From Chlorobiota bacterium (lineage in GTDB: Bacteria; Bacteroidota; Ignavibacteria; OLB7), in NCBI GenBank assembly GCA_028287785.1, contig JAQBOZ010000010.1, forward strand, positions 1-57,391: a DNA stretch of 57,391 bases, read 5' to 3'. The stretch's first letter is position 1. Every line of letters begins with the position of its first letter. Under the pieces are notes generated by a model. It saw nothing but the letters and a program-made list of their open reading frames with translations. It was not told the DNA's origin and did not search any database. Shown piece after piece: positions 1 through 57,391 of this stretch. Both the position numbers and the translations under genes were made by a program.

Positions 1-19
1 ATTCGACATCTCTCCTTCC

Positions 20-182
20 AGCCCCATCGGGGCGTACCGGTTGTAGCGATGCCACGTCTTCGATGATCTGAAGCTCCATCGGAGCGTACCATTCGGCACG
101 GATGCGGGGATGGTACGCTCCGATGGAGCTGGAGCGGGAGATGGGAGCATCGTTGCTGCAACCGGCGCGCTCCTGACGGAGC
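20..182. repeat. Cluster of GCCCC/GGGGC palindromic intergenic repeats
   Basis: A 19-nt unit, AGCYCCATCGGRGCGTACC, occurs directly at 20-38 and 72-90 and inverted at 112-130. The 72-92 and 110-130 copies form a perfect 21-bp inverted repeat with a 17-nt loop. A degenerate inverted copy lies at 169-182. Each unit is itself a small palindrome (G/A-rich arms around ATC). Related elements occur at 5071-5118 and 19379-19435, so this is a dispersed family. No gene is visible from 1 to 356; 183-356 shows nothing else recognisable. Confidence 0.75.
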
Positions 183-356
183 TTGAAGAGAGAAGAAGGG
201 ATCGCCAATCGATGATTGTTCAGCAGACGGAAGAGTGGATTCAAACTGAGTCACTACCCTTCGATTGAACGATGCTGAACGGAAGGAGCTTCGTAGGTAT
301 ATTGAGACCTACATCGTCGCCGGGAAGTAGCGGTCCCTGGTGCTCCCCGTCCCGCG

Positions 357-965
357 ATGTCCGGCATCCATTCGAATCTTGCAATGACATCTCTTTCCGA
401 AGTCGATTTTCACGCCGTCGAGGAAAAGCTCACGCCGGCGCGTGTACGGGTTTTTCAGTTCGTTCAGGTGGCTCTTGGCGGGGGGATCATGATGTTCCTC
501 GTGATCATCCTCTTTTTCTACGGAATGGGGAGCGAAATGGTGGAGCATCAGACGGGAGGGGCGGATACGATGGCATCGATGACGATCGCCACCGGGATTC
601 TCTCGCTGATCGGCCTGATCCTCGCCGAGATCATCTATCGGGCCTCGTTCTCTGAAAAACGTCTGCGGCGCTATGCGGCGGCTCCGTTGCGCGATCGGGG
701 AAGAGTGGTGAACGATCCCGCCGAGAAGATCATCACGATCGTCCAGAAGGCTGGGATTCTGCGGGCCACCATCTTCAACGCCGCCGCCTTTTTCGGGCTG
801 ACGATCTGCATCATCGGCATGACCGGCGGCATTCTCTTCCTGCGTCCCGACTATTTCGTCAACGCCATCCCCGCGTTCCTGCAACTGCTGCTGCTGGCGA
901 TCACATTTCCAACGCGCGACAGGGTTTTGCGGATCATCAGGGAGAAAATCATCATGGCGCGATAG
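357..965 (+). CDS. Four-helix hypothetical membrane protein
   Basis: A 202-residue protein that I cannot assign to a family. Four hydrophobic segments are visible: about residues 36-54 (GGGIMMFLVIILFFYG), 72-92, 137-158 and 165-186. This suggests an inner-membrane protein with two hairpins separated by a basic cytosolic loop rich in Arg (SFSEKRLRRYAAAPLRDRGR). The start is uncertain: the ATG at 357 has no Shine-Dalgarno sequence and an alternative ATG lies nine codons downstream. It stands alone between a repeat cluster and a small ORF. Codon usage looks like that of its neighbours, so I take it as a real gene of unknown function. Confidence 0.7.
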   Translation: MSGIHSNLAMTSLSEVDFHAVEEKLTPARVRVFQFVQVALGGGIMMFLVIILFFYGMGSEMVEHQTGGADTMASMTIATGILSLIGLILAEIIYRASFSEKRLRRYAAAPLRDRGRVVNDPAEKIITIVQKAGILRATIFNAAAFFGLTICIIGMTGGILFLRPDYFVNAIPAFLQLLLLAITFPTRDRVLRIIREKIIMAR

Positions 966-1159
966 ATCCGTGGCGATGCCGCAACATCCTCCGTCGGCCA
1001 TGTCTCGTAGTGTAGGGAGCGGTTTGTTGTAACACCGGGAGTTGGTGGGGTGTAATTGCAGGTGAAAAGGTTCAGGGGGTTCCGGCGGAATGGGCGTTCG
1101 GCCCGCCGATCGGTGCATGGGGCGGGGCTCATGCAATCAGCAAAACAATTCGTCATATC

Positions 1160-1426
1160 ATGAGCAAGAATTTCGCGAAGGACAGGAGCGGGCATGCAAA
1201 GGCGGTTCTCATGGGGAAGATCACCGCGCAATTGCAGTTCGGGCTGTTGATGGCGGGGGGGAACGGCGGGACGATCGTCAGTCGCCAGGATGTGAACGAT
1301 TCGGGGATGGCGCACATGGAGTTTCTCCATGAGTGCGAGGCTCTTGGGTGGATCGTCGTTACCAATGAAAGCCGGAGCATATACTGGGTGATGGAGGAAT
1401 CGACCTACTATTCGATCAGCAACTGA
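1160..1426 (+). CDS. Small hypothetical protein (88 aa)
   Basis: An 88-residue soluble ORF without signal peptide or membrane helix. The middle (GGNGGTIVSRQDVNDSGMAH followed by MEFLHECEALGWI) reads like a small alpha/beta or winged-helix fold, but no family is recognised. It lies 35 bases upstream of the acetyltransferase gene on the same strand and may be co-transcribed with it. There is no clear ribosome-binding site before the ATG. It could be a spurious ORF, but the amino-acid composition is normal. Confidence 0.45.
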   Translation: MSKNFAKDRSGHAKAVLMGKITAQLQFGLLMAGGNGGTIVSRQDVNDSGMAHMEFLHECEALGWIVVTNESRSIYWVMEESTYYSISN

Positions 1427-1460
1427 CCGGGCCACGGCCAGATCACTGGAACTATTCGCG

Positions 1461-2027
1461 ATGCACGAACCAATTCCCATATCGGTGGCGACGCTGCACG
1501 TTGCGAAGCTCCGTCCGGAGGCGGCGGAGCAGGTTCATCGCATTCATTACGATTGCGCGGCCGATCTCCAGGAACGCTTCGGTGTCGGCCACTGGGGCAT
1601 CTCCCCATCGCTCAGACAGTTGCAGCAGCTTGCATCCGTGAAGAGCCTCTTCGCCGTCCGCATGTCCACGCAGACGATCGCCACGTTTACGCTGGCCCTG
1701 ATCCCCCCCTCGTTCTTCGATGTGGAGATGTTCCACAACCCGGCCGATCCCGCCGCCTATCTTACCGGGCTGGCCGTCGTGCCGGGACTCCAGCGGCAGG
1801 GAATCGGCGGCTGGTGCATGGAGCAGGTGGAATTGATTGCGATGGAATGGGGATGCGCCGCTCTCCGATTCGATGTCTTCGACAGCCCCGCCGGAGCCGC
1901 TCCGTTCTATCATAAGCTGGGCTATTCCCCGCGCGGAACCATGATGTTCAACCGCGTACCCCTTATCCTCTTCGAGAAGATCCTGCAGCCACATTCCGAG
2001 GCATCCACCTCCGATCTGACCCTCTGA
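1461..2027 (+). CDS. GNAT family N-acetyltransferase
   Basis: A 188-residue protein with the acetyl-CoA-binding motif A of the GNAT fold at about residues 98-114: LAVVPGLQRQGIGGWCM fits V-x-P-x-x-Q/R-x-x-G-x-G/A. After it comes the usual beta-alpha with FDVFDSPAGAAPFYHKLGY (motif B, ending in the F-Y-x-x-x-G-Y seen in many GNATs). The family transfers an acetyl group from acetyl-CoA to a primary amine; the substrate cannot be told from sequence. The N-terminus is ordinary and cytosolic. The gene converges with the lexA-like gene, leaving 33 bases between the stops. Confidence 0.85.
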   Translation: MHEPIPISVATLHVAKLRPEAAEQVHRIHYDCAADLQERFGVGHWGISPSLRQLQQLASVKSLFAVRMSTQTIATFTLALIPPSFFDVEMFHNPADPAAYLTGLAVVPGLQRQGIGGWCMEQVELIAMEWGCAALRFDVFDSPAGAAPFYHKLGYSPRGTMMFNRVPLILFEKILQPHSEASTSDLTL

Positions 2028-2060
2028 TCCCCGGCGATTGCCTGCTGGAGCGGACCATCC

Positions 2061-2657
2061 TTACGGCCTGAACTGCCGGATATTGACGGAGGCAACCAGC
2101 ACTCCCTGAATCGTGACGCGCTCGGACGGATAGGTCTGCGGCTGGTAGCGCGGGTTCTCCGGGACAAGGCAGACCACTCCATCCCCCGCGGAGTAGACCC
2201 GTTTGAGCGTTCCCCCTTCACCGTCGATCCAGACGGCGCAGATGTCCCCTTCGGCCGGCGTTCCGCCGGGACGGATCACCACATACCCTCCGGGTTCCAG
2301 GCCCGCATCGATCATCGAGTCGCCATCGACAATCAGAAAGAAATCCTCCGGCCGGATATTGTGGACCAGATCCTCGATGTTCCTGATATTCCTCCGGTCA
2401 TCATCCTGCGATTCCGAAAGCGGGCCGGCCGGGATCGCGCCGATCAGCGGCCAGCCGAGCGGAGAGGATGTTCTCCGCCGGGCGCGGAGAGGGCCGCCGG
2501 AGGATTTGGAGCGCCTCCCCGTATCCCGTGTTCCGGGCGCTTCCGCGAAACCGAAATGACGCGCTATCTCCAGATGGCTCGGCGCGCGTCCCGTCAGTCG
2601 CCGGAATTCGATGATATAACCGGCGACATCCCGTCGGCGTTCGGTTGCTTGCTTCAT
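2061..2657 (-). CDS. LexA-like S24 autoprotease with defective DNA-binding domain
   Basis: A 198-residue LexA/UmuD-type (S24) protein. The self-cleavage domain looks intact: Ala77-Gly78 scissile bond in AIPAG, nucleophile Ser114 in GDSM, and general base Lys152 in TLKRVY, 38 residues on, as in LexA. The N-terminal winged helix starts normally (DVAGYIIEFRRLTG, then HLEIARHFGF), but where the recognition helix and wing should follow there is a short Arg/Ser-rich stretch. The spacing from FGF to the cleavage-domain start WPLIG is 31 residues, against 45 in the paralogue at 3501-4133. In the shifted frame the DNA reads YGEALQILRR, resembling the lost helix, so paired frameshifts are possible. If functional, it may sense DNA damage without binding DNA itself, or act like UmuD. 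Confidence 0.8.
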   Translation of the reverse strand: MKQATERRRDVAGYIIEFRRLTGRAPSHLEIARHFGFAEAPGTRDTGRRSKSSGGPLRARRRTSSPLGWPLIGAIPAGPLSESQDDDRRNIRNIEDLVHNIRPEDFFLIVDGDSMIDAGLEPGGYVVIRPGGTPAEGDICAVWIDGEGGTLKRVYSAGDGVVCLVPENPRYQPQTYPSERVTIQGVLVASVNIRQFRP

Positions 2658-2704
2658 GGTCGGTCTGCCTATGCTGTTGATCTGATTCTGAGAATGGAAC
2701 TTAC

Positions 2705-2721
2705 CTGTCGCATGGCGACAG
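2705..2721. promoter_or_regulatory. Candidate LexA-type operator upstream of the lexA-like gene
   Basis: A perfect inverted repeat, CTGTCGC then ATG then GCGACAG, centred about 55 bases upstream of the start of the minus-strand lexA-like gene. Its ends read CTGT-N9-ACAG, one base longer than the E. coli SOS box CTGT-N8-ACAG. A second, weaker palindrome (TTGCT, four bases, AGCAA) sits at 2745-2758. LexA genes usually repress themselves, so an operator here is expected, but the binding sequence in this lineage is not known to me. Confidence 0.4.
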
Positions 2722-3500
2722 AATCAAGCGGCGGGGGATGGGGTTTGCTACAAAGCAACTTCCGAGAAACGGGGACGAACGAGAATGTTTGTCCGTGCCA
2801 ACCATGTATGCATATCTCCAATCGCCATCATATGAAAGGGTTGTGGAAAATCACGTCGATAAGATGAAATGCCTTTTTGAAAATTGTACTACGGGAGAGT
2901 CGAGGATATAAAAGAATGATAATAAACAATATGCCCTGAATATTACGGGCGGATGCCTGGATCAATTGCCGTAACCGGGCTGACGAAGAGAAATTCTCCA
3001 CCATAATCCATATCGTTTTTTCTGTCGAAGTCAAAGTCGTAAATTTTCAAGGAATTTCCGTGACCCTGAACCATTGGCGTGAACTGTTTTCAGGACGGCA
3101 ACTCACTGACGGCAATCGCAGTAAACAATGGATAACGGACGGTGACGAAAATCGGGGATGAATGGCGGTAAGGACGCCTGTTGCCGGGCTCTGGATATGC
3201 TGTATGGTGATTAACATAATTCATCGGGCATGCGCCGGGAGAATTCGGGAGAAGAAATATTCTCCGCCGCAAATCGATTTCAATTCTTCCGGCTCGTGGT
3301 TTACCGGAATTCGAGTCGTTGTTTATCCACAATTCATCCGCCACCGAAGCAGATCAACTGCCCGAAACAATACGGTTGGTTGACGGATGGGATATCATGA
3401 TTATCAATTAATGAAAATAAAACAATCGTCGGTGATGCTCCTGATGAAAACAACATTATACGATGCGATGGTGGCGCGCGATGCGTCAGGGGGAGGCAGA
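2722..3500. other. AT-rich intergenic region between the two lexA-like genes
   Basis: About 780 bases without a convincing gene. The stretch 2860-3460 is visibly more AT-rich than its surroundings, with runs such as AAAAGAATGATAATAAACAA and AATTAATGAAAATAAAACAA. The ORFs present (3162-3383, 3387-3647 plus strand; 2828-3034, 3090-3344 minus strand) have no family resemblance and no ribosome-binding sites. It could hold promoters for flanking genes or be residue of an inserted element. Confidence 0.5.
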
Positions 3501-4133
3501 CTAGTTGAACGGTGTTACGGCCACGGTCGCTATCACGACGCCCTGGATCTTCACCTGGGCCGCCGGGTAGATGCGCGTGGGATACCGGGGGTTGGCGGAA
3601 ATAATCCTGATAAAATCCTCCTCGTGATCGAGATAGCTGATCGTTGAACCGATCCCCTCGATCCAGACGCCGCAGATATCCTCATGACCCGGAACCGTGC
3701 CCGGCCTGATCACCACCATCTGTCCCGGCGCGATGCCCGCACCGCTCATGGAATCATCCGCCACCGACATGAAGAAATCGCCCGGCTGTAGCTGGGGGAT
3801 AAGATCGCTCAGGTTGCTGAGATGGCGCTCCACCTGGCAGCCGGCATCGGTCAGCGGGCCTGCGGAGATCGATCCGAGAAGGGGCCACGAGTTTGCCATC
3901 ATCGGCGCGCATCGATCGGTGAGGCGGATGGCGGCGGGCCGACCGTATCCATACCGGTTGATGGTGAGATAGCCCTTCCATTCGAGCGCTTCCAGATGCT
4001 GGTATGCCGGGGAGGGGTCCTTGAAACCGAAATGGCCGGCGATCTCCGGCCCGGTTGGAAATCGTCCCTCGCGAGCATGAAATGCAATGATGTAGGCCAG
4101 AACCTCTTGCTGACGCTTTGTAAGATCTTTCAT
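3501..4133 (-). CDS. LexA-like S24 repressor lacking the catalytic lysine
   Basis: A 210-residue LexA homologue starting at the ATG complementary to 4131-4133, preceded by GGAG; a longer ORF extends upstream but adds non-homologous sequence. The winged helix is complete: LTKRQQEVLAYIIAFH, PTGPEIAGHFGF, and the recognition helix AYQHLEALEWKGYL. The S24 domain keeps the scissile Ala91-Gly92 (SISAG) and Ser128 (DDSM). However, at the position of the general base (residue 166, 38 after the serine) there is Ser in TISYLD and no lysine nearby. Self-cleavage should be impaired, so this may be a constitutive DNA binder. It shares the rest of its sequence with the protein at 2061-2657, from which it lies 843 bases upstream on the same strand. 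Confidence 0.85.
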   Translation of the reverse strand: MKDLTKRQQEVLAYIIAFHAREGRFPTGPEIAGHFGFKDPSPAYQHLEALEWKGYLTINRYGYGRPAAIRLTDRCAPMMANSWPLLGSISAGPLTDAGCQVERHLSNLSDLIPQLQPGDFFMSVADDSMSGAGIAPGQMVVIRPGTVPGHEDICGVWIEGIGSTISYLDHEEDFIRIISANPRYPTRIYPAAQVKIQGVVIATVAVTPFN

Positions 4134-4933
4134 GACCGAACTTCTCCACGTGGGCAATTGCGACCTGTGCCCCGAAGGGCGGGGATGTGAGGACGATAAA
4201 CGGAGCGCCGACTGCGATGCGACGACGAAGCGGGATTTCCCGATGATTTCCGGGGAGTCCATGAGGGGGCGGATAACGGGAACGGCCTTGATGGAACCCC
4301 GCACGATTGCGCCGGAAGCACGGTTCGCGCGGAGCAGCCTGTAATCGACTGAAAATTGGGGCGGGGTTTATCGCGTTTCCCTGACGGGAAGCGAGCCTGC
4401 AAATCTACGGGATGGTGGCTGTATTGCTCCGGCGGAAACCAGAGTTCCGGCGGCCTGTCATGGAACAACACCCGGAAAGTACGATGTTCGGTGGAAAATT
4501 CACAGGCTCCGGCTTCGCATGGTTTGTTTCCCGCCACGGAAAAATGTCGTGAGTGGATAAATCGCCATTGTCATATTTCCGCGACCGTGCTGAAGCATTT
4601 TGTTTTCCTCGAAAAAAAGGTTTATTTCCCTCTACCCTTCTCTCCCGTCTGGCCCCTGCCGTAATTGCAAATCAGCCCTGACCAGTGGTTGCCCCGCGTT
4701 AAATAACCATCAATCGGTATGATGAAGAATGCGCCGATCATCACGGATGTTCGATCCGCTGAGACGAAGGGCCTCCCCCGGATCGCCTCCGGTGAGCAGA
4801 TCATTCCACCCACCGCCATCCGCCTTCAGTGTATGATCGATGATATCCTTCGGAGGGGCGAATATCCCGGCGGCATCGGCTCCGATCCACTGGGAATCAC
4901 ACGGGGTGACCGGCGACGGAAGGACGAGAGCCG
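4134..4933. other. Intergenic region upstream of the LexA paralogue
   Basis: About 800 bases with no confident gene. An imperfect palindrome (TTCCC, TGAC, GGGAA) lies at 4377-4390. A 72-codon plus-strand ORF (4719-4937) ends in a TGA that overlaps the ATG of the small membrane protein at 4934, but its sequence resembles no family and it may be chance. Confidence 0.4.
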
Positions 4934-5035
4934 ATGACGCTCAATTCCGTGGTGACATGGCTGCTCATCATGCTGTTCATCGGCGTGGTGATCTATCTCC
5001 TCCGCAAACAGCGGGAGAACGACGGCGTGGAATAA
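4934..5035 (+). CDS. Small single-pass membrane protein (33 aa)
   Basis: A 33-codon ORF reading MTLNSVVTWLLIMLFIGVV and continuing to a basic tail (LLRKQRENDGVE). It has one hydrophobic helix at about residues 5-23 followed by positive charges, giving an N-out/C-in single-pass topology. A good Shine-Dalgarno (GGAAGGA) lies about ten bases upstream of the ATG, which is better than most genes here and supports translation. It resembles small accessory subunits such as CcoQ in size and shape only; no oxidase genes are nearby, so the role is unknown. A palindromic repeat begins four bases after its stop. Confidence 0.5.
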   Translation: MTLNSVVTWLLIMLFIGVVIYLLRKQRENDGVE

Positions 5036-5038
5036 GCG

Positions 5039-5118
5039 TGCGTGGGGCGATGCCCCGCGCAGCAGGGATTGCGCCCCGTTGGGGCTTGAGGAAGTTATTC
5101 TAAGCCCCAACGGGGCGT
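5039..5118. repeat. Composite palindromic intergenic element
   Basis: Two palindromes in tandem. The first (5039-5061) has arms TGCGTGGGGC and GCCCCGCGCA around GAT. The second has arms GCCCCGTTGGGGCTT (5073-5087) and AAGCCCCAACGGGGC (5102-5116), perfectly complementary, around a 14-nt loop. The same composite, in the opposite orientation, is found at 19379-19469. It lies between convergent genes and might also terminate transcription. Confidence 0.75.
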
Positions 5119-5159
5119 CATGCCGTAGCCCCATGCGCGCGACAGTGGTCGGCACTCCG

Positions 5160-7430
5160 CTATATCTGGACCAGATACTGAATCTTGGCGAAAAACTGCT
5201 GCCCGCTGGCCGTGAGATGCGGGTATGACTCGAACTCCTGATAATCGTGCGATGAGCCGATATAGAAGATGGTGAACGGGCTGATCTTGTAGGTCAGGAG
5301 CGGGTCCACATTCAGCGCGCGGGAGAACTGATCGTACTGGATCACCAGCCGCAGGAGAAGCTCCCTGGTGAACTGATAGTTGAATTTGCTTCTGATGAGA
5401 TAGCCGCGGAAGATCTCCCCGACCTCCGGCGCGTGCAGCACGGAGTAGGAGAAGCTCGGCTGGATGTTGAACCGGGGGAGCGGTTTGATGGTGGAGGAAA
5501 CGTCCAGATTGAGGCCGGTTCCCAGCAGCGGGATTGCAAGCGTCCGCGCGATGAACTGGCCGCAGGAGAGATCGACCGCGAGGCTCATCGGATCGCTGAA
5601 GTTGCTGTTCAGATTTACGTCGATATGGTTGACGGCATCGAACGCCACGTCCCGGAACAGCTCCCGCTCGAATGTGTAGGCCAGCTTCAGCCACGTCTGC
5701 GGCTTTACATTGAACTCCACCGCTCCGGTCACCCAGTCCCTCTTCCTCAGCCAGTCGTCATTCCACTGCCGCCCGATGTTGATGTTCGGCACGATCTTGT
5801 CGACCCATGCGATCTCCGGGAAGAAGGAAACCCCGTTGTACGCCGAGATCTGCCGCGAGCTGTTGCGATCCAGAAATCCGTTGGCCGAGCGGAGCCCGGC
5901 GTCCACGTCCGAATAGTCCAGGTTGAACGTCCAGTATCGCCCACCCCGCTTGACCCCCGCATAGATGCCGCGACCCCAGAATGTTTCGCCATCCAGCGCC
6001 GCGGTGTGGCGGCCGTGATCGAACGTTATCCCCTCCAGGGCCGGCTGTGATGAATCCGATGTGGTTCCCCCCTCCGCCGTCCGGCTGGCAACGGCCTGCC
6101 AGAGCAATGTGTAGTTGTCCAGAAAGCGCAGGGCGCCGTCGATGCCGAAGGTCGTCCCCGACCCGCCGTTCTCGAACCGGCGATCGGTGACCATCAGGCC
6201 GGCGAAGGAGTTCTCCGGCAATGCCAGCCGCGCGCGGACGATGTTCGAAAGACTCTTCCCTCCCCGGATGAAGATGTTCCTCTCCTCGAACGGAAGAAGC
6301 ACCGGCGTGTTCCTGTCGTATGCCGAGATGGCGGCGAAGCTGGTGCTTCCCGCCCGCCCGGTCAGCTTGGCGGCGGCAAGCGGATCGTTGATCGACCGCG
6401 TGTTCACCATGCTGAACCAGGTGTTGAACAGATCGCTCCCCTCCTGGAAGAATGGCCGGCGTTCGGGATAGGTCACCGCGAACGTGCTGTTCACGTTGAT
6501 CCGAGCCGCGTCCGCCTCCACCTGGCTGAAGTCGGGGTTGATCGTAGCCTCCAGGCCGATCCCCGGCGTGACCGCGTACCGGGCGCCGAGCGACGCGCTG
6601 GTGGTGATCCCGGACTGCGTGAACGGCGAACGGGGATCGTCCGCGACGCTCAGCGCGGCCGACTGATGGCCGACCAGCGAGGGGAGAAGATCGAGCGATC
6701 CCCCCGGCTTCACATTCTCGATGCCGGTGATCGCCCCGTACTGGCAGAACTCGCACGGGTTGTCGTGGTCGATCGCCGCCCACGATGATTCCTCGCGGCT
6801 TCCCCGCGGTCGAATCCGCCAGAAGGTTGCCTTCCAGTTCTGGGCCGGCCGGTCGGGGAAGCGAAGGCTGCTGAAGGGGATCGCCATCTCCACGTGATAG
6901 CCGTCGCTGGTGATCCTGCCGCGCGAGGTGAACACCATATCGAACTTCGTGTCCTCATCCCCGCCGGCGGTCCAGCGGAGATCCCCCTGCACGCCCGCCG
7001 CGTTGGTGAAGATCTCATACGTCCAGGCCGCGTCGCCGTAGGTGTCCAGAATCAGCCCGCACATATCCTCGTTCCACATCTCATCCCGGTCGTGCAGCGA
7101 TGCCCTGATGGTGGAGGGATCATCGTGGGCGATGAATGCCACGTACAGGTTCTCGTCATCGTAGGTGATCATCGCCTCGGTGGGGAACGGCGGCTTTGTC
7201 CGGTCGCCGGGGGTTGTCTCGGAGAAGTTTATCGCGCGTGGGACATCGCGCCAGCCGTCGTCATCCAGATCGCCATCGATGGTGATGGGGCCCGTCGCTC
7301 TGTGAACGGCGAGGGTGGGGGAGATGTTTGGGGCGAACCCGTCGCCATCGGCTTTCCGGGAGGTCGGCTGGGCCAGGGCCGCCGCTGTCGGGAGGAGCCA
7401 GAGGAGGGCAATCAGGGCGAATCGTTTCAT
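5160..7430 (-). CDS. DUF5916 outer-membrane protein with CBM9-like domain
   Basis: A 756-residue exported protein. A Sec signal peptide is clear (MKRFALIALLWLLPTAAALA, cleaved near AQP). Residues about 40-230 form a carbohydrate-binding CBM9-like beta sandwich, beginning with ITIDGDLDDDGWRDVPRA and including TYDDENLYVAFIAHDD. The remainder (about 240-756) matches the DUF5916 architecture: NPDFSQVEADAARINVNSTF, YPERRPFFQEGSDLF and many alternating beta strands typical of an outer-membrane barrel. Such proteins are common in Bacteroidota-related bacteria, and their substrates are unknown. It is transcribed alone; the stop lies about 40 bases from a palindromic repeat. Confidence 0.85.
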   Translation of the reverse strand: MKRFALIALLWLLPTAAALAQPTSRKADGDGFAPNISPTLAVHRATGPITIDGDLDDDGWRDVPRAINFSETTPGDRTKPPFPTEAMITYDDENLYVAFIAHDDPSTIRASLHDRDEMWNEDMCGLILDTYGDAAWTYEIFTNAAGVQGDLRWTAGGDEDTKFDMVFTSRGRITSDGYHVEMAIPFSSLRFPDRPAQNWKATFWRIRPRGSREESSWAAIDHDNPCEFCQYGAITGIENVKPGGSLDLLPSLVGHQSAALSVADDPRSPFTQSGITTSASLGARYAVTPGIGLEATINPDFSQVEADAARINVNSTFAVTYPERRPFFQEGSDLFNTWFSMVNTRSINDPLAAAKLTGRAGSTSFAAISAYDRNTPVLLPFEERNIFIRGGKSLSNIVRARLALPENSFAGLMVTDRRFENGGSGTTFGIDGALRFLDNYTLLWQAVASRTAEGGTTSDSSQPALEGITFDHGRHTAALDGETFWGRGIYAGVKRGGRYWTFNLDYSDVDAGLRSANGFLDRNSSRQISAYNGVSFFPEIAWVDKIVPNINIGRQWNDDWLRKRDWVTGAVEFNVKPQTWLKLAYTFERELFRDVAFDAVNHIDVNLNSNFSDPMSLAVDLSCGQFIARTLAIPLLGTGLNLDVSSTIKPLPRFNIQPSFSYSVLHAPEVGEIFRGYLIRSKFNYQFTRELLLRLVIQYDQFSRALNVDPLLTYKISPFTIFYIGSSHDYQEFESYPHLTASGQQFFAKIQYLVQI

Positions 7431-7652
7431 CGGGCAACGGCAAGTAGAGTGGGCGTCCGGTCAATCAGACCGGTTCGACGCATCGGGAAATCGTTTGTTC
7501 CGGGTTGAGACCTGTCGAATGTTGCTATGTTCCGCTCCCGCCGGCCCCCCATCCACACATGAGGGGCCTGGGAGAAATGATGCTGATACCGCCGGAGATT
7601 TGTAGTTTGGGAGGAACTATCGGTATTACTATCGGATTCATCGATCTACGGA

Positions 7653-7949
7653 ATGATCATGGAGCATGTCTCAACTGTCAGCGAGAAAGTGCAGCCGAAA
7701 TCGCGGCTGGAAGGCGTCAGCCGTGAGGAGCTGGCGCGTATCGCGTATGTAAGCGTGGAGGAGCTGCCGTTTCTCGAAATGAACGATGGCAACCGCCTTG
7801 GATTCCATGTCTATCTCTACATTAACGGCGAGATTCCCTCGCTCTCCGAAGCGATCTACGAGGCGCACGCCCGGACCTCGGTCCACCCGGCGGATCTCGA
7901 ACGGATCATCGCCCAGCGTCTTTATGCCGCGGGGGTGAACGTCGAGTGA
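7653..7949 (+). CDS. Hypothetical protein coupled to LD-carboxypeptidase
   Basis: A 98-residue acidic cytosolic protein of no family known to me. It reads like a small alpha/beta protein (VSVEELPFLEMNDGNRLGFH, then YLYINGEIPSLSEAIYEAHA). Its TGA stop overlaps the GTG start of the following S66 peptidase gene, giving translational coupling and suggesting a linked function. The start may be the first ATG (7653) or the second (7659). Confidence 0.65.
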   Translation: MIMEHVSTVSEKVQPKSRLEGVSREELARIAYVSVEELPFLEMNDGNRLGFHVYLYINGEIPSLSEAIYEAHARTSVHPADLERIIAQRLYAAGVNVE

Positions 7950-9103
7950 GCGTTCCGTATCGTCGCAGATTTCTCCAGGCGTTGATCGGCGGCGCCATCG
8001 CGTTGCCGGCGGTCCTTCGCTCGCAGATCCAGACCGGACCGGAATCGAAGCAGCCCGCCGATACCACGCAGACCCCGAAGCCCGCCACCGGCCACAGGAC
8101 GGAGCGGAAGAAGAAGGGAAAGGAGAACGACGCCCCCCCCGCGCTTGCGCTGCTGAAACCCCCCGCCCTGGTCGCCGGTTCCACGATCGCCCTGGTCGCC
8201 CCCGCCAGCGGAGTCTCACGGGCGGAGGCGGTCGATGCCGCCGCATCGCTCAGGAACCTCGGCTTCAATGTGAAGATGGGGGAATACCTCACCGCGAGCT
8301 TCGGCTATCTGGCGGCGGAGGATTCCAAACGGGCGACCGAGTTCATGAAGTTCGTCCGCGATCCCGAGGTGAACTGCATCATGGCGGTGCGTGGCGGCTA
8401 CGGCGTGATGCGAATCCTGCCGCTGCTGGACTTCGCGGCCATCCGCGCCAACCCGAAGGTGATCATGGGCTATTCCGATATCACCGCCCTGGTCAACCCG
8501 ATATTCCAGCGCGCCGGCCTGGTGGCGTTCCATGGCCCGGTTGCCACCTCCACGTTCGACCCCTATACGCTCGATTCCTTCCGGCGAACGGTGATGAGCG
8601 CCGCGCCGGCCGGGCAGTTCGAGCAGAGCGGCGAGTTTCAGGGCTCGGTCTTCAGCGAGGCGCGCGCGGCCACCATCGTCCCCGGCAAGGCGCAGGGACG
8701 GCTTGTGGGGGGGAATCTCTCGCTGGTCACGGCGCTGATGGGAACCCCGTACGAGATCGACACGGCCGGGAAGATCCTCTTCATCGAGGAGGTGGAGGAG
8801 CCGCCGTATCATATCGACAGGATGCTGACCCAGCTTGCGCTGGGAGGAAAACTGCAGAGCGCCGCGGGCGTGGCGATCGGCCGGTTCAACAAGTGCGAGG
8901 GGCCGATGCGGAGCGGCGAGTTCAGAATGTCGCTGTCGATCGAGCAGATCGTCCGCGGGATTCTGGAGCCGCTGAAGATCCCGACGGTCTACGGCCTTGC
9001 CATCGGACATATCAAGAGCAAGCTGACCGTGCCGGTTGGCGCGCTCGCCACACTGGACGCCTCGGCCAAGACGATCAGGATCGACGAGGCAGCGGTTTCG
9101 TGA
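7946..9103 (+). CDS. Tat-exported LD-carboxypeptidase (peptidase S66)
   Basis: A 385-residue protein beginning with GTG that overlaps the upstream stop. The N-terminus has a twin-arginine signal (RRRFLQALIGGAIALPAV), followed by a Pro/Lys-rich linker to about residue 70, then the S66 fold. Motifs: GSTIALVAPASG at the start, RGGYGVMRILPLLDF, the nucleophile serine in GYSDITAL, a catalytic Glu region at LFIEEVEEPPYHIDRML, and the C-terminal histidine in GHIKSKLTVPVG. The family removes D-Ala from LD-linked muropeptides during murein recycling. LdcA of E. coli is cytosolic, whereas this one should act outside the inner membrane. Confidence 0.9.
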   Translation: MSVPYRRRFLQALIGGAIALPAVLRSQIQTGPESKQPADTTQTPKPATGHRTERKKKGKENDAPPALALLKPPALVAGSTIALVAPASGVSRAEAVDAAASLRNLGFNVKMGEYLTASFGYLAAEDSKRATEFMKFVRDPEVNCIMAVRGGYGVMRILPLLDFAAIRANPKVIMGYSDITALVNPIFQRAGLVAFHGPVATSTFDPYTLDSFRRTVMSAAPAGQFEQSGEFQGSVFSEARAATIVPGKAQGRLVGGNLSLVTALMGTPYEIDTAGKILFIEEVEEPPYHIDRMLTQLALGGKLQSAAGVAIGRFNKCEGPMRSGEFRMSLSIEQIVRGILEPLKIPTVYGLAIGHIKSKLTVPVGALATLDASAKTIRIDEAAVS

Positions 9104-9226
9104 TCATATCGTTCCCATCCGTCCGGAGATCCCGGCCGGATGCCCCCGCCGCACGATGATCGCGGCCATGTCGCCGAGCCCGGCATCGCGATCGCCGGAA
9201 ATGGTTTCCCCCGATATATCCTCTGC

Positions 9227-10432
9227 GTGAAATCCCTTGTCTCCATATTCTCACTCGCGTTGCTGGCCGTGCTGGGGGCCGTGGCGATCCTGGCGCAGAC
9301 GCGGGAGCCGGCGGTTCAGCGGGGCCGGCTGGATCAACTGCGCGCCACGATCGCGGAGTCGGAAGGGCGGCTGAAGGGGCTGGATTCGGCGGCGCGCGGA
9401 TCGGAGGAGTCGCTTGGCGAGTATCGACGGCAGGCCATCGCGCTCGATACGCTGATCGACGCGCTTCAGGCGGAGGAGAGCCGGGAGGAGGCCGAGATGA
9501 TGGTGTTGCGGCGGCATCACGATTCGCTCGCCGGCGAGCTGGCGGAGCTGAAGGGGCGTTACGCGCAGGCGGCCCGCGCGCTGCTGAAGCGGCGTCTTCT
9601 TGCCTCAAGCGGCTCCGTGCTTCTGATGCCGGCCGAACATCTCGAGCTGGCATTGCGGCAGCATCTGTTCGAACGATATGCCCGCGTCCGGGACGCCCGC
9701 GCGCGGGAGATCACGGCGATGGTCCGCGTTCTCGCGGCGCAGGACGCGGTGCTGGTGGCGCGCGAACGGGAACAGCAGAAGGTGATTGCCGAAAAGCGAT
9801 CGCGAATCGAGCGGCTGCTGGCGTTGCAGCGCGAGGGGATGGCGACGCTTGCCGGCACCGATGCCAGACGAAACGCCCTTCGGACGCTGATCGAGCGGAA
9901 GAACGAGGAGTCCCGGCAGATCGCCGCGATGATCGAAACGATGGCGCGGCGCAGGACACAGGATGCGCCGGTCGCCGAAAGCCATTCCGCCGCAACGGCG
10001 CGCGCGAACGGCGGCGCGGTACAGTCGGAGGCAAAGCCGCGGAACACCGGGCCGCTTCATTTCTCCTGGCCCACATCCGGGCGGAGGATTGCCGAGGGAT
10101 ATGGCGAGCGGACCAACCCGGAAACCGGGACGGTGACGATCAACCCCGGCATCACCATCGACGCGGCGGCGGGAGCGGGCGTGACGGCGGCGGAGGATGG
10201 AACGGTATCGGCGGTATCGTGGCTGCCGAGCTTCGGGACGGTGGTGATCGTGGAGCATCGCGGAGGATATCGGACGGTCTACGGCAATCTGGAGGGGGCG
10301 TCGGTCTCGCGCGGGACAAGCGTAAGCGCGGGGGAGAGGATCGGGACGGTGGGCGGGGGATCAGGGGGGGGGCTCCACTTCGAGGTGTGGCAGGGGGAAA
10401 CGCGACTGAACCCGGCCGGCGTGCTTCACTGA
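9227..10432 (+). CDS. EnvC-like murein hydrolase activator (degenerate LytM/M23)
   Basis: A 401-residue protein if started at the GTG at 9227, which leads directly into a signal peptide (KSLVSIFSLALLAVLGAVAI). Residues about 25-290 are almost entirely coiled coil. After a short linker comes a LytM domain of about 115 residues. The zinc ligands are lost: the H-x-G-I-D site reads NPGIT, the Y-x-H-L site reads YGNL, and the first His of H-L-H is Gly (GGGLHFEVW). This matches EnvC/NlpD-type activators, which bind and switch on amidases during cell division rather than cutting murein. It ends 98 bases before era. The upstream ATG at 9140 would add non-homologous residues. Confidence 0.85.
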   Translation: MKSLVSIFSLALLAVLGAVAILAQTREPAVQRGRLDQLRATIAESEGRLKGLDSAARGSEESLGEYRRQAIALDTLIDALQAEESREEAEMMVLRRHHDSLAGELAELKGRYAQAARALLKRRLLASSGSVLLMPAEHLELALRQHLFERYARVRDARAREITAMVRVLAAQDAVLVAREREQQKVIAEKRSRIERLLALQREGMATLAGTDARRNALRTLIERKNEESRQIAAMIETMARRRTQDAPVAESHSAATARANGGAVQSEAKPRNTGPLHFSWPTSGRRIAEGYGERTNPETGTVTINPGITIDAAAGAGVTAAEDGTVSAVSWLPSFGTVVIVEHRGGYRTVYGNLEGASVSRGTSVSAGERIGTVGGGSGGGLHFEVWQGETRLNPAGVLH

Positions 10433-10530
10433 CTGAAGAAGAGCGCGGAGCCGGCGTGGAGAAGAAAAAGATCAACAACATTATTTCCGTGCCCCTCGGG
10501 GCAACTACATACGGGGCGAATCAATACAAC

Positions 10531-11466
10531 ATGATGGATGAACAACAGGGGCAGACCCCATCGGGCGGCGGCCCGGAGCAGTTTCGCACGGGGTACGTGG
10601 CGATTGTCGGAGAGCCGAACGTGGGGAAGTCCACGCTGGTGAACAGGCTGGTGGGGGCGAAGCTCTCCATCGTCTCGAAAAAACCGCAGACCACCCGCAA
10701 GAGCGTGCTGGGGATCATGACCACCGACAGCGCGCAGATGATCTTTCTGGACACGCCGGGGGTGCTCACGCCGCACTATCTGCTTCAGCAGAAGATGCTG
10801 GGCTATGTGGAAACCGCCCTGCGCGATGCCGACGTAATCCTCCTGATGATCGACGTGAACTCCCCCGATCTGGAACGCCTTGCCCTGACCCCGCTTGGCG
10901 CCGTCAGGGAGCTTGGCAAGCCGATCATCATGGTGCTCAACAAGGTGGACTCCCTCCCGGACAGGGCGATCGTCCTCCCGATGATGGAGCAGTTCATGAA
11001 TTCCGGCGCGTTCGCGGAGGTGCTGCCGATCAGCGCCCTGCATGGCGACAACGCCGAAGTGCTGCTGGAGATGATCGGCAAACGGCTTCCTCCCGGCGAT
11101 CCGCTGTACGATCCCGAGCTTATCAGCCAGCAGCCGCAGCGCTTTTTCGTGAGCGAGTTGATCCGCGAGCAGATCCTCCGCCTGTACGATCAGGAGATCC
11201 CCTATTCGGTGGAGGTGTCGATCGTTGAGTTCAAGGAGCGCCCGTCGCCGCAGAAGCTCTACATCCACGCGGAGATCATCGTGGAGCGGGACACGCAGAA
11301 GGGGATCATCATCGGGAAGAAGGGGGAGGCGCTGAAGCGGCTTGGCGAGCGGGCGCGGAGGGGGATCGAGGATTTCATGGAGCAGGAGATCTACCTGGAG
11401 CTTTTCGTGAAGGTGCGGAACGACTGGCGCCAGAGCGAGAACCGCCTGCGCGGATTCGGGTACTGA
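10531..11466 (+). CDS. era: GTPase Era
   Basis: A 311-residue Era. The GTPase domain (about 20-190) has G1 GEPNVGKST, G2 region KPQTTRKSVLGI, G3 DTPG and G4 NKVD. The C-terminal KH domain includes GIIIGKKGEALKRLGERAR and ends in RNDWRQSENRLRGFGY. Era binds the 3' end of 16S rRNA and acts in 30S maturation. The start is the ATG at 10531 (ATGATG); the open frame extends upstream but overlaps the EnvC-like gene. No Shine-Dalgarno is seen. A small palindrome (TGCCCC, TC, GGGGCA) at 10490-10503 in the leader resembles half of the intergenic repeat family. Confidence 0.95.
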   Translation: MMDEQQGQTPSGGGPEQFRTGYVAIVGEPNVGKSTLVNRLVGAKLSIVSKKPQTTRKSVLGIMTTDSAQMIFLDTPGVLTPHYLLQQKMLGYVETALRDADVILLMIDVNSPDLERLALTPLGAVRELGKPIIMVLNKVDSLPDRAIVLPMMEQFMNSGAFAEVLPISALHGDNAEVLLEMIGKRLPPGDPLYDPELISQQPQRFFVSELIREQILRLYDQEIPYSVEVSIVEFKERPSPQKLYIHAEIIVERDTQKGIIIGKKGEALKRLGERARRGIEDFMEQEIYLELFVKVRNDWRQSENRLRGFGY

Positions 11467-11469
11467 GCG

Positions 11470-13152
11470 ATGATGAGGATCGGGAGGGATCAGGGGGAAC
11501 TCGATGCGATCGAGGCTCGTCTCCGGCTGGCGAACAACGACCGTGAGCGGATCGATCCCCTGCTCGGGATCTCGACCGCCCTCCGGTCATCCGATCCGTT
11601 ACGGGCGCTTGAGAGTGCCGGGGAGGCGCTGGATCTTGCTCTCCGGTTGGGGGCTCCGCTTGTGATCGCCGATGCTCATCGCGCCGTGGGGCTCCGTCAT
11701 CTGGAGTGCGGCCGGCATGCCGAGGCGCTGGGGCATCTCCGATCGGCGCTGGAAATCCATCGCCATCAGGACAATCTCCCCTTGCAGATCCTGATACTGA
11801 GCGATATGGGACGGGCGCTGCTGCTGGGGGATGATGTGGTGGGAGCCTTCACCATCTACATGGAACAGTTGCAGAAGAGCGAGTCGCTCGGCGATCGTCT
11901 CGCCATCGCCCGGTCGCTCCGCGATCTGGGGGAGTTCCACCGGCGGCTCGGCGATCTTGACCGGGGGATGCTCTATCTCCGTCGGGGCCTGGCGCTTGCC
12001 GGGGGCCTGGCCGATCAGGGGCTTGTGGGGGCGATTCACTATCACATCGGGTTGATTCATCTTCAGAACGGCAGACCCGTGGCCGCGGTCGACGAGCTGG
12101 AACGGAGCATCGCCATCATCGCCGGGAGCGATCCGTTGATGGAGGGGAGAGGGAGGCTTCGTCTGGGGCAGGGGCTTAGCTCTCTGGGGATGACCGAGCC
12201 GGCTCTGGACCAGGGGACGATTGGGCTTGAGCGGAGCCTTGCGGCCGGGGATGACGCCACCGCCGTGCAGTTGCTGATCCTTCTCGGTTTTCTGGAGGAG
12301 CTGCGCGGTGATGCCAGGGCGGCCATCGCCTACAGCGATCGTTCCATCCGGATCTCGGCTTCCTTCCCCGATCAATCCTACGTGGCCGCGGCATCGCTCC
12401 TCCGTGGCGATCTTCACCGCGAGCGTGGGGAGCTCGAGTCCGCCGCGGAATTCTACCGCCGTTGCGTGGCCGCGGCCGATGTTTCCGGGAACTCCTACTG
12501 GAAGGGAAAGGGATGCGCGGCGCTTGCGACGCTGCATGAACAGCGTGGGGAGTTCGAGCGCGCCGTTGGCTACTACAGGCTCTTCATCGAATGCCGGGGG
12601 GAGCGCGCCGACTATGTGCGCCAGGCGAACCTCGACGAGATGCGGGAGTTCTGGCGGTTCGGTACGGGATCGAGCCAGCGGGAGGTGCATCGCCGCGCCG
12701 CCGAGGAACTGGAACGGGAGCTGGAGCGCCGACGGGGGGAACTTCAGGGGGCGGCGCTGGAGATGGTCCGCGCCGGGGAAGTCCTCGACGCCATTTACAA
12801 TGACCTGCAGGCACTCTCGGAATCGCTCCCCGCCGGAGCGCGCCCGGCCGCTGCCGCGATTGCCCGGCGGCTGGCGGCGGCAAGGGACGGGCGAAGCGAG
12901 TGGAACACGTTCGAGGGCCGGTTCGATCTGGTGAACCCCGGCTTCCTCCGCGAGATATCCTCGGCCCATCCCGAGCTTACCCCGGCGGAGCTGAAGGTCT
13001 GCTCGCTCCTCCGCGTCAGTCTCTCCTCCAAGGAGATCGCATCGGCCCTCGGCATCTCACCGGAGAGCGCCGATACCTATCGATCCCGCATCAGAAAAAA
13101 ACTCCGGCTCCCCTCGCAGAAAAGTCTGGTCAGCTACCTTGCGTCGATCTGA
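11470..13152 (+). CDS. TPR-repeat regulator with C-terminal LuxR-type HTH
   Basis: A 560-residue cytosolic protein starting three bases after era. Residues about 1-390 are tandem tetratricopeptide-like helical pairs, e.g. AHRAVGLRHLECGRHAEALG and AIARSLRDLGEFHRRLGDLD. Then comes a coiled coil (EELERELERRRGELQGAA) and a LuxR/FixJ-type helix-turn-helix (about 490-560: HPELTPAELKVCSLLRVSLS, then SKEIASALGISPESADTYRS). There is no receiver domain or membrane helix, so the TPR part probably receives the signal through a protein partner. This architecture is common in Bacteroidota and Chlorobi relatives. It is likely co-transcribed with era, but its target is unknown. Confidence 0.85.
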   Translation: MMRIGRDQGELDAIEARLRLANNDRERIDPLLGISTALRSSDPLRALESAGEALDLALRLGAPLVIADAHRAVGLRHLECGRHAEALGHLRSALEIHRHQDNLPLQILILSDMGRALLLGDDVVGAFTIYMEQLQKSESLGDRLAIARSLRDLGEFHRRLGDLDRGMLYLRRGLALAGGLADQGLVGAIHYHIGLIHLQNGRPVAAVDELERSIAIIAGSDPLMEGRGRLRLGQGLSSLGMTEPALDQGTIGLERSLAAGDDATAVQLLILLGFLEELRGDARAAIAYSDRSIRISASFPDQSYVAAASLLRGDLHRERGELESAAEFYRRCVAAADVSGNSYWKGKGCAALATLHEQRGEFERAVGYYRLFIECRGERADYVRQANLDEMREFWRFGTGSSQREVHRRAAEELERELERRRGELQGAALEMVRAGEVLDAIYNDLQALSESLPAGARPAAAAIARRLAAARDGRSEWNTFEGRFDLVNPGFLREISSAHPELTPAELKVCSLLRVSLSSKEIASALGISPESADTYRSRIRKKLRLPSQKSLVSYLASI

Positions 13153-13290
13153 TTCCCGCCGCTTCATCTATCAGTGTTCCCCCGTTGTTCGGATTTTGTC
13201 GAGTGATGCCGTTTGGCGCCGTCTCTATCTTGATTGCCGAATCCCGCCGCGCATTGGTGGCGGCCTGTGCAATCAATCCATTATCGCGTC

Positions 13291-14724
13291 ATGAACCATC
13301 TGCTGCCCCTCGGAATCCTTCTCATTCTCCTCTCCGGGTGCGCCTCCGCGCGCAGATTCGCGGGCGATCCGCCGGCGCGGTATCCGCTTCCGGTGGAACG
13401 GATGGCGCCGTTGATCGAGGGGAAATGGCTGATGACGATTCATGCGGCCGACCTCGGGAGTGTGCGGACGGTGATGGATGTTCAGGTTGCATCCGACGGC
13501 GCGATCGAAGCGCACTCCCGCCCCGGCGCGCTGGCCGATCTTGTCGGGGGATGGAAATCCTTCTGGGCGCGGCTTCTTTCGAGCGGATACGAGCATGGGG
13601 CGTTCCTCCATCTGTACGGGTACGCCGTTGAAGGTGGCGCCGATTCCCTGCTCGTTCGTGGCTCGATGATCTCCCCCATCGCAAATCTTCCCATGGAACT
13701 TCTTCTGCGGGACGGAACCTGGAAGGGGCGGCTCGGCGCGTGGGGGATGTTCGAGGCGCGACGTTTTACGGGAGAGCTTCCCTTGAGGGCTTACCGGAGC
13801 GTGGCCGGGGAGATCATGCGGGTGACCGGCGAGCATATCTTCAACCCGTCGATCATGGGGGAGGAGGCCTGGAAATCATTCCGGATCGATCTTCAAGCGG
13901 CGATGGAATCGGCCAGGGATGATGTGGACGCGCTCTTCGCCTTTTCGCGGCTGGCCGGGAGGCTGAACGTATCGCATTTCAACCTGACGCGCGCGTTCGA
14001 TCCGGCTCCCGCCGTCGGGCTTCCTGTGGCGGCGACGGGGGAGGCCGGAGGGGGAATCGATCTGACGTTTCCGGCGGCGGGGATCGCGGTGATGCGGATA
14101 CCGAATTTCAGCGGAGGGATCGCCCCGATCGACAGCGCGTTCCGGCTGGTCGATGAGCGTTCGATCCGGTCGCTGATCATCGATCTGCGCGATAATCCCG
14201 GAGGGGATTTCTCATCGATGCGGGTCGCGGCGCATCTTATCGGCGAGCCGGTGATGGCCGGAGCGCTGATCGCGCGGGAATGGTGGCGCGATCACGACGC
14301 GCTGCCGACCGGCGGATACGATACGCTTCCGACGATCTCGGGATATGACTCGGAGAGCATTCTGCGGACGCTTCATGCCGGTGGGATCATCGTGGGACGG
14401 GTGGCGCCCGTTGCTCCGCGCTTTACGGGGCGGCTTTTCGTGCTGATAAACTCCGGGACCGCCAGCGCCGCGGAGCCGCTTGCGGCGCTGCTTCAGGAGA
14501 TGCATCGGGGGACGTTGATCGGCGAGCGGACACGGGGCTACATGCTTTCATCGGAAACGTACGGGTTGGCGGATGGATGGAGCCTGAGGATACCGACGGC
14601 CGATTACTACACCGCCGGCGGCCGGCGACTGGAGAACGCGGGCGTGATCCCCGATGTGCCGATCGGATCAGCCGTCGCGCTCGACGAGGCGCTGCGTGCC
14701 ATCCGCCCGGCGCAGGCCCGGTGA
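13291..14724 (+). CDS. S41 family peptidase lipoprotein
   Basis: A 477-residue lipoprotein starting at the ATG at 13291, which gives a lipobox signal (LPLGILLILLSGCAS). The C-terminal half is an S41 (C-terminal processing/tricorn-like) peptidase: IIDLRDNPGGDFSSMR, then the serine region LINSGTASAAEPLAALLQE, and GERTRGYMLSSETYGLADGW. The N-terminal half (about 40-210) is a family-specific region with no PDZ seen. The lipid anchor would place it at the periplasmic face of the inner or outer membrane. It converges with the hybrid kinase gene, with 14 bases between stops. Confidence 0.85.
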   Translation: MNHLLPLGILLILLSGCASARRFAGDPPARYPLPVERMAPLIEGKWLMTIHAADLGSVRTVMDVQVASDGAIEAHSRPGALADLVGGWKSFWARLLSSGYEHGAFLHLYGYAVEGGADSLLVRGSMISPIANLPMELLLRDGTWKGRLGAWGMFEARRFTGELPLRAYRSVAGEIMRVTGEHIFNPSIMGEEAWKSFRIDLQAAMESARDDVDALFAFSRLAGRLNVSHFNLTRAFDPAPAVGLPVAATGEAGGGIDLTFPAAGIAVMRIPNFSGGIAPIDSAFRLVDERSIRSLIIDLRDNPGGDFSSMRVAAHLIGEPVMAGALIAREWWRDHDALPTGGYDTLPTISGYDSESILRTLHAGGIIVGRVAPVAPRFTGRLFVLINSGTASAAEPLAALLQEMHRGTLIGERTRGYMLSSETYGLADGWSLRIPTADYYTAGGRRLENAGVIPDVPIGSAVALDEALRAIRPAQAR

Positions 14725-14738
14725 TATCCCGGCGCGTC

Positions 14739-16298
14739 TCAATCCGCCGGCGTCTTGAGCAATTCCTCGATCGCGTCCTGGAGCTTCCTGACGCTGACCG
14801 GCTTCGTCAGATGGTTGGAAAATCCCGCCTCGCGGCTTCGGCGGATATCCTCCTCCATTCCGTAGCCGCTCAGCGCTATCGCCCTGACCGGCCGCCCGTC
14901 GGCGCTCAGCGTTCTGATAAGATCCAGGCCGCTTCCATCAGGCAGGCCGATATCGCTGATCACCAGATCGAACGTCTCATGGCGCGCCACTTCAAACGCG
15001 GCGCGGAGGCTGCCGGCGACCGTCACAGCATAGCCATGACGCTGGAGAAGGATCTGGATCACCCGTCGCGTATCCTCGTGATCCTCCACCAGCAGAATCC
15101 GCATGCCGTGATATCCGTCGCCGTTTGCGTGATGCGCCAGGCCATCCATCATCGCCGGCGCGGATGGCCTGATGGTATCCAGCTCTAGCGTGAAGATCGA
15201 GCCGCGATCCCGGCCATCGCTCTCGGCGCCCAGGGCGCCGCCATGCAGATCCACCAGCACCTTGCTGATGGCAAGACCCAGCCCCATGCCGCCGAACCGG
15301 TGGGAGTCATTGTGTTCCCCCTGCTCGAACGCGTTGAAGATCTTCGGCAGGCTTTTCGACTCGATGCCGACGCCATCATCGCAGATCTGCACGCGGATTC
15401 TTCCGCCGGCACCGATCGGGTTGATGGTGCGGACGATGATGTTTCCCCCGTGGCTGGTGAACTTCACCGCGTTGCGGATCAGGTTCCAGAGCACCTGCTG
15501 AAGCCTTGCGGCATCGGCGCGGACGTGATGACGCGCGGCCCGCAGATCGAGCGCCACGTTGATCTCCTTCTCGCCGATATCCGCGCCGCAGTTCTCCAGC
15601 ACGTGTCCTATCACCCCGTGGACATCCACATCCTGAAGATTGAGCTGGAGCTTGCCGTTTCCAACGCGGCTCAGATCCAGCAGATCATCGATCAGCCGTG
15701 CCTCCAGCTCCACGTTCCGGCGGATGATCTCGATCAGCAGACGGGTTTCGTCGGAGATATCATCCTGCGACTCGATGGCGTAGACGCTGGCGAGGACCGG
15801 CGTCAGCGGCGTGCGAAGCTCGTGACTGAGCACGGCGAGAAACTGATCCTTGGCGCGGTTTGCCGCCTCGGCGATATCTCTGGCCCGTTCCAGCTCCGCC
15901 TGCGCCTGCCTCCGTTCGGCACGTTCGGCCGCCTCCCGGAGCGCCCGCCGCACCGATGGGACCAGCCGCTCCATTCGCTGCTTCACCACATAATCGGTTG
16001 CGCCGCTCTTCAGCGTCTCGATGGCAAGCTCCTCCCCCAGCGTGCCGGATGCGAAGATAAAGGGCGTCGATGGCGATATCTCCTTCGCGATCCCGAGCGC
16101 CGAAATGCCGTCGAATGCGGGGAGCGCGTAATCGGCAAGGATCAGATCGAACTCCCCGCCCTGAAGCGCGCCCCGGAAATCATCAGCGGTTTCCACGCGC
16201 CTGATGTCGCACGGGATATCTCCGTCGGCAAGGGTTGTTGCAATCAGCTCCGCATCGAGCGGACTATCCTCCAGATGGAGGATGCGAAGTGCGTTCAT
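14739..16298 (-). CDS. Hybrid histidine kinase REC-HisKA-HATPase-REC
   Basis: A 519-residue soluble hybrid kinase. Domains: receiver 1 (about 5-120; phosphoacceptor Asp in DLILADYALP, Lys in DYVVKQ), a short coiled coil, HisKA with His in FLAVLSHELRTPL, HATPase (NLIRNAVKF, DDGVGI, FGGMGLGLA) and receiver 2 (about 395-515; DLVISDIGLP, HLTKP). There is no membrane segment or DNA-binding domain. The first receiver likely takes the signal and the second passes phosphate on. The ATG at 16298 is preferred over the GTG seven codons earlier because GGTGA precedes it. It follows the Rcp1-type regulator, separated by a strong nested hairpin. Confidence 0.9.
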   Translation of the reverse strand: MNALRILHLEDSPLDAELIATTLADGDIPCDIRRVETADDFRGALQGGEFDLILADYALPAFDGISALGIAKEISPSTPFIFASGTLGEELAIETLKSGATDYVVKQRMERLVPSVRRALREAAERAERRQAQAELERARDIAEAANRAKDQFLAVLSHELRTPLTPVLASVYAIESQDDISDETRLLIEIIRRNVELEARLIDDLLDLSRVGNGKLQLNLQDVDVHGVIGHVLENCGADIGEKEINVALDLRAARHHVRADAARLQQVLWNLIRNAVKFTSHGGNIIVRTINPIGAGGRIRVQICDDGVGIESKSLPKIFNAFEQGEHNDSHRFGGMGLGLAISKVLVDLHGGALGAESDGRDRGSIFTLELDTIRPSAPAMMDGLAHHANGDGYHGMRILLVEDHEDTRRVIQILLQRHGYAVTVAGSLRAAFEVARHETFDLVISDIGLPDGSGLDLIRTLSADGRPVRAIALSGYGMEEDIRRSREAGFSNHLTKPVSVRKLQDAIEELLKTPAD

Positions 16299-16330
16299 AC
16301 TGGTTCTGTCACCGTTCACTGTTATCGTTT

Positions 16331-16370
16331 CGGAGGGAAACGGACGGAAGCCGTCCGGAAATCCCCTCCG
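16331..16370. terminator. Nested hairpin between response regulator and hybrid kinase genes
   Basis: Outer arms CGGAGGG (16331-16337) and CCCTCCG (16364-16370) enclose inner arms CGGACGG (16341-16347) and CCGTCCG (16351-16357) with a 3-nt loop. On the minus strand it lies 58 bases after the response-regulator stop and 32 bases before the kinase ATG. It could be a terminator or attenuator-like leader; there is no T-run. Confidence 0.5.
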
Positions 16371-16428
16371 GGTTTATCATCATCATCCAAAAACTCCTCA
16401 CGCCGGGAACATCGGAGCGCCGGGGGCA

Positions 16429-16881
16429 TCATGGGGGAGGGATCGATCCGGGAGGGGGGTGATTGATCACCGCCCAGAAGAGGCCCAGCTCCTTGATCGC
16501 CGCCACGAACTCGGTGAAATCCACCGGCTTCACCACATATGCGTTCACCCCCAGATTATAGCTCCGCACCAGATCCTGCTCCTCGCGCGAGGAGGTGAGC
16601 ATCACCACCGGCACCGATTTCAGCGCCGCGTCCGCCTTGATCTTCTCGAGCACTTCCAGCCCGTCGATCTTCGGGAGCTTCAGGTCCAGCAGCACCACGG
16701 CCGGCATTCCCGGCGAGCGCATCTTGAAGATCCCCTGGAGATAGAGGTAATCAAGCGCCTCCTCGCCATCGCGGACCACCACGACTTCATTTGCCAGCCT
16801 GTTTTCGGCGAGCGCCGCCAGCATCAGCTCGACGTCGTTCGGATTGTCTTCAACCAGCAGAATCCTTTTTAACTCTGCCAT
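16429..16881 (-). CDS. Rcp1-type single-domain response regulator
   Basis: A 150-residue receiver domain and little else. Conserved residues are present: acidic pair in LLVEDNPNDVELML, phosphoacceptor Asp in VVLLDLKLPKIDGLEVLEKI, Thr/Ser in VVMLTSS, and Lys in AYVVKPVDF. The sequence type, including LPKIDGLEVLEKIK and the late NAYVVKPVDFTEF, is that of Rcp1, the partner of phytochrome-like kinases. There is no output domain, so it probably acts by protein contact or phosphorelay. The start at 16881 has a strong AAGGAGG. The gene lies about 120 bases downstream of the REC-PAS kinase, whose C-terminal catalytic region is of the Cph1-like type, so the two are likely partners. Confidence 0.9.
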   Translation of the reverse strand: MAELKRILLVEDNPNDVELMLAALAENRLANEVVVVRDGEEALDYLYLQGIFKMRSPGMPAVVLLDLKLPKIDGLEVLEKIKADAALKSVPVVMLTSSREEQDLVRSYNLGVNAYVVKPVDFTEFVAAIKELGLFWAVINHPPPGSIPPP

Positions 16882-17000
16882 CCGGCTCCCTCCTTGACGA
16901 TCATGAGATGATGGGCCTCCAGCCCGCGAGTCGATGCCCTTCCAGGGCATGTTGATAAGCATTACGATCCCGTCCGCGCGATCCACCGTGTAAGGTGATC

Positions 17001-19298
17001 TCAGCCATGTTCCGGGAATGTGAAAGAGAACGTCGCCCCCCCGTCGATAATTCCCTCGGCCCAGACCCTTCCGCCATGACGCTGAATAATGCGCTGGACA
17101 TTCGCCAGCCCGATCCCCGTCCCCTCGAATTCCTCCGCGCGATGCAGCCGCTGGAACACCCCGAAGAGCTTCCCGACGTAGCGCATGTCGAACCCCACGC
17201 CGTTATCGCGCACGTGAAAAACATATTCTCCCGCCTCCCGCGCGCAGCCGATCTCGATCCTTGCCGGCGTCCTGCCGCGTGTATACTTCACGGCGTTCGC
17301 GATCAGGTTTTCCAGCGCAAGGCGGAGCATCGAGGCATCTCCCTCAACGGCCGGAAGCGAGCCGATGGACCACTCGATGGCGCGCTGCGAAATCTCCGGC
17401 TCCATATCCGCGATGGCCTCCCGAACCAGCGTCGTCATATCCACCACCTGACGCCGCAGCTCGGTTCTTCCCATTCTGGAGAATGAAAGCAGGTTATCAA
17501 CTAGAGTGCCAGCATATTTCGCGGACTCCGAAATGGTGGAAAGGTAGTGCCGGCTCCGCTCGTCCAGATCGCCTCCGGCGCGTTTGCCGAGGAGATCGGA
17601 GAAGCCGACGATATGCCGGAACGGGGCGCGGAGATCGTGCGAGACGGAGTAGGAAAATGCCTCAAGCTCCTTGTTGGCGGCCTGGAGCTGCGCGGTCCGC
17701 TCCACCACGCGACGCTCAAGATCGCCGTTCAACTGGCGTATCTCCTCCTCCGCCTGCTTCCGCTCGGTGATGTCGCGGAACGCCACGATCACGCCGGTGA
17801 TCCGCTCATCCTCCCGGATCGGCGCAAGCGAGCAGAGGATGGGAAACCGGGAGCCATCCTTCCTGATGAAACGATCCTCGTGATTGCGGATGGCCTCCCC
17901 GGTCCGGGCAACAGCCGCGTGGGGATCTTCATCGGGCCAGGGGGGAGCGGAGATTATCTCCAGCGCCCGCCTGCCCAGCAGCTCATCGTCGCGCCACCCC
18001 AGCATCTCCTCCGCGGCGGGGTTTATATAGGTTATCAGGCCGGCGCCATCCACGGCGTAGAGCCCCTCGGCAAGATTATCGGCGATGACGTGGGTAAACT
18101 GAAGCTGGTAGCGAAGATTTTCCTCGGCAAGCCGCCGGTTGGTGACATCCATCGTCACCCCGCGCATGCCGATGGGATTTCCGGCCTCGTCACGGATCGC
18201 CACCGAGTGCGATTCCACCCAGATCACCCGCCCGTCCTTCGCGATCCAGCGGAACTGGTTGATCCCCTCGCGATCGCTGGCGAACGTTTCGGTGGCGACG
18301 CGGGCCGCCTCGGCGCGGTCATCCGGGTGGACGATCGTCAGCCAGAAGTCCGGCGTGGCGTGCCATTCCTCCACGGAGTAGCCAAGCATCTGCTCCACGT
18401 GCGCGCTGACGAAATCGATCCAGAGTTCCTCCCCCTCCGTCCTCTTCCACGATTCCCAGACCACGCCGGGGACGTTCGCGATGATGCTCGCAAGCCGTCG
18501 GCTCTGATACTCGATCAGCGCCGAGAGCTGCTCGCTTTCCCGCTCGGCATGCTTTCGTTCTGAAATGTCGCGAATTGCGTGGATGTAATGGAGCCTGCCA
18601 TCGACGTCGAATGTCCTGCCGCTGATCTCCACCGGAAACGCCTCGCCGCTTTTCCTGAGATGCTCGGTCTCGAAGAGCCTTCCCTGAGCCGTGGAGATGC
18701 TCCGCGCGTTTGCCACCGATTCCTCGCGGAGATTCTCCGGCGACAGCGTGCCGACGTGCATCCCGACAAGCTCGCTCTCGGCATAGCCGTACAGATCGAG
18801 CGCGGTGCTGTTGCAGGCATGGATGATGAGGTTCTCGTCCAGGAGGAGCATGCTGTCGTTGGCGGCCGAGAAGACGGTTTTCCAGAGCTGTTCCGACCCC
18901 CGGAGGGCCACCTCCGTCCGCTGGATTCTGAGCATGGACTCCACGCGCGCGCGCAATTCCCGGCTCTGAATCGGCCGGGTGATATAGCCGTCGGCGCCGG
19001 AATCGAGCCCCTCGATCTTTTTCTCCGTGGAGATATCGAGGCTGGAGAGGAGGAGGACGAACGTCCCGGTGAGAGATGGGTTGGCCTTGACGCGGCGGCA
19101 GATCTCCATGCCGGAGATATCGGGAAGGCGGACATCGAGGAGGAGCAGATCGGGCTGTTCCGATTCGGTGATGCGGAGCGCATCGGTTCCCGTGGCGGCC
19201 TCCAGCACCAGATACCCGGCATCGCGGAGCATGCGCGCGACCGCGTAGAGCATCGGGATGTTGTCATCGACTACCAGGATTTTCGGGTTCTCGTTCAT
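17001..19298 (-). CDS. Multi-PAS histidine kinase with N-terminal receiver domain
   Basis: A 765-residue soluble kinase. Order: receiver (about 1-120), PAS (about 130-250, with RLFETEHLRKSGEAFPVEIS), PAS (about 275-395; ends RGVTMDVTNRRLAEENLR), PAS (about 400-515), coiled coil, HisKA with His in FSYSVSHDLRAPFRHI, and HATPase (NLIANAVKYT, DNGVGFDM, GTGIGLANVQ). The catalytic end matches the Cph1-like subgroup that works with Rcp1-type regulators, one of which lies next downstream. In the receiver the phosphoacceptor is kept (LLLLDVRLP), but the conserved Lys is Arg (YITRPI). The upstream TTG start is less likely than the ATG at 19298. PAS ligands cannot be predicted. Confidence 0.9.
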   Translation of the reverse strand: MNENPKILVVDDNIPMLYAVARMLRDAGYLVLEAATGTDALRITESEQPDLLLLDVRLPDISGMEICRRVKANPSLTGTFVLLLSSLDISTEKKIEGLDSGADGYITRPIQSRELRARVESMLRIQRTEVALRGSEQLWKTVFSAANDSMLLLDENLIIHACNSTALDLYGYAESELVGMHVGTLSPENLREESVANARSISTAQGRLFETEHLRKSGEAFPVEISGRTFDVDGRLHYIHAIRDISERKHAERESEQLSALIEYQSRRLASIIANVPGVVWESWKRTEGEELWIDFVSAHVEQMLGYSVEEWHATPDFWLTIVHPDDRAEAARVATETFASDREGINQFRWIAKDGRVIWVESHSVAIRDEAGNPIGMRGVTMDVTNRRLAEENLRYQLQFTHVIADNLAEGLYAVDGAGLITYINPAAEEMLGWRDDELLGRRALEIISAPPWPDEDPHAAVARTGEAIRNHEDRFIRKDGSRFPILCSLAPIREDERITGVIVAFRDITERKQAEEEIRQLNGDLERRVVERTAQLQAANKELEAFSYSVSHDLRAPFRHIVGFSDLLGKRAGGDLDERSRHYLSTISESAKYAGTLVDNLLSFSRMGRTELRRQVVDMTTLVREAIADMEPEISQRAIEWSIGSLPAVEGDASMLRLALENLIANAVKYTRGRTPARIEIGCAREAGEYVFHVRDNGVGFDMRYVGKLFGVFQRLHRAEEFEGTGIGLANVQRIIQRHGGRVWAEGIIDGGATFSFTFPEHG

Positions 19299-19378
19299 CA
19301 AGTCGTTATCTCTGGACCAGGGTGCCTGGGCACAATGTCATGCTCGGGGAGCAAGGGGAACATCATGCAGGAGCCATA

Positions 19379-19469
19379 ACGCTCCGATGGGGCTTGGAGG
19401 AATGTTGCATTATCTTCTTCAAGCCCCGGAGGGGCGCAATATCATGTGCGCGGGGCGATGCCCCGCGCA
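19379..19469. repeat. Composite palindromic element overlapping a kinase 3' end
   Basis: An inverted-orientation copy of the element at 5039-5118. Arms ACGCTCCGATGGGGCT (19379-19394) and AGCCCCGGAGGGGC (19422-19435) surround a loop resembling that of the other copy (GAGGAA, then TTAT). An exact palindrome follows with arms TGCGCGGGGC (19447-19456) and GCCCCGCGCA (19460-19469) around GAT. The last palindrome lies inside the coding region of the histidine kinase at 19442-20671 and encodes its C-terminal residues SARGIAPRT. Confidence 0.75.
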
Positions 19470-20671
19470 CTCATATCAACCGGCAGCACAACCGTGAATG
19501 TCGATCCCGTTCCCGGCGTGCTCTCCACGGTGATTGTTCCGCGATGTCCCCGCACGATCTTCCGGGCTATCGCCAGGCCAAGGCCCGCTCCCCGCTCGCC
19601 GGCCGTGCTCCGGGTGCTTGCGGTCCTGAACGGAAGGAAGAGCTGTTCGAGCTCGCCCGCGGGGATGCCGACCCCTTTATCGGCCACGGCGATCTCCACC
19701 CTCTCCTTATCAACCACCATTCCAATTCGAATGGCGCTGTCCGGATGTGAGAATTTTATGGCGTTGCCGATAAGATTGTTGAACACCTGCTCCAGTTTCG
19801 GCGCGTCCATCATCAGGATCGGGGTCGGACCCTCGGGCTCATCGAATACAAGCGTGATCTTCTTTTTCTCGGCAAAAACGCGGTTGAGCGAAATCGTGCG
19901 CCTGATAATCCGGACAAGATCGTGCGGTTCCAGATCCAGATCGAGCGTCCCGGCCTCGATTTTCACGATATCAAGCAAATCATTGACCAAACTCAGCATG
20001 TAGTGGCTGGTGGTGTGAATCGTCGCCAGGAAGTCCGCCTCCTCCCCCTGAAGTCGATCGGGAAGGGATTCCATCAGGAACTCGCTGTAGATCATGATGG
20101 CGCCCAGCGGGGTGCGGAGATCGTGCGCCGCGATCCCGAGAAACTGATTCTTCTGCTCGTTCAGCCTTGCCAGCTCGGCATTCTTCCGCGCCAGTTCCCG
20201 TTGCGTCGTGGTCAGCTCGTTGTTCAGGCGGGAGAGCTCATCGTAGAGGTGGGCATCGGCGTTCAGGCGGTTGCGACCGGAGGCGACCTCCTTCATGGCG
20301 GTTCGCAGAGCATTGACCTGTTCGTTGTTGATCTGCATCAGATCGTCGTACAGCTCCATGATATCCGCGTGCGACCGCGCGCCCACCACCACGATCGTGC
20401 CGTTGCTGTCGGTCCCCCCGGCGAAATGGAGCGGGACGATCGCGCCGCCGATAGCGCAGTTCAGCGTCCAGTTGAACGCCGCGCCGTGTGTCCTGATCTC
20501 CTCCAGAAAGCTCAGCGCCTTGAGGGTGCTTACCGGGTCCACAGCCGCCGGAAAAAATCGTTCAGCCGCGAACCCGCTTCCCACGCCCAGCTCATCGCGC
20601 ATCATGTTCACTATCCGTCCCTGCGTGTCGCAGAGAAACGCCATGCCCGCCGGTCCCGCCGGGGGCGCCAT
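19442..20671 (-). CDS. Histidine kinase partnered with cobalamin photosensor protein
   Basis: A 409-residue soluble kinase whose ATG overlaps the stop of the cobalamin protein gene (ATGA). Residues about 10-115 look like a PAS-type sensor (AFLCDTQGRIVNMMRDELGV at its start), followed by a coiled coil (ELTTTQRELARKNAELARLN), HisKA with His in FLGIAAHDLRTPL, and HATPase (NLIGNAIKFS, DKGVGIPAGE, GAGLGLAIARK). There is no receiver or output domain, so it must signal to a separate regulator. The nearest candidates are the Rcp1-type regulator and the hybrid kinase downstream. Its final residues are encoded by a palindromic repeat, hinting that the repeat inserted at or near the original stop. Confidence 0.9.
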   Translation of the reverse strand: MAPPAGPAGMAFLCDTQGRIVNMMRDELGVGSGFAAERFFPAAVDPVSTLKALSFLEEIRTHGAAFNWTLNCAIGGAIVPLHFAGGTDSNGTIVVVGARSHADIMELYDDLMQINNEQVNALRTAMKEVASGRNRLNADAHLYDELSRLNNELTTTQRELARKNAELARLNEQKNQFLGIAAHDLRTPLGAIMIYSEFLMESLPDRLQGEEADFLATIHTTSHYMLSLVNDLLDIVKIEAGTLDLDLEPHDLVRIIRRTISLNRVFAEKKKITLVFDEPEGPTPILMMDAPKLEQVFNNLIGNAIKFSHPDSAIRIGMVVDKERVEIAVADKGVGIPAGELEQLFLPFRTASTRSTAGERGAGLGLAIARKIVRGHRGTITVESTPGTGSTFTVVLPVDMSARGIAPRT

Positions 20672-21762
20672 CAGGAGCCAACCCCCGCCACCATCCGCCT
20701 GGCGATAGTGACCGATTCGCGCGCGTCGTGGGCGCATGCGTCGGCGCCGATCTGCCGCCAAAGTTCGGGCTCCACGTTGAACGGATATCCTCCCACCATG
20801 ATCTTCACATTGCGGCACCGGTCATCCCCCCGTAGCGTCGCGATCAACCCGGTCACTTCAGTCACGTGAAAGGTGATGGTGGCGGAAACCGCGAGGAGGG
20901 AGGCGCCGCTGGAGACCACCATCTCAACGATGCTCCGTATCGGCGTGCTGGCTCCCAGGTAGACCGTATCCCAGCCATCCATCTCGAAGAAGTCCGCGAT
21001 CATCCGGACGCCGATCTCGTGCAGATCGCCACCGATGCAGGCCGCCACCATCGTAAGCCCGTTCCGTTCGGTGGAGAAGATGCGCGGGTAGAGCTGCGAC
21101 ATGATCAACTGCGTGGCGGCGGTGCAATAGTGTTCCTGCGCCACGGTCAGCCGGTTCATCTGCCAGAGCCGCCCTATCTGGTGCTGCGTCTGCTGGAAGA
21201 CATCCAGGTAGATATCCTGGATATTGGTGCCGCTCTCCACCGCCTCCAGTACCAGCCGGCTGGCCTCGCGACGATCGGCGCGGAGGAGGGCGCTCAGGTA
21301 ATCCCGGGCAAGCTCCGCCAGTGGCCCGATTCCGGTGATCGCCGTCTCCAGTTCCGAGGGGAACCCCGGCAGCCGTTCCAGCCCCCGCTCGACATATCCG
21401 ACGGCCACCTCCGCCATCTCCGCGGGAAGATCCTCGTGAAGCGCATCGCGAAGGAATCCGAGATTGGCGACCAGATCCTTCGCCGGAATCCCGCGTCCCG
21501 CCAGCATCACCTTGACCCATGCAACGTAATCGGTGAAGAGGTTGGGGAGCGATGTTGCGATCGATTCGGCCAGATATGCCAGATGAAATCCGGCGTCCTC
21601 GCGGCAATGCCGGCGGCCGGTAGCACCATAGCGTATCGCCAGCTCCGGATAGGCGCTGTACTGGCGGTCGGTAATCGTATCGGCCAGCTCCTCGCGGAGC
21701 GACCCGATCATCGCGGCGACTGTCTTGTTGAAATTCTCGCCCACGCTGCTTTCCCGGTTCAT
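20671..21762 (-). CDS. Cobalamin-binding protein with CarH-type photosensor motif
   Basis: A 363-residue soluble protein. Residues about 1-130 are a helical domain I cannot name. About 140-225 is the four-helix B12-binding cap and about 233-360 the Rossmann-like B12-binding domain with D-x-H-x-x-G (DLHEIG; axial-ligand candidate His248) and the later IMVGGYPF. The cap carries Trp200-x9-Glu210-His211 (W, QMNRLTVAQ, EH), which is the W-x9-EH signature of AdoCbl photoreceptors of the CarH/LitR class. It has no MerR DNA-binding domain. It is coupled by 4-base ATGA overlaps to the ABM gene before it and the histidine kinase after it, so the light or cobalamin signal probably passes to the kinase. 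Cobalamin sensing without light is an alternative. Confidence 0.88.
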   Translation of the reverse strand: MNRESSVGENFNKTVAAMIGSLREELADTITDRQYSAYPELAIRYGATGRRHCREDAGFHLAYLAESIATSLPNLFTDYVAWVKVMLAGRGIPAKDLVANLGFLRDALHEDLPAEMAEVAVGYVERGLERLPGFPSELETAITGIGPLAELARDYLSALLRADRREASRLVLEAVESGTNIQDIYLDVFQQTQHQIGRLWQMNRLTVAQEHYCTAATQLIMSQLYPRIFSTERNGLTMVAACIGGDLHEIGVRMIADFFEMDGWDTVYLGASTPIRSIVEMVVSSGASLLAVSATITFHVTEVTGLIATLRGDDRCRNVKIMVGGYPFNVEPELWRQIGADACAHDARESVTIARRMVAGVGS

Positions 21763-22205
21763 GAACAGATAAACTCGAACACTCTGATCTCGGTTCCCCG
21801 AGGGTCCAGCCGCAATCCCTTCGGGATGCCGGCATGCGACCCCTTATATGTATGGCCGCCGTGCCACGTCCGATAGCTGGCCTCATCGGTCCAGTAGGTG
21901 ATAAGCCAGATTTCATCAGGGTTATCCATCGGGCTGATCACATCCAGCCTGACAAATCCCGGCACATCATCCACCAGACGAGGTCGGTCGATAAACGCCT
22001 GCTTTACCTCGGCAACCATGCCATTTGCCACGACAAATCTGCTGAGCGCCACAAATCCTCCAGCTCCGGTCGCCGGAATATCCCGCGTTTCCGGCGCGGC
22101 GCCGGCCGCATGACGGCAGGGAAGAGTTGCGGGCTGCGAGCGATGACTGTCTTCTTCGAGAGGAGTATGCACCATGACCTTCATTCCATAACCATTGATG
22201 CCCAT
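21759..22205 (-). CDS. ABM-domain (heme-oxygenase/monooxygenase-like) protein
   Basis: A 148-residue protein whose last 100 residues form an antibiotic-biosynthesis-monooxygenase (ABM) ferredoxin-like fold: FVALSRFVVANGMVAEVKQA, PGFVRLDVISPMDNPDEIWL and YWTDEASYRTWHGG. The family includes IsdG-type heme-degrading enzymes and cofactor-free monooxygenases; Trp and His residues typical of the group are present, but the substrate is not evident. About 48 N-terminal residues have no homology that I recognise, so the true start may be inside (ATGs at 22205, 22184 and 22175). The TGA overlaps the ATG of the cobalamin protein gene, making this the first gene of a coupled three-gene operon. Confidence 0.8.
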   Translation of the reverse strand: MGINGYGMKVMVHTPLEEDSHRSQPATLPCRHAAGAAPETRDIPATGAGGFVALSRFVVANGMVAEVKQAFIDRPRLVDDVPGFVRLDVISPMDNPDEIWLITYWTDEASYRTWHGGHTYKGSHAGIPKGLRLDPRGTEIRVFEFICS

Positions 22206-22445
22206 GCCCCGTTCGCGAAGCTCCGGCTGACAGGGGAGGAGGGCACGGACTGATCAATATAGTACGACGATCATGGATAACGGCAGTGGTATCACGATGG
22301 AGCCGGCGCGGAAAAGGCAGATCGTCATCGCCACGGGCGATGATGAAATCGCGTGGAGCCCGTCCGGAAATTATGGGGATCATTGATCTGCGTGCCTGCC
22401 GGCGTCGTGGTTGAATATTCCTGTCGCGTCGATGAGGGATGGCCC

Positions 22446-22489
22446 GCTCCTCCGCGATCCGACTGTGGTATATCGGATCGCGGAGGAGC
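22446..22489. terminator. 17-bp perfect hairpin downstream of the ABC exporter gene
   Basis: Arms GCTCCTCCGCGATCCGA (22446-22462) and TCGGATCGCGGAGGAGC (22473-22489) are fully complementary with a 10-nt loop. It lies 18 bases beyond the minus-strand ABC exporter stop. No T-run follows, but position and stability suggest a terminator that insulates the ABM operon. The rest of 22206-22506 shows nothing else. Confidence 0.7.
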
Positions 22490-22506
22490 CTGAACATCAT
22501 TATCGT

Positions 22507-24360
22507 CTACGCCGCCGGCACCCCTTTTTCCTGCAACTTATACTGGAGATTATACAGCGTCGCGTAGATGCCGCCGAGCGCCAGAAGCTGCTCGTGCGTG
22601 CCGGACTCGCGCAGCTCGCCGTGGTGCATCACCAGAATCCTGTCGGCATTCTGAATCGTCGAGAGGCGGTGCGCCACCACGATCGATGTCCTCCCCTCCA
22701 GGAGCTTTTCGGTGGCGCGCTGGATCACCTGCTCGGTCTCCGTGTCCACGCTCGATGTGGCCTCATCCAGAATCAGGATCTTCGGGTTGTGGGCCAGGGC
22801 GCGGGCGAACGAGAGGAGCTGCCGCTGGCCGACGGAGAATGTGGAGCCGCGTTCCTGCACCGGCGTGTTATACGCATCCGGGAGCGACTCGATAAACCTG
22901 TTGACGCCGACGGTTTCCGCCGCCCGCTTTGCATCCTCGAACGAGACGCGCTCATCGCCGAGCGTGATATTATCCAGAATCGTCCCGCGGAAGAGGAAGA
23001 TATCCTGCATCACCAGGGCGATATCGCGGCGGAGATCCTTTGTGTCGATCGTCCTGATATCCCGCCCGTCGATCGTCACGCCGCCGGCGGAGAACTCGTA
23101 GAAGCGGAGGAGGATATTGATGATCGATGTCTTGCCGGCGCCGGTGGCACCGACGATCGCCACGGTCTCCCCCGGACGGGCATTGAAACTGAGATCGGTG
23201 ACGATCTGGTTGACGCCGTCGTAGCTGAAATCGACGTGGCTGAACTCGATGGCGCCCCCCTGCACGCCGAACGGCGCGGGGTCCTTCGCCTCCGGCGCGA
23301 ACGACTGCTCGTCGAGCAGCTCGAAGATCCGCTCCGAGCTTGCCATCGTGTTCTGGAGGATGTTGTATTTGTCGGAGAGATCGCGGATGGGGCGGAAGAA
23401 CATCTCGGTAAACTGGAGGAACGCGAAGAGCGTTCCGAACGTGAGCGGATCGGCGGAGGCACTGCCGAACCAGCCGCGGATCATGGCGAACAGGCCGAAG
23501 TCCGGGACCGCGGAGATCACCTCGCGGCCGCCGTACCAGATGATAAGGCCGACGGCGAGCTGCGAGAGGAGATCGACCACGGGAAAGAAGACCGCGTAGT
23601 AGAAGACCGATTTCACCTGCGCGTCGGTGTAGGCCTGGTTGATGCCGTCGAACTGCTTGAAGGTGGCATCTTCCTGATTGAAGAGCTTCACCGTCTGCGC
23701 GCCGGTGATCGTCTCGTTGATGAACGCGTTCATCCGGGAGAGCTGCGTGCGGGTATCGCGATAGACCACGCGCACCCGTTTCCGGAAGAGGGAGGTTGCC
23801 CAGAGGAGGAACGGGAGCGATACCAGCGTGACCAGCGAGAGCTTCACGGACATGCCGAACATCACGATCACGATCGAGACGATGATGAAGATGTTGGCGG
23901 CGATCATCACCAGCCCGCTGGCGAAGAACTCGTTCAGCACCTCCACGTCGCTTGTGACGCGGGTGACCAGCCGGCCGATCGGGTTGGTGTCGTAGAATCT
24001 GAGGGAGAGTTTCTGGAGCCGCTCGAAGAGATCGAGCCTGATCCTGTTGATTGTCTCCTGCCCCACATGCTGCATCACCAGCGTGAGGACATACTGGATG
24101 ATCCCCTGAACCATCAGCAGGCCGAACATGACAGCCGTCAGGCGGAGGAGACCAGGGAAATCGTTTTTCAGAAGATGGTCATCGATCGCGATCTTCGAGA
24201 TATACGGCCGGATGGCGCCGAGGAGCGCGGCGGCGATCGCCATGGCAATCGAGCCGATTACTGACCATTTATATGGGCTGAGGTAGACCACCAGTCGCCT
24301 GAGGAGCGTCCGGTCCACCGCTTTTCCCATCACTTCGCCATCGGTTGTCTCTGCTGCCAT
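22507..24360 (-). CDS. ABC exporter, fused membrane and ATPase domains
   Basis: A 617-residue half-transporter of the MsbA/multidrug type. The six-helix membrane domain spans about residues 25-340, with the family motif LSLRFYDTNPIGRLVTRVTS. The nucleotide-binding domain follows: Walker A GATGAGKTS, Q-loop VMQDIFLFRGTI, signature FSVGQRQ (usually LSGGQ), Walker B ILILDEATSSVD and H-loop VAHRLST. It should homodimerise or pair with another half-transporter and export lipids or drugs; the substrate cannot be told. No second half-transporter is adjacent. The C-terminus (LQYKLQEKG) is ordinary for the group. Confidence 0.93.
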   Translation of the reverse strand: MAAETTDGEVMGKAVDRTLLRRLVVYLSPYKWSVIGSIAMAIAAALLGAIRPYISKIAIDDHLLKNDFPGLLRLTAVMFGLLMVQGIIQYVLTLVMQHVGQETINRIRLDLFERLQKLSLRFYDTNPIGRLVTRVTSDVEVLNEFFASGLVMIAANIFIIVSIVIVMFGMSVKLSLVTLVSLPFLLWATSLFRKRVRVVYRDTRTQLSRMNAFINETITGAQTVKLFNQEDATFKQFDGINQAYTDAQVKSVFYYAVFFPVVDLLSQLAVGLIIWYGGREVISAVPDFGLFAMIRGWFGSASADPLTFGTLFAFLQFTEMFFRPIRDLSDKYNILQNTMASSERIFELLDEQSFAPEAKDPAPFGVQGGAIEFSHVDFSYDGVNQIVTDLSFNARPGETVAIVGATGAGKTSIINILLRFYEFSAGGVTIDGRDIRTIDTKDLRRDIALVMQDIFLFRGTILDNITLGDERVSFEDAKRAAETVGVNRFIESLPDAYNTPVQERGSTFSVGQRQLLSFARALAHNPKILILDEATSSVDTETEQVIQRATEKLLEGRTSIVVAHRLSTIQNADRILVMHHGELRESGTHEQLLALGGIYATLYNLQYKLQEKGVPAA

Positions 24361-24500
24361 ATGGGGATCGGGGTTATTGAGTTGGTCATCGAATCATCAG
24401 TCACGGCTCCCGCTTACATCGGGGGAGACGGGGTCCTCCCGAATCGATCGGTCAAAATACAACGGAGCCGCACACCGAACTGCAACGAACGGTTTGAGAT

Positions 24501-25454
24501 TCATGCCGGCCGCGCCATCCCGGCCAGCCGCGCTACCGCTTTGTGATACTCCGCCATCATGCGGGCCACCACCTCGGCGGCGGGGAGGATTTCATGGACC
24601 AGCCCGGAGCTCTGGCCGGCCTCCAGCTCGCCCCCTTCAAGATCCCCCTCGAATATCCCGCGTCGTTCGCGCTTTGTTCCCAGCAGCTCCCGCATCGCCT
24701 CGACCGATGCGCCGGCGTTCTCCGCCCGGCGCGCTTCCAGCGCGAACGGGTTCTTGATGAGCCGGGCGGGGGTGAGGCTTTTCAGCGTGAGTATGGTGTC
24801 GGAATCGGCGGCGGCCACCACCGCGTTCTTGAAATGCTGATGCGCCGATGATTCCACGGTCGCCGCGAACCGCGTTCCCACCTGCACGCCGCTGGCGCCG
24901 AGGGCAAGGGCGGCCGCCATCCCGCGACCATCGGCGATGCCGCCGGCCGCGATCACCGGCACCTTCACCGCGTCCGCCACCTGCGGGACAAGGCAGAGCG
25001 TGGTGATCTCATCCAGCCCGTTGTGGCCTCCCGCCTCGAATCCCTCCGCCACCACCGCATCCACCCCGACCGACTCCGCTTTCAGCGCGTGCCGTACCGA
25101 GGCGACCACATGAATCAGCAGCGCGCCGGAGCGTTTGATCCTCTCCAGATGGAGCGCCGGGTTTCCGGCCGATGTGAAGATGATCCCCACCCCCTCCTCC
25201 AGCGCCGTCTCTATCAGGCGGACAACATCGCCGCGGATCAGCGGGATGTTGACGCCGAACGGGTTGGTGGTCTCCCGTCGGCACTCCCTGATATGCTCGG
25301 CCAGCAGCTCCGGCTTCATCGACCCGGCACCGATCAGGCCAAGGCCGCCGCTGTTGGAGACCGCCGCGGCAAGCCGGTGCCCGCTGCACCAGACCATGCC
25401 GGCCTGGATGATGGGATAGCGGATGGCGAAGAGATCGGTAATGCGCGTTGTCAT
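24501..25454 (-). CDS. Nitronate monooxygenase / FabK-like flavoprotein
   Basis: A 317-residue TIM-barrel FMN protein of the 2-nitropropane dioxygenase family. Motifs: RYPIIQAGMVWCSGHRLAAA, AEGFEAGGHNG (with the family His), PVIAAGGIADGRGMAAALAL and GASGVQVGTRFAAT for phosphate binding. These proteins are either nitronate monooxygenases or FabK-type enoyl-ACP reductases, and sequence inspection does not separate them. The absence of other fatty-acid genes nearby makes the detoxification role slightly more likely. The ATG at 25454 (MTTRITDLF) is chosen because homology begins there; upstream codons add 16 residues unlike the family. It lies 140 bases upstream of the ABC exporter gene. Confidence 0.88.
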   Translation of the reverse strand: MTTRITDLFAIRYPIIQAGMVWCSGHRLAAAVSNSGGLGLIGAGSMKPELLAEHIRECRRETTNPFGVNIPLIRGDVVRLIETALEEGVGIIFTSAGNPALHLERIKRSGALLIHVVASVRHALKAESVGVDAVVAEGFEAGGHNGLDEITTLCLVPQVADAVKVPVIAAGGIADGRGMAAALALGASGVQVGTRFAATVESSAHQHFKNAVVAAADSDTILTLKSLTPARLIKNPFALEARRAENAGASVEAMRELLGTKRERRGIFEGDLEGGELEAGQSSGLVHEILPAAEVVARMMAEYHKAVARLAGMARPA

Positions 25455-26033
25455 TGTCACGTTAAGGGAGTTTATTGCCTCGAAATCGATATATCCCGAC
25501 AAGTTACGAACGGGCCGGCCGCCGTCACCGGGGGCCTGTCCCGATTCTCCCGCATGAACTGTCTCTTCGAAGAATCAGGATTGCAATTGCCCCGGTGAAA
25601 CGCCATTTTAAGGCTCTCGGCCGGATGGGCCGTTGGCCCGCTCATCCAGACCCCTCAAGGGGAGTTGCGGTGGCTCTTGAAAGGGGCCGGTTCGTCACCG
25701 AACATCCGCGAGCCCGCCATCGGGATCTTCGTTTCGGAATTGAGGGGCGAAGAGTAACAAAAGGGACAGGTGGGGTGTTGGTTGGTGGATGATGCGGCGG
25801 AGGTGGCCTGCAAGTTGCAGCCGGCAATGAAATCCTGACGGCTCGACAATCAGGGAATGCTTCAACCGTTCACTATGCGGTCCCTCTGGAATGATGATTC
25901 AGGATTACTACGGGGAAAATGCGCCTGGGAACGCCCGATCCCGGCGAATGGAACGATTTCTCCGGGGCGGGCAGAGAAAACTTCTCCCGCATGTTCGTGC
26001 GATCTCAGCGGTTTTATTTTGAAAAGGCTTGCG
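25455..26033. other. Intergenic region before the giant surface-protein genes
   Basis: About 580 bases between divergent genes. No convincing ORF, repeat or RNA gene was found; the open frame before 26034 is an in-frame extension of the surface-protein gene without signal-peptide character. It presumably holds the promoters of both flanking genes. Confidence 0.5.
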
Positions 26034-28991
26034 ATGCGATTCAACCATACCACGCTGCGCCTGCTGCTGACTCCCCTTATCCTGCTTCTTGGAGTGGTGG
26101 GGGCCGGTGCCCAGCAGGCCAGAAACAGAATCGATAATCGCGGGAAGGAATTTCGGGTCGCCTTCCTTCATACCAACGGCGACGACAAGGTTCCCAACTT
26201 CATGCTGGTGATGGCCTGCGAGAAGCGGACGCATGGAACCATCACCTTCGTTCGCTCGGGGAATGTGCAGGGGTTCGATCTTGCGCCCAACGTCGCCACG
26301 GAATTTCCGCTGGATACCACGCAGCTTACGCTCCCCGATCCCCTTTCCGACAGCTCGTCGATCAGCCGATCCAGCATTCTCATCCAGGCCGATGACGAGA
26401 TCACCCTCTACGGCGTCAACACCCAGCGGTGGAGCAGCGATGTCTTCCTGGGCCTTCCGAACGACGCGGTGGGGAACCATTATATCGTCCTTGCCTATCC
26501 CAACACGCTTGCCACGGACGCCACGGCGATCTACACGCATAATTCCGATTTCCCATCGCAGTTCGCGGTGATCGCCACCGAGGATAATACGGTGGTGCAG
26601 ATCACGCCAAGCACGCCGATCAAGGCACGGCGGGTGATCGGGCCGTTTACCGTGAGGTTGAACGCGGGGCAGGTCTACTTCGCGCAGGCGGCCGGGAAAA
26701 CCGGGATGGATCTGACCGGCACCGAAGTCCGGAGCGACAAGCCGGTGGTGGTCTACGGCAGCCATCAGCGCGCAAACGTTCCGTACGACGACGCGGTCGG
26801 GCGGGATCACCTTGTGGAGCAGCTTGCGCCGGTCGAGCGCTGGCCGCACCGGGTTATCCTCAACCCGCATTATCAGATCCCGAAGACCGTGGATGACGCG
26901 AACATCGTGAGGATCGTGGCGGCGCAGGACAGCACCAATATCTATCTGGACAGCGCCTATTACCGGACGATGAACGCGCGCGAGGTGATCGAGCTGCCGC
27001 TGGATCATACGCGGCTCGTGACATCGAACAACCCGATCGAGGTGGCGCAGTACCAGCATTCGACGGTGGTGGAGCGGTTCATCTCGATGCCGAACGACAG
27101 CATCGGCGATCCGTTTATGACGCTCGACTGGGGGCAGGAACAGTTCGATTCGGTCTACTGGTTCTCCAGCATCAACACCAAGGATTTCACCTACCATTTC
27201 ATCAACATCGTGATCCCGACCGAGCGGATCGCGACGCTCAATCTGGATGGCGGGCCGGTGAGCGCGTCCGCGTTCAGCCGGGTTGCGAAGACCAGCTACA
27301 GCTTCGCACAGGTCAAGGTTCAGCCGGGCTCCCATGTGATCCGCGCGCGCGCGCCGTTCGGGCTCTATATCTATGGCTACGGCCCGTATAACTCCTACGG
27401 CAATCCCGGCGGGGTGGTGTTCGATACGCTCTTCAAGGACCAGAAGGAGCCGGATATCCGATGGCGCGATACGTGCGGCGGCATGGCCGGAGCCGCGTTC
27501 GACGACAGCACTCACGATTTCGGGATGGAGGCGCTGCGCCTGCTTTCCGGCTCCAGCAACGTCACGCTGCATACCGATCCGTTCAAGCATGGGGATGATT
27601 CCATCCACTTCCTTGCCGCGCTCGATGATCCCTATCAGGATGGATATGTCCGTCTTCAGGCGGTCGACTCGGCGGGGCTGGACCGGTTCTACAATTTCAA
27701 GGTGAAGGGCTTCACCGTATCGATGGTTGTGGGGCAGACGGGGCCGATCCTTCTCGATACGCTCGCGTCGCTGAACGGCATGGAGTTCTGCCGGAAGATC
27801 ACCCTGACGAACTACGGCGAGTTCAGTCAGACGATAGCCGGGCTGCGGCTTGGCGCCAGCCCTCCGGGGCTGCGCGTGCAGGGGGAGTTCCCGGTGGAGA
27901 TCGAGCCGGGGGGGATTCATGAGTTCTCCATCTGCTATCAGCATATCGGCGATACCGTCTTCACGGTCGAGGTAGGGGTCGATAACGGCTGCACCGTCCG
28001 TCCCGTGGCGCTCCTCCCGCTGTTGAGCGCCACCGATTCCACGCCGCCGGTGCTGACGCGCGAGGATGCCCCCTGCCAGCTCCAGCAGACCATCAGCGTG
28101 ACCGATCTCTATGCCCGCAACGCCGGCGTGCAGTCCATCCGCTTTATCGACAGCGCCAATCTGGATGTGGTGGTCACCCCGGCCGGCCTTCCGTCGAAGA
28201 GCCTTACGCTTGAGCTTCGGCAGCGCGACCCCTATCAGGATATGATCTACAACGCGGTCATCACCGACGCGGTCGGCAACGCATCGACGATCCGCGATAC
28301 CATCTCCGGCTTTACGCTGGCGGTGCGGACCGGCGATGACACCGACCCGATCGGCGTCCGGTTCGGTCGCGCCAAGCAGTTCGGCACGCTGGTCTATGGG
28401 CACGAGGACTGCGATACGTTCCTGCTGAGCAACTACGGGCACCGGCCTCTCTTGCTTGAGCGGCCCCGCATTCTGGGGAACCTGATCTATTCGATCCCGC
28501 CGGATCAGCTCCCGATCACCCTGATGCCCAACCAGACCATACCGTTCGTGATCTGCGTCCGGCCGCGAGGTTTCGGCGATCAGATTGATACGTTCGCCGT
28601 GGATTTCAAATGCGGCTATCCCACCAACCTGGTGGAGCTGAAGACGGCGGTTGATCCGCTGCTCGGCGTGGCCGGGGACCGTTGCGGCAACACGCTCCGG
28701 TTCGAGGTGAACGGTTTCGTGAAGCGGAATTTCATCGAGGCGCCGATTCCGAATCCGGCCACCGAGCGGACGAACATTCGCATCGGTCTTACCGCCGATC
28801 AGCCGGTCAGCCTGGCGATCTACAACGGTCGCGGCGACGAGGTCCGCCGGATGTTCGATCACGATCAGTTGCCGGGGGGGATCACGCAGATCGATGCCGC
28901 GGTTCACGATCTTCCCGATGGCACCTATTATCTGCGGCTTCAGACCGCCGACGGCTCCACGCTGACGGAGAAACTGGTGGTCAACAAGTAG
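26034..28991 (+). CDS. IgGFc-binding-domain surface protein with T9SS sorting tail
   Basis: A 985-residue exported protein. The ATG at 26034, after AAAAGG, gives a signal peptide (LRLLLTPLILLLGVVGAGAQ). Residues about 30-480 fit the IgGFc-binding N-terminal region, starting RGKEFRVAFLHTNGD and including ITLYGVNTQRWSSDVFLGLP and PSQFAVIATEDNTVVQIT. The middle has Ig-like beta domains with scattered cysteines (CGGMAG, CRKI, CYQHIG). The last 80 or so residues are a type A T9SS sorting domain (PIPNPATERTNIRI, then LPDGTYYLRLQTADG). It is therefore secreted across the outer membrane and probably anchored at the surface. A paralogue follows directly. The ligand is unknown; the domain name does not imply IgG binding here. 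Confidence 0.88.
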   Translation: MRFNHTTLRLLLTPLILLLGVVGAGAQQARNRIDNRGKEFRVAFLHTNGDDKVPNFMLVMACEKRTHGTITFVRSGNVQGFDLAPNVATEFPLDTTQLTLPDPLSDSSSISRSSILIQADDEITLYGVNTQRWSSDVFLGLPNDAVGNHYIVLAYPNTLATDATAIYTHNSDFPSQFAVIATEDNTVVQITPSTPIKARRVIGPFTVRLNAGQVYFAQAAGKTGMDLTGTEVRSDKPVVVYGSHQRANVPYDDAVGRDHLVEQLAPVERWPHRVILNPHYQIPKTVDDANIVRIVAAQDSTNIYLDSAYYRTMNAREVIELPLDHTRLVTSNNPIEVAQYQHSTVVERFISMPNDSIGDPFMTLDWGQEQFDSVYWFSSINTKDFTYHFINIVIPTERIATLNLDGGPVSASAFSRVAKTSYSFAQVKVQPGSHVIRARAPFGLYIYGYGPYNSYGNPGGVVFDTLFKDQKEPDIRWRDTCGGMAGAAFDDSTHDFGMEALRLLSGSSNVTLHTDPFKHGDDSIHFLAALDDPYQDGYVRLQAVDSAGLDRFYNFKVKGFTVSMVVGQTGPILLDTLASLNGMEFCRKITLTNYGEFSQTIAGLRLGASPPGLRVQGEFPVEIEPGGIHEFSICYQHIGDTVFTVEVGVDNGCTVRPVALLPLLSATDSTPPVLTREDAPCQLQQTISVTDLYARNAGVQSIRFIDSANLDVVVTPAGLPSKSLTLELRQRDPYQDMIYNAVITDAVGNASTIRDTISGFTLAVRTGDDTDPIGVRFGRAKQFGTLVYGHEDCDTFLLSNYGHRPLLLERPRILGNLIYSIPPDQLPITLMPNQTIPFVICVRPRGFGDQIDTFAVDFKCGYPTNLVELKTAVDPLLGVAGDRCGNTLRFEVNGFVKRNFIEAPIPNPATERTNIRIGLTADQPVSLAIYNGRGDEVRRMFDHDQLPGGITQIDAAVHDLPDGTYYLRLQTADGSTLTEKLVVNK

Positions 28992-29018
28992 GACGCGGGG
29001 AGTTTCCGCCTCCGCGTC
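28992..29018 (+). terminator. Hairpin directly after first giant surface-protein gene
   Basis: Arms GACGCGG (28992-28998) and CCGCGTC (29012-29018) begin right after the stop codon; an alternative pairing of ACGCGGGG with CCCCGCGT (29030-29037) is possible. There is no T-run. It may limit read-through into the paralogue. The remaining 29019-29400 has no recognised gene. Confidence 0.4.
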
Positions 29019-29400
29019 TCCGGCCCGCCCCCCGCGTGCCGGAATGTTCCGGGCCGTCCCGTCATCCCTCGGGCGCTATCGCGCTCCCCGCGGAATGGCA
29101 GACGGCTCCGTCGTTTCAGTCCCAGGCCGGCGCCACCAATCCGCCGCTGCTGTAACACCATCGGGTCACGGACATTATTGAATCTGGCGGAATCGCTTGT
29201 TGATCCTTGCGAAAGCAAATCCCCCGCTCAACTTCCCTCGCCGTGTTGCCGGATAGAGTTGAATCCCGACGAAATCCGCGGTACATTCCCCAACCCGTGC
29301 AAGCATGTCAGACGCTTACTGCATCACCCCGTTCCTCCCGTCAGGGCATTCGGGAGTGTGATGGCAGTTTTTCGTGGATTTCCACCGGAGAGCTCGATTC

Positions 29401-32379
29401 ATGATGTTGTTACCAGCTACCAGACCGCGCCCGATGCTTCGCGCTTTATTCCTCGTGCTTCTCCTGCTCACGGCGATCACGAACCTTCGCGCCCAGGGTC
29501 TCTCCTCGAAGGGAAAGGAGTTCTGGGTGACCTTCATGACCAATCTCGGCGGGGGAGGCGCGGAAACAGCGAGGCTTCGGATCTACCTGAGTTGCGATCA
29601 TCCCACCAACGCCACCATTACGTATACGTTGACCGGCGCCAGTCGCCAGATTCCGATTCCAACGGCCAATACGACCGTTCAGGTGGATATCAACGCCCTG
29701 TTCGGCAACAACGTGGAGCTGGATGATCTGGACCCGTTCGGCGGGGCCAACAACAACGAGATCGTCAGCAAATCGCTCCTGGTGACGGCCGTGGATGATA
29801 TCACCCTCTACGGGGTCAACATCCGCGCGAAATCGGCCGATGCGTTTCTGGGGCTTCCGCGGAACGTGCTGACCGGGAGATATATCGTGCTGGCCTATCC
29901 CAACGGATACTCGGAGCCGGGGTTCGGCCAGCAGGGCGGGTTTGATACTCCCTCGGAGTTCGCGGTGGTTGCCACGGAGGATGGCACCAACGTCACCATC
30001 TCCCCATCGCCGGGGCTTCAGTTGAACAGCCGCGGAAACAAGCCGTTTTCCGTGATGCTCAACCGCGGGCAGATCTTCTACGGGCAGGCTGATATTCTCC
30101 AGGTGGCGCAGGATGTCAGCGGCACCGAAGTCCGCGCCGACAAGCCGGTGGCGCTCTTCAGCGGGAACAAGCGGACCAGCATACCGACGCGCGTGGCAAA
30201 CTATCGCGATCATCTCGTGGAGCAGCTTCCGCCGCTGGACGGATGGGGTCGCGATGCCATGCTGACGCCGCATTTCAAGGTGACGCCGCAGTCCACCGAT
30301 ACGGCCGTCGCCCGCATCCTGGCGGCGTTTCCCGGCACCGAGGTGACGATTGTCAAAGCCTCGGGGACGACGACCTATCAGCTTGGCCCCGGCATTTCCA
30401 TCGAGATCCCGCTGCTTGAGCCGATGACCGTGACGGGCTCGCAGCCGATCATGGCAGCGCAGTACGAGCACTCGGTGAACGTCGCCAACGGATCGCTCAA
30501 CGCCATCGGCGATCCCTTTATGATGCTTGTGGTTCCGCGGCAGCAGTTCGACACCGCCTACGCGTTTCAGAGCATCGTGGATAATGAGTTCGTGGTGCAT
30601 TATATCAACGTGGTGGTCCCGAAATCCGGGGAGACCAGCCTGAAGCTGGATGCCGCCCCGGTGAACGCGAAATTTCTCCCGATTCCGGGAAGCACCTATC
30701 TCTACACCCAGTTGGAGGTTTCCCCCGGCTCGCATTATATCGCGTGCGACTCCGCGTTCGGGCTCTATGTCTACGGCTTCGGCCCCGCCACATCGTACGG
30801 ATATCCGGGGGGAATGCTCTTCCACAAGCTGGTGAGCGATTTCGATCCTCCGGGGCTTGAGTGGAAGGAGGACTGCGGGCAGATCGAGGGCTACGCGTTC
30901 GATTCCCACATCTCCGATACCGGCATCGATTCCTGCTATGCCACGTCGGCCAGCAGGAATGTGGTGCTGAATATCGAGCCGTTTATCCCCGGCGCCGATA
31001 CGGTCCGCTATACCGCAAAGCTGGTGGACCCGTACCAGGATGGCGCCGCGGTGATCAGGGCGATCGACTCCGCCGGGCATACCATCACCCAGAGCCGGCC
31101 GATTCCGGGGTTTACGCTCAGGGTGGGCGCGGCCGCCCCCGCGACGCTTGACACCTTCGTTTCCATCAACGCCAGGACATTCTGCCGCACGGTTACAATC
31201 CATAATTACGGCTCGTTCCCGCAGAACCTCGATCGCGTGGCGCTCCTCGATTCCACATCGCACGGGGCCATCACCGCCACGCTGCCGGTCATCATTCCTC
31301 CGGGGGGCGACGCGCAGCTTCAGATCTGCTTCACCGATCTTGCCGATACCAGCTTCACCACCGGCCTGACGATCGGCGGCGACTGCGCCGACAGGATGGT
31401 GGCGCTGCTTCCGGTGGTCAACGTAATTGATACAACGGGGCCGGGGATCGGTCGCGAGGGGATCGGCTGCGGCGATGATTTCACAATCAGCTATTCCAAG
31501 CGGTTCAGGACATCGGGCATCGCATCGTTCTCCAACGATACGGCGATCAACTGCACGGTGACGCCGATCACCGATCCGGCAAGCCTCCCGGCGAACCTTG
31601 TGCAGTTCAAGCTCCATCGGAACGATCCACGGCTCGATATGATCTATCAGGTGACGATCAGCGATGGCTCCGGCAACAGCGTGGTGGATCGCGACACGAT
31701 CGGCGGGTTCACGCTGGCGATGCTCGATTCGGCGAGGGATACGATCGGCGTCAGGGTGGATAAGGGCTGGTTCTCCGACTCGCTGGCGCTTACCGAGGTG
31801 CGGCCCGACAGCATCACGCTGGTCAATTACGGCATCCGGCCGCTTACGCTGGCCTCCGCGTTTATGAAGTCCAATGTCCGCTACAGCATTCCGCCGCTCC
31901 AGCTTCCGCTGGTGATACCCGCGCATTCCAGCGTCGGGCTCAGGGTGAATGTGCAGGGGGCCGATGTTGGCGACCAGATCGACACGCTGGTGCTGGTGGA
32001 TCTGTGCGGGCACAATGAGGAGCTGGCGATGCTGACGCCGGTGATCGCCTCGGTCAGCAACGCCGCCGTCTGCAACACGAGGATCAGCGTCAGCACATTC
32101 GCCCCGGTGAAACGGACGTTCCTGACCGCGCTTGCCCCGAACCCGAGCAACACGGGGGCTTATGTGGATGTCGGCCTGACGCATCAGCAGCCGGTGAGCC
32201 TCGCCATCTACGACGCGAACGGCAACCGTGTGATGGACCTGCTCCAGAACATCGAGCTGAATGCGGGAATCAGCCGGATCACCTTCGATGTCTCCGGCCT
32301 TGGCAACGGCGCCTATTTCTGCCGGATGACCACATCGGGCGGGGAAAGTCGCGTGGAGAAGATGATCGTCAATCGCTAG
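29401..32379 (+). CDS. Second IgGFc-binding-domain surface protein with T9SS tail
   Basis: A 992-residue paralogue of the preceding protein with the same domain order. The start at 29401 has GGAGAG eight bases upstream; a later ATG at 29434 would also give a signal peptide (LRALFLVLLLLTAITNLRAQ). The IgGFc-binding region begins SSKGKEFWVTFMTNLGGGG and repeats the landmark ITLYGVNIRAKSADAFLGLP; the sentence-like motif TEVRADKPVALFSGNK parallels TEVRSDKPVVVYGSHQ upstream. The C-terminus is a T9SS type A sorting domain (LAPNPSNTGAYVDVGL, GNGAYFCRMTTSGGESR). The two genes have diverged enough to suggest an old duplication with different ligands. Both are likely surface adhesins or matrix proteins. 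Confidence 0.88.
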   Translation: MMLLPATRPRPMLRALFLVLLLLTAITNLRAQGLSSKGKEFWVTFMTNLGGGGAETARLRIYLSCDHPTNATITYTLTGASRQIPIPTANTTVQVDINALFGNNVELDDLDPFGGANNNEIVSKSLLVTAVDDITLYGVNIRAKSADAFLGLPRNVLTGRYIVLAYPNGYSEPGFGQQGGFDTPSEFAVVATEDGTNVTISPSPGLQLNSRGNKPFSVMLNRGQIFYGQADILQVAQDVSGTEVRADKPVALFSGNKRTSIPTRVANYRDHLVEQLPPLDGWGRDAMLTPHFKVTPQSTDTAVARILAAFPGTEVTIVKASGTTTYQLGPGISIEIPLLEPMTVTGSQPIMAAQYEHSVNVANGSLNAIGDPFMMLVVPRQQFDTAYAFQSIVDNEFVVHYINVVVPKSGETSLKLDAAPVNAKFLPIPGSTYLYTQLEVSPGSHYIACDSAFGLYVYGFGPATSYGYPGGMLFHKLVSDFDPPGLEWKEDCGQIEGYAFDSHISDTGIDSCYATSASRNVVLNIEPFIPGADTVRYTAKLVDPYQDGAAVIRAIDSAGHTITQSRPIPGFTLRVGAAAPATLDTFVSINARTFCRTVTIHNYGSFPQNLDRVALLDSTSHGAITATLPVIIPPGGDAQLQICFTDLADTSFTTGLTIGGDCADRMVALLPVVNVIDTTGPGIGREGIGCGDDFTISYSKRFRTSGIASFSNDTAINCTVTPITDPASLPANLVQFKLHRNDPRLDMIYQVTISDGSGNSVVDRDTIGGFTLAMLDSARDTIGVRVDKGWFSDSLALTEVRPDSITLVNYGIRPLTLASAFMKSNVRYSIPPLQLPLVIPAHSSVGLRVNVQGADVGDQIDTLVLVDLCGHNEELAMLTPVIASVSNAAVCNTRISVSTFAPVKRTFLTALAPNPSNTGAYVDVGLTHQQPVSLAIYDANGNRVMDLLQNIELNAGISRITFDVSGLGNGAYFCRMTTSGGESRVEKMIVNR

Positions 32380-32389
32380 CGTAGTTCGT

Positions 32390-32418
32390 TTCCGGGGGAG
32401 ATCGATGCTCCCCCGGAA
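32390..32418. terminator. 11-bp hairpin terminator after second surface-protein gene
   Basis: Arms TTCCGGGGGAG (32390-32400) and CTCCCCCGGAA (32408-32418) are perfectly complementary around a 7-nt loop, ten bases past the stop codon. GC-rich with no long T-run. Confidence 0.65.
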
Positions 32419-32996
32419 GGGATCGCCACAATCCGCATCTCCCATGAGCATCGTACATCGTTCGGCACCCTCGGCATTCCCTCCGATGTACGCCACCATC
32501 ATGCTGATCATCCCCGCAGCTCTTCTCTTCGCGATTATCGCCGGCCCGCCCGCCGCGCAGACGCCGTCACAGGGAGGTCGCAAGTTCACGGCCCTCCCGG
32601 CTCTACAAAAAGCTGCCGAAACGTAGTATCCTATCGCCATCCATCTTTATGATTCCCCGGTGTTTCTTCCAGCAGCGGAGAGCGTCGCATACGTAATACA
32701 GCGACGAAAACAAGGTTTTCAACCCCTGAATATTCCGCGCGGCACCATGACATGGAATGCCCGATTCGTAGAATCCCAAGGTTTCGGCGGGGTCCCGGGG
32801 GGATGGGGTAAATCCGCAACTTTCAATTCATTGGAGGTTATTTTCATATCGCCCTTTCTTGATGAGCTCTTTCCGGTTCGAGCGTCGTTCGGCGTTGCCG
32901 GGCATGTTTCGGGCGATCCGGCCTGACGCCTTTTTCCCGTTTGGGTGGCAGGTCGGGGAGGAGAGAACGTTTCGGTTTTTCATGAGGTGATTGACG
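32419..32996. other. Intergenic region upstream of an araC-type gene
   Basis: About 580 bases. A short plus-strand ORF (32486-32626, MYATIMLIIPAALLFAIIAG then PPAAQTPSQGG) could encode a 46-residue signal-peptide-like peptide, but it has no Shine-Dalgarno and no homologue I recognise. The remainder looks like regulatory DNA; nothing else stands out. Confidence 0.4.
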
Positions 32997-33923
32997 ATGA
33001 TTATCAGAGGATTCCCCGACTTCAGTGCCCAATCGCGCACGGCACTTGAAGATTTCTCTCCCGCGCTCGGCTGGCCGAACGCGGTGATCCATGCGCGCAA
33101 CAAGGAGCTGTACTATCCGGAGCACGAAGGGCCGCTCTCCATTCTGTGCAATTTCCGAGGGGAGGCGGAATATCATGTGCGGGGACGTTCCTTCGCGGTG
33201 AACGATTCATCGTATCTGCTGTTGAACGATGGACAGCGCTTCTCGAACATCATCCATTCGGAAACCGATGTGGAATCGCTTCACATCTGGTTCGAATCCG
33301 GTTTTGCCGGAAGAATCCTTCGCGACCTTGTCACCCCGGCCGATCGGCTGCTGGATGAACCCGAGCCGGTGAACCAGCAGCCGATCCAGTTTCTGGAGAA
33401 GACCTATCCGCACGGCGGCACGCTGACGCCGATGCTGCTGCAGATCCGCGCCGGCATCGCGAGCGAGCTTCCCGGTCCCGGCTGGCTGGAGGAGCAGTTT
33501 CATCTGCTGCTGGAACGGCTGGTGGATGTGCATCGCGGCGTGCGGACGGAGATCGACCGGCTGCCGGCAGTCCGGCGCTCCACGAGAGTGGAGTTGTACC
33601 GGCGGCTGCATATCGCCCGCGATTTCATCGATTCCAGAGCCGGCTCGCCGGTGATGTTGAACGAGATGGCGCGGACTGCCTGCCTTTCGCCGTTCCATTT
33701 CCTCCGGCTCTTCAAGCAGATATTCGGCTTGACGCCGCATCAGTATCTGACCGCACGGCGGTTGGAGATGGCGCGGCGGATGCTGGCCGGCACAACGCTG
33801 CCTGTATCGCAGATCTGCTACAATGTCGGTTTTTCCAGCCCGGCCTCCTTCAGCGGTCTGTTCCGGCGGCACATGGGCATCTCCCCCGATGCGTTCAGAA
33901 GAGAACATCAATCGGGCGATTGA
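32997..33923 (+). CDS. AraC family transcriptional regulator
   Basis: A 308-residue regulator. GAGGTG lies seven bases before the ATG at 32997, favouring it over the TTG two codons earlier. The N-terminal half is a cupin-like sensor (FRGEAEYHVRGRSFAVNDSS, then YLLLNDGQRF). The C-terminal 100 residues hold the two AraC helix-turn-helices: NEMARTACLSPFHFLRLFKQ and VSQICYNVGFSSPASFSGLF. No partner gene is adjacent on the same strand, and the gene converges with the DHFR-like gene. The effector is unknown; cupin-type AraC proteins often sense sugars or small metabolites. Confidence 0.9.
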   Translation: MIIRGFPDFSAQSRTALEDFSPALGWPNAVIHARNKELYYPEHEGPLSILCNFRGEAEYHVRGRSFAVNDSSYLLLNDGQRFSNIIHSETDVESLHIWFESGFAGRILRDLVTPADRLLDEPEPVNQQPIQFLEKTYPHGGTLTPMLLQIRAGIASELPGPGWLEEQFHLLLERLVDVHRGVRTEIDRLPAVRRSTRVELYRRLHIARDFIDSRAGSPVMLNEMARTACLSPFHFLRLFKQIFGLTPHQYLTARRLEMARRMLAGTTLPVSQICYNVGFSSPASFSGLFRRHMGISPDAFRREHQSGD

Positions 33924-34012
33924 CCGGCAGCCTGCTTCCCCCACGGTACGGCGAGGGTTGCGATCGGACGTGGTTCGATCGCGACTCTTCCGTGGAATAT
34001 TCCCATGAAGTT

Positions 34013-34543
34013 CTAGCCGGCCGGTTCATCGGGACGGCGTGAATGGACCATCTGCACAAGCCCCGAGTCATACCTCCTCAACTCCTCCAGCCGAAGATTC
34101 TCCTGAATGCCAGGACCGCTGAACAGCGGAATTCCCTCGCCGAGAATAATCGGATGGAACGCGATGATATAATCATCGATCAGCCGCGCGCGATATAATT
34201 GTCTGATAATATCGGCACCGCCGACAAGCCAGATTCCCGCGCCCGGTTCCTCCTTCAGCCGTCGCGTATAGTCGATGATGTCGCCGGAGACATATTCGGC
34301 AAACCGCGTGCTCTCGCGATCCGGCTGCCGTGTGAAAATGATATTCCGTTTATCGCGAAAGGGAATATCCTCGAATTTCAACGCGGTCCGATATGTGGCA
34401 TTCCCCATGATGGTCGTGTCGATGCCGGACATGAATTCCGTGTAGCCGTAATCGGCGTCGGTGAAAAGCCAGTCCACATCGCCGTTGGGGCGGGCGATAA
34501 ATCCGTCGAGGCTGCAGGCGATAAAGAGCTTGAGATGGCGCAT
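34013..34543 (-). CDS. Dihydrofolate reductase-family protein (RibD C-terminal-like)
   Basis: A 176-residue protein of the DHFR/RibD-C fold. It begins RHLKLFIACSLDGFIARPNG (the usual S-x-D-G-F-I-A) and contains TTIMGNATYRTAL, FTRQPD, and GIWLVGGADIIRQLYRARLI (the G-G NADPH-binding loop), ending in PLFSGP. The family binds NADPH and reduces pterin- or pyrimidine-like substrates; the physiological substrate of this stand-alone group is not known. The ATG at 34543 gives the canonical family N-terminus. It lies 59 bases downstream of an AraC-type gene on the same strand, so the two are probably one operon. Confidence 0.88.
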   Translation of the reverse strand: MRHLKLFIACSLDGFIARPNGDVDWLFTDADYGYTEFMSGIDTTIMGNATYRTALKFEDIPFRDKRNIIFTRQPDRESTRFAEYVSGDIIDYTRRLKEEPGAGIWLVGGADIIRQLYRARLIDDYIIAFHPIILGEGIPLFSGPGIQENLRLEELRRYDSGLVQMVHSRRPDEPAG

Positions 34544-34602
34544 GGTTTTTCCGGCAAAGAACGGCAATCCGGCGGAAGGAAAATTGTACGAAATATTCGC
34601 GG

Positions 34603-35433
34603 TCAGCCAAGGAGGATGCTGTTGGGGGAGATGGGGGATATCCCGCCGGCGAGCGCGGCTCGTTTATACGATGACGGGGTCATCCCGGTCGCCCGCCTGA
34701 AATGGCGGATAAAGTGCGCCTGATCGAAATATCCGTGACGATGGGCGAGCGGGGTAAGCGGACCCCGGGGATCGGCGGCAAGATCGGCGAGGACGCGGTT
34801 CAGCCGTTGAAGGTTGAGAAGCGCCAGTGGAGGGAGCCCGACATGGTTGTTGAACGCCGCGATCATCGCGGCCGTCGTGATGCCGATATCCGTCGCCAGC
34901 GCGCCGATCACCCCGATGCGCGCCGGCTCCTCCGCCAGCGAACGGACGGCGTGAGGGATATAATCCGGGAGCGTCGCGGCGCGGCATCGCGACCGGAGAA
35001 AATCCTCCAGCATGGAGAATTTTTCATTGATGATCGCCGTCCGGGCGATACGGGTCATCAGCGACTCCAGATCGTTCCCCATGATCTCCGCGCCTGAAAC
35101 CGCCAGGTTTCTGAAGCCGGCGGCCGGAGCGCCGGTGAACTGGCGCAGGCCATAGGGTTTGAAGAGGACGCCGACCATCTCGTGGCGTCCCATCGTCCGG
35201 GTGATGGTGGGGATGGTATGGAGTCCGGAGATCCAGCAGCCGGCGTTGGAGACGAGCGTGGGCGTTCCCCTGCCCGCATGCACCGAGAAATGATCGGAGA
35301 AGTTGAAGATCAGCTCATGATGGAGAATCGGGATGGTGCGATGGATCGTTTGGAAATCATCATCCGCCGAGTACCAGATGGCGTCGATATAATAGTCCAG
35401 CGGGGCGGAGGGAGTGTGAATCTGAAGGAACAT
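34603..35433 (-). CDS. AraC family regulator upstream of DHFR-like gene
   Basis: A 276-residue regulator. The N-terminal domain (about 1-150) starts HTPSAPLDYYIDAIWYSADD and includes GVLFKPYGLRQFTGAP; this is the DUF6597-type sensor domain found in many AraC proteins. The C-terminus has the two helix-turn-helices, the second as HRHGYFDQAHFIRHFRRATG followed by MTPSSYKR, while the first (DIGITTAAMIAAFNNHVGLP) is more divergent. The ATG at 35433 begins the conserved region; the longer frame adds 23 residues not seen in the family. It likely controls itself and the reductase gene downstream. Confidence 0.85.
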   Translation of the reverse strand: MFLQIHTPSAPLDYYIDAIWYSADDDFQTIHRTIPILHHELIFNFSDHFSVHAGRGTPTLVSNAGCWISGLHTIPTITRTMGRHEMVGVLFKPYGLRQFTGAPAAGFRNLAVSGAEIMGNDLESLMTRIARTAIINEKFSMLEDFLRSRCRAATLPDYIPHAVRSLAEEPARIGVIGALATDIGITTAAMIAAFNNHVGLPPLALLNLQRLNRVLADLAADPRGPLTPLAHRHGYFDQAHFIRHFRRATGMTPSSYKRAALAGGISPISPNSILLG

Positions 35434-36078
35434 ATCTGCCCGATTGCATCTGATCGTTGTTGAACAGCCTTTGCCTGCCAGCGGAAGAACGCGGTATCGC
35501 ACGCAGATGCTTCCACCGAACTGTTGACGTGTTACCGGGCTCGACCATGCTCCGGCTTCATGCTCCCGGTCGCGTGGCCTTCACCAGCCTGCATTGCGGG
35601 CGCGGCGGCACGAGAAAGCCGTGTGCGGTGCCTGTTTCAGCGCAGGCGGAATATATCGCCCACAATCATACTTCACTTGGAGCGTAGCGCCCGGCGACAT
35701 ATTTTCGACAACTGATGTTGCCGGAGCCGGGCTCGGAACGCACATTTTGTGATGTGACCGCTATCCTTTCCCGTATCCGCATCGTTATGGACAGAATGGA
35801 GCCGCCCCCAGCTTCACTTCAATCGGTCGTGATCATCGAACTCAATAGATGATATCCGAATGCACTCTCTCCGAGCGATGATAATGGACAGGCAATCCGC
35901 CTGTTTGTGAGGTCCGCAAGGGCTTCAGATGATCAGCGTTGACGAGTTTAGGGCATTCCCGCCCGTGGATTATCTGAAGCATTATCCAAGGATGCAGCGG
36001 CCCGGCCTCCCCCACGCCGGCCTTGTGAATACATCGATCAAACGATCAGCACACTTCAATCAATTTGTGGGAAGGCTT
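35434..36078. other. Intergenic region before glycine-rich repeat protein gene
   Basis: About 645 bases without a supported gene; the open frame 35929-36078 is an upstream extension of the next gene. A hairpin with arms ACAGGC (35888-35893) and GCCTGT (35899-35904) lies in the likely leader region. Confidence 0.45.
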
Positions 36079-37977
36079 ATGAAACGCACACGCACATTCC
36101 TGCCATTCGTTCTGTTTATCGGTCTCAGCGCCACCGCGCTGGCTCAGGTGCCAAGGCAGATGAGCTATCAGGGGGTGGTGGCTAACGGGTCCGGCACCCC
36201 GTTGCAGGGGACTCACGCGCTCACCATCAAGATCTACGACAACACCGGCACCACGATCTACACCGAAACGCAGAACGCGGCCTTTACCAACGGGCTGTTC
36301 AACGTCGTTATCGGCGGAACATCGGCGATTCCGGGGACTATTCTCTTCAATGCCCAGTATACGATCGGCGTCGCGGTGGATGGCGGGGCGGAGCTTGTCC
36401 CCCGGACGCCGCTGACCTCCTCGCCATATTCGTTGAACGCCGCGCAGGCGATGTCGCTGGCACCGGGTGCCACGGGCGCCGTGACCAGCCTTAACACCAT
36501 TGGCGGTGATATCACGCTTGTCGGCGCCGGATCGACCACGGTGAACAGGTCGGGGAACACCATCACGATCAGCTCCACGGGGGGCGGCGGCTCCACCGGC
36601 ATCGGCGGAGTGCAGAGCAGCGATGGCTCGCTGACGATCACGCAGGCCAACGGCCCGATTGCGAACCTCGAAGTGACCGATGGCGGCATCACCTCCACGA
36701 AGCTCGCCAACAACTCGGTAACGGCCGCGAAGATCAGCTCACTGGGCGCGGCAAGCGGACAGGTGCTTGGGTTCAACGGCACCAATGTGGTCTGGACCAC
36801 GCCGGGGACATTCGCGCTTCCGTATTCCGGCACCATCAACACCGCTGTCGACGCATTTTCCGTCACGAACAGCGGCACGGGACGCGCCGGATTCTTCAAG
36901 AATTCCAACGGCACTCCTCTTACAAGCGCGCTCTATGGTGAGAGCAATGCAACATCATCCAGCCTTACCGTGGCTGGCGTGGAAGGAAAGAGCACCAACG
37001 GGTTCGGCATCATCGGCACTGGCGGAGGGGCCAGCTCGGGCATCTTCGGTCGCGTGATCACCGGACCGACCGCCGGCGCCTTCTTTGCGGGAACCGGCGT
37101 TACCGGCTTCTCCGACGCGGGACATGGCGTCGCGGGCATCACCTATAACGCCACCAACTCCGGCGTATTTGGTACGGCAACCGGAACCGGCTGGGGCGTT
37201 CGTGGAGCCAGCACCGCCGGCGTCGCCGGTCTGTTCGAGATTACGACCGCCGCCAACACCAACAACGCGCTTGAGGGTGCCACAAACGGCAGCGGCAACG
37301 GCATCTATGGAAAGAATACCGCGGCCACCGGGTCAACGTCCGGCGTTCTCGGCGAGGTCTTCTCGAGTGCCAACGGCATCGGCGCAAATGGCGGCGTGAC
37401 CGGCGTTCTGGGAAGGGTAAACCCGACCTCGCCCGGCGGCTATTCCGCGGGCGTTCGCGGCGTCAATAATGGCACGGGCGGCACCGGCATCGGCGTGATC
37501 GGCTATCAGGCCGGCAGCGGCTGGGGCGTCTACGGCGAAACCCCGAGCGGCTTCGGCGTCTACGGTCTGACCACCAATACCACCGCCGTATCGAGCGGTG
37601 TCCGGGGCGAGACCTTCTCGACCAACGGCATCGGCGTTGAGGCGAAGTACTCCGGCGCGGGAGTAGGCATCGCGCTTGAAGTTGATAACGGCGCCATTCG
37701 TGTTGCCGGCGTCAACAAGGCGGCGTTCGTCCACACGACGACCGCGGCAAACAAGCTGAGCGCCAACGGCACGGATGTCGATAATCCTCTCTGCAACGGC
37801 GATCCCAACGCCCTCCTTTTCGTCACGCAGAAGCTGAACCCTTCGGGCATCATCTACAACAACAGCCCGATCGGCGTCTATTACAACACGATCCGGAACA
37901 AGTGGGAGATTTTCAACGAGGCCAACACGGCCGTTCCGGTCGGCGCGCAGTTCAATGTTCTGGTGATCAAGCAGTAA
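36079..37977 (+). CDS. Secreted glycine-rich repeat protein (tail-fibre/beta-helix-like)
   Basis: A 632-residue exported protein. The ATG at 36079, with GGGAAGG just upstream, starts a signal peptide (FLPFVLFIGLSATALAQ). Residues about 22-120 resemble the N-terminal domain seen in FCB tail-fibre-like proteins (PRQMSYQGVVANGSGTPLQ, then LTIKIYDNTGTTIYTE). About 210-540 is an irregular repeat built on G-[VI]-x-G (GVFGTATGTGWGVRG, GVYGETPSGFGVYG), typical of a right-handed beta fibre. The C-terminal 80 residues (from about ANKLSANGTDVDNPLCNGDP) form a compact domain that is not a T9SS tail. Export beyond the periplasm and any role in adhesion are inferences. A strong terminator follows. Confidence 0.75.
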   Translation: MKRTRTFLPFVLFIGLSATALAQVPRQMSYQGVVANGSGTPLQGTHALTIKIYDNTGTTIYTETQNAAFTNGLFNVVIGGTSAIPGTILFNAQYTIGVAVDGGAELVPRTPLTSSPYSLNAAQAMSLAPGATGAVTSLNTIGGDITLVGAGSTTVNRSGNTITISSTGGGGSTGIGGVQSSDGSLTITQANGPIANLEVTDGGITSTKLANNSVTAAKISSLGAASGQVLGFNGTNVVWTTPGTFALPYSGTINTAVDAFSVTNSGTGRAGFFKNSNGTPLTSALYGESNATSSSLTVAGVEGKSTNGFGIIGTGGGASSGIFGRVITGPTAGAFFAGTGVTGFSDAGHGVAGITYNATNSGVFGTATGTGWGVRGASTAGVAGLFEITTAANTNNALEGATNGSGNGIYGKNTAATGSTSGVLGEVFSSANGIGANGGVTGVLGRVNPTSPGGYSAGVRGVNNGTGGTGIGVIGYQAGSGWGVYGETPSGFGVYGLTTNTTAVSSGVRGETFSTNGIGVEAKYSGAGVGIALEVDNGAIRVAGVNKAAFVHTTTAANKLSANGTDVDNPLCNGDPNALLFVTQKLNPSGIIYNNSPIGVYYNTIRNKWEIFNEANTAVPVGAQFNVLVIKQ

Positions 37978-38009
37978 CCAGCCGGCCATCCGGTCCGCGA
38001 TTCGTTTCA

Positions 38010-38038
38010 GGAGGCGCCTTCGGGCGCCTCCGTTGTTT
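38010..38038 (+). terminator. Intrinsic terminator with UUCG loop
   Basis: Arms GGAGGCGCC (38010-38018) and GGCGCCTCC (38023-38031) around TTCG, followed by GTTGTTT. It lies 32 bases after the glycine-rich protein gene. Confidence 0.9.
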
Positions 38039-38159
38039 CCACCGCGCGCGAAATATTATCTTCCCGGTGAACCTTTTTCAGCCCCGCGTGTACAGCCCTC
38101 AGACGAGCGTACGTACCTCCGTTCAGACATCCGATCGTAAAACAATTCAGGATAGAGAG

Positions 38160-39650
38160 ATGAAAAGCATTGCAATGGCGGGGCTTGCCGCCACAATCCT
38201 TCTTGCCACGGCGGGAGTCGGACACGCGCAGGAGAAGGCGGAACGGATCTACGGCTTCGCCCAGATTCAGCGGGCTCCCGAATGGTACGCGACGCAGTTG
38301 AAACTCTGGCGGGAGGAGGTGGAGAAAAACAGATCCAACGCCGACGCGTGGCTCAATTACTACAGAGCGGCCCGGTATGTCGGTTTCTCCGATACCTCGG
38401 ACTGGAGGGTGAAGCGGGAGAACATGGAGAAGCTGATCGGCGATATGGGAAAGGCCATTCCAAACACGTTCGAATATCATTTCGTCAGGTGGTGGGACGG
38501 CGGAAACGATAGCGAAAGGTTCCCCGATCTTCAGAAGGCATACGAGCTGCGCCAGGATTACGGGCTCCTCTCCGATGGTTTTATCACCTATTACGAGATG
38601 AACGGCGATGAGGAGAAAATGCATTTCTTCTGCCGGAAATGGTATGAGACAAAGGAGATATCCCCGGCGCTCCTCAATTACAACTACAACGTGCTGATGT
38701 CGCTGGAGAAAAACGCGATCCTCTTCACCGTGGGAGATAACGATACCTATCCGATCTGGATTCTCCAGTATGCGCTCGGCATTCGTCCGGATGTGACGGT
38801 GATGAATGCCAGCCTGGAATCGGCGCCGGAATATCGGGAGCGGATGTTGAAACAGCACGGAATTCAGTGCGATTATGCAAAGCTGAAGGCCGACAGCATG
38901 ATGGCTGATGGATTTGATGCATGGGCTTCCCGGTTTTTCCAGAATATCGCCGTGAGCAACACGAAACGTCCGGTGTATTTCGGGCTGACGGTGGACCCAT
39001 CGTACCTCGATTCCATCAGAAAGGATCTCTATACCGTGGGGCTTGCCACCCGCTACAGCCCGAAGCGACTGGATAATGTGGCGCTGCTGAAGAAGAACTG
39101 GGAGAATTTTCACCTCGATTATCTGGACCATGGTTTCTACGACGAATCGTATGTGATCGAGAAGGGAACCATGCCGATGCTCAATATGAATTATGTGGCG
39201 CCGATGATGATTCTCTATGAACATTACATGCTCTCGGGGGAGTCCGGCAAGGCGGAGAAATTCAGAAATCTGGCGCTCCGGATCGGTCGCGACGGGGATC
39301 AGGAAAAGGAAGTGCTGGCGTATATCGATGGCGTGACGAAGCCGGAAGCGGACCGGCAGGATGAATCGCCGGAGCAGAAAACCGCGGATACGGACCAGTC
39401 CGGAAGCGCGCTGGAGCGTGATGTGACGATCTTCCCGAACCCCGCCTACAGCGCGCTGACCCTGAAACTCCCGGAAGCAATGGATGCCGATATCCAGCTT
39501 GTCGATCTTCAGGGGCATGTGCTCAGGACACTGAAGGGGAGCGGGAGGGAGGTTCGAATCGATATCGAGGGGATTGCAGCGGGGACATATCTGGTGAATA
39601 TCCGGACATCGAAGGGAAATATCAGCAAAAAGGTGCAGGTGGTTCGATAA
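38160..39650 (+). CDS. T9SS-secreted protein with DUF2723-like GDNDT motif
   Basis: A 496-residue exported protein starting at 38160 with a signal peptide (KSIAMAGLAATILLATAGVG). The mature N-terminus is helical and TPR-like (WREEVEKNRSNADAWLNYYR). A central segment, ILFTVGDNDTYPIWILQYAL followed by GIRPDVTVMNASL, closely resembles the soluble C-terminal part of DUF2723 membrane proteins (glycosyltransferase-like), here without membrane helices. Residues about 420-496 form a T9SS type A tail (VTIFPNPAYSALTLKLPEAM, IAAGTYLVNIRTSKG). So a domain usually on a membrane protein appears on a secreted one. Function unknown. Confidence 0.75.
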   Translation: MKSIAMAGLAATILLATAGVGHAQEKAERIYGFAQIQRAPEWYATQLKLWREEVEKNRSNADAWLNYYRAARYVGFSDTSDWRVKRENMEKLIGDMGKAIPNTFEYHFVRWWDGGNDSERFPDLQKAYELRQDYGLLSDGFITYYEMNGDEEKMHFFCRKWYETKEISPALLNYNYNVLMSLEKNAILFTVGDNDTYPIWILQYALGIRPDVTVMNASLESAPEYRERMLKQHGIQCDYAKLKADSMMADGFDAWASRFFQNIAVSNTKRPVYFGLTVDPSYLDSIRKDLYTVGLATRYSPKRLDNVALLKKNWENFHLDYLDHGFYDESYVIEKGTMPMLNMNYVAPMMILYEHYMLSGESGKAEKFRNLALRIGRDGDQEKEVLAYIDGVTKPEADRQDESPEQKTADTDQSGSALERDVTIFPNPAYSALTLKLPEAMDADIQLVDLQGHVLRTLKGSGREVRIDIEGIAAGTYLVNIRTSKGNISKKVQVVR

Positions 39651-39785
39651 CCGGAAGGGACTTGTGCCATGTGTCCTCCATCATTGCGATGGCGGGCGCA
39701 TGGTATTTTATTGACATTGAATGCAGCGTCCGGAATTTCGAGAGCAGCCGACGGAGACAGGTCAGCATTTTCGCCTATTGGCATC

Positions 39786-40391
39786 ATGGGATTATTTCGC
39801 AGAGAACATATCAGGTCATCGAGCGATGAAAAGCTCATGGGACTCCTCGGTCGGGGCGATATCGCCGCGTTCGATGAGCTGTATGATCGCTACGGTGGCA
39901 GGCTGCTCCGCTATTTTCACAGGATGCTTGGACGCGATGAGGAAAAAGCGCAGGATTTTCTCCAGGATATTTTTCTCAGGATCGTTGAACGTCCCGAATT
40001 ATTCTCCCCCGACCGGCGATTTTCCACCTGGATATTTTCCGTGGCGCATAATATGTGCAAGAATGAATATCGTCGCGCGATGGTCCGTCAGTCGGTCGAT
40101 ATCGATCTTGACGATATTCCCCTGGAAGGCGGGGAAATCATCGAGGAAATCGATCGGGAGCAGTTTCTGAAAATGCTCTCGCTGGAGCTTGATACGCTGG
40201 ATGATGACCGGCGCACGACATTTATCCTCCGTCATCAGGAGGGGCTTTCGATTCGCGAGATCAGCGAGATCGTCGGATGCCCGGAGGGGACGGTGAAATC
40301 GCGCCTGTTCAACACGGCGAGAAAGCTGGCGGAGCGCCTTGATCGATTCAATCCACACAGTTCGACGATAGATTATGAACAGACCCGATGA
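39786..40391 (+). CDS. ECF-type RNA polymerase sigma factor
   Basis: A 201-residue sigma-70 family protein. Region 2 spans about residues 25-90 (AAFDELYDRYGGRLLRYFHR, AQDFLQDIFLRIVERPELF, and FSTWIFSVAHNMCKNEYRR) and region 4 about 130-185 (LDDDRRTTFILRHQEGLSIR, then EISEIVGCPEGTVKSRLFNT). It lacks region 3, as ECF factors do. The ATG at 39786 is chosen because the upstream extension has no homology. Its last 17 bases overlap the start of the next gene, a membrane protein that is probably its anti-sigma factor. Confidence 0.92.
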   Translation: MGLFRREHIRSSSDEKLMGLLGRGDIAAFDELYDRYGGRLLRYFHRMLGRDEEKAQDFLQDIFLRIVERPELFSPDRRFSTWIFSVAHNMCKNEYRRAMVRQSVDIDLDDIPLEGGEIIEEIDREQFLKMLSLELDTLDDDRRTTFILRHQEGLSIREISEIVGCPEGTVKSRLFNTARKLAERLDRFNPHSSTIDYEQTR

Positions 40392-41145
40392 ATTCCGTCG
40401 CGACGATATAGAGTCGCTTGCCGTGGGCCGGCGTTTCGAGGATCTTACCGGGGAGGAGCGGGAGCTTGTCCTGCGTGAGTGCGGTTCCCGGGATGTCTAC
40501 GATCGGATGCGGGGGGCGCTGCTGCTGACGCGCCGGGAGCTTTCGGTCGCGGAACCGGGGCCTGTTCCGCGTCCTGATATCCGCTCGGAGCTTCATGCGG
40601 CTCTCCGCTCCCGCGCCGCCCGTACACCTTCCCGATTCTCCGCCGGGCTGGTGAGGATCTTCGCTCACAGGGTCCCCGCCTATCAGGTGGCAGTGGCCGC
40701 CATGACAATCGCCGGGCTGGTGATCATGTTCGGCCGGAACGGGCGCATGGCGGTGCCACGCGATAGAATCGTCTATGTGCGGACCACCGACACGGCGGCA
40801 CGAAACAATGAACTGGAGGCGACGCTGGAGAACGTTGTGGACAGCCTGCGCGACGAACTTCGCAGATCGCGCGAATCGGATAATAAAGCTGTCCGGCTCG
40901 CATCCGCCACTTCGATTTCGCCACGACGCGCGCGTCAGGAAGGTGGTGCGCCGGAGCGCGTGCCGATGGCGCAGCGGCAGGTTATCATGTCGAGCAACCG
41001 GGTGCTGGAACATCAGCCCGGCCGGAATCAGTACGTCGGTCTCGATAATCTCCCAGGGCTGGAAATCCAGAAGCGGGGGAGAACACTGGCCGAGGATAGC
41101 TCGCTCTCCTCGTTCACCGCGACATCGGACGGGCGGCGTTTCTGA
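40375..41145 (+). CDS. Putative anti-sigma factor (single-pass membrane protein)
   Basis: A 256-residue protein whose start overlaps the ECF sigma gene by 17 bases. The N-terminal 95 residues are charged and cytosolic. One membrane helix follows at about 101-119 (PAYQVAVAAMTIAGLVIMFG), and the rest would be periplasmic, with a coiled coil (ARNNELEATLENVVDSLRDE) and a low-complexity tail. No Zn-binding H-x3-C-x2-C is present, so it is not a ZAS-type anti-sigma. The assignment rests on gene order and topology rather than on sequence similarity. Confidence 0.65.
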   Translation: MNRPDEFRRDDIESLAVGRRFEDLTGEERELVLRECGSRDVYDRMRGALLLTRRELSVAEPGPVPRPDIRSELHAALRSRAARTPSRFSAGLVRIFAHRVPAYQVAVAAMTIAGLVIMFGRNGRMAVPRDRIVYVRTTDTAARNNELEATLENVVDSLRDELRRSRESDNKAVRLASATSISPRRARQEGGAPERVPMAQRQVIMSSNRVLEHQPGRNQYVGLDNLPGLEIQKRGRTLAEDSSLSSFTATSDGRRF

Positions 41146-41171
41146 ATCATTGAAATGTGAGTGGCTGGATC

Positions 41172-41214
41172 ATCGGCGGAATGAGCATCGCCATGCGCGG
41201 CATGTTCCGCCGAT
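41172..41214. terminator. Bidirectional hairpin terminator
   Basis: Arms ATCGGCGGAA (41172-41181) and TTCCGCCGAT (41205-41214) are perfect, with an inner hairpin GCAT (41185-41188) and ATGC (41193-41196). It lies between convergent genes. Confidence 0.7.
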
Positions 41215-41274
41215 ATCTTTTCGAGCCGATGAGCGCTCCGGGGTTTGGCCCGCGATGCATCGGCCAAGGCACTG

Positions 41275-42099
41275 CTAGTGAATCGTATCGCTGTCGATCA
41301 CGCCGGCGGCGGCGGCCATCAGTCGGCGCACCCGCTCACGATCCACCGGACGGCGTACCTCTCCCTGTTCCTTCAGCCAGCTCCCCACGATCACACCATC
41401 GCTCTCCTGCAGAAGCTCACCGATCGTATCCAGATCGGCGCCGCTGCCGACAAGCACCGGCGCCTGCACCGACCGCCGTACCATCCTCAGCTCATCGATA
41501 TCGACGCCATCGCCGGTGCGGTTTCCCGTGATGATAATTGCGTCGGCAAGGCCGCGCTCCACGGCGTCGGCGGCCGCCTCATCGATGGGAATCGGGGCGA
41601 GCGCCGCCGCATGTTTTACGTGAACGTCGGCCAGGATCTTTATTTCCGAGCCGAGCTTCGCCATGTAATCGAGCGTGGCGTTGGCGTTCCCCTCGATAAT
41701 CCCCTGATCGGTAAGCATGGCGCCGGTATGAACGTTGACGCGAATCATACCGGCACCGCAGACCATGGCAATGCCGATCGCCGCAATCGGATCATTCCGC
41801 AGAACATTGATCCCGAGCGGCTTTCGCGTCACCCTCCGTATCTCCGCCGCGATCATCGTCATCGCGGCGATCGTATGCGGCTCCACGCCGGATTTTCGGA
41901 AGGGAACATCGCCATAATTCTCGATGAACATCGCGTCGATTCCCTCCTCATCAAGCACGCGCGCATCGGCCAGAGCCGCGTCCAGCACAGCCTGGAAGGA
42001 GCCGCCGTAGCCGGGCGTGCCGGGGAGGGGCTTCAGGTGGACCATGCCGATGATGGGACGGAGCGCTCCCGGAACCAGAATGCGATCTGCTGCTATCAT
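41275..42099 (-). CDS. BtpA/SgcQ family protein
   Basis: A 274-residue TIM-barrel protein of the BtpA family. Typical motifs: IGMVHLKPLPGTPGYGG at the N-terminus, DAMFIENYGDVPF, KPLGINVLRNDPIAA, ADVHVKHAA, and PVLVGSGADLDTI with GVIVGSWLK near the end. BtpA is needed for photosystem I accumulation in cyanobacteria, but homologues are widespread in non-photosynthetic bacteria and archaea, where the role is unclear (related SgcQ is in sugar metabolism). There are no photosynthesis genes in this window. It lies 100 bases downstream of the YbaB gene on the same strand. Confidence 0.88.
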   Translation of the reverse strand: MIAADRILVPGALRPIIGMVHLKPLPGTPGYGGSFQAVLDAALADARVLDEEGIDAMFIENYGDVPFRKSGVEPHTIAAMTMIAAEIRRVTRKPLGINVLRNDPIAAIGIAMVCGAGMIRVNVHTGAMLTDQGIIEGNANATLDYMAKLGSEIKILADVHVKHAAALAPIPIDEAAADAVERGLADAIIITGNRTGDGVDIDELRMVRRSVQAPVLVGSGADLDTIGELLQESDGVIVGSWLKEQGEVRRPVDRERVRRLMAAAAGVIDSDTIH

Positions 42100-42199
42100 G
42101 ATTTCAGATGATCGGTTGGAATAAGCCGAGACGTTGATGCCGCGGCAGCCGGATCGATTCGATCGGGGCGCGCGGCATCCGCGAGTTCAATGGCCCGAT

Positions 42200-42529
42200 T
42201 CATATGGGAAGATCGAGCCCTGGGATGTTGGGCATCAGCCCGTTGGTGGCATCGCCGATATCCTGGTTTGCGATCTCCTTCGCCTCATCCACCGCATGAT
42301 TGATCGTGGTGATCAGGAGATCCTCCAGCGTATCCTTGTCCTCGGCAGTCATCGCCTCGGGGCTGATCGTGATTCCAATGATCTTTCCAAGCCCGCTCAC
42401 GGTTACCTGAACCAGGCCATCCCCGCCCGAGCGCGTGATCCGCTTCTGTTCGAGCGCCGCCTGCGCTTCCGCCATCTTCTCCTGCATCAGTTGAAGCTGC
42501 TGCATTGCCTGCATCATCGGGTTCGACAT
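42200..42529 (-). CDS. YbaB/EbfC family nucleoid-associated protein
   Basis: A 109-residue protein of the YbaB/EbfC family: an N-terminal helix (MMQAMQQLQLMQEKMAEAQA), then GDGLVQVTVSGLGKIIGITI and a C-terminal helical part (LEDLLITTINHAVDEAKEIA). The family forms dimers that bind DNA and often sit near dnaX and recR, neither of which is here. The ATG at 42529 has GGAG nine bases upstream, so I prefer it over the ORF start 11 codons earlier. Confidence 0.92.
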   Translation of the reverse strand: MSNPMMQAMQQLQLMQEKMAEAQAALEQKRITRSGGDGLVQVTVSGLGKIIGITISPEAMTAEDKDTLEDLLITTINHAVDEAKEIANQDIGDATNGLMPNIPGLDLPI

Positions 42530-42694
42530 TGTCCAATCTCCAGATATTGAGTGTACTTCCATTGAGCCTGCAAACTACGATTGTGGGGGAGAGTTTTCCC
42601 AATGATGAAATCGGTCGGCAGCCGTGACGAAGGATCGTCCGGATCGTATTTCCGCCCGGCTCACCGAATATCAGTCATGAATCCGCACGAAGCC

Positions 42695-42736
42695 GAAAAG
42701 CCATCCCCGGAGTCTGTACCTCCAGGGATGGCTTTC
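42695..42736 (-). terminator. Hairpin terminator downstream of T9SS protein gene
   Basis: Arms GAAAAGCCATCCC (42695-42707) and GGGATGGCTTTC (42725-42736). On the minus strand it lies 58 bases after the T9SS protein stop and ends in CTTTTC. The remaining bases of 42530-42794 show nothing else. Confidence 0.75.
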
Positions 42737-42794
42737 GGATAATGCGGGGCCGGCGCGCTGTCCATGCCGACCGTAACGGATCAGTGCGGGAACA

Positions 42795-43790
42795 CTATCG
42801 GCGTACCGTCAGGGGAATTGTCGATGTGGTATTGCTGTTTACGATCGAGATGAAATATTCGCCCGCCGCGAGCGATGCGGTGTTCATCTCGTAGTTCCGC
42901 GCGTCCCCCGCCAGGTCGCTGGAGAGAATGGTATTGCCGAGCAGATCCGACAACGCGATCCGTGTATTTCCCGTTGTCGCCGGAAATTCGACATGGACAT
43001 TTGAAGCCGATGGGTTGGGATATATCCGGAATTTCACCGAGCTGTTTACCGCCGTCGGCACTCCGGCGGCCGAACTATTCACGTCGACGATAAATTTCCC
43101 GATGGTCCCGATATCGGGCTGATCCTTGTACGATGCCATGACAACGACGGGATATTTTCCCTGAGCTGGTGGCATCCAGTTGATGGAGCCGCTGTTCATG
43201 TCGATATGCATTCCGTCAGGCGCGGAGAGAAGCTCGAACGTAATCGGCCTGGTCGAATGATTGTGCGCTCCAAGATCGATGTTCACACCGCTGGTGCTGC
43301 CGCTGATACTGTTGTCATCCCGGCACGCTGCGATATCGATGGTGTCGGGGATGGTGGTTCCGGGAATGGTGTTCATGCCGCGCACCGTCACGGTAACGAA
43401 ATTGCTTGGATCGCTTTCGCCGCTTCCGCCGAATGCGGTTACATAGAATGAATATGTTCCGGGGGAAAGCTGGATAATCTGAAATCCTCCGATCGATGTT
43501 TTCAAGGCCGGGTCTTCCAGAGAATTATCCGGCGGCACCATGCTGAACATCGCGGGATCGGTTGTCTGACCGTTTGCCTGATGCAGCAGATACCGGTACC
43601 ACGTATTCGGCTGGCGTTTCAGCGACCAGCGGAGAAATACAAAGCCTCCGTGAGGTGTGTTCGCGACGCGCGCGGTAAGATCAACCGGCGCATCGGTTCC
43701 CTGCGCCAGCAGGTTTCCGCCGGATGTTCCCGCCGACAGCATCAACGTGGCAATACATGCGAGCAATGACGTACCTGTCCTGATGTTCAT
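42795..43790 (-). CDS. T9SS-secreted protein with fibronectin/Ig-like domains
   Basis: A 331-residue exported protein; GAGGAA precedes its ATG. Signal peptide at residues 1-30. A fibronectin-III-like domain (about 33-135) reads FVFLRWSLKRQPNTWYRYLL and GTYSFYVTAFGGSGESDPSN. A second Ig-like domain follows (about 150-245, including INWMPPAQGKYPVVVMASYK, a putative-Ig/cadherin-like signature). The C-terminal 80 residues are a T9SS type A tail (FRIYPNPSASNVHVEFPATT, LAAGEYFISIVNSNT). It is the last gene after the sigma/anti-sigma/lipoprotein set, with a 115-base gap, and may be part of that regulon. Confidence 0.82.
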   Translation of the reverse strand: MNIRTGTSLLACIATLMLSAGTSGGNLLAQGTDAPVDLTARVANTPHGGFVFLRWSLKRQPNTWYRYLLHQANGQTTDPAMFSMVPPDNSLEDPALKTSIGGFQIIQLSPGTYSFYVTAFGGSGESDPSNFVTVTVRGMNTIPGTTIPDTIDIAACRDDNSISGSTSGVNIDLGAHNHSTRPITFELLSAPDGMHIDMNSGSINWMPPAQGKYPVVVMASYKDQPDIGTIGKFIVDVNSSAAGVPTAVNSSVKFRIYPNPSASNVHVEFPATTGNTRIALSDLLGNTILSSDLAGDARNYEMNTASLAAGEYFISIVNSNTTSTIPLTVRR

Positions 43791-43905
43791 GGTTCCTCAT
43801 CCTGATTGGTTGGAATAAAATGCGAGCGGAAAATCATTCTCGATTGAATGGTTGCCCTCTCACATGGAACCAACAATCCGGCGGCGGAATAATTACATGT
43901 ATTTC

Positions 43906-44499
43906 TCAATATGTCGCTGAAATAATTCCGTCCATTGTCAACTGACTCTGGTTCTGCGTTCCATAGCGACAGCTCGCGGACATAAGGCAGCGTATCTCCC
44001 GTGCCTGACCGTCGTTTCCCGCGCTGAGCGATACCCGATTGCCGGTGTTGTCGGAGTAGATCGTGTATTGTGATCCCACGGTTCCACCAATGCCGTTTGC
44101 CCGTGTCACCATTTTCGTCCCGCTTCCAAGATCGGGATGGTTGGTGATATCGACCTGGGTTCCGTCGGTCGTCAGCGAATCGCAGCGGAGCACAAAATCG
44201 GAAAGGATGGTAAGGTCGGCGGGGTTGGAGGCCGCGTGCAGATTCCGGATGATAAGCCGCGGCGATCCACCGGTTGTGTCGATCACCACATCGGGTTGCG
44301 CGACGAGCGATTGATTCCAGGTTGCGGAGTTGACCGTCGCCGTAAATGTGACGGCGGTCGCGGGGATCAGCGCCTGCACGTGGTGGATCGAATCCTCGTA
44401 CACCTTGTTTCTGGGCGTATCGACGCTCAGCGGGGATTTGCATGAGGCAAGGAGCACAACGCCGAGAATTGCAGGAAATAACAATGATATGCATCGCAT
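43906..44499 (-). CDS. Hypothetical lipoprotein in ECF sigma operon
   Basis: A 197-residue lipoprotein with a clear lipobox (LFPAILGVVLLASCKSP). The rest is beta-rich with a pattern of T/V strands (ATAVTFTATVNSATWN, SPRLIIRNLHAASN), and the later GNRVSLSAGNDGQAREI resembles part of small secreted beta-barrel proteins. No family is recognised. The start lies ten bases after the stop of the barrel-fused anti-sigma gene, so it belongs to the same transcript. Confidence 0.75.
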   Translation of the reverse strand: MRCISLLFPAILGVVLLASCKSPLSVDTPRNKVYEDSIHHVQALIPATAVTFTATVNSATWNQSLVAQPDVVIDTTGGSPRLIIRNLHAASNPADLTILSDFVLRCDSLTTDGTQVDITNHPDLGSGTKMVTRANGIGGTVGSQYTIYSDNTGNRVSLSAGNDGQAREIRCLMSASCRYGTQNQSQLTMDGIISATY

Positions 44500-44509
44500 G
44501 ATGATTCCA

Positions 44510-45817
44510 TCAGAATTTGAGTGATGTGCCTATTGTCCATCCCGCTTTTCGCGTGGAATAGATCGTTGAGCCAAGCTGATACAGGAGAATTCCGCCGTCG
44601 ATTCCGCCGAAGAACTCCACCCGCCGCTCCGGGAGATATGCCAGCCCGATGCTTCCCTGCCCGATTCCGCCAATTGGGGAAACTCCGGCCGAAGCCTGCA
44701 CGAACGGGCGTATGCCGAACGGGAGGCCGATATCGCCGGGATCGAATCGATAAGCCGCGGCAATCCACCACGTTGTGGGGTTCTGTTCATAGCGCACGCG
44801 TCGCGTCCCCTCCGTGTCCCCGAAAATCTGCGAAAATGTCTCCCGTCCCGCCTCGATCCCGAAGCGATGGTGTTCCGATGGCGCGTAGAAGAGCCCGAGG
44901 CCGACATCATCCAGCCAGTTGGGCGCCCCCTGCTCCACACGCGGAGCGGGGAATGATTTATCGTTTATTCCGCGAAGCTGGAGAACAAACCGCTCGGTTG
45001 GGTCGCTCGTATCGGTGACGATGCTCACGGGGGGGAGCGATCGTGACGGGGTTGCCGGGGAGAATGAGGGGGGCGTGAATTTCCGGGCAACCGAGTGGAG
45101 TGGAGCAGGGATGATCCGTGCCATGGCTGGAACGCTGTCGGCTGCCGCGCGATCGGTGAGCATGTTTTCGCTTGCGACGTGGTCTGCGGAGCCGGAATTG
45201 TTCGTTGTTGAATGTGATTTCTCACGTGCCGGCCGGTCGGATTGTGCTTTCCGGTATGCTTCGGAATAATGGTTCCCGGAGGAGATGGCTTGACGAGAAA
45301 TGTTGTTTATCGCCGGCTTATTCTCTGTCTTCGTTGTATCGCCTGGAATTGCCTTTGCGATATTATCATTCCGCGAATCGGCCGGTGTTGCCCCGTGAGC
45401 AATAATGCTGTTCAATATTCCGCCGCCTGAATATTCCCGGAGATATTGTTGCGAGGGATTATCCGGCCACAGCAGCAATGCTGTCAGGAGCGATGCCAGC
45501 AGCGCCGTGAGGAGAGGAAGCGCGCTTCGCTGGAGAAGGAGAGGAATTCCACCACGCCGCCGTGCATTGCCTGATCCGACCGCTGTTTCCGGTGCGATCG
45601 CCGCCATCAGCGATTGCGTCAGGCGATTCGGCGGGTAAAGCCCGACCGAATCCCGATGAAATACCGAGCGGACCGCCAGCATCTCCCGAAGTTCGGCGCG
45701 CAGTTCATGATCCTCGGCGACGGAATGGAACAGCCCCGTTTCCAGGAATGGTTCAAGCTCGCCATCCAGATAAAGATGGAGCATTTCCGCCGGCGATATA
45801 TTAAATCGTTCACCCAT
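44510..45817 (-). CDS. Putative dual membrane-spanning anti-sigma factor
   Basis: A 435-residue protein with an unusual plan. Residues 1-95 are charged and cytosolic, resembling an anti-sigma domain (AEMLHLYLDGELEPFLETGL, then DHELRAELREML). One inner-membrane helix spans about 99-117 (ALPLLTALLASLLTALLLWP). A low-complexity linker of about 160 residues follows. Residues about 285-435 alternate polar and hydrophobic positions like an eight-strand outer-membrane barrel and end in Phe (TIGTSLKF). This matches the plan of the dual membrane-spanning anti-sigma factors (Dma) described in Bacteroides. A strong GAGGAG precedes the ATG. It starts 17 bases after the ECF sigma stop and leads to a lipoprotein gene, so it probably relays an outer-membrane state to the sigma factor. 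Confidence 0.78.
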   Translation of the reverse strand: MGERFNISPAEMLHLYLDGELEPFLETGLFHSVAEDHELRAELREMLAVRSVFHRDSVGLYPPNRLTQSLMAAIAPETAVGSGNARRRGGIPLLLQRSALPLLTALLASLLTALLLWPDNPSQQYLREYSGGGILNSIIAHGATPADSRNDNIAKAIPGDTTKTENKPAINNISRQAISSGNHYSEAYRKAQSDRPAREKSHSTTNNSGSADHVASENMLTDRAAADSVPAMARIIPAPLHSVARKFTPPSFSPATPSRSLPPVSIVTDTSDPTERFVLQLRGINDKSFPAPRVEQGAPNWLDDVGLGLFYAPSEHHRFGIEAGRETFSQIFGDTEGTRRVRYEQNPTTWWIAAAYRFDPGDIGLPFGIRPFVQASAGVSPIGGIGQGSIGLAYLPERRVEFFGGIDGGILLYQLGSTIYSTRKAGWTIGTSLKF

Positions 45818-45834
45818 GTCGGTGTCTCCTCGCT

Positions 45835-46416
45835 TCAGTCATGATCCAGTAAATCCGTCAGATAGGGGGTGAGCATCCCGCGGAGTTTTCGTTTCGCCCG
45901 GAATATTCTGATCCGCACCGTCGCCACCGATGCTCCCACCACATTGGAGATTTCGCTGTAGGAGAGCCCGTTGTATTCGCGAAGCACCAGCGCCTCCCGA
46001 TAATCGGCCGGAAGGGAATCGAGCGCGGCAACCACCAGTTGATCGGTTTCCTTCCGTTCGTAGGAGAACTCGTCGGCGGGCGGGTCGAACTGTTCGATTG
46101 GGAGCGTATCGTTGTGTTTGCTTTTTTTCGCGTTCAGCGAAAGATTGCGCGCGATGCGAAGGAGGTACGCCTCCACATTGATCATGACCCGCTCGCCGCG
46201 CGCGCTTTCGTAGAAATTGATGAACGTTTCCTGGAAGACATCCTCCGCCATGCGCTGATTGCCGATAACGCGGTAGCAGTAGCGATAGACTCCCGGCCCG
46301 AACCGGTGATAGAGCTCCTCGAACGCTAGTTTCGCGACATGCGGATCGGCGCCCATACGGTAGTAGAGCTCGACATCGCTTGGCCGCGATTCACTATGGT
46401 TCGTTCGTGCCGGCAT
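45835..46416 (-). CDS. ECF-type RNA polymerase sigma factor
   Basis: A 193-residue sigma-70 family protein. Region 2: FEELYHRFGPGVYRYCYRVI, AEDVFQETFINFYESARG and VEAYLLRIARNLSLNAKKSK. Region 4: LDSLPADYREALVLREYNGL, then SYSEISNVVGASVATVRIRI. The ATG at 46416 is chosen because earlier codons add unrelated residues. It heads an operon whose second gene (17 bases on) encodes the two-membrane anti-sigma candidate. Gene order indicates that the anti-sigma holds this factor. Confidence 0.92.
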   Translation of the reverse strand: MPARTNHSESRPSDVELYYRMGADPHVAKLAFEELYHRFGPGVYRYCYRVIGNQRMAEDVFQETFINFYESARGERVMINVEAYLLRIARNLSLNAKKSKHNDTLPIEQFDPPADEFSYERKETDQLVVAALDSLPADYREALVLREYNGLSYSEISNVVGASVATVRIRIFRAKRKLRGMLTPYLTDLLDHD

Positions 46417-46834
46417 GGTTATGCCGTTCTGGCTGGAGGATTTTTTTCTGCCATGGATCGGCGTGTAAGGGTTGATCGCGAGGCGTTCCCGTGGGATGGG
46501 TTCCTGTGTTCTGCCGGCAGTTCCACCACCGGCGCGGGTTTGCGTACGTTGTCCGGGCGGCATTCCGGATTGACGGTTCGGGAGCCGGGGGCATCACCGG
46601 CCGGTTGTGCCGGAGGCGCGCATTCGGCTGAAACGACGGGCCGCCCGGATATCCCTTCATTCCACCTTCGATATCCGGGACGGCCCATGTAGAGAGCCAC
46701 GTCTCTCAGCGGGAATAACATGGAGCCTCCCGAATCATTACACCCCGCGGAAATTTTGTTTTCATCTCCATTGCCGGGCATGGAGATTGCGTGCTCCACC
46801 TTCTGCAACGGGCTATTCATGAATGGAGATTGTC
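46417..46834. promoter_or_regulatory. Divergent promoter region with long imperfect hairpin
   Basis: A 418-base region between the sigma operon (minus) and the endonuclease gene (plus). A near-perfect inverted repeat has arms GGGCCGCCCGGATATC (46638-46653) and GATATCCGGGACGGCCC (46670-46686; one extra A) with a 16-nt loop. It may be an operator, terminator or attenuator. Promoters for both operons must lie here. Confidence 0.5.
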
Positions 46835-47563
46835 ATGGGAAATGAGTCGCGTCAGGTGGCGTCACAAACAGAACGTCGGCCGGATAATGATGGACGGGGA
46901 GCGAAACTCCCATTCGATATCGATCTTGCCGTCGAGCTGATGCGGGTCGCGGTAAAGGGCTTTGCCGACGCCGCGATGTTCGAGTTATATGATCAGGGAT
47001 ATGTTTCGCCGTTCGAGCAGCTTGTGGCGTGCATCATATCGATCCGCACGCGCGACGAAACCACGCTGCCGACCGCGCGCAGGCTCTTTGCGCGCGCGCG
47101 AACCGCGGCCGAGGTGGCGGAGCTTTCCGTGGAACAGATCGATGAGCTGATTGGCGAGAGCACATTCCATGAGGGGAAGGCGATACAGATCCGTGAGATT
47201 GCGCGTCGGGTGGTGGCGGAGTTCGGCGGCGAGCTGCCGTGCGATCGGGATACGATGCTCTCGCTGAAGGGCGTGGGGCCGAAGTGCAGCAATCTCGTGC
47301 TCGGGATCGCATGCGGACAGCCGAGGATCGGGGTGGATATCCATGTTCATCGCGTCACCAATCGCTGGGGATATGTGGCGGCCTCCACGCCGGAGCGGAC
47401 CACGCTGGAGCTGGAGAAGGTGCTGCCGCAGCGATACTGGATCGAGATCAACCGGCTGCTGGTGCCGTTTGGAAAGCATGTCTGCACCGGGACGCTGCCG
47501 CGTTGCTCCACGTGTCCGCTGCTCGGCATGTGTCGGCAGGTCGGCGTGGAAGCGCATCGGTAG
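46835..47563 (+). CDS. nth: Endonuclease III
   Basis: A 242-residue HhH-GPD DNA glycosylase/AP lyase. The helix-hairpin-helix LKGVGPKCSNLVLGIA holds the catalytic Lys, and IGVDIHVHRVTNRWG holds the catalytic Asp. The 4Fe-4S cluster motif C-x6-C-x2-C-x5-C is complete (CTGTLPRCSTCPLLGMC). It removes oxidised pyrimidines in base excision repair. The N-terminus is about 30 residues longer than E. coli Nth. GGAG lies six bases before the ATG at 46835, so I prefer this to the ATG four codons earlier. It is a single gene followed at once by a REP palindrome. Confidence 0.93.
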   Translation: MGNESRQVASQTERRPDNDGRGAKLPFDIDLAVELMRVAVKGFADAAMFELYDQGYVSPFEQLVACIISIRTRDETTLPTARRLFARARTAAEVAELSVEQIDELIGESTFHEGKAIQIREIARRVVAEFGGELPCDRDTMLSLKGVGPKCSNLVLGIACGQPRIGVDIHVHRVTNRWGYVAASTPERTTLELEKVLPQRYWIEINRLLVPFGKHVCTGTLPRCSTCPLLGMCRQVGVEAHR

Positions 47564-47600
47564 ATGGTCGTGTTGGTGTCGATATCTGTATCAGTAGCTG

Positions 47601-47627
47601 TCGGGGCGGGTTTCAAACCCGCCCCGA
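47601..47627. repeat. REP palindrome at the 3' end of the RAYT gene
   Basis: A 27-bp palindrome with arms TCGGGGCGGGTTT and AAACCCGCCCCGA and one central base. The RAYT stop codon (47613-47615) lies inside it, so the REP encodes the final residues GRV. Confidence 0.9.
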
Positions 47628-48191
47628 CGACTTCGACGACATTGACGACATCCACTGCTCCGGATTACGCTCAATATACCGGCGGATGCGATTGAGCGAT
47701 TGTTCACTGCGGATGATATGTTCGTAGTAATTCCGCTCCCACACACGAAAACCGGCGGTGCCGCGCGACTTGTTGATAGCGCGCGCCGAAAATGTCTTGA
47801 GCGCGCGGACGATTTCGGATAGTGCGTGGCGTGGCGATTTCGATGTATGCGTTATTGTCGGGGCGGGTTTGAAACCCGCCCCGACGCCGACAATGACGTT
47901 GCCGGCCGTACAATCATCCATCAACAGAATGATTCCATGAATATGGTCCGGCATGATGATGAACGCATCCAGATGCACATGATGATAATGATCCGGCAAT
48001 CCCTCCCAGATGCTCCGGACGATCAGACCGCGGTCATTCAAACACATCGTCCGTCCGTGGATACTGCCGAACAGGCGTTGGCGATTGTGGGTACATGTAG
48101 TGATGAAGTACGCGCCCTCGCGCGAATAGTCGTATCCCTTCAGTCTGATGGAACGTCGGTGATGTCGCGCCGGATCGAATTGGTGCTTCAT
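47613..48191 (-). CDS. REP-associated tyrosine transposase (RAYT)
   Basis: A 192-residue Y1/HUH single-strand transposase of the IS200-like RAYT group. Family landmarks: RSIRLKGYDYSREGAYFITT, the HUH pair His83/His85 in IIMPDHIHGIILL, and the catalytic Tyr region NYYEHIIRSEQSLNRIRRYI (Tyr155/156). All catalytic residues are present. REP palindromes flank it (47601-47627 and 48237-48264), and a third copy lies within the gene (47858-47884), encoding about residues 103-112 as VGAGFKPAPT, in the variable loop between the HUH and Tyr elements. RAYTs mobilise or maintain REP sequences. It sits between nth and korA without insertion-sequence ends. Confidence 0.93.
   Translation of the reverse strand: MKHQFDPARHHRRSIRLKGYDYSREGAYFITTCTHNRQRLFGSIHGRTMCLNDRGLIVRSIWEGLPDHYHHVHLDAFIIMPDHIHGIILLMDDCTAGNVIVGVGAGFKPAPTITHTSKSPRHALSEIVRALKTFSARAINKSRGTAGFRVWERNYYEHIIRSEQSLNRIRRYIERNPEQWMSSMSSKSSGRV
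47858..47884. repeat. REP palindrome inside the RAYT coding sequence
   Basis: Arms TCGGGGCGGGTTT and AAACCCGCCCCGA with a central G. It differs from the copy at 47601 only in the centre base. In frame it encodes the peptide VGAGFKPAPT of the transposase. Confidence 0.9.
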
Positions 48192-48236
48192 GGTGGTTGT
48201 GATGGTATGTCGGTTATCCGTTGGTGCGTGTCGGTG

Positions 48237-48264
48237 TCGGGGCGGGTTTTCAAACCCGCCCCGA
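48237..48264. repeat. REP palindrome upstream of the RAYT gene
   Basis: A 28-bp copy with arms TCGGGGCGGGTTT and AAACCCGCCCCGA and a two-base centre (TC). It lies 45 bases before the RAYT start codon. Confidence 0.9.
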
Positions 48265-48407
48265 CTCTCAACAGATAACGAACAGGAAGCCCCGTTCTCC
48301 TCAAATGAAAGTTGATAATGGTTGTAAGGGATGGTAAGTTGATGCGGTTTTCAGGCGATCGCCTTCGCCTCAGTCCGCACGCACTTATCACCAATCTTGA
48401 GGGCTTG

Positions 48408-50246
48408 ATGGATACGACTCTCGAAGTCCTGGACCAGGTAGTGATACGGTTTGCCGGTGATTCCGGTGACGGTATGCAGCTAACTGGCGGGCAGTTCACC
48501 CAGACCTCGGCAATTGTCGGCAACGACCTCGCTACGCTTCCCGACTTTCCGGCGGAGATTCGCGCTCCAGCCGGTACTACGTACGGCGTCTCCGCGTATC
48601 AGCTCAACTTCTCCTCGCTTGACATCCACACGCCTGGTGATGCTCCCGACGTGCTCGTGGCAATGAACCCCGCCGCGATGATCACCAACCTGGGAATGCT
48701 CAAGCGCGGCGGGACCATCATCGTGAACTCCGATGCCTTCGATAAGAAGAATCTGGATCTTGCCGGCTATACCTCCAATCCACTCGATGACGGTTCGCTC
48801 AGCGGCTATCAGGTCTTTTCACTCCCCCTCTCCAAGGGAACGCTTGCCGCGGTTGAAGGGCTGGGGCTTTCCACGAAGGAGGCCGGGCGGTGCAAGAACT
48901 TCTATACGCTCGGGCTTCTCTACTGGATATATAATCGCCCTCTCGATACAACGATGAAATGGATCGATGAGAAGTTCGGCAAGAAGCCGCAGTTCGCCGA
49001 GGCGAACAGAAAGGCGCTGATTGCCGGATATAATCTCGGCGAGACGGTGGATCTGTTCACCACGCGCTACGATGTAAAGCCGGCGAAGCTGACCCCCGGC
49101 AAGTACCGCAACATCATGGGAAATCAGGCGGTGGCGCTCGGCATGGTGGCCGCCTGCCAGAAAACCGGGCTTCAGGGATTTCTCGGCAGCTACCCCATCA
49201 CCCCGGCATCCGATATCCTCCACGAGATGTCCCGCTTCAAACAGTTCGGCTTTGTGACGTTCCAGGCGGAGGATGAGATCGCGGCGATAACCTCGGCGAT
49301 CGGCGCGGCCTACGGCGGCGCGCTGGCGTTTACCACCACAAGCGGCCCGGGCGTGGCGCTGAAGGGGGAGGCAATCGGCCTGGCGGTGATGACCGAAACG
49401 CCGATCGTGATCTGCAATATCCAGCGCGGCGGACCATCAACCGGGCTCCCCACGAAAACCGAACAGGCCGATCTTCTTCAGGCGCTCTACGGTCGCAACG
49501 GTGAGTGTCCCGTCCCCGTGGTTGCGGCGCAGACCCCCGGCGACTGTTTCTACGCGCTGCTGGAGGCGGCCCGTATCGCCACGAAGTTCATGACGCCGGT
49601 CTTCCTCCTCACCGACGGCTATCTGGCGAATGGCGCCGAGCCGTGGAGAATCCCGGCGGCCGCGGATCTTCCCGATATGAAAGTGCAGTTCCATACCGAC
49701 CCGGACACATTCCATCCGTACGATCGAAACGAGTGGAACGCGCGCCCGTGGGCGGTTCCCGGAACGCCGGGGCTGGAGCACAGGATCGGCGGACTGGAGA
49801 AGGAGAATATCACCGGCAATATCAATTACGGATCGGAGAATCATGAAGCGATGGTGAAGCTGCGGGCCGCGAAGGTCGCCGGCATCGCCAACGATATCCC
49901 CGAGCTGGAGATTCTGGGAGATCAGGAGGGGGGCGATCTGCTGATCCTTGGCTGGGGTTCCACCTACGGCGCCATTCGCGCGGCCGTGGAGCGGAAGCGC
50001 GAGCAGGGATACAGCGTTTCGCAGGCGCATCTGCGCCATCTGAACCCGCTGCCGCGCAACACCGCGGAAGTGCTCTGGAAATTCAAGCATGTGGCGATTC
50101 CCGAGATGAACATGGGCCAGCTTCTGAAAGTGATCCGCGCGGAATTCCTCGTGGATGCGGAAGGATGGAACAAGGTTCAGGGCCTTCCGTTTTTCGCCAG
50201 CGAGATCGAGGCGCGTATCGCCCAGACGCTCTCTCCCCGGAACTGA
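48408..50246 (+). CDS. korA: 2-oxoglutarate:ferredoxin oxidoreductase, fused gamma-alpha subunit
   Basis: A 612-residue KorA in which the gamma domain (about 1-190, beginning VVIRFAGDSGDGMQLTGGQF) is fused to the alpha domain (about 215-612, with GSYPITPASDILHEMSRFKQ, AEDEIAAITSAIGAAYGGAL and TTTSGPGVALKGEAIGLAVM). With KorB it converts 2-oxoglutarate and CoA to succinyl-CoA while reducing ferredoxin; the reverse reaction serves the reductive TCA cycle. The ATG at 48408 has GAGGG upstream and starts the family N-terminus. There is no delta (ferredoxin) subunit gene nearby, so soluble ferredoxin is likely the acceptor. korB follows after 64 bases. Confidence 0.93.
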   Translation: MDTTLEVLDQVVIRFAGDSGDGMQLTGGQFTQTSAIVGNDLATLPDFPAEIRAPAGTTYGVSAYQLNFSSLDIHTPGDAPDVLVAMNPAAMITNLGMLKRGGTIIVNSDAFDKKNLDLAGYTSNPLDDGSLSGYQVFSLPLSKGTLAAVEGLGLSTKEAGRCKNFYTLGLLYWIYNRPLDTTMKWIDEKFGKKPQFAEANRKALIAGYNLGETVDLFTTRYDVKPAKLTPGKYRNIMGNQAVALGMVAACQKTGLQGFLGSYPITPASDILHEMSRFKQFGFVTFQAEDEIAAITSAIGAAYGGALAFTTTSGPGVALKGEAIGLAVMTETPIVICNIQRGGPSTGLPTKTEQADLLQALYGRNGECPVPVVAAQTPGDCFYALLEAARIATKFMTPVFLLTDGYLANGAEPWRIPAAADLPDMKVQFHTDPDTFHPYDRNEWNARPWAVPGTPGLEHRIGGLEKENITGNINYGSENHEAMVKLRAAKVAGIANDIPELEILGDQEGGDLLILGWGSTYGAIRAAVERKREQGYSVSQAHLRHLNPLPRNTAEVLWKFKHVAIPEMNMGQLLKVIRAEFLVDAEGWNKVQGLPFFASEIEARIAQTLSPRN

Positions 50247-50310
50247 CGCACGCCGCCGGTTGCTCCGCGATTCTCAACTTCAGTCACAGAACTATTCAGC
50301 ATATATCAAC

Positions 50311-51369
50311 ATGGACACAGAACAGATAGCGAACGGGGTCGCCCTCGATATTCCCGTTCCAGTGCTTCCGAAGCAGTCCGCCAGGGATTTCGCCTCCACG
50401 GCGGATGTCCGATGGTGCCCGGGCTGCGGCGATTACGCGATCCTGGCGCAGGTCCAGCGAACGCTCCCGGATTTCGACCGGAAGAAGGAGGATTATGTCT
50501 TTGTCTCCGGCATCGGCTGCTCCAGCCGGTTTCCCTATTACATGAACTGCTACGGCATTCACTCCATCCACGGTCGCGCGCCCGCGGTTGCCTCCGGCCT
50601 GAAAGTGATGCGCCCGGATCTCTCCGTCTGGATCGTCACCGGCGATGGCGACGGGCTTTCGATCGGTGGTAATCATCTGATGCACCTGCTGCGGAGAAAT
50701 TTCGACTGCAATCTCCTCCTCTTCAACAACAGGATCTACGGCCTGACCAAGGGGCAGTATTCGCCGACATCGGAGGAGGGGAAGAAGACGAAATCGACGC
50801 CGTTCGGGTCGGTCGATCATCCCATCAACCCGGTCCTCCTCGCCCTCGGCTGCGAAACCACGTTCGTCTCCCGGACGATCGATCGCGAGGGGAAACATCA
50901 GCAGGAGATGTATCGCCGCGCCTATCATCACAAGGGCTCGTCGTTCGTGGAGATCTATCAGAACTGCAACATCTTCAACGATGGCGCTTTCGAGAACCTG
51001 ACCGACAAGAAGGTGAAGAGCGATAATGTGATCGCGATCGAGCATGGAAAGCCGCTGGTGTTCGGCCTGAACGATGACAAGGGGATCAAGCTGGATGGCT
51101 TCCGTCCGGTGGTGGTTTCCCTGACCGATGGATCGCATACCGTGGATGATCTGCTGGTCTACGACGAGACCAACCACGAGCTTGCCTATATCATCGCCCG
51201 CCTGACCGACAACCCCGGATTCCCCGTGCCGATCGGGATTTTCCTCGCGGTTCATCGTGAGACGTACGAGGATCTCGCGCAGAGACAGCTTGCCTATGCA
51301 AAGGAGAAGCTTGGGCCGGGCGATCTTGATGAGATTCTCAACGAAGGAGATACATGGGTGGTCTCCTGA
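50311..51369 (+). CDS. korB: 2-oxoglutarate:ferredoxin oxidoreductase beta subunit
   Basis: A 352-residue KorB that binds thiamine diphosphate. The TPP site is GDGDGLSIGG (from about 111) with the Asn pair at about 139-140 (LLFNNRIYGLTKGQ). Four cysteines at about 36 and 39 (WCPGCGDYAI), 70 (SGIGCSSR) and 219 (IYQNCNIFND) match the pattern of the beta-subunit 4Fe-4S cluster. The start at 50311 has no Shine-Dalgarno but begins the conserved region; an earlier in-frame start at 50155 would overlap korA and has no homology. It forms one transcript with korA. Confidence 0.93.
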   Translation: MDTEQIANGVALDIPVPVLPKQSARDFASTADVRWCPGCGDYAILAQVQRTLPDFDRKKEDYVFVSGIGCSSRFPYYMNCYGIHSIHGRAPAVASGLKVMRPDLSVWIVTGDGDGLSIGGNHLMHLLRRNFDCNLLLFNNRIYGLTKGQYSPTSEEGKKTKSTPFGSVDHPINPVLLALGCETTFVSRTIDREGKHQQEMYRRAYHHKGSSFVEIYQNCNIFNDGAFENLTDKKVKSDNVIAIEHGKPLVFGLNDDKGIKLDGFRPVVVSLTDGSHTVDDLLVYDETNHELAYIIARLTDNPGFPVPIGIFLAVHRETYEDLAQRQLAYAKEKLGPGDLDEILNEGDTWVVS

Positions 51370-51533
51370 GCACCTGGCATCGATAAATTGTATACATTGC
51401 ACGGGGTAGAGGTGATCAATTGATGACCTTCTACCCCGTTCGATGAGCGGCAACCTGAATGGAGATCGGCACGAATGGTGCTGATTTCCGAGCGGAAGAA
51501 CATTCAGATCATCAATCTCGAACGAGGACGACT

Positions 51534-51767
51534 ATGACAGACGGCAATGTAATGAAGCATATCGAGGACCTTGTCGCCGAGGAGCAGAGGCTCTATTCGG
51601 CGGGGCACCTCACCGAGGATGAGAAGCAGCAGCTCCTGCAGATGCAGGTGGAGCTGGACCAGTACTGGGATCTGCTCCGCCAGCGGCGCGCGCTGCGCGA
51701 TGCCGGACAGAATCCCAATGACGCGGAGCTTCGCGGGCCGGATGTGGTGGAGAATTACGTGGAATAG
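51534..51767 (+). CDS. DUF2630 family protein
   Basis: A 77-residue protein of the DUF2630 family, all helical: KHIEDLVAEEQRLYSAGHLT, then LLQMQVELDQYWDLLRQRRA and the acidic end DAELRGPDVVENYVE. Its function is unknown; homologues are common in actinobacteria and soil bacteria. GAGGA precedes the ATG. An upstream in-frame ATG at 51459 gives no family sequence. Confidence 0.88.
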   Translation: MTDGNVMKHIEDLVAEEQRLYSAGHLTEDEKQQLLQMQVELDQYWDLLRQRRALRDAGQNPNDAELRGPDVVENYVE

Positions 51768-51956
51768 AGCCACGCGATTTCAGCAGGATTTAACACGTCT
51801 TGCGCGATATCGTGCTCCGTATCGGGCGTAATTTGCGACCGGGCCCATCCGCTCTCCCTGACCGTTTCCTTCCTTCCTTCGGCATCTCAGTGCTCTCCTA
51901 CTGAAATACGGGGGAGGGAATTTCAATAATGTTCATTCGATCAGGAGAATTTCACA

Positions 51957-52742
51957 ATGGCTATTGTCAACGATCACGCGCCCGGAACGTTCTGCTGGTG
52001 GGAACTTGGCACCACCGATCAGAATGCGGCAAAGCAGTTCTATGGCGAGCTTTTCGGCTGGAACCACGTGGATATGCCGATGGGGCCGGACTCCGTCTAC
52101 ACGATGCTTCAGCGGGAGGGCCACAATATTGGCGCGCTCTATCAGCTCGGGGCGCAGCAGGCCGGCGCTCCCGCGCACTGGCTTCCCTATGTCTCCGTCG
52201 CCAACGCCGATGAAGCAATCGGCAAGGTCGATTCCCTGGGGGGAACCACCATGCAGCCGGCGTTCGATGTGATGGACGTGGGGCGCATGGGGCTTCTTCA
52301 GGACCCTGATGGTGCCGTGCTCGCGGTCTGGGAGCCGAAGCTCCACAAGGGCGCGTCGATGGTCGGCTCCACCGGCTCGGTGATCTGGACGGAGCTTCAC
52401 GCCACCGATGCGAAGAAGGCGGGAGATTTTCACGCCGGGTTGTTCAACTGGGGAAGGCACGATCAGGATTTCGGCGGGGCCACCTATACAAGCTTCCTCA
52501 ACGGCGAAAAGCCGGTCGGCGGGCTTTTCGGAATGCCGGCGGAGGGGAACCCAGCGCACTGGCTCACCTTCTTCGGTGTCGATAATTGCGGGGAGAGCGT
52601 GGCGAAGGCAACGGAGCTTGGCGCAAACGTGATGCTGCCGCCGACGAGCGCCGATGGGGTCGGCATCTTTGCGGTTCTGGCCGATCCGCAGGGTGCGATG
52701 TTCGGAATCCTGGAGCCGTCGATGCCGCCATCGAATAACTGA
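51957..52742 (+). CDS. VOC family protein with two glyoxalase-like domains
   Basis: A 261-residue protein with two vicinal-oxygen-chelate modules. The first (about 8-125) has GTFCWWELGTTDQNAAKQFY and a QDPDGAVLAVWEP end; the second (about 138-258) has IWTELHATDAKKAGDFHAGL and ADPQGAMFGILEP. This tandem arrangement resembles glyoxalase/bleomycin-resistance-type proteins annotated as hydroxylases in actinobacteria. The metal ligands in each module are not certain, so the activity is open. AGGAG lies eight bases before the ATG, one of the best sites in this window. Confidence 0.85.
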   Translation: MAIVNDHAPGTFCWWELGTTDQNAAKQFYGELFGWNHVDMPMGPDSVYTMLQREGHNIGALYQLGAQQAGAPAHWLPYVSVANADEAIGKVDSLGGTTMQPAFDVMDVGRMGLLQDPDGAVLAVWEPKLHKGASMVGSTGSVIWTELHATDAKKAGDFHAGLFNWGRHDQDFGGATYTSFLNGEKPVGGLFGMPAEGNPAHWLTFFGVDNCGESVAKATELGANVMLPPTSADGVGIFAVLADPQGAMFGILEPSMPPSNN

Positions 52743-52847
52743 TTTGTCGTTGTACCTTTAGATGTTGTTTCGCGATATGGGCGGTCCTCGGATCGCCCTT
52801 CGCATATCAGCCTCTGCGTCGTATACAGGCCCATATACCGGATCGAT

Positions 52848-54611
52848 ATGAAAAAGATTATTCCCGCGCTCCTCCTGGCATTGTCAGTGGCTGCGTGCAA
52901 CAGGTCCGGCAAGGCACCGGCGGCAAACAGCACGGTTTCCGCCGACTCCACATTCCAGGCCTGCGCGAAGGAGTATATCGCCGGCTATCTGGCCTGGCGA
53001 CCGCTGACAGCCACCGGCCTGGGACTCCACGAATACGACGGCCGGTTTACCGATTACAGTCGCTCGTCGATCGATTCCGAGCTGGCGCGGCTGAAGGGGT
53101 TCCGCGCGAAGCTCGCTGGGCTCGATACCACACGGCTCGGCCGGAAGATGTTTTATGATTATCGGATTCTCCGCTCGGCGGTCGAAAGCGAAATATTCAG
53201 CTTCGATGATATGGGGAGCTACACCAGCAACCCGATGACCTATGCCGGCGCCATCGATGTGAATATCTATATAAAACGGGATTTTGCGCCGCTGGAGGAT
53301 CGCATCCGTTCCATCATCGCCATCGAACGCCATGCGCCGGCCCTGTTTGCCGCCGCCCGTTCCAATCTGGCCGATACGCTCCCACGCCCGTTTGTCGAAA
53401 CCGCGATCGAGGTGGCGAGCGGCAACGCCGATTTTCTGAAAAAGGACCTCGTCACCGCGCTTGCCAATGTGACGAATGACTCACTGATGAAGACATTTCG
53501 AAGAGTCAACGATTCCGCGATCTCCGAGCTGAATAATTATGTGGAATATCTGAAAAAGGAAAAGCTCCCGCGCTCGAATAATCGTTATGCGCTGGGTCGC
53601 GAAAAATTCTCGCGGATGCTTGCCCTGGAGGAACTGATCAATCTTCCGCCCGAGAAGATTCTTGAGATAGGGATGGCCGAACTGAAAAAGGAGCAGGAGG
53701 CATTCGCTGCTGCGGCGCATATCATCGACTCATCGAAAAAACCGGTGGATGTCTACCGGGAAATTCAGCGCGATCATCCCACGGCCGAAAGCCTGATCCC
53801 CGACACCCGTCGCGATCTGGAGATGATCGTAAAATTCATCGGCGATCACAATATCATCTCGATCCCGTCCAGCGTTCCGGCCCGCGTGGAGGAAACCCCG
53901 CAGTACGAGCGTGCCACCAGCTTCGCCTCGATGGATACTCCCGGTCCGTTCGAGAAAAAAGCGACGGAGGCATATTATTACGTTACGCCGGTGGAACCCG
54001 GTTGGTCGCCGAAGCAGAAGGAGGAGTGGCTGACCGCGTTCAATTATTATACGACCGATGTCGTATCGATCCACGAGTCCTATCCGGGCCATTACGTGCA
54101 GTTCCTTCATCTCAACGCATCGCCCGCCACCGATATCGAGAAGATTTTTGGAAGCTATGCCTACACTGAGGGCTGGGCACATTATACCGAGAAAATGATG
54201 CTGGATGAGGGCTTCGGCGCCGACTCCGGTGTGGTGCGGGGGGCGAAGTACCGGCTGGCGCAGGCTGGCGAATCCCTGTTGCGTCTTTGCAGGCTCTGCG
54301 TTTCCATCCGTACGCATTGCCAGGGAATGCTCCTCGACGAGGCTACGAAATTCTTTCAGGACAACTGCTACTACGAAGAGAAGCCATCGCACCAGGAAGC
54401 GTTGCGGGGAACATATGATCCGGGCTATCTCTATTACACGCTCGGCAAGCTGGAGATTTTGAAACTGCGCGAGGATTATAAGCGGCAGGAGGGGGCAGGA
54501 TATTCGCTGAAGAAGTTCAATGAATCGATGGTGGACAACGGCATGCCGCCGGTGCGATTGCTGCGCGAAGTGCTGCTGCGCGATTCAACGAAATATGGCG
54601 AGATATTGTGA
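52848..54611 (+). CDS. DUF885 family metallo-lipoprotein
   Basis: A 587-residue lipoprotein (lipobox: LLLALSVAACNRS). The rest is a helical DUF885 protein, related to M32/carboxypeptidase-like metalloproteins: the zinc motif HESYPGHYVQFLHL (H-E-x-x-P-G-H) is followed about 40 residues later by EGWAHYTEKMMLDEGF, with the third ligand Glu. YDPGYLYYTLGKLEI is near the C-terminus. Such proteins are predicted metallopeptidases; the substrate is unknown. The lipid anchor places it in the periplasm or at the outer membrane. It is a single gene. Confidence 0.88.
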   Translation: MKKIIPALLLALSVAACNRSGKAPAANSTVSADSTFQACAKEYIAGYLAWRPLTATGLGLHEYDGRFTDYSRSSIDSELARLKGFRAKLAGLDTTRLGRKMFYDYRILRSAVESEIFSFDDMGSYTSNPMTYAGAIDVNIYIKRDFAPLEDRIRSIIAIERHAPALFAAARSNLADTLPRPFVETAIEVASGNADFLKKDLVTALANVTNDSLMKTFRRVNDSAISELNNYVEYLKKEKLPRSNNRYALGREKFSRMLALEELINLPPEKILEIGMAELKKEQEAFAAAAHIIDSSKKPVDVYREIQRDHPTAESLIPDTRRDLEMIVKFIGDHNIISIPSSVPARVEETPQYERATSFASMDTPGPFEKKATEAYYYVTPVEPGWSPKQKEEWLTAFNYYTTDVVSIHESYPGHYVQFLHLNASPATDIEKIFGSYAYTEGWAHYTEKMMLDEGFGADSGVVRGAKYRLAQAGESLLRLCRLCVSIRTHCQGMLLDEATKFFQDNCYYEEKPSHQEALRGTYDPGYLYYTLGKLEILKLREDYKRQEGAGYSLKKFNESMVDNGMPPVRLLREVLLRDSTKYGEIL

Positions 54612-54858
54612 GTGACGGCGCTCCGCAAGGCTGGGTCATTGCTTGATGTTTGGAACTGCTGTAACTCTCTCCCGGTTCCCGCATTTTTGAAGATGCCTGC
54701 CAACGCAAGGTATCTGAAAACTCAAGCCGAGCTGCCAATCCCCTGGCTACGGGTCTATTCCCTTCTCGCAACGTTCAGCGCATCCCCCCGGACGATATCG
54801 CCGTGTATCCGGTTGCCCATGCCGGGACGAGCATATCTCACATCTCACACTGACGCAT

Positions 54859-55881
54859 ATGAATAATCGTAGAGACTTTCTGAAGCTGACAGGTTTGGCC
54901 GGAGCCGCGGCGCTGGTTCCAATCGGCAGTCTTTCCGCGGCTGCAAAAAAATCCGAAAGCAGCCAGAGCTGTGTATTGATTCCAAATGAAACGGCCGGCC
55001 CGTATCCGCTGGATCTGAGCAAGAACTCGGCGATATTCCGGCAGGATATTCGGGAGAGCCAGGCGGGACTTCAGCTCAACCTGCGGCTGAAATTCGTGGG
55101 GGTGGATAACTGCCTTCCCATTCCGAATGCGCGGATCGACGTATGGCATTGCAACGCAAATGGGAATTATTCCGGTTATACCACCAATGGTCACAGCGGT
55201 GGCTCGCAGAATTTTGCGGGGCAGACATGGTTGCGCGGCATTCAGATGACCGATGCCAACGGCGAGGTGGAGTTTGTAACGATAGTCCCCATCTGGTACA
55301 GTGGGCGGGTGGTCCATATACATTTTCAGGTCTATCTGAGCTCCGTGTTGCAGGCGACATCGCAGTTGACGTTTCCCGTTGCAACCGCGAACCACATCTT
55401 CACCACTGTCGCGCCGTATTCCCAGTACGGCGCCGATCCCTCCTCGCTTTCCTCCGATAATGTCTTCTCTGATGGCTATGCCCTTCAGATGGCAACCCTG
55501 ACGCCGAACGCGACAACGGGGGGATACGATTCCTATCTGGAAGTGGGAGTCAAGGGGGCTGGAACCTCCGGGCTGAGAAATGTGGAGCCGGAAACCGGTG
55601 GACAGTTCAAGCTCGGCCAGAATTTCCCGAATCCTTATAAAAACAGGACCACGATACCATTTACGCTGGCAAATACATCGGATGTGACTGTCGAGATCTG
55701 GGATCTTTCAGGAATAAAGGTGGGCGAGGTCAGGAAGAATGAGCTGAGCGCCGGTGAACAGAATGTGCTTGTCGATCTTGGATCGCTTGGCCTTCCCAAT
55801 GGAAATTATGTCTACCAGTTGCGGGTTGTGAACCAGATCGGCGAGTTTGTGCAGTGCCGGATGATGACATCGGCGAAATAA
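54859..55881 (+). CDS. Intradiol dioxygenase-like protein, Tat signal and T9SS tail
   Basis: A 340-residue protein with a twin-arginine signal (NRRDFLKLTGLAGAAALVPI) and an intradiol-dioxygenase core (about 40-235). The four ferric-iron ligands are in place: Tyr in VWHCNANGNYSGY, Tyr in VPIWYSGR, and two His in VVHIHFQV. Residues about 255-340 form a T9SS type A sorting domain (LGQNFPNPYKNRTTIPFTLA, LPNGNYVYQLRVVNQ). It should fold in the cytosol with iron, cross the inner membrane by Tat and then be exported by T9SS. Classical family members open catechol rings; some secreted members act on plant phenolics. The substrate here is unknown. A strong terminator follows. Confidence 0.88.
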   Translation: MNNRRDFLKLTGLAGAAALVPIGSLSAAAKKSESSQSCVLIPNETAGPYPLDLSKNSAIFRQDIRESQAGLQLNLRLKFVGVDNCLPIPNARIDVWHCNANGNYSGYTTNGHSGGSQNFAGQTWLRGIQMTDANGEVEFVTIVPIWYSGRVVHIHFQVYLSSVLQATSQLTFPVATANHIFTTVAPYSQYGADPSSLSSDNVFSDGYALQMATLTPNATTGGYDSYLEVGVKGAGTSGLRNVEPETGGQFKLGQNFPNPYKNRTTIPFTLANTSDVTVEIWDLSGIKVGEVRKNELSAGEQNVLVDLGSLGLPNGNYVYQLRVVNQIGEFVQCRMMTSAK

Positions 55882-55939
55882 TCGAGCTGGAATATCGATC
55901 CCATTGCCGGAATTTTTCGATTCTGTCAAGAGCTTTAAG

Positions 55940-55978
55940 CGTCCATCTGCGATAGCCCGCATGATGGACGTTTTTTTT
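55940..55978 (+). terminator. Intrinsic terminator after the dioxygenase gene
   Basis: Stem CGTCCATC (55940-55947) with GATGGACG (55963-55970), an inner stem TGCG/CGCA, and a run of eight T. Confidence 0.95.
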
Positions 55979-56133
55979 ATTGCGGAATATCCGGGCAGCC
56001 CGCCAACCGATGATTCAGCAGATCGTCCCATTAATCGATTTCAGATATCCGGGCCGGCAGGAAGGATGATTCGCTTTGCGTGGAAGGGGAGCGATGAGAA
56101 TCAAGGATTCGCTGACGTGTCTATATTGTATCC

Positions 56134-56652
56134 ATGATGAACAAGACGACGCGAGATGTTGAGGCTGGATGCGATAATCCGGGTGATCATCCATGGATCG
56201 GGGTTGTTTCCGACACACACGGGCTTATGCGCCGGGAAGCACTTGATGCTCTTGCCGGATCGGCGTTGATTCTGCACGCCGGGGATATCGGCAAACCCTC
56301 GGTGCTGGAGGAATTGCGGGAGATGGCGCCTGTGGTTGCCATTCGTGGGAACGTCGATCGCGGCGTATGGGCCAATAGCCTGCCCGAGCACGAGTGGGTG
56401 GATTTTCAGGGGATCATCATGCATATGCTGCATGATATCGCCGGGCTGTCCATTGCCTCGGTTGCTACGAGCGCGCGCGTGGTTATCAGCGGCCACTCGC
56501 ACCAACCATCGATCGCGGAGCGCGACGGTATTCTGTTCCTGAACCCGGGGAGTGCCGGGCCGCGTCGCTTTTCGCTGCCGGTTACGATTGCGCGTCTTTG
56601 GGTTGTTGAAGAAGTGATCAATGCCGGACTTATCTATCTCCGCGTGTCATGA
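56134..56652 (+). CDS. YfcE/MJ0936-type metallophosphodiesterase
   Basis: A 172-residue calcineurin-like phosphodiesterase. Motifs: GVVSDTHGLM (D-x-H), LILHAGDIG (GD), RGNVDRG (GN-x-D), and GHSHQPSI (GHSH), then FLNPGSAGPRR. These supply all metal ligands of the YfcE group, which hydrolyse phosphodiesters with Mn. The first 20 residues are extra and not conserved. The natural substrate is unknown. Confidence 0.9.
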   Translation: MMNKTTRDVEAGCDNPGDHPWIGVVSDTHGLMRREALDALAGSALILHAGDIGKPSVLEELREMAPVVAIRGNVDRGVWANSLPEHEWVDFQGIIMHMLHDIAGLSIASVATSARVVISGHSHQPSIAERDGILFLNPGSAGPRRFSLPVTIARLWVVEEVINAGLIYLRVS

Positions 56653-56767
56653 TGACCACGACTGTAATTCCTGATTCATGCCGGGCGCGCTGGTGTGTTG
56701 GAAAGCCCATATCCGTCATTGATTTTTCATAATCTCCATATCACGATCATATATTCTCTGACCCAGT

Positions 56768-57130
56768 ATGTTCTCATTGTTTAGAATTACTCCATCGATG
56801 ATGGTATCGATTCCTGAGATGCTGATCTGGATAACCGGCATGGCGTTCGCGTGGCATGAACGGCGTAGCTATCCGGTTCGTTCGCGTCTGGCGATTATCG
56901 GATTTGCTGTTCTGCTTCTGACCGGACCGATATTCTCCATTATCAATGTTGTGGTGAGCGATGCCATCCGTACCCAGCCATTCGGATCATTCGATGTTTC
57001 CACCATCTTCATGATCATCGGGCTTGCCAGGGGAGTCGCCATCGTTATCGGCGGGGCATTTCTTATTGCGGCGTTGTTCGGAGTTCGGGCCAATAAACGA
57101 AAGGAAATCGATCGAAGTGAAATGGAATAG
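56768..57130 (+). CDS. Small hypothetical membrane protein
   Basis: A 120-residue protein with three hydrophobic segments: about 10-27 (SMMVSIPEMLIWITGMAFAW), 41-64 (RLAIIGFAVLLLTGPIFSII) and 80-103. The loops are short and the tail is basic then acidic (RANKRKEIDRSEME). No family is recognised. A hairpin terminator follows 12 bases after the stop. Confidence 0.6.
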   Translation: MFSLFRITPSMMVSIPEMLIWITGMAFAWHERRSYPVRSRLAIIGFAVLLLTGPIFSIINVVVSDAIRTQPFGSFDVSTIFMIIGLARGVAIVIGGAFLIAALFGVRANKRKEIDRSEME

Positions 57131-57142
57131 ATCGATAAAATA

Positions 57143-57178
57143 AAGCGACGTCACCAGGTTCATTCGGTGATGTCGCTT
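57143..57178. terminator. Hairpin terminator between convergent genes
   Basis: Arms AAGCGACGTCACC (57143-57155) and GGTGATGTCGCTT (57166-57178) pair with one G-U. A second hairpin (GCCTGGTG at 57232-57239 with CACCGGGC at 57246-57253) lies before the partial minus-strand gene's end and may serve it. Confidence 0.75.
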
Positions 57179-57180
57179 CC

Positions 57181-57198
57181 AATCAATCAATCAATCAA
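57181..57198. repeat. Short AATC tandem repeat
   Basis: Four copies of AATC followed by AA. A simple repeat in a gap between convergent terminators; no function is evident. Confidence 0.6.
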
Positions 57199-57269
57199 CC
57201 AACACACAACCAATATTCTTCTCGGTTTCGGGCCTGGTGGGTCAGCACCGGGCAGCTCATTTCCTACGA

Positions 57270-57391
57270 TCAGTTCGAGTACGCCGCGCTCACGGTGAAC
57301 GTGCCGGTGTAGTTCCCGCGCTGCTGCGTCGCCGTCGGGCTGACCGAGCCGCCGATCCAGAGATACACCTGCCCAAGCCCGTCGCTGTTGG
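57270..57391 (-). CDS. DUF4402-like protein, C-terminal end only
   Basis: The last 39 codons and stop of a gene that runs off the window edge. They read NSDGLGQVYLWIGGSVSPTA followed by TQQRGNYTGTFTVSAAYSN. The pattern W/L-x-I-G-G, then Q-x-x-G-x-Y-T-G-T-F-T-V-x-V/A-x-Y is that of the DUF4402 C-terminus, a secreted beta protein resembling fimbrial subunits. Its function and the rest of the protein cannot be seen. Confidence 0.65.
   Translation of the reverse strand, partial: NSDGLGQVYLWIGGSVSPTATQQRGNYTGTFTVSAAYSN

Follow-up and report, generated by a model that had tools for sequence, protein, structure and literature searches.

A photocobilin-like B12 sensor gene coupled to histidine kinase and ABM-domain genes: a candidate light-responsive two-component system in a Chlorobiota genome

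Three coupled genes on the minus strand of the window, by which we mean the whole 57,391-nucleotide stretch of Chlorobiota bacterium DNA analysed here (contig JAQBOZ010000010.1), encode an ABM-domain protein, a B12 protein and a histidine kinase (sequence and Pfam). We judge the chances to be even that, taken as a whole, they constitute a light-responsive two-component system in which the B12 protein, a photocobilin, acts on the kinase and the ABM protein provides or handles its bilin. Photocobilins require a linear tetrapyrrole, and the ABM link suggests where the sensor gets this second pigment. The sensor type itself is already known; what appears to be new is its tight link to an ABM gene, kept across about seven phyla.

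That the locus holds three minus-strand genes had been read from the sequence in a first-pass annotation, and the open reading frames and their Pfam domains bear this out (Table 1). The two ATGA overlaps described there reduce to one: the ABM and sensor genes are indeed joined by ATGA, whereas the sensor stop and kinase start meet in TGATG and share a single nucleotide. We placed the kinase start at 20671; the longest-ORF start would be 20818. The ABM start is uncertain, because residues 1–47 are unconserved and modelled with low confidence; the conserved part of the protein begins at about residue 50. A promoter and terminator scan yielded nothing better than shuffled sequences did.

Table 1. 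Coordinates of the trio, its domains and motifs, and candidate relay genes downstream
Feature	Positions	Strand	Basis and remarks
ABM-domain protein	21759..22205	minus	148 aa as read; PF03992 E 1e-10; HmuQ/IsdG-type matches; fold match TT1380, MhuD, IsdI
ATGA overlap, ABM stop / sensor start	21759..21762	minus	sequence
Probable photocobilin / photoglobin-B12 sensor, 363 aa	20671..21762	minus	PF02607 and PF02310, motifs, structural match
Phycobiliprotein-like globin domain, N-terminal (sensor residues 1-137)	21352..21762	minus	profile matches
Bilin motif C53-R-E-D56 (Cys of phycobiliproteins; Asp270 of SasPcob)	21595..21606	minus	alignment, profile
Four-helix cap and Rossmann B12 domain (sensor residues 146-360)	20683..21327	minus	Pfam, structure match, GxxW/EH/GxxH/GxxxP
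W200-x9-E210-H211, adenosyl-pocket motif	21130..21165	minus	invariant in 56 relatives
TGATG 1-nt overlap, sensor stop / kinase start	20671	minus	sequence
Sensor-coupled histidine kinase, 409 aa, without receiver	19442..20671	minus	HisKA 173-241, HATPase_c 289-399 (Pfam)
PAS-like N-terminal domain of kinase; likely contact site	20357..20671	minus	conserved in sensor-adjacent kinases; no Pfam match of its own
REC-PAS-PAS-PAS-histidine kinase, candidate downstream relay partner	17001..19301	minus	Pfam
CheY-like response regulator, candidate downstream relay partner	16429..16986	minus	Pfam

The motifs W200-x9-E210-H211 and D246-L-H248-E-I-G251 of the middle protein lie where the first-pass annotation had located them. 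Alignment revealed W200, E210, H211 and H248 to be invariant in 56 relatives, so the motif is not due to chance. The published signature of photosensor B12 domains (GxxW, EH, GxxH and GxxxP; PMC11796333) is complete, with its elements at residues 197, 210, 245 and 270, respectively. The top structural match of the predicted structure (pLDDT 95.5) is 8j2w (Z 27.2, rmsd 1.7 Å over 208 residues). In a sequence comparison with solved structures, the photocobilins 8j2w, 8j2x and 8j2y come first (E 7e-25 to 4e-26, as compared to ~2e-5 for CarH), and the four invariant residues align with W61, E71, H72 and H108 of SasPcob (PMC10979010).

The same motif had been taken earlier as the mark of a CarH/LitR receptor. 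With that family (TtCarH, 5C8D-F) the sensor does share the four-helix cap and Rossmann B12 domain, W-x9-EH and the lower-ligand His. This framing is not supported, however: firstly, CarH, on which a superposition had been proposed, fits the model less well (Z 20.6) than 8j2w does; secondly, a bilin-type globin is added; thirdly, Gln201 replaces the second His of CarH, and a CarH-type bis-His light state is therefore not expected. SasPcob likewise has Gln at this position (PMC11796333). Unlike CarH, the sensor has a coupled kinase gene and no MerR DNA-binding domain; the latter had been correctly noted, since Pfam shows B12 domains only and the N-terminus is a globin. The N-terminal globin and the better photocobilin match together rule out a truncated CarH-like receptor.

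We also weighed the reading that the B12 protein is no photoreceptor, and instead senses redox state or cobalamin availability or serves as a corrinoid methyl carrier. Methyl-carrier B12 domains share the fold (3ezx, Z 24 in structure comparison), and the top partial NCBIfam matches are corrinoid carriers. By contrast, the residues making up the adenosyl pocket of photoreceptors are invariant here, photocobilins are the best matches and no methyltransferase gene adjoins. The methyl carrier can thus be rejected, and we regard the non-photoreceptor reading as a whole as highly improbable. These data identify the middle protein, with high confidence, as a photocobilin or photoglobin-B12 sensor.

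Residues 1–137, left unread in the first-pass annotation, form a phycobiliprotein-like globin, a domain assigned by profile and not by fold because the VIA-align match of the whole sensor model spanned residues 146–362 only. A profile of 53 such N-terminal domains matches allophycocyanin (E 6e-8) and the biliverdin domain of 8j2w (E 4e-7). Taken singly, 37 of the 53 match PF00502 (Phycobilisome), the window's own domain not being among them, and a second local match in a structure-sequence search paired the sensor N-terminus with the C-terminal biliverdin domain of a photocobilin. In the profile alignment with allophycocyanin, C53 falls on the attachment Cys of phycobiliproteins; aligning the sensor with 8j2w places D56 and W82 on Asp270 and Trp296, through which SasPcob contacts biliverdin (PMC10979010). 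We consider it fairly likely that the sensor protein binds a bilin.

A different reading is that the sensor uses AdoCbl alone, its globin being a structural remnant without bilin in this organism, and that green light or AdoCbl status is the input to the system. It would suit a host that has no canonical haem oxygenase and the many anaerobe relatives that lack Cys53 and ABM; moreover, AbDPcob, a fused photocobilin, is light-regulated despite its poor binding of biliverdin (PMC10979010). The window sensor, however, retains both C53 and D56, and Cys53 coincides with ABM linkage, which leaves the AdoCbl-only reading quite unlikely.

In joining a photosensor-signature B12 domain to a bilin-type globin, the window sensor resembles the photocobilins SasPcob and AbDPcob (PDB 8J2W, 8J2X, 8J2Y; PMC10979010). 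It differs from both in having its globin at the N-terminus and in being paired with a kinase gene and an upstream ABM gene, and from SasPcob in carrying Cys rather than Thr in the bilin motif. A C-terminal B12 domain has also been published for a group of predicted photocobilins (PMC10979010). Photoglobin-B12 (Schneider et al., 2022), so far as PMC10151467 and PMC10979010 relate it, is a globin-B12 fusion tied to prokaryotic signalling, and photoglobins have a related CXQD bilin motif as given in PMC10151467. The first-pass annotation had called the trio unfamiliar. This stands for the ABM partner, which is absent from the literature searched, but not for the rest, photoglobin-B12 with signalling domains having been published. 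In that literature, which lies outside Schneider et al. (2022), we found no mention of a dedicated ABM partner with an Asn-to-Ser replacement.

The kinase has both the HisKA and the HATPase_c domain of class I sensor histidine kinases and, in agreement with the earlier reading, no receiver, these being its only Pfam domains. A kinase gene lies directly 3' of the sensor gene in 57 of 62 scanned loci, and most of the kinases adjoining the sensor have in common a PAS-like N-terminal domain together with an INNEQxNxLR helix. A Verrucomicrobiales genome (L010, 3452–7297 and 7980–10580) contains two photocobilin fusions in divergent orientation: one is a single 1281-aa protein of the order sensor-PAS-kinase-REC-REC-Hpt, and the other is a sensor with PAS-HATPase. 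The sensor-kinase fusion directly supports coupling of sensor to kinase. In vitro, the stand-alone SasPcob acts on an enzyme in trans (PMC10979010). Gene order and fusion thus uphold the earlier proposal that an AdoCbl photosensor domain feeds a kinase instead of DNA, and the kinase is in all likelihood the sensor's partner. Relatives seldom keep a receiver gene adjacent, with one adjoining the 3' side of the kinase gene in only 11 of the 57 loci. In the window, the trio is followed on the same strand (14739–19301) by genes for a REC-PAS-PAS-PAS-kinase, a CheY-like regulator and a REC-kinase-REC protein (Pfam); this cluster is possibly the trio's phosphorelay.

Relatives belonging to the Acidobacteriota, Bacteroidota, Balneolota, Verrucomicrobiota, Planctomycetota and Pseudomonadota carry the ABM gene immediately 5' of the sensor gene, and a divergent form occupies the same position in relatives among the Bacillota, so that the pairing spans about seven phyla. 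Conservation of gene order in relatives had been set beforehand as a point on which the first-pass proposal could fail, and the order is conserved. Strong matches to this ABM subfamily (E<1e-44, the next match being 8e-14) were found in only five of 395 genomes from the window's phylum, each directly upstream of a sensor gene. This five-of-five specificity rules out chance adjacency and marks ABM as a dedicated partner of the sensor. Cys53 occurs in 17 of 21 ABM-linked sensors and in 9 of 55 unlinked ones (Fisher 2.6e-7), an association that follows clades and is suggestive only, since the tree-based test, with four phylogenetically independent pairs on supported branches, is powerless. Several Cys-bearing sensors have no linked ABM. 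Genome searches did not find the sensor in the window's own genus or family, which suggests that it was acquired by horizontal transfer. One genome that carries the class label of the window (L112) and an Ignavibacteriales MAG (L033) have identical sensors, which makes that class the probable origin of the window.

The ABM protein has a dimeric alpha+beta barrel domain (PF03992 and fold match; model pLDDT 73, modest overall) and shares fold, Trp and axial His with IsdG, HmuQ and MhuD. It keeps Trp114 and axial His124 of the haem-degrading ABMs, but Ser55 occupies the position of the catalytic Asn and a distinct SHxxIPKGLKL motif is present; unlike those enzymes, its subfamily is found, in the sampled phylum, beside the sensor gene only. 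IsdG-family enzymes are defined by Asn-Trp-His, and Asn-to-Ala mutants of relatives have lost or reduced activity (PMC5557675, PMC6018153). The replacement of Asn by Ser is a feature of sensor-linked ABMs, whereas Asn is retained in the four background ABMs nearest to them within the window's phylum. The earlier label of mono-oxygenase or haem-degrading protein is thus sound as to a haem relation by homology and tentative as to catalysis.

We searched the host genome (95% complete) for sources of haem, AdoCbl and bilin. It carries ferrochelatase, COX1 twice, an AdoCbl-mutase subunit and one ABM gene, with no other; no phytochrome was found, and no canonical haem oxygenase (PF01126), in a search outside which the other haem-degrading families HemS, HugZ and ChuW lie. 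Ferrochelatase, the COX1 genes and the mutase subunit, together with these absences, fit an aerobe with haem and AdoCbl and no other obvious bilin source. Canonical haem oxygenase is also missing from 43 of the 48 sensor-bearing genomes tested. Its absence from the host points to ABM as bilin maker or carrier. That ABM makes or handles the sensor's bilin seems to us an evenly poised proposition, and the bilin step is the weakest part of the explanation we prefer. More tentatively, the Ser-variant IsdG-type ABM may make a bilin, possibly not biliverdin IX-alpha, that is dedicated to a photocobilin signalling through a phosphorelay; this would be a self-contained, haem-oxygenase-independent chromophore route.

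The Asn-to-Ser replacement and a set of fusions in Acidobacteriota make a non-enzymatic ABM a serious rival. Under this alternative the photocobilin-kinase system is the same, and ABM serves in signalling or coupling without catalysis, binding haem, bilin or the sensor itself and helping to relay the signal to the output protein. In the fusions, each adjoining a photocobilin gene, ABM is joined to PAS-GGDEF (L153:2505-3803), to a PAS region with a Cys-rich C-terminus, the ABM part being frameshifted (L157:470-1468), or to a receiver-like region (L149:2554-3153), suggesting a structural or sensory role, and the 1:1 genomic pairing with the sensor also favours such a part. However, most linked ABMs are single-domain proteins, the Trp and axial His found in haem-degrading ABMs are still present and the host has no canonical haem oxygenase; we hold the non-catalytic alternative to be rather unlikely.

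In the preferred reading, where ABM serves the bilin, the B12 domain would bind AdoCbl and the N-terminal globin would bind a bilin at C53/D56. Green light directly, or red light via the bilin, would break the Co-C bond and alter the sensor dimer, which would act in trans on the co-translated kinase, at its PAS-like N-terminal domain; the kinase would then phosphorylate a receiver in another protein, perhaps one of those encoded downstream. With its IsdG/HmuQ/MhuD fold, the ABM protein would most likely make the bilin from haem, or hold and deliver it. Where a lineage carries the co-translated ABM, this protein is a concrete candidate for the chromophore step that is otherwise missing. If this is true, an IsdG-type protein serves photoreception rather than iron supply, a role for which we know of no earlier example. 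The operon would also represent a natural soluble sensor and kinase pair, responsive to green and possibly red light, that could be useful for optogenetics.

Two further observations concern relatives and the locus itself. Heliobacteria and methanogens (L006, L008, L038, L040, L052, L058) keep photocobilin genes, most with an adjoining kinase gene; these photocobilins are without the bilin Cys and without ABM. At the 3' end of the kinase gene lies a perfect GC-rich palindrome, GCGCGGGGCGATGCCCCGCGC (19448–19468; RNA fold z -3.2), which has no U-tract. A copy with one mismatch is present at 5040–5060, and the palindrome is possibly a repeated extragenic element.
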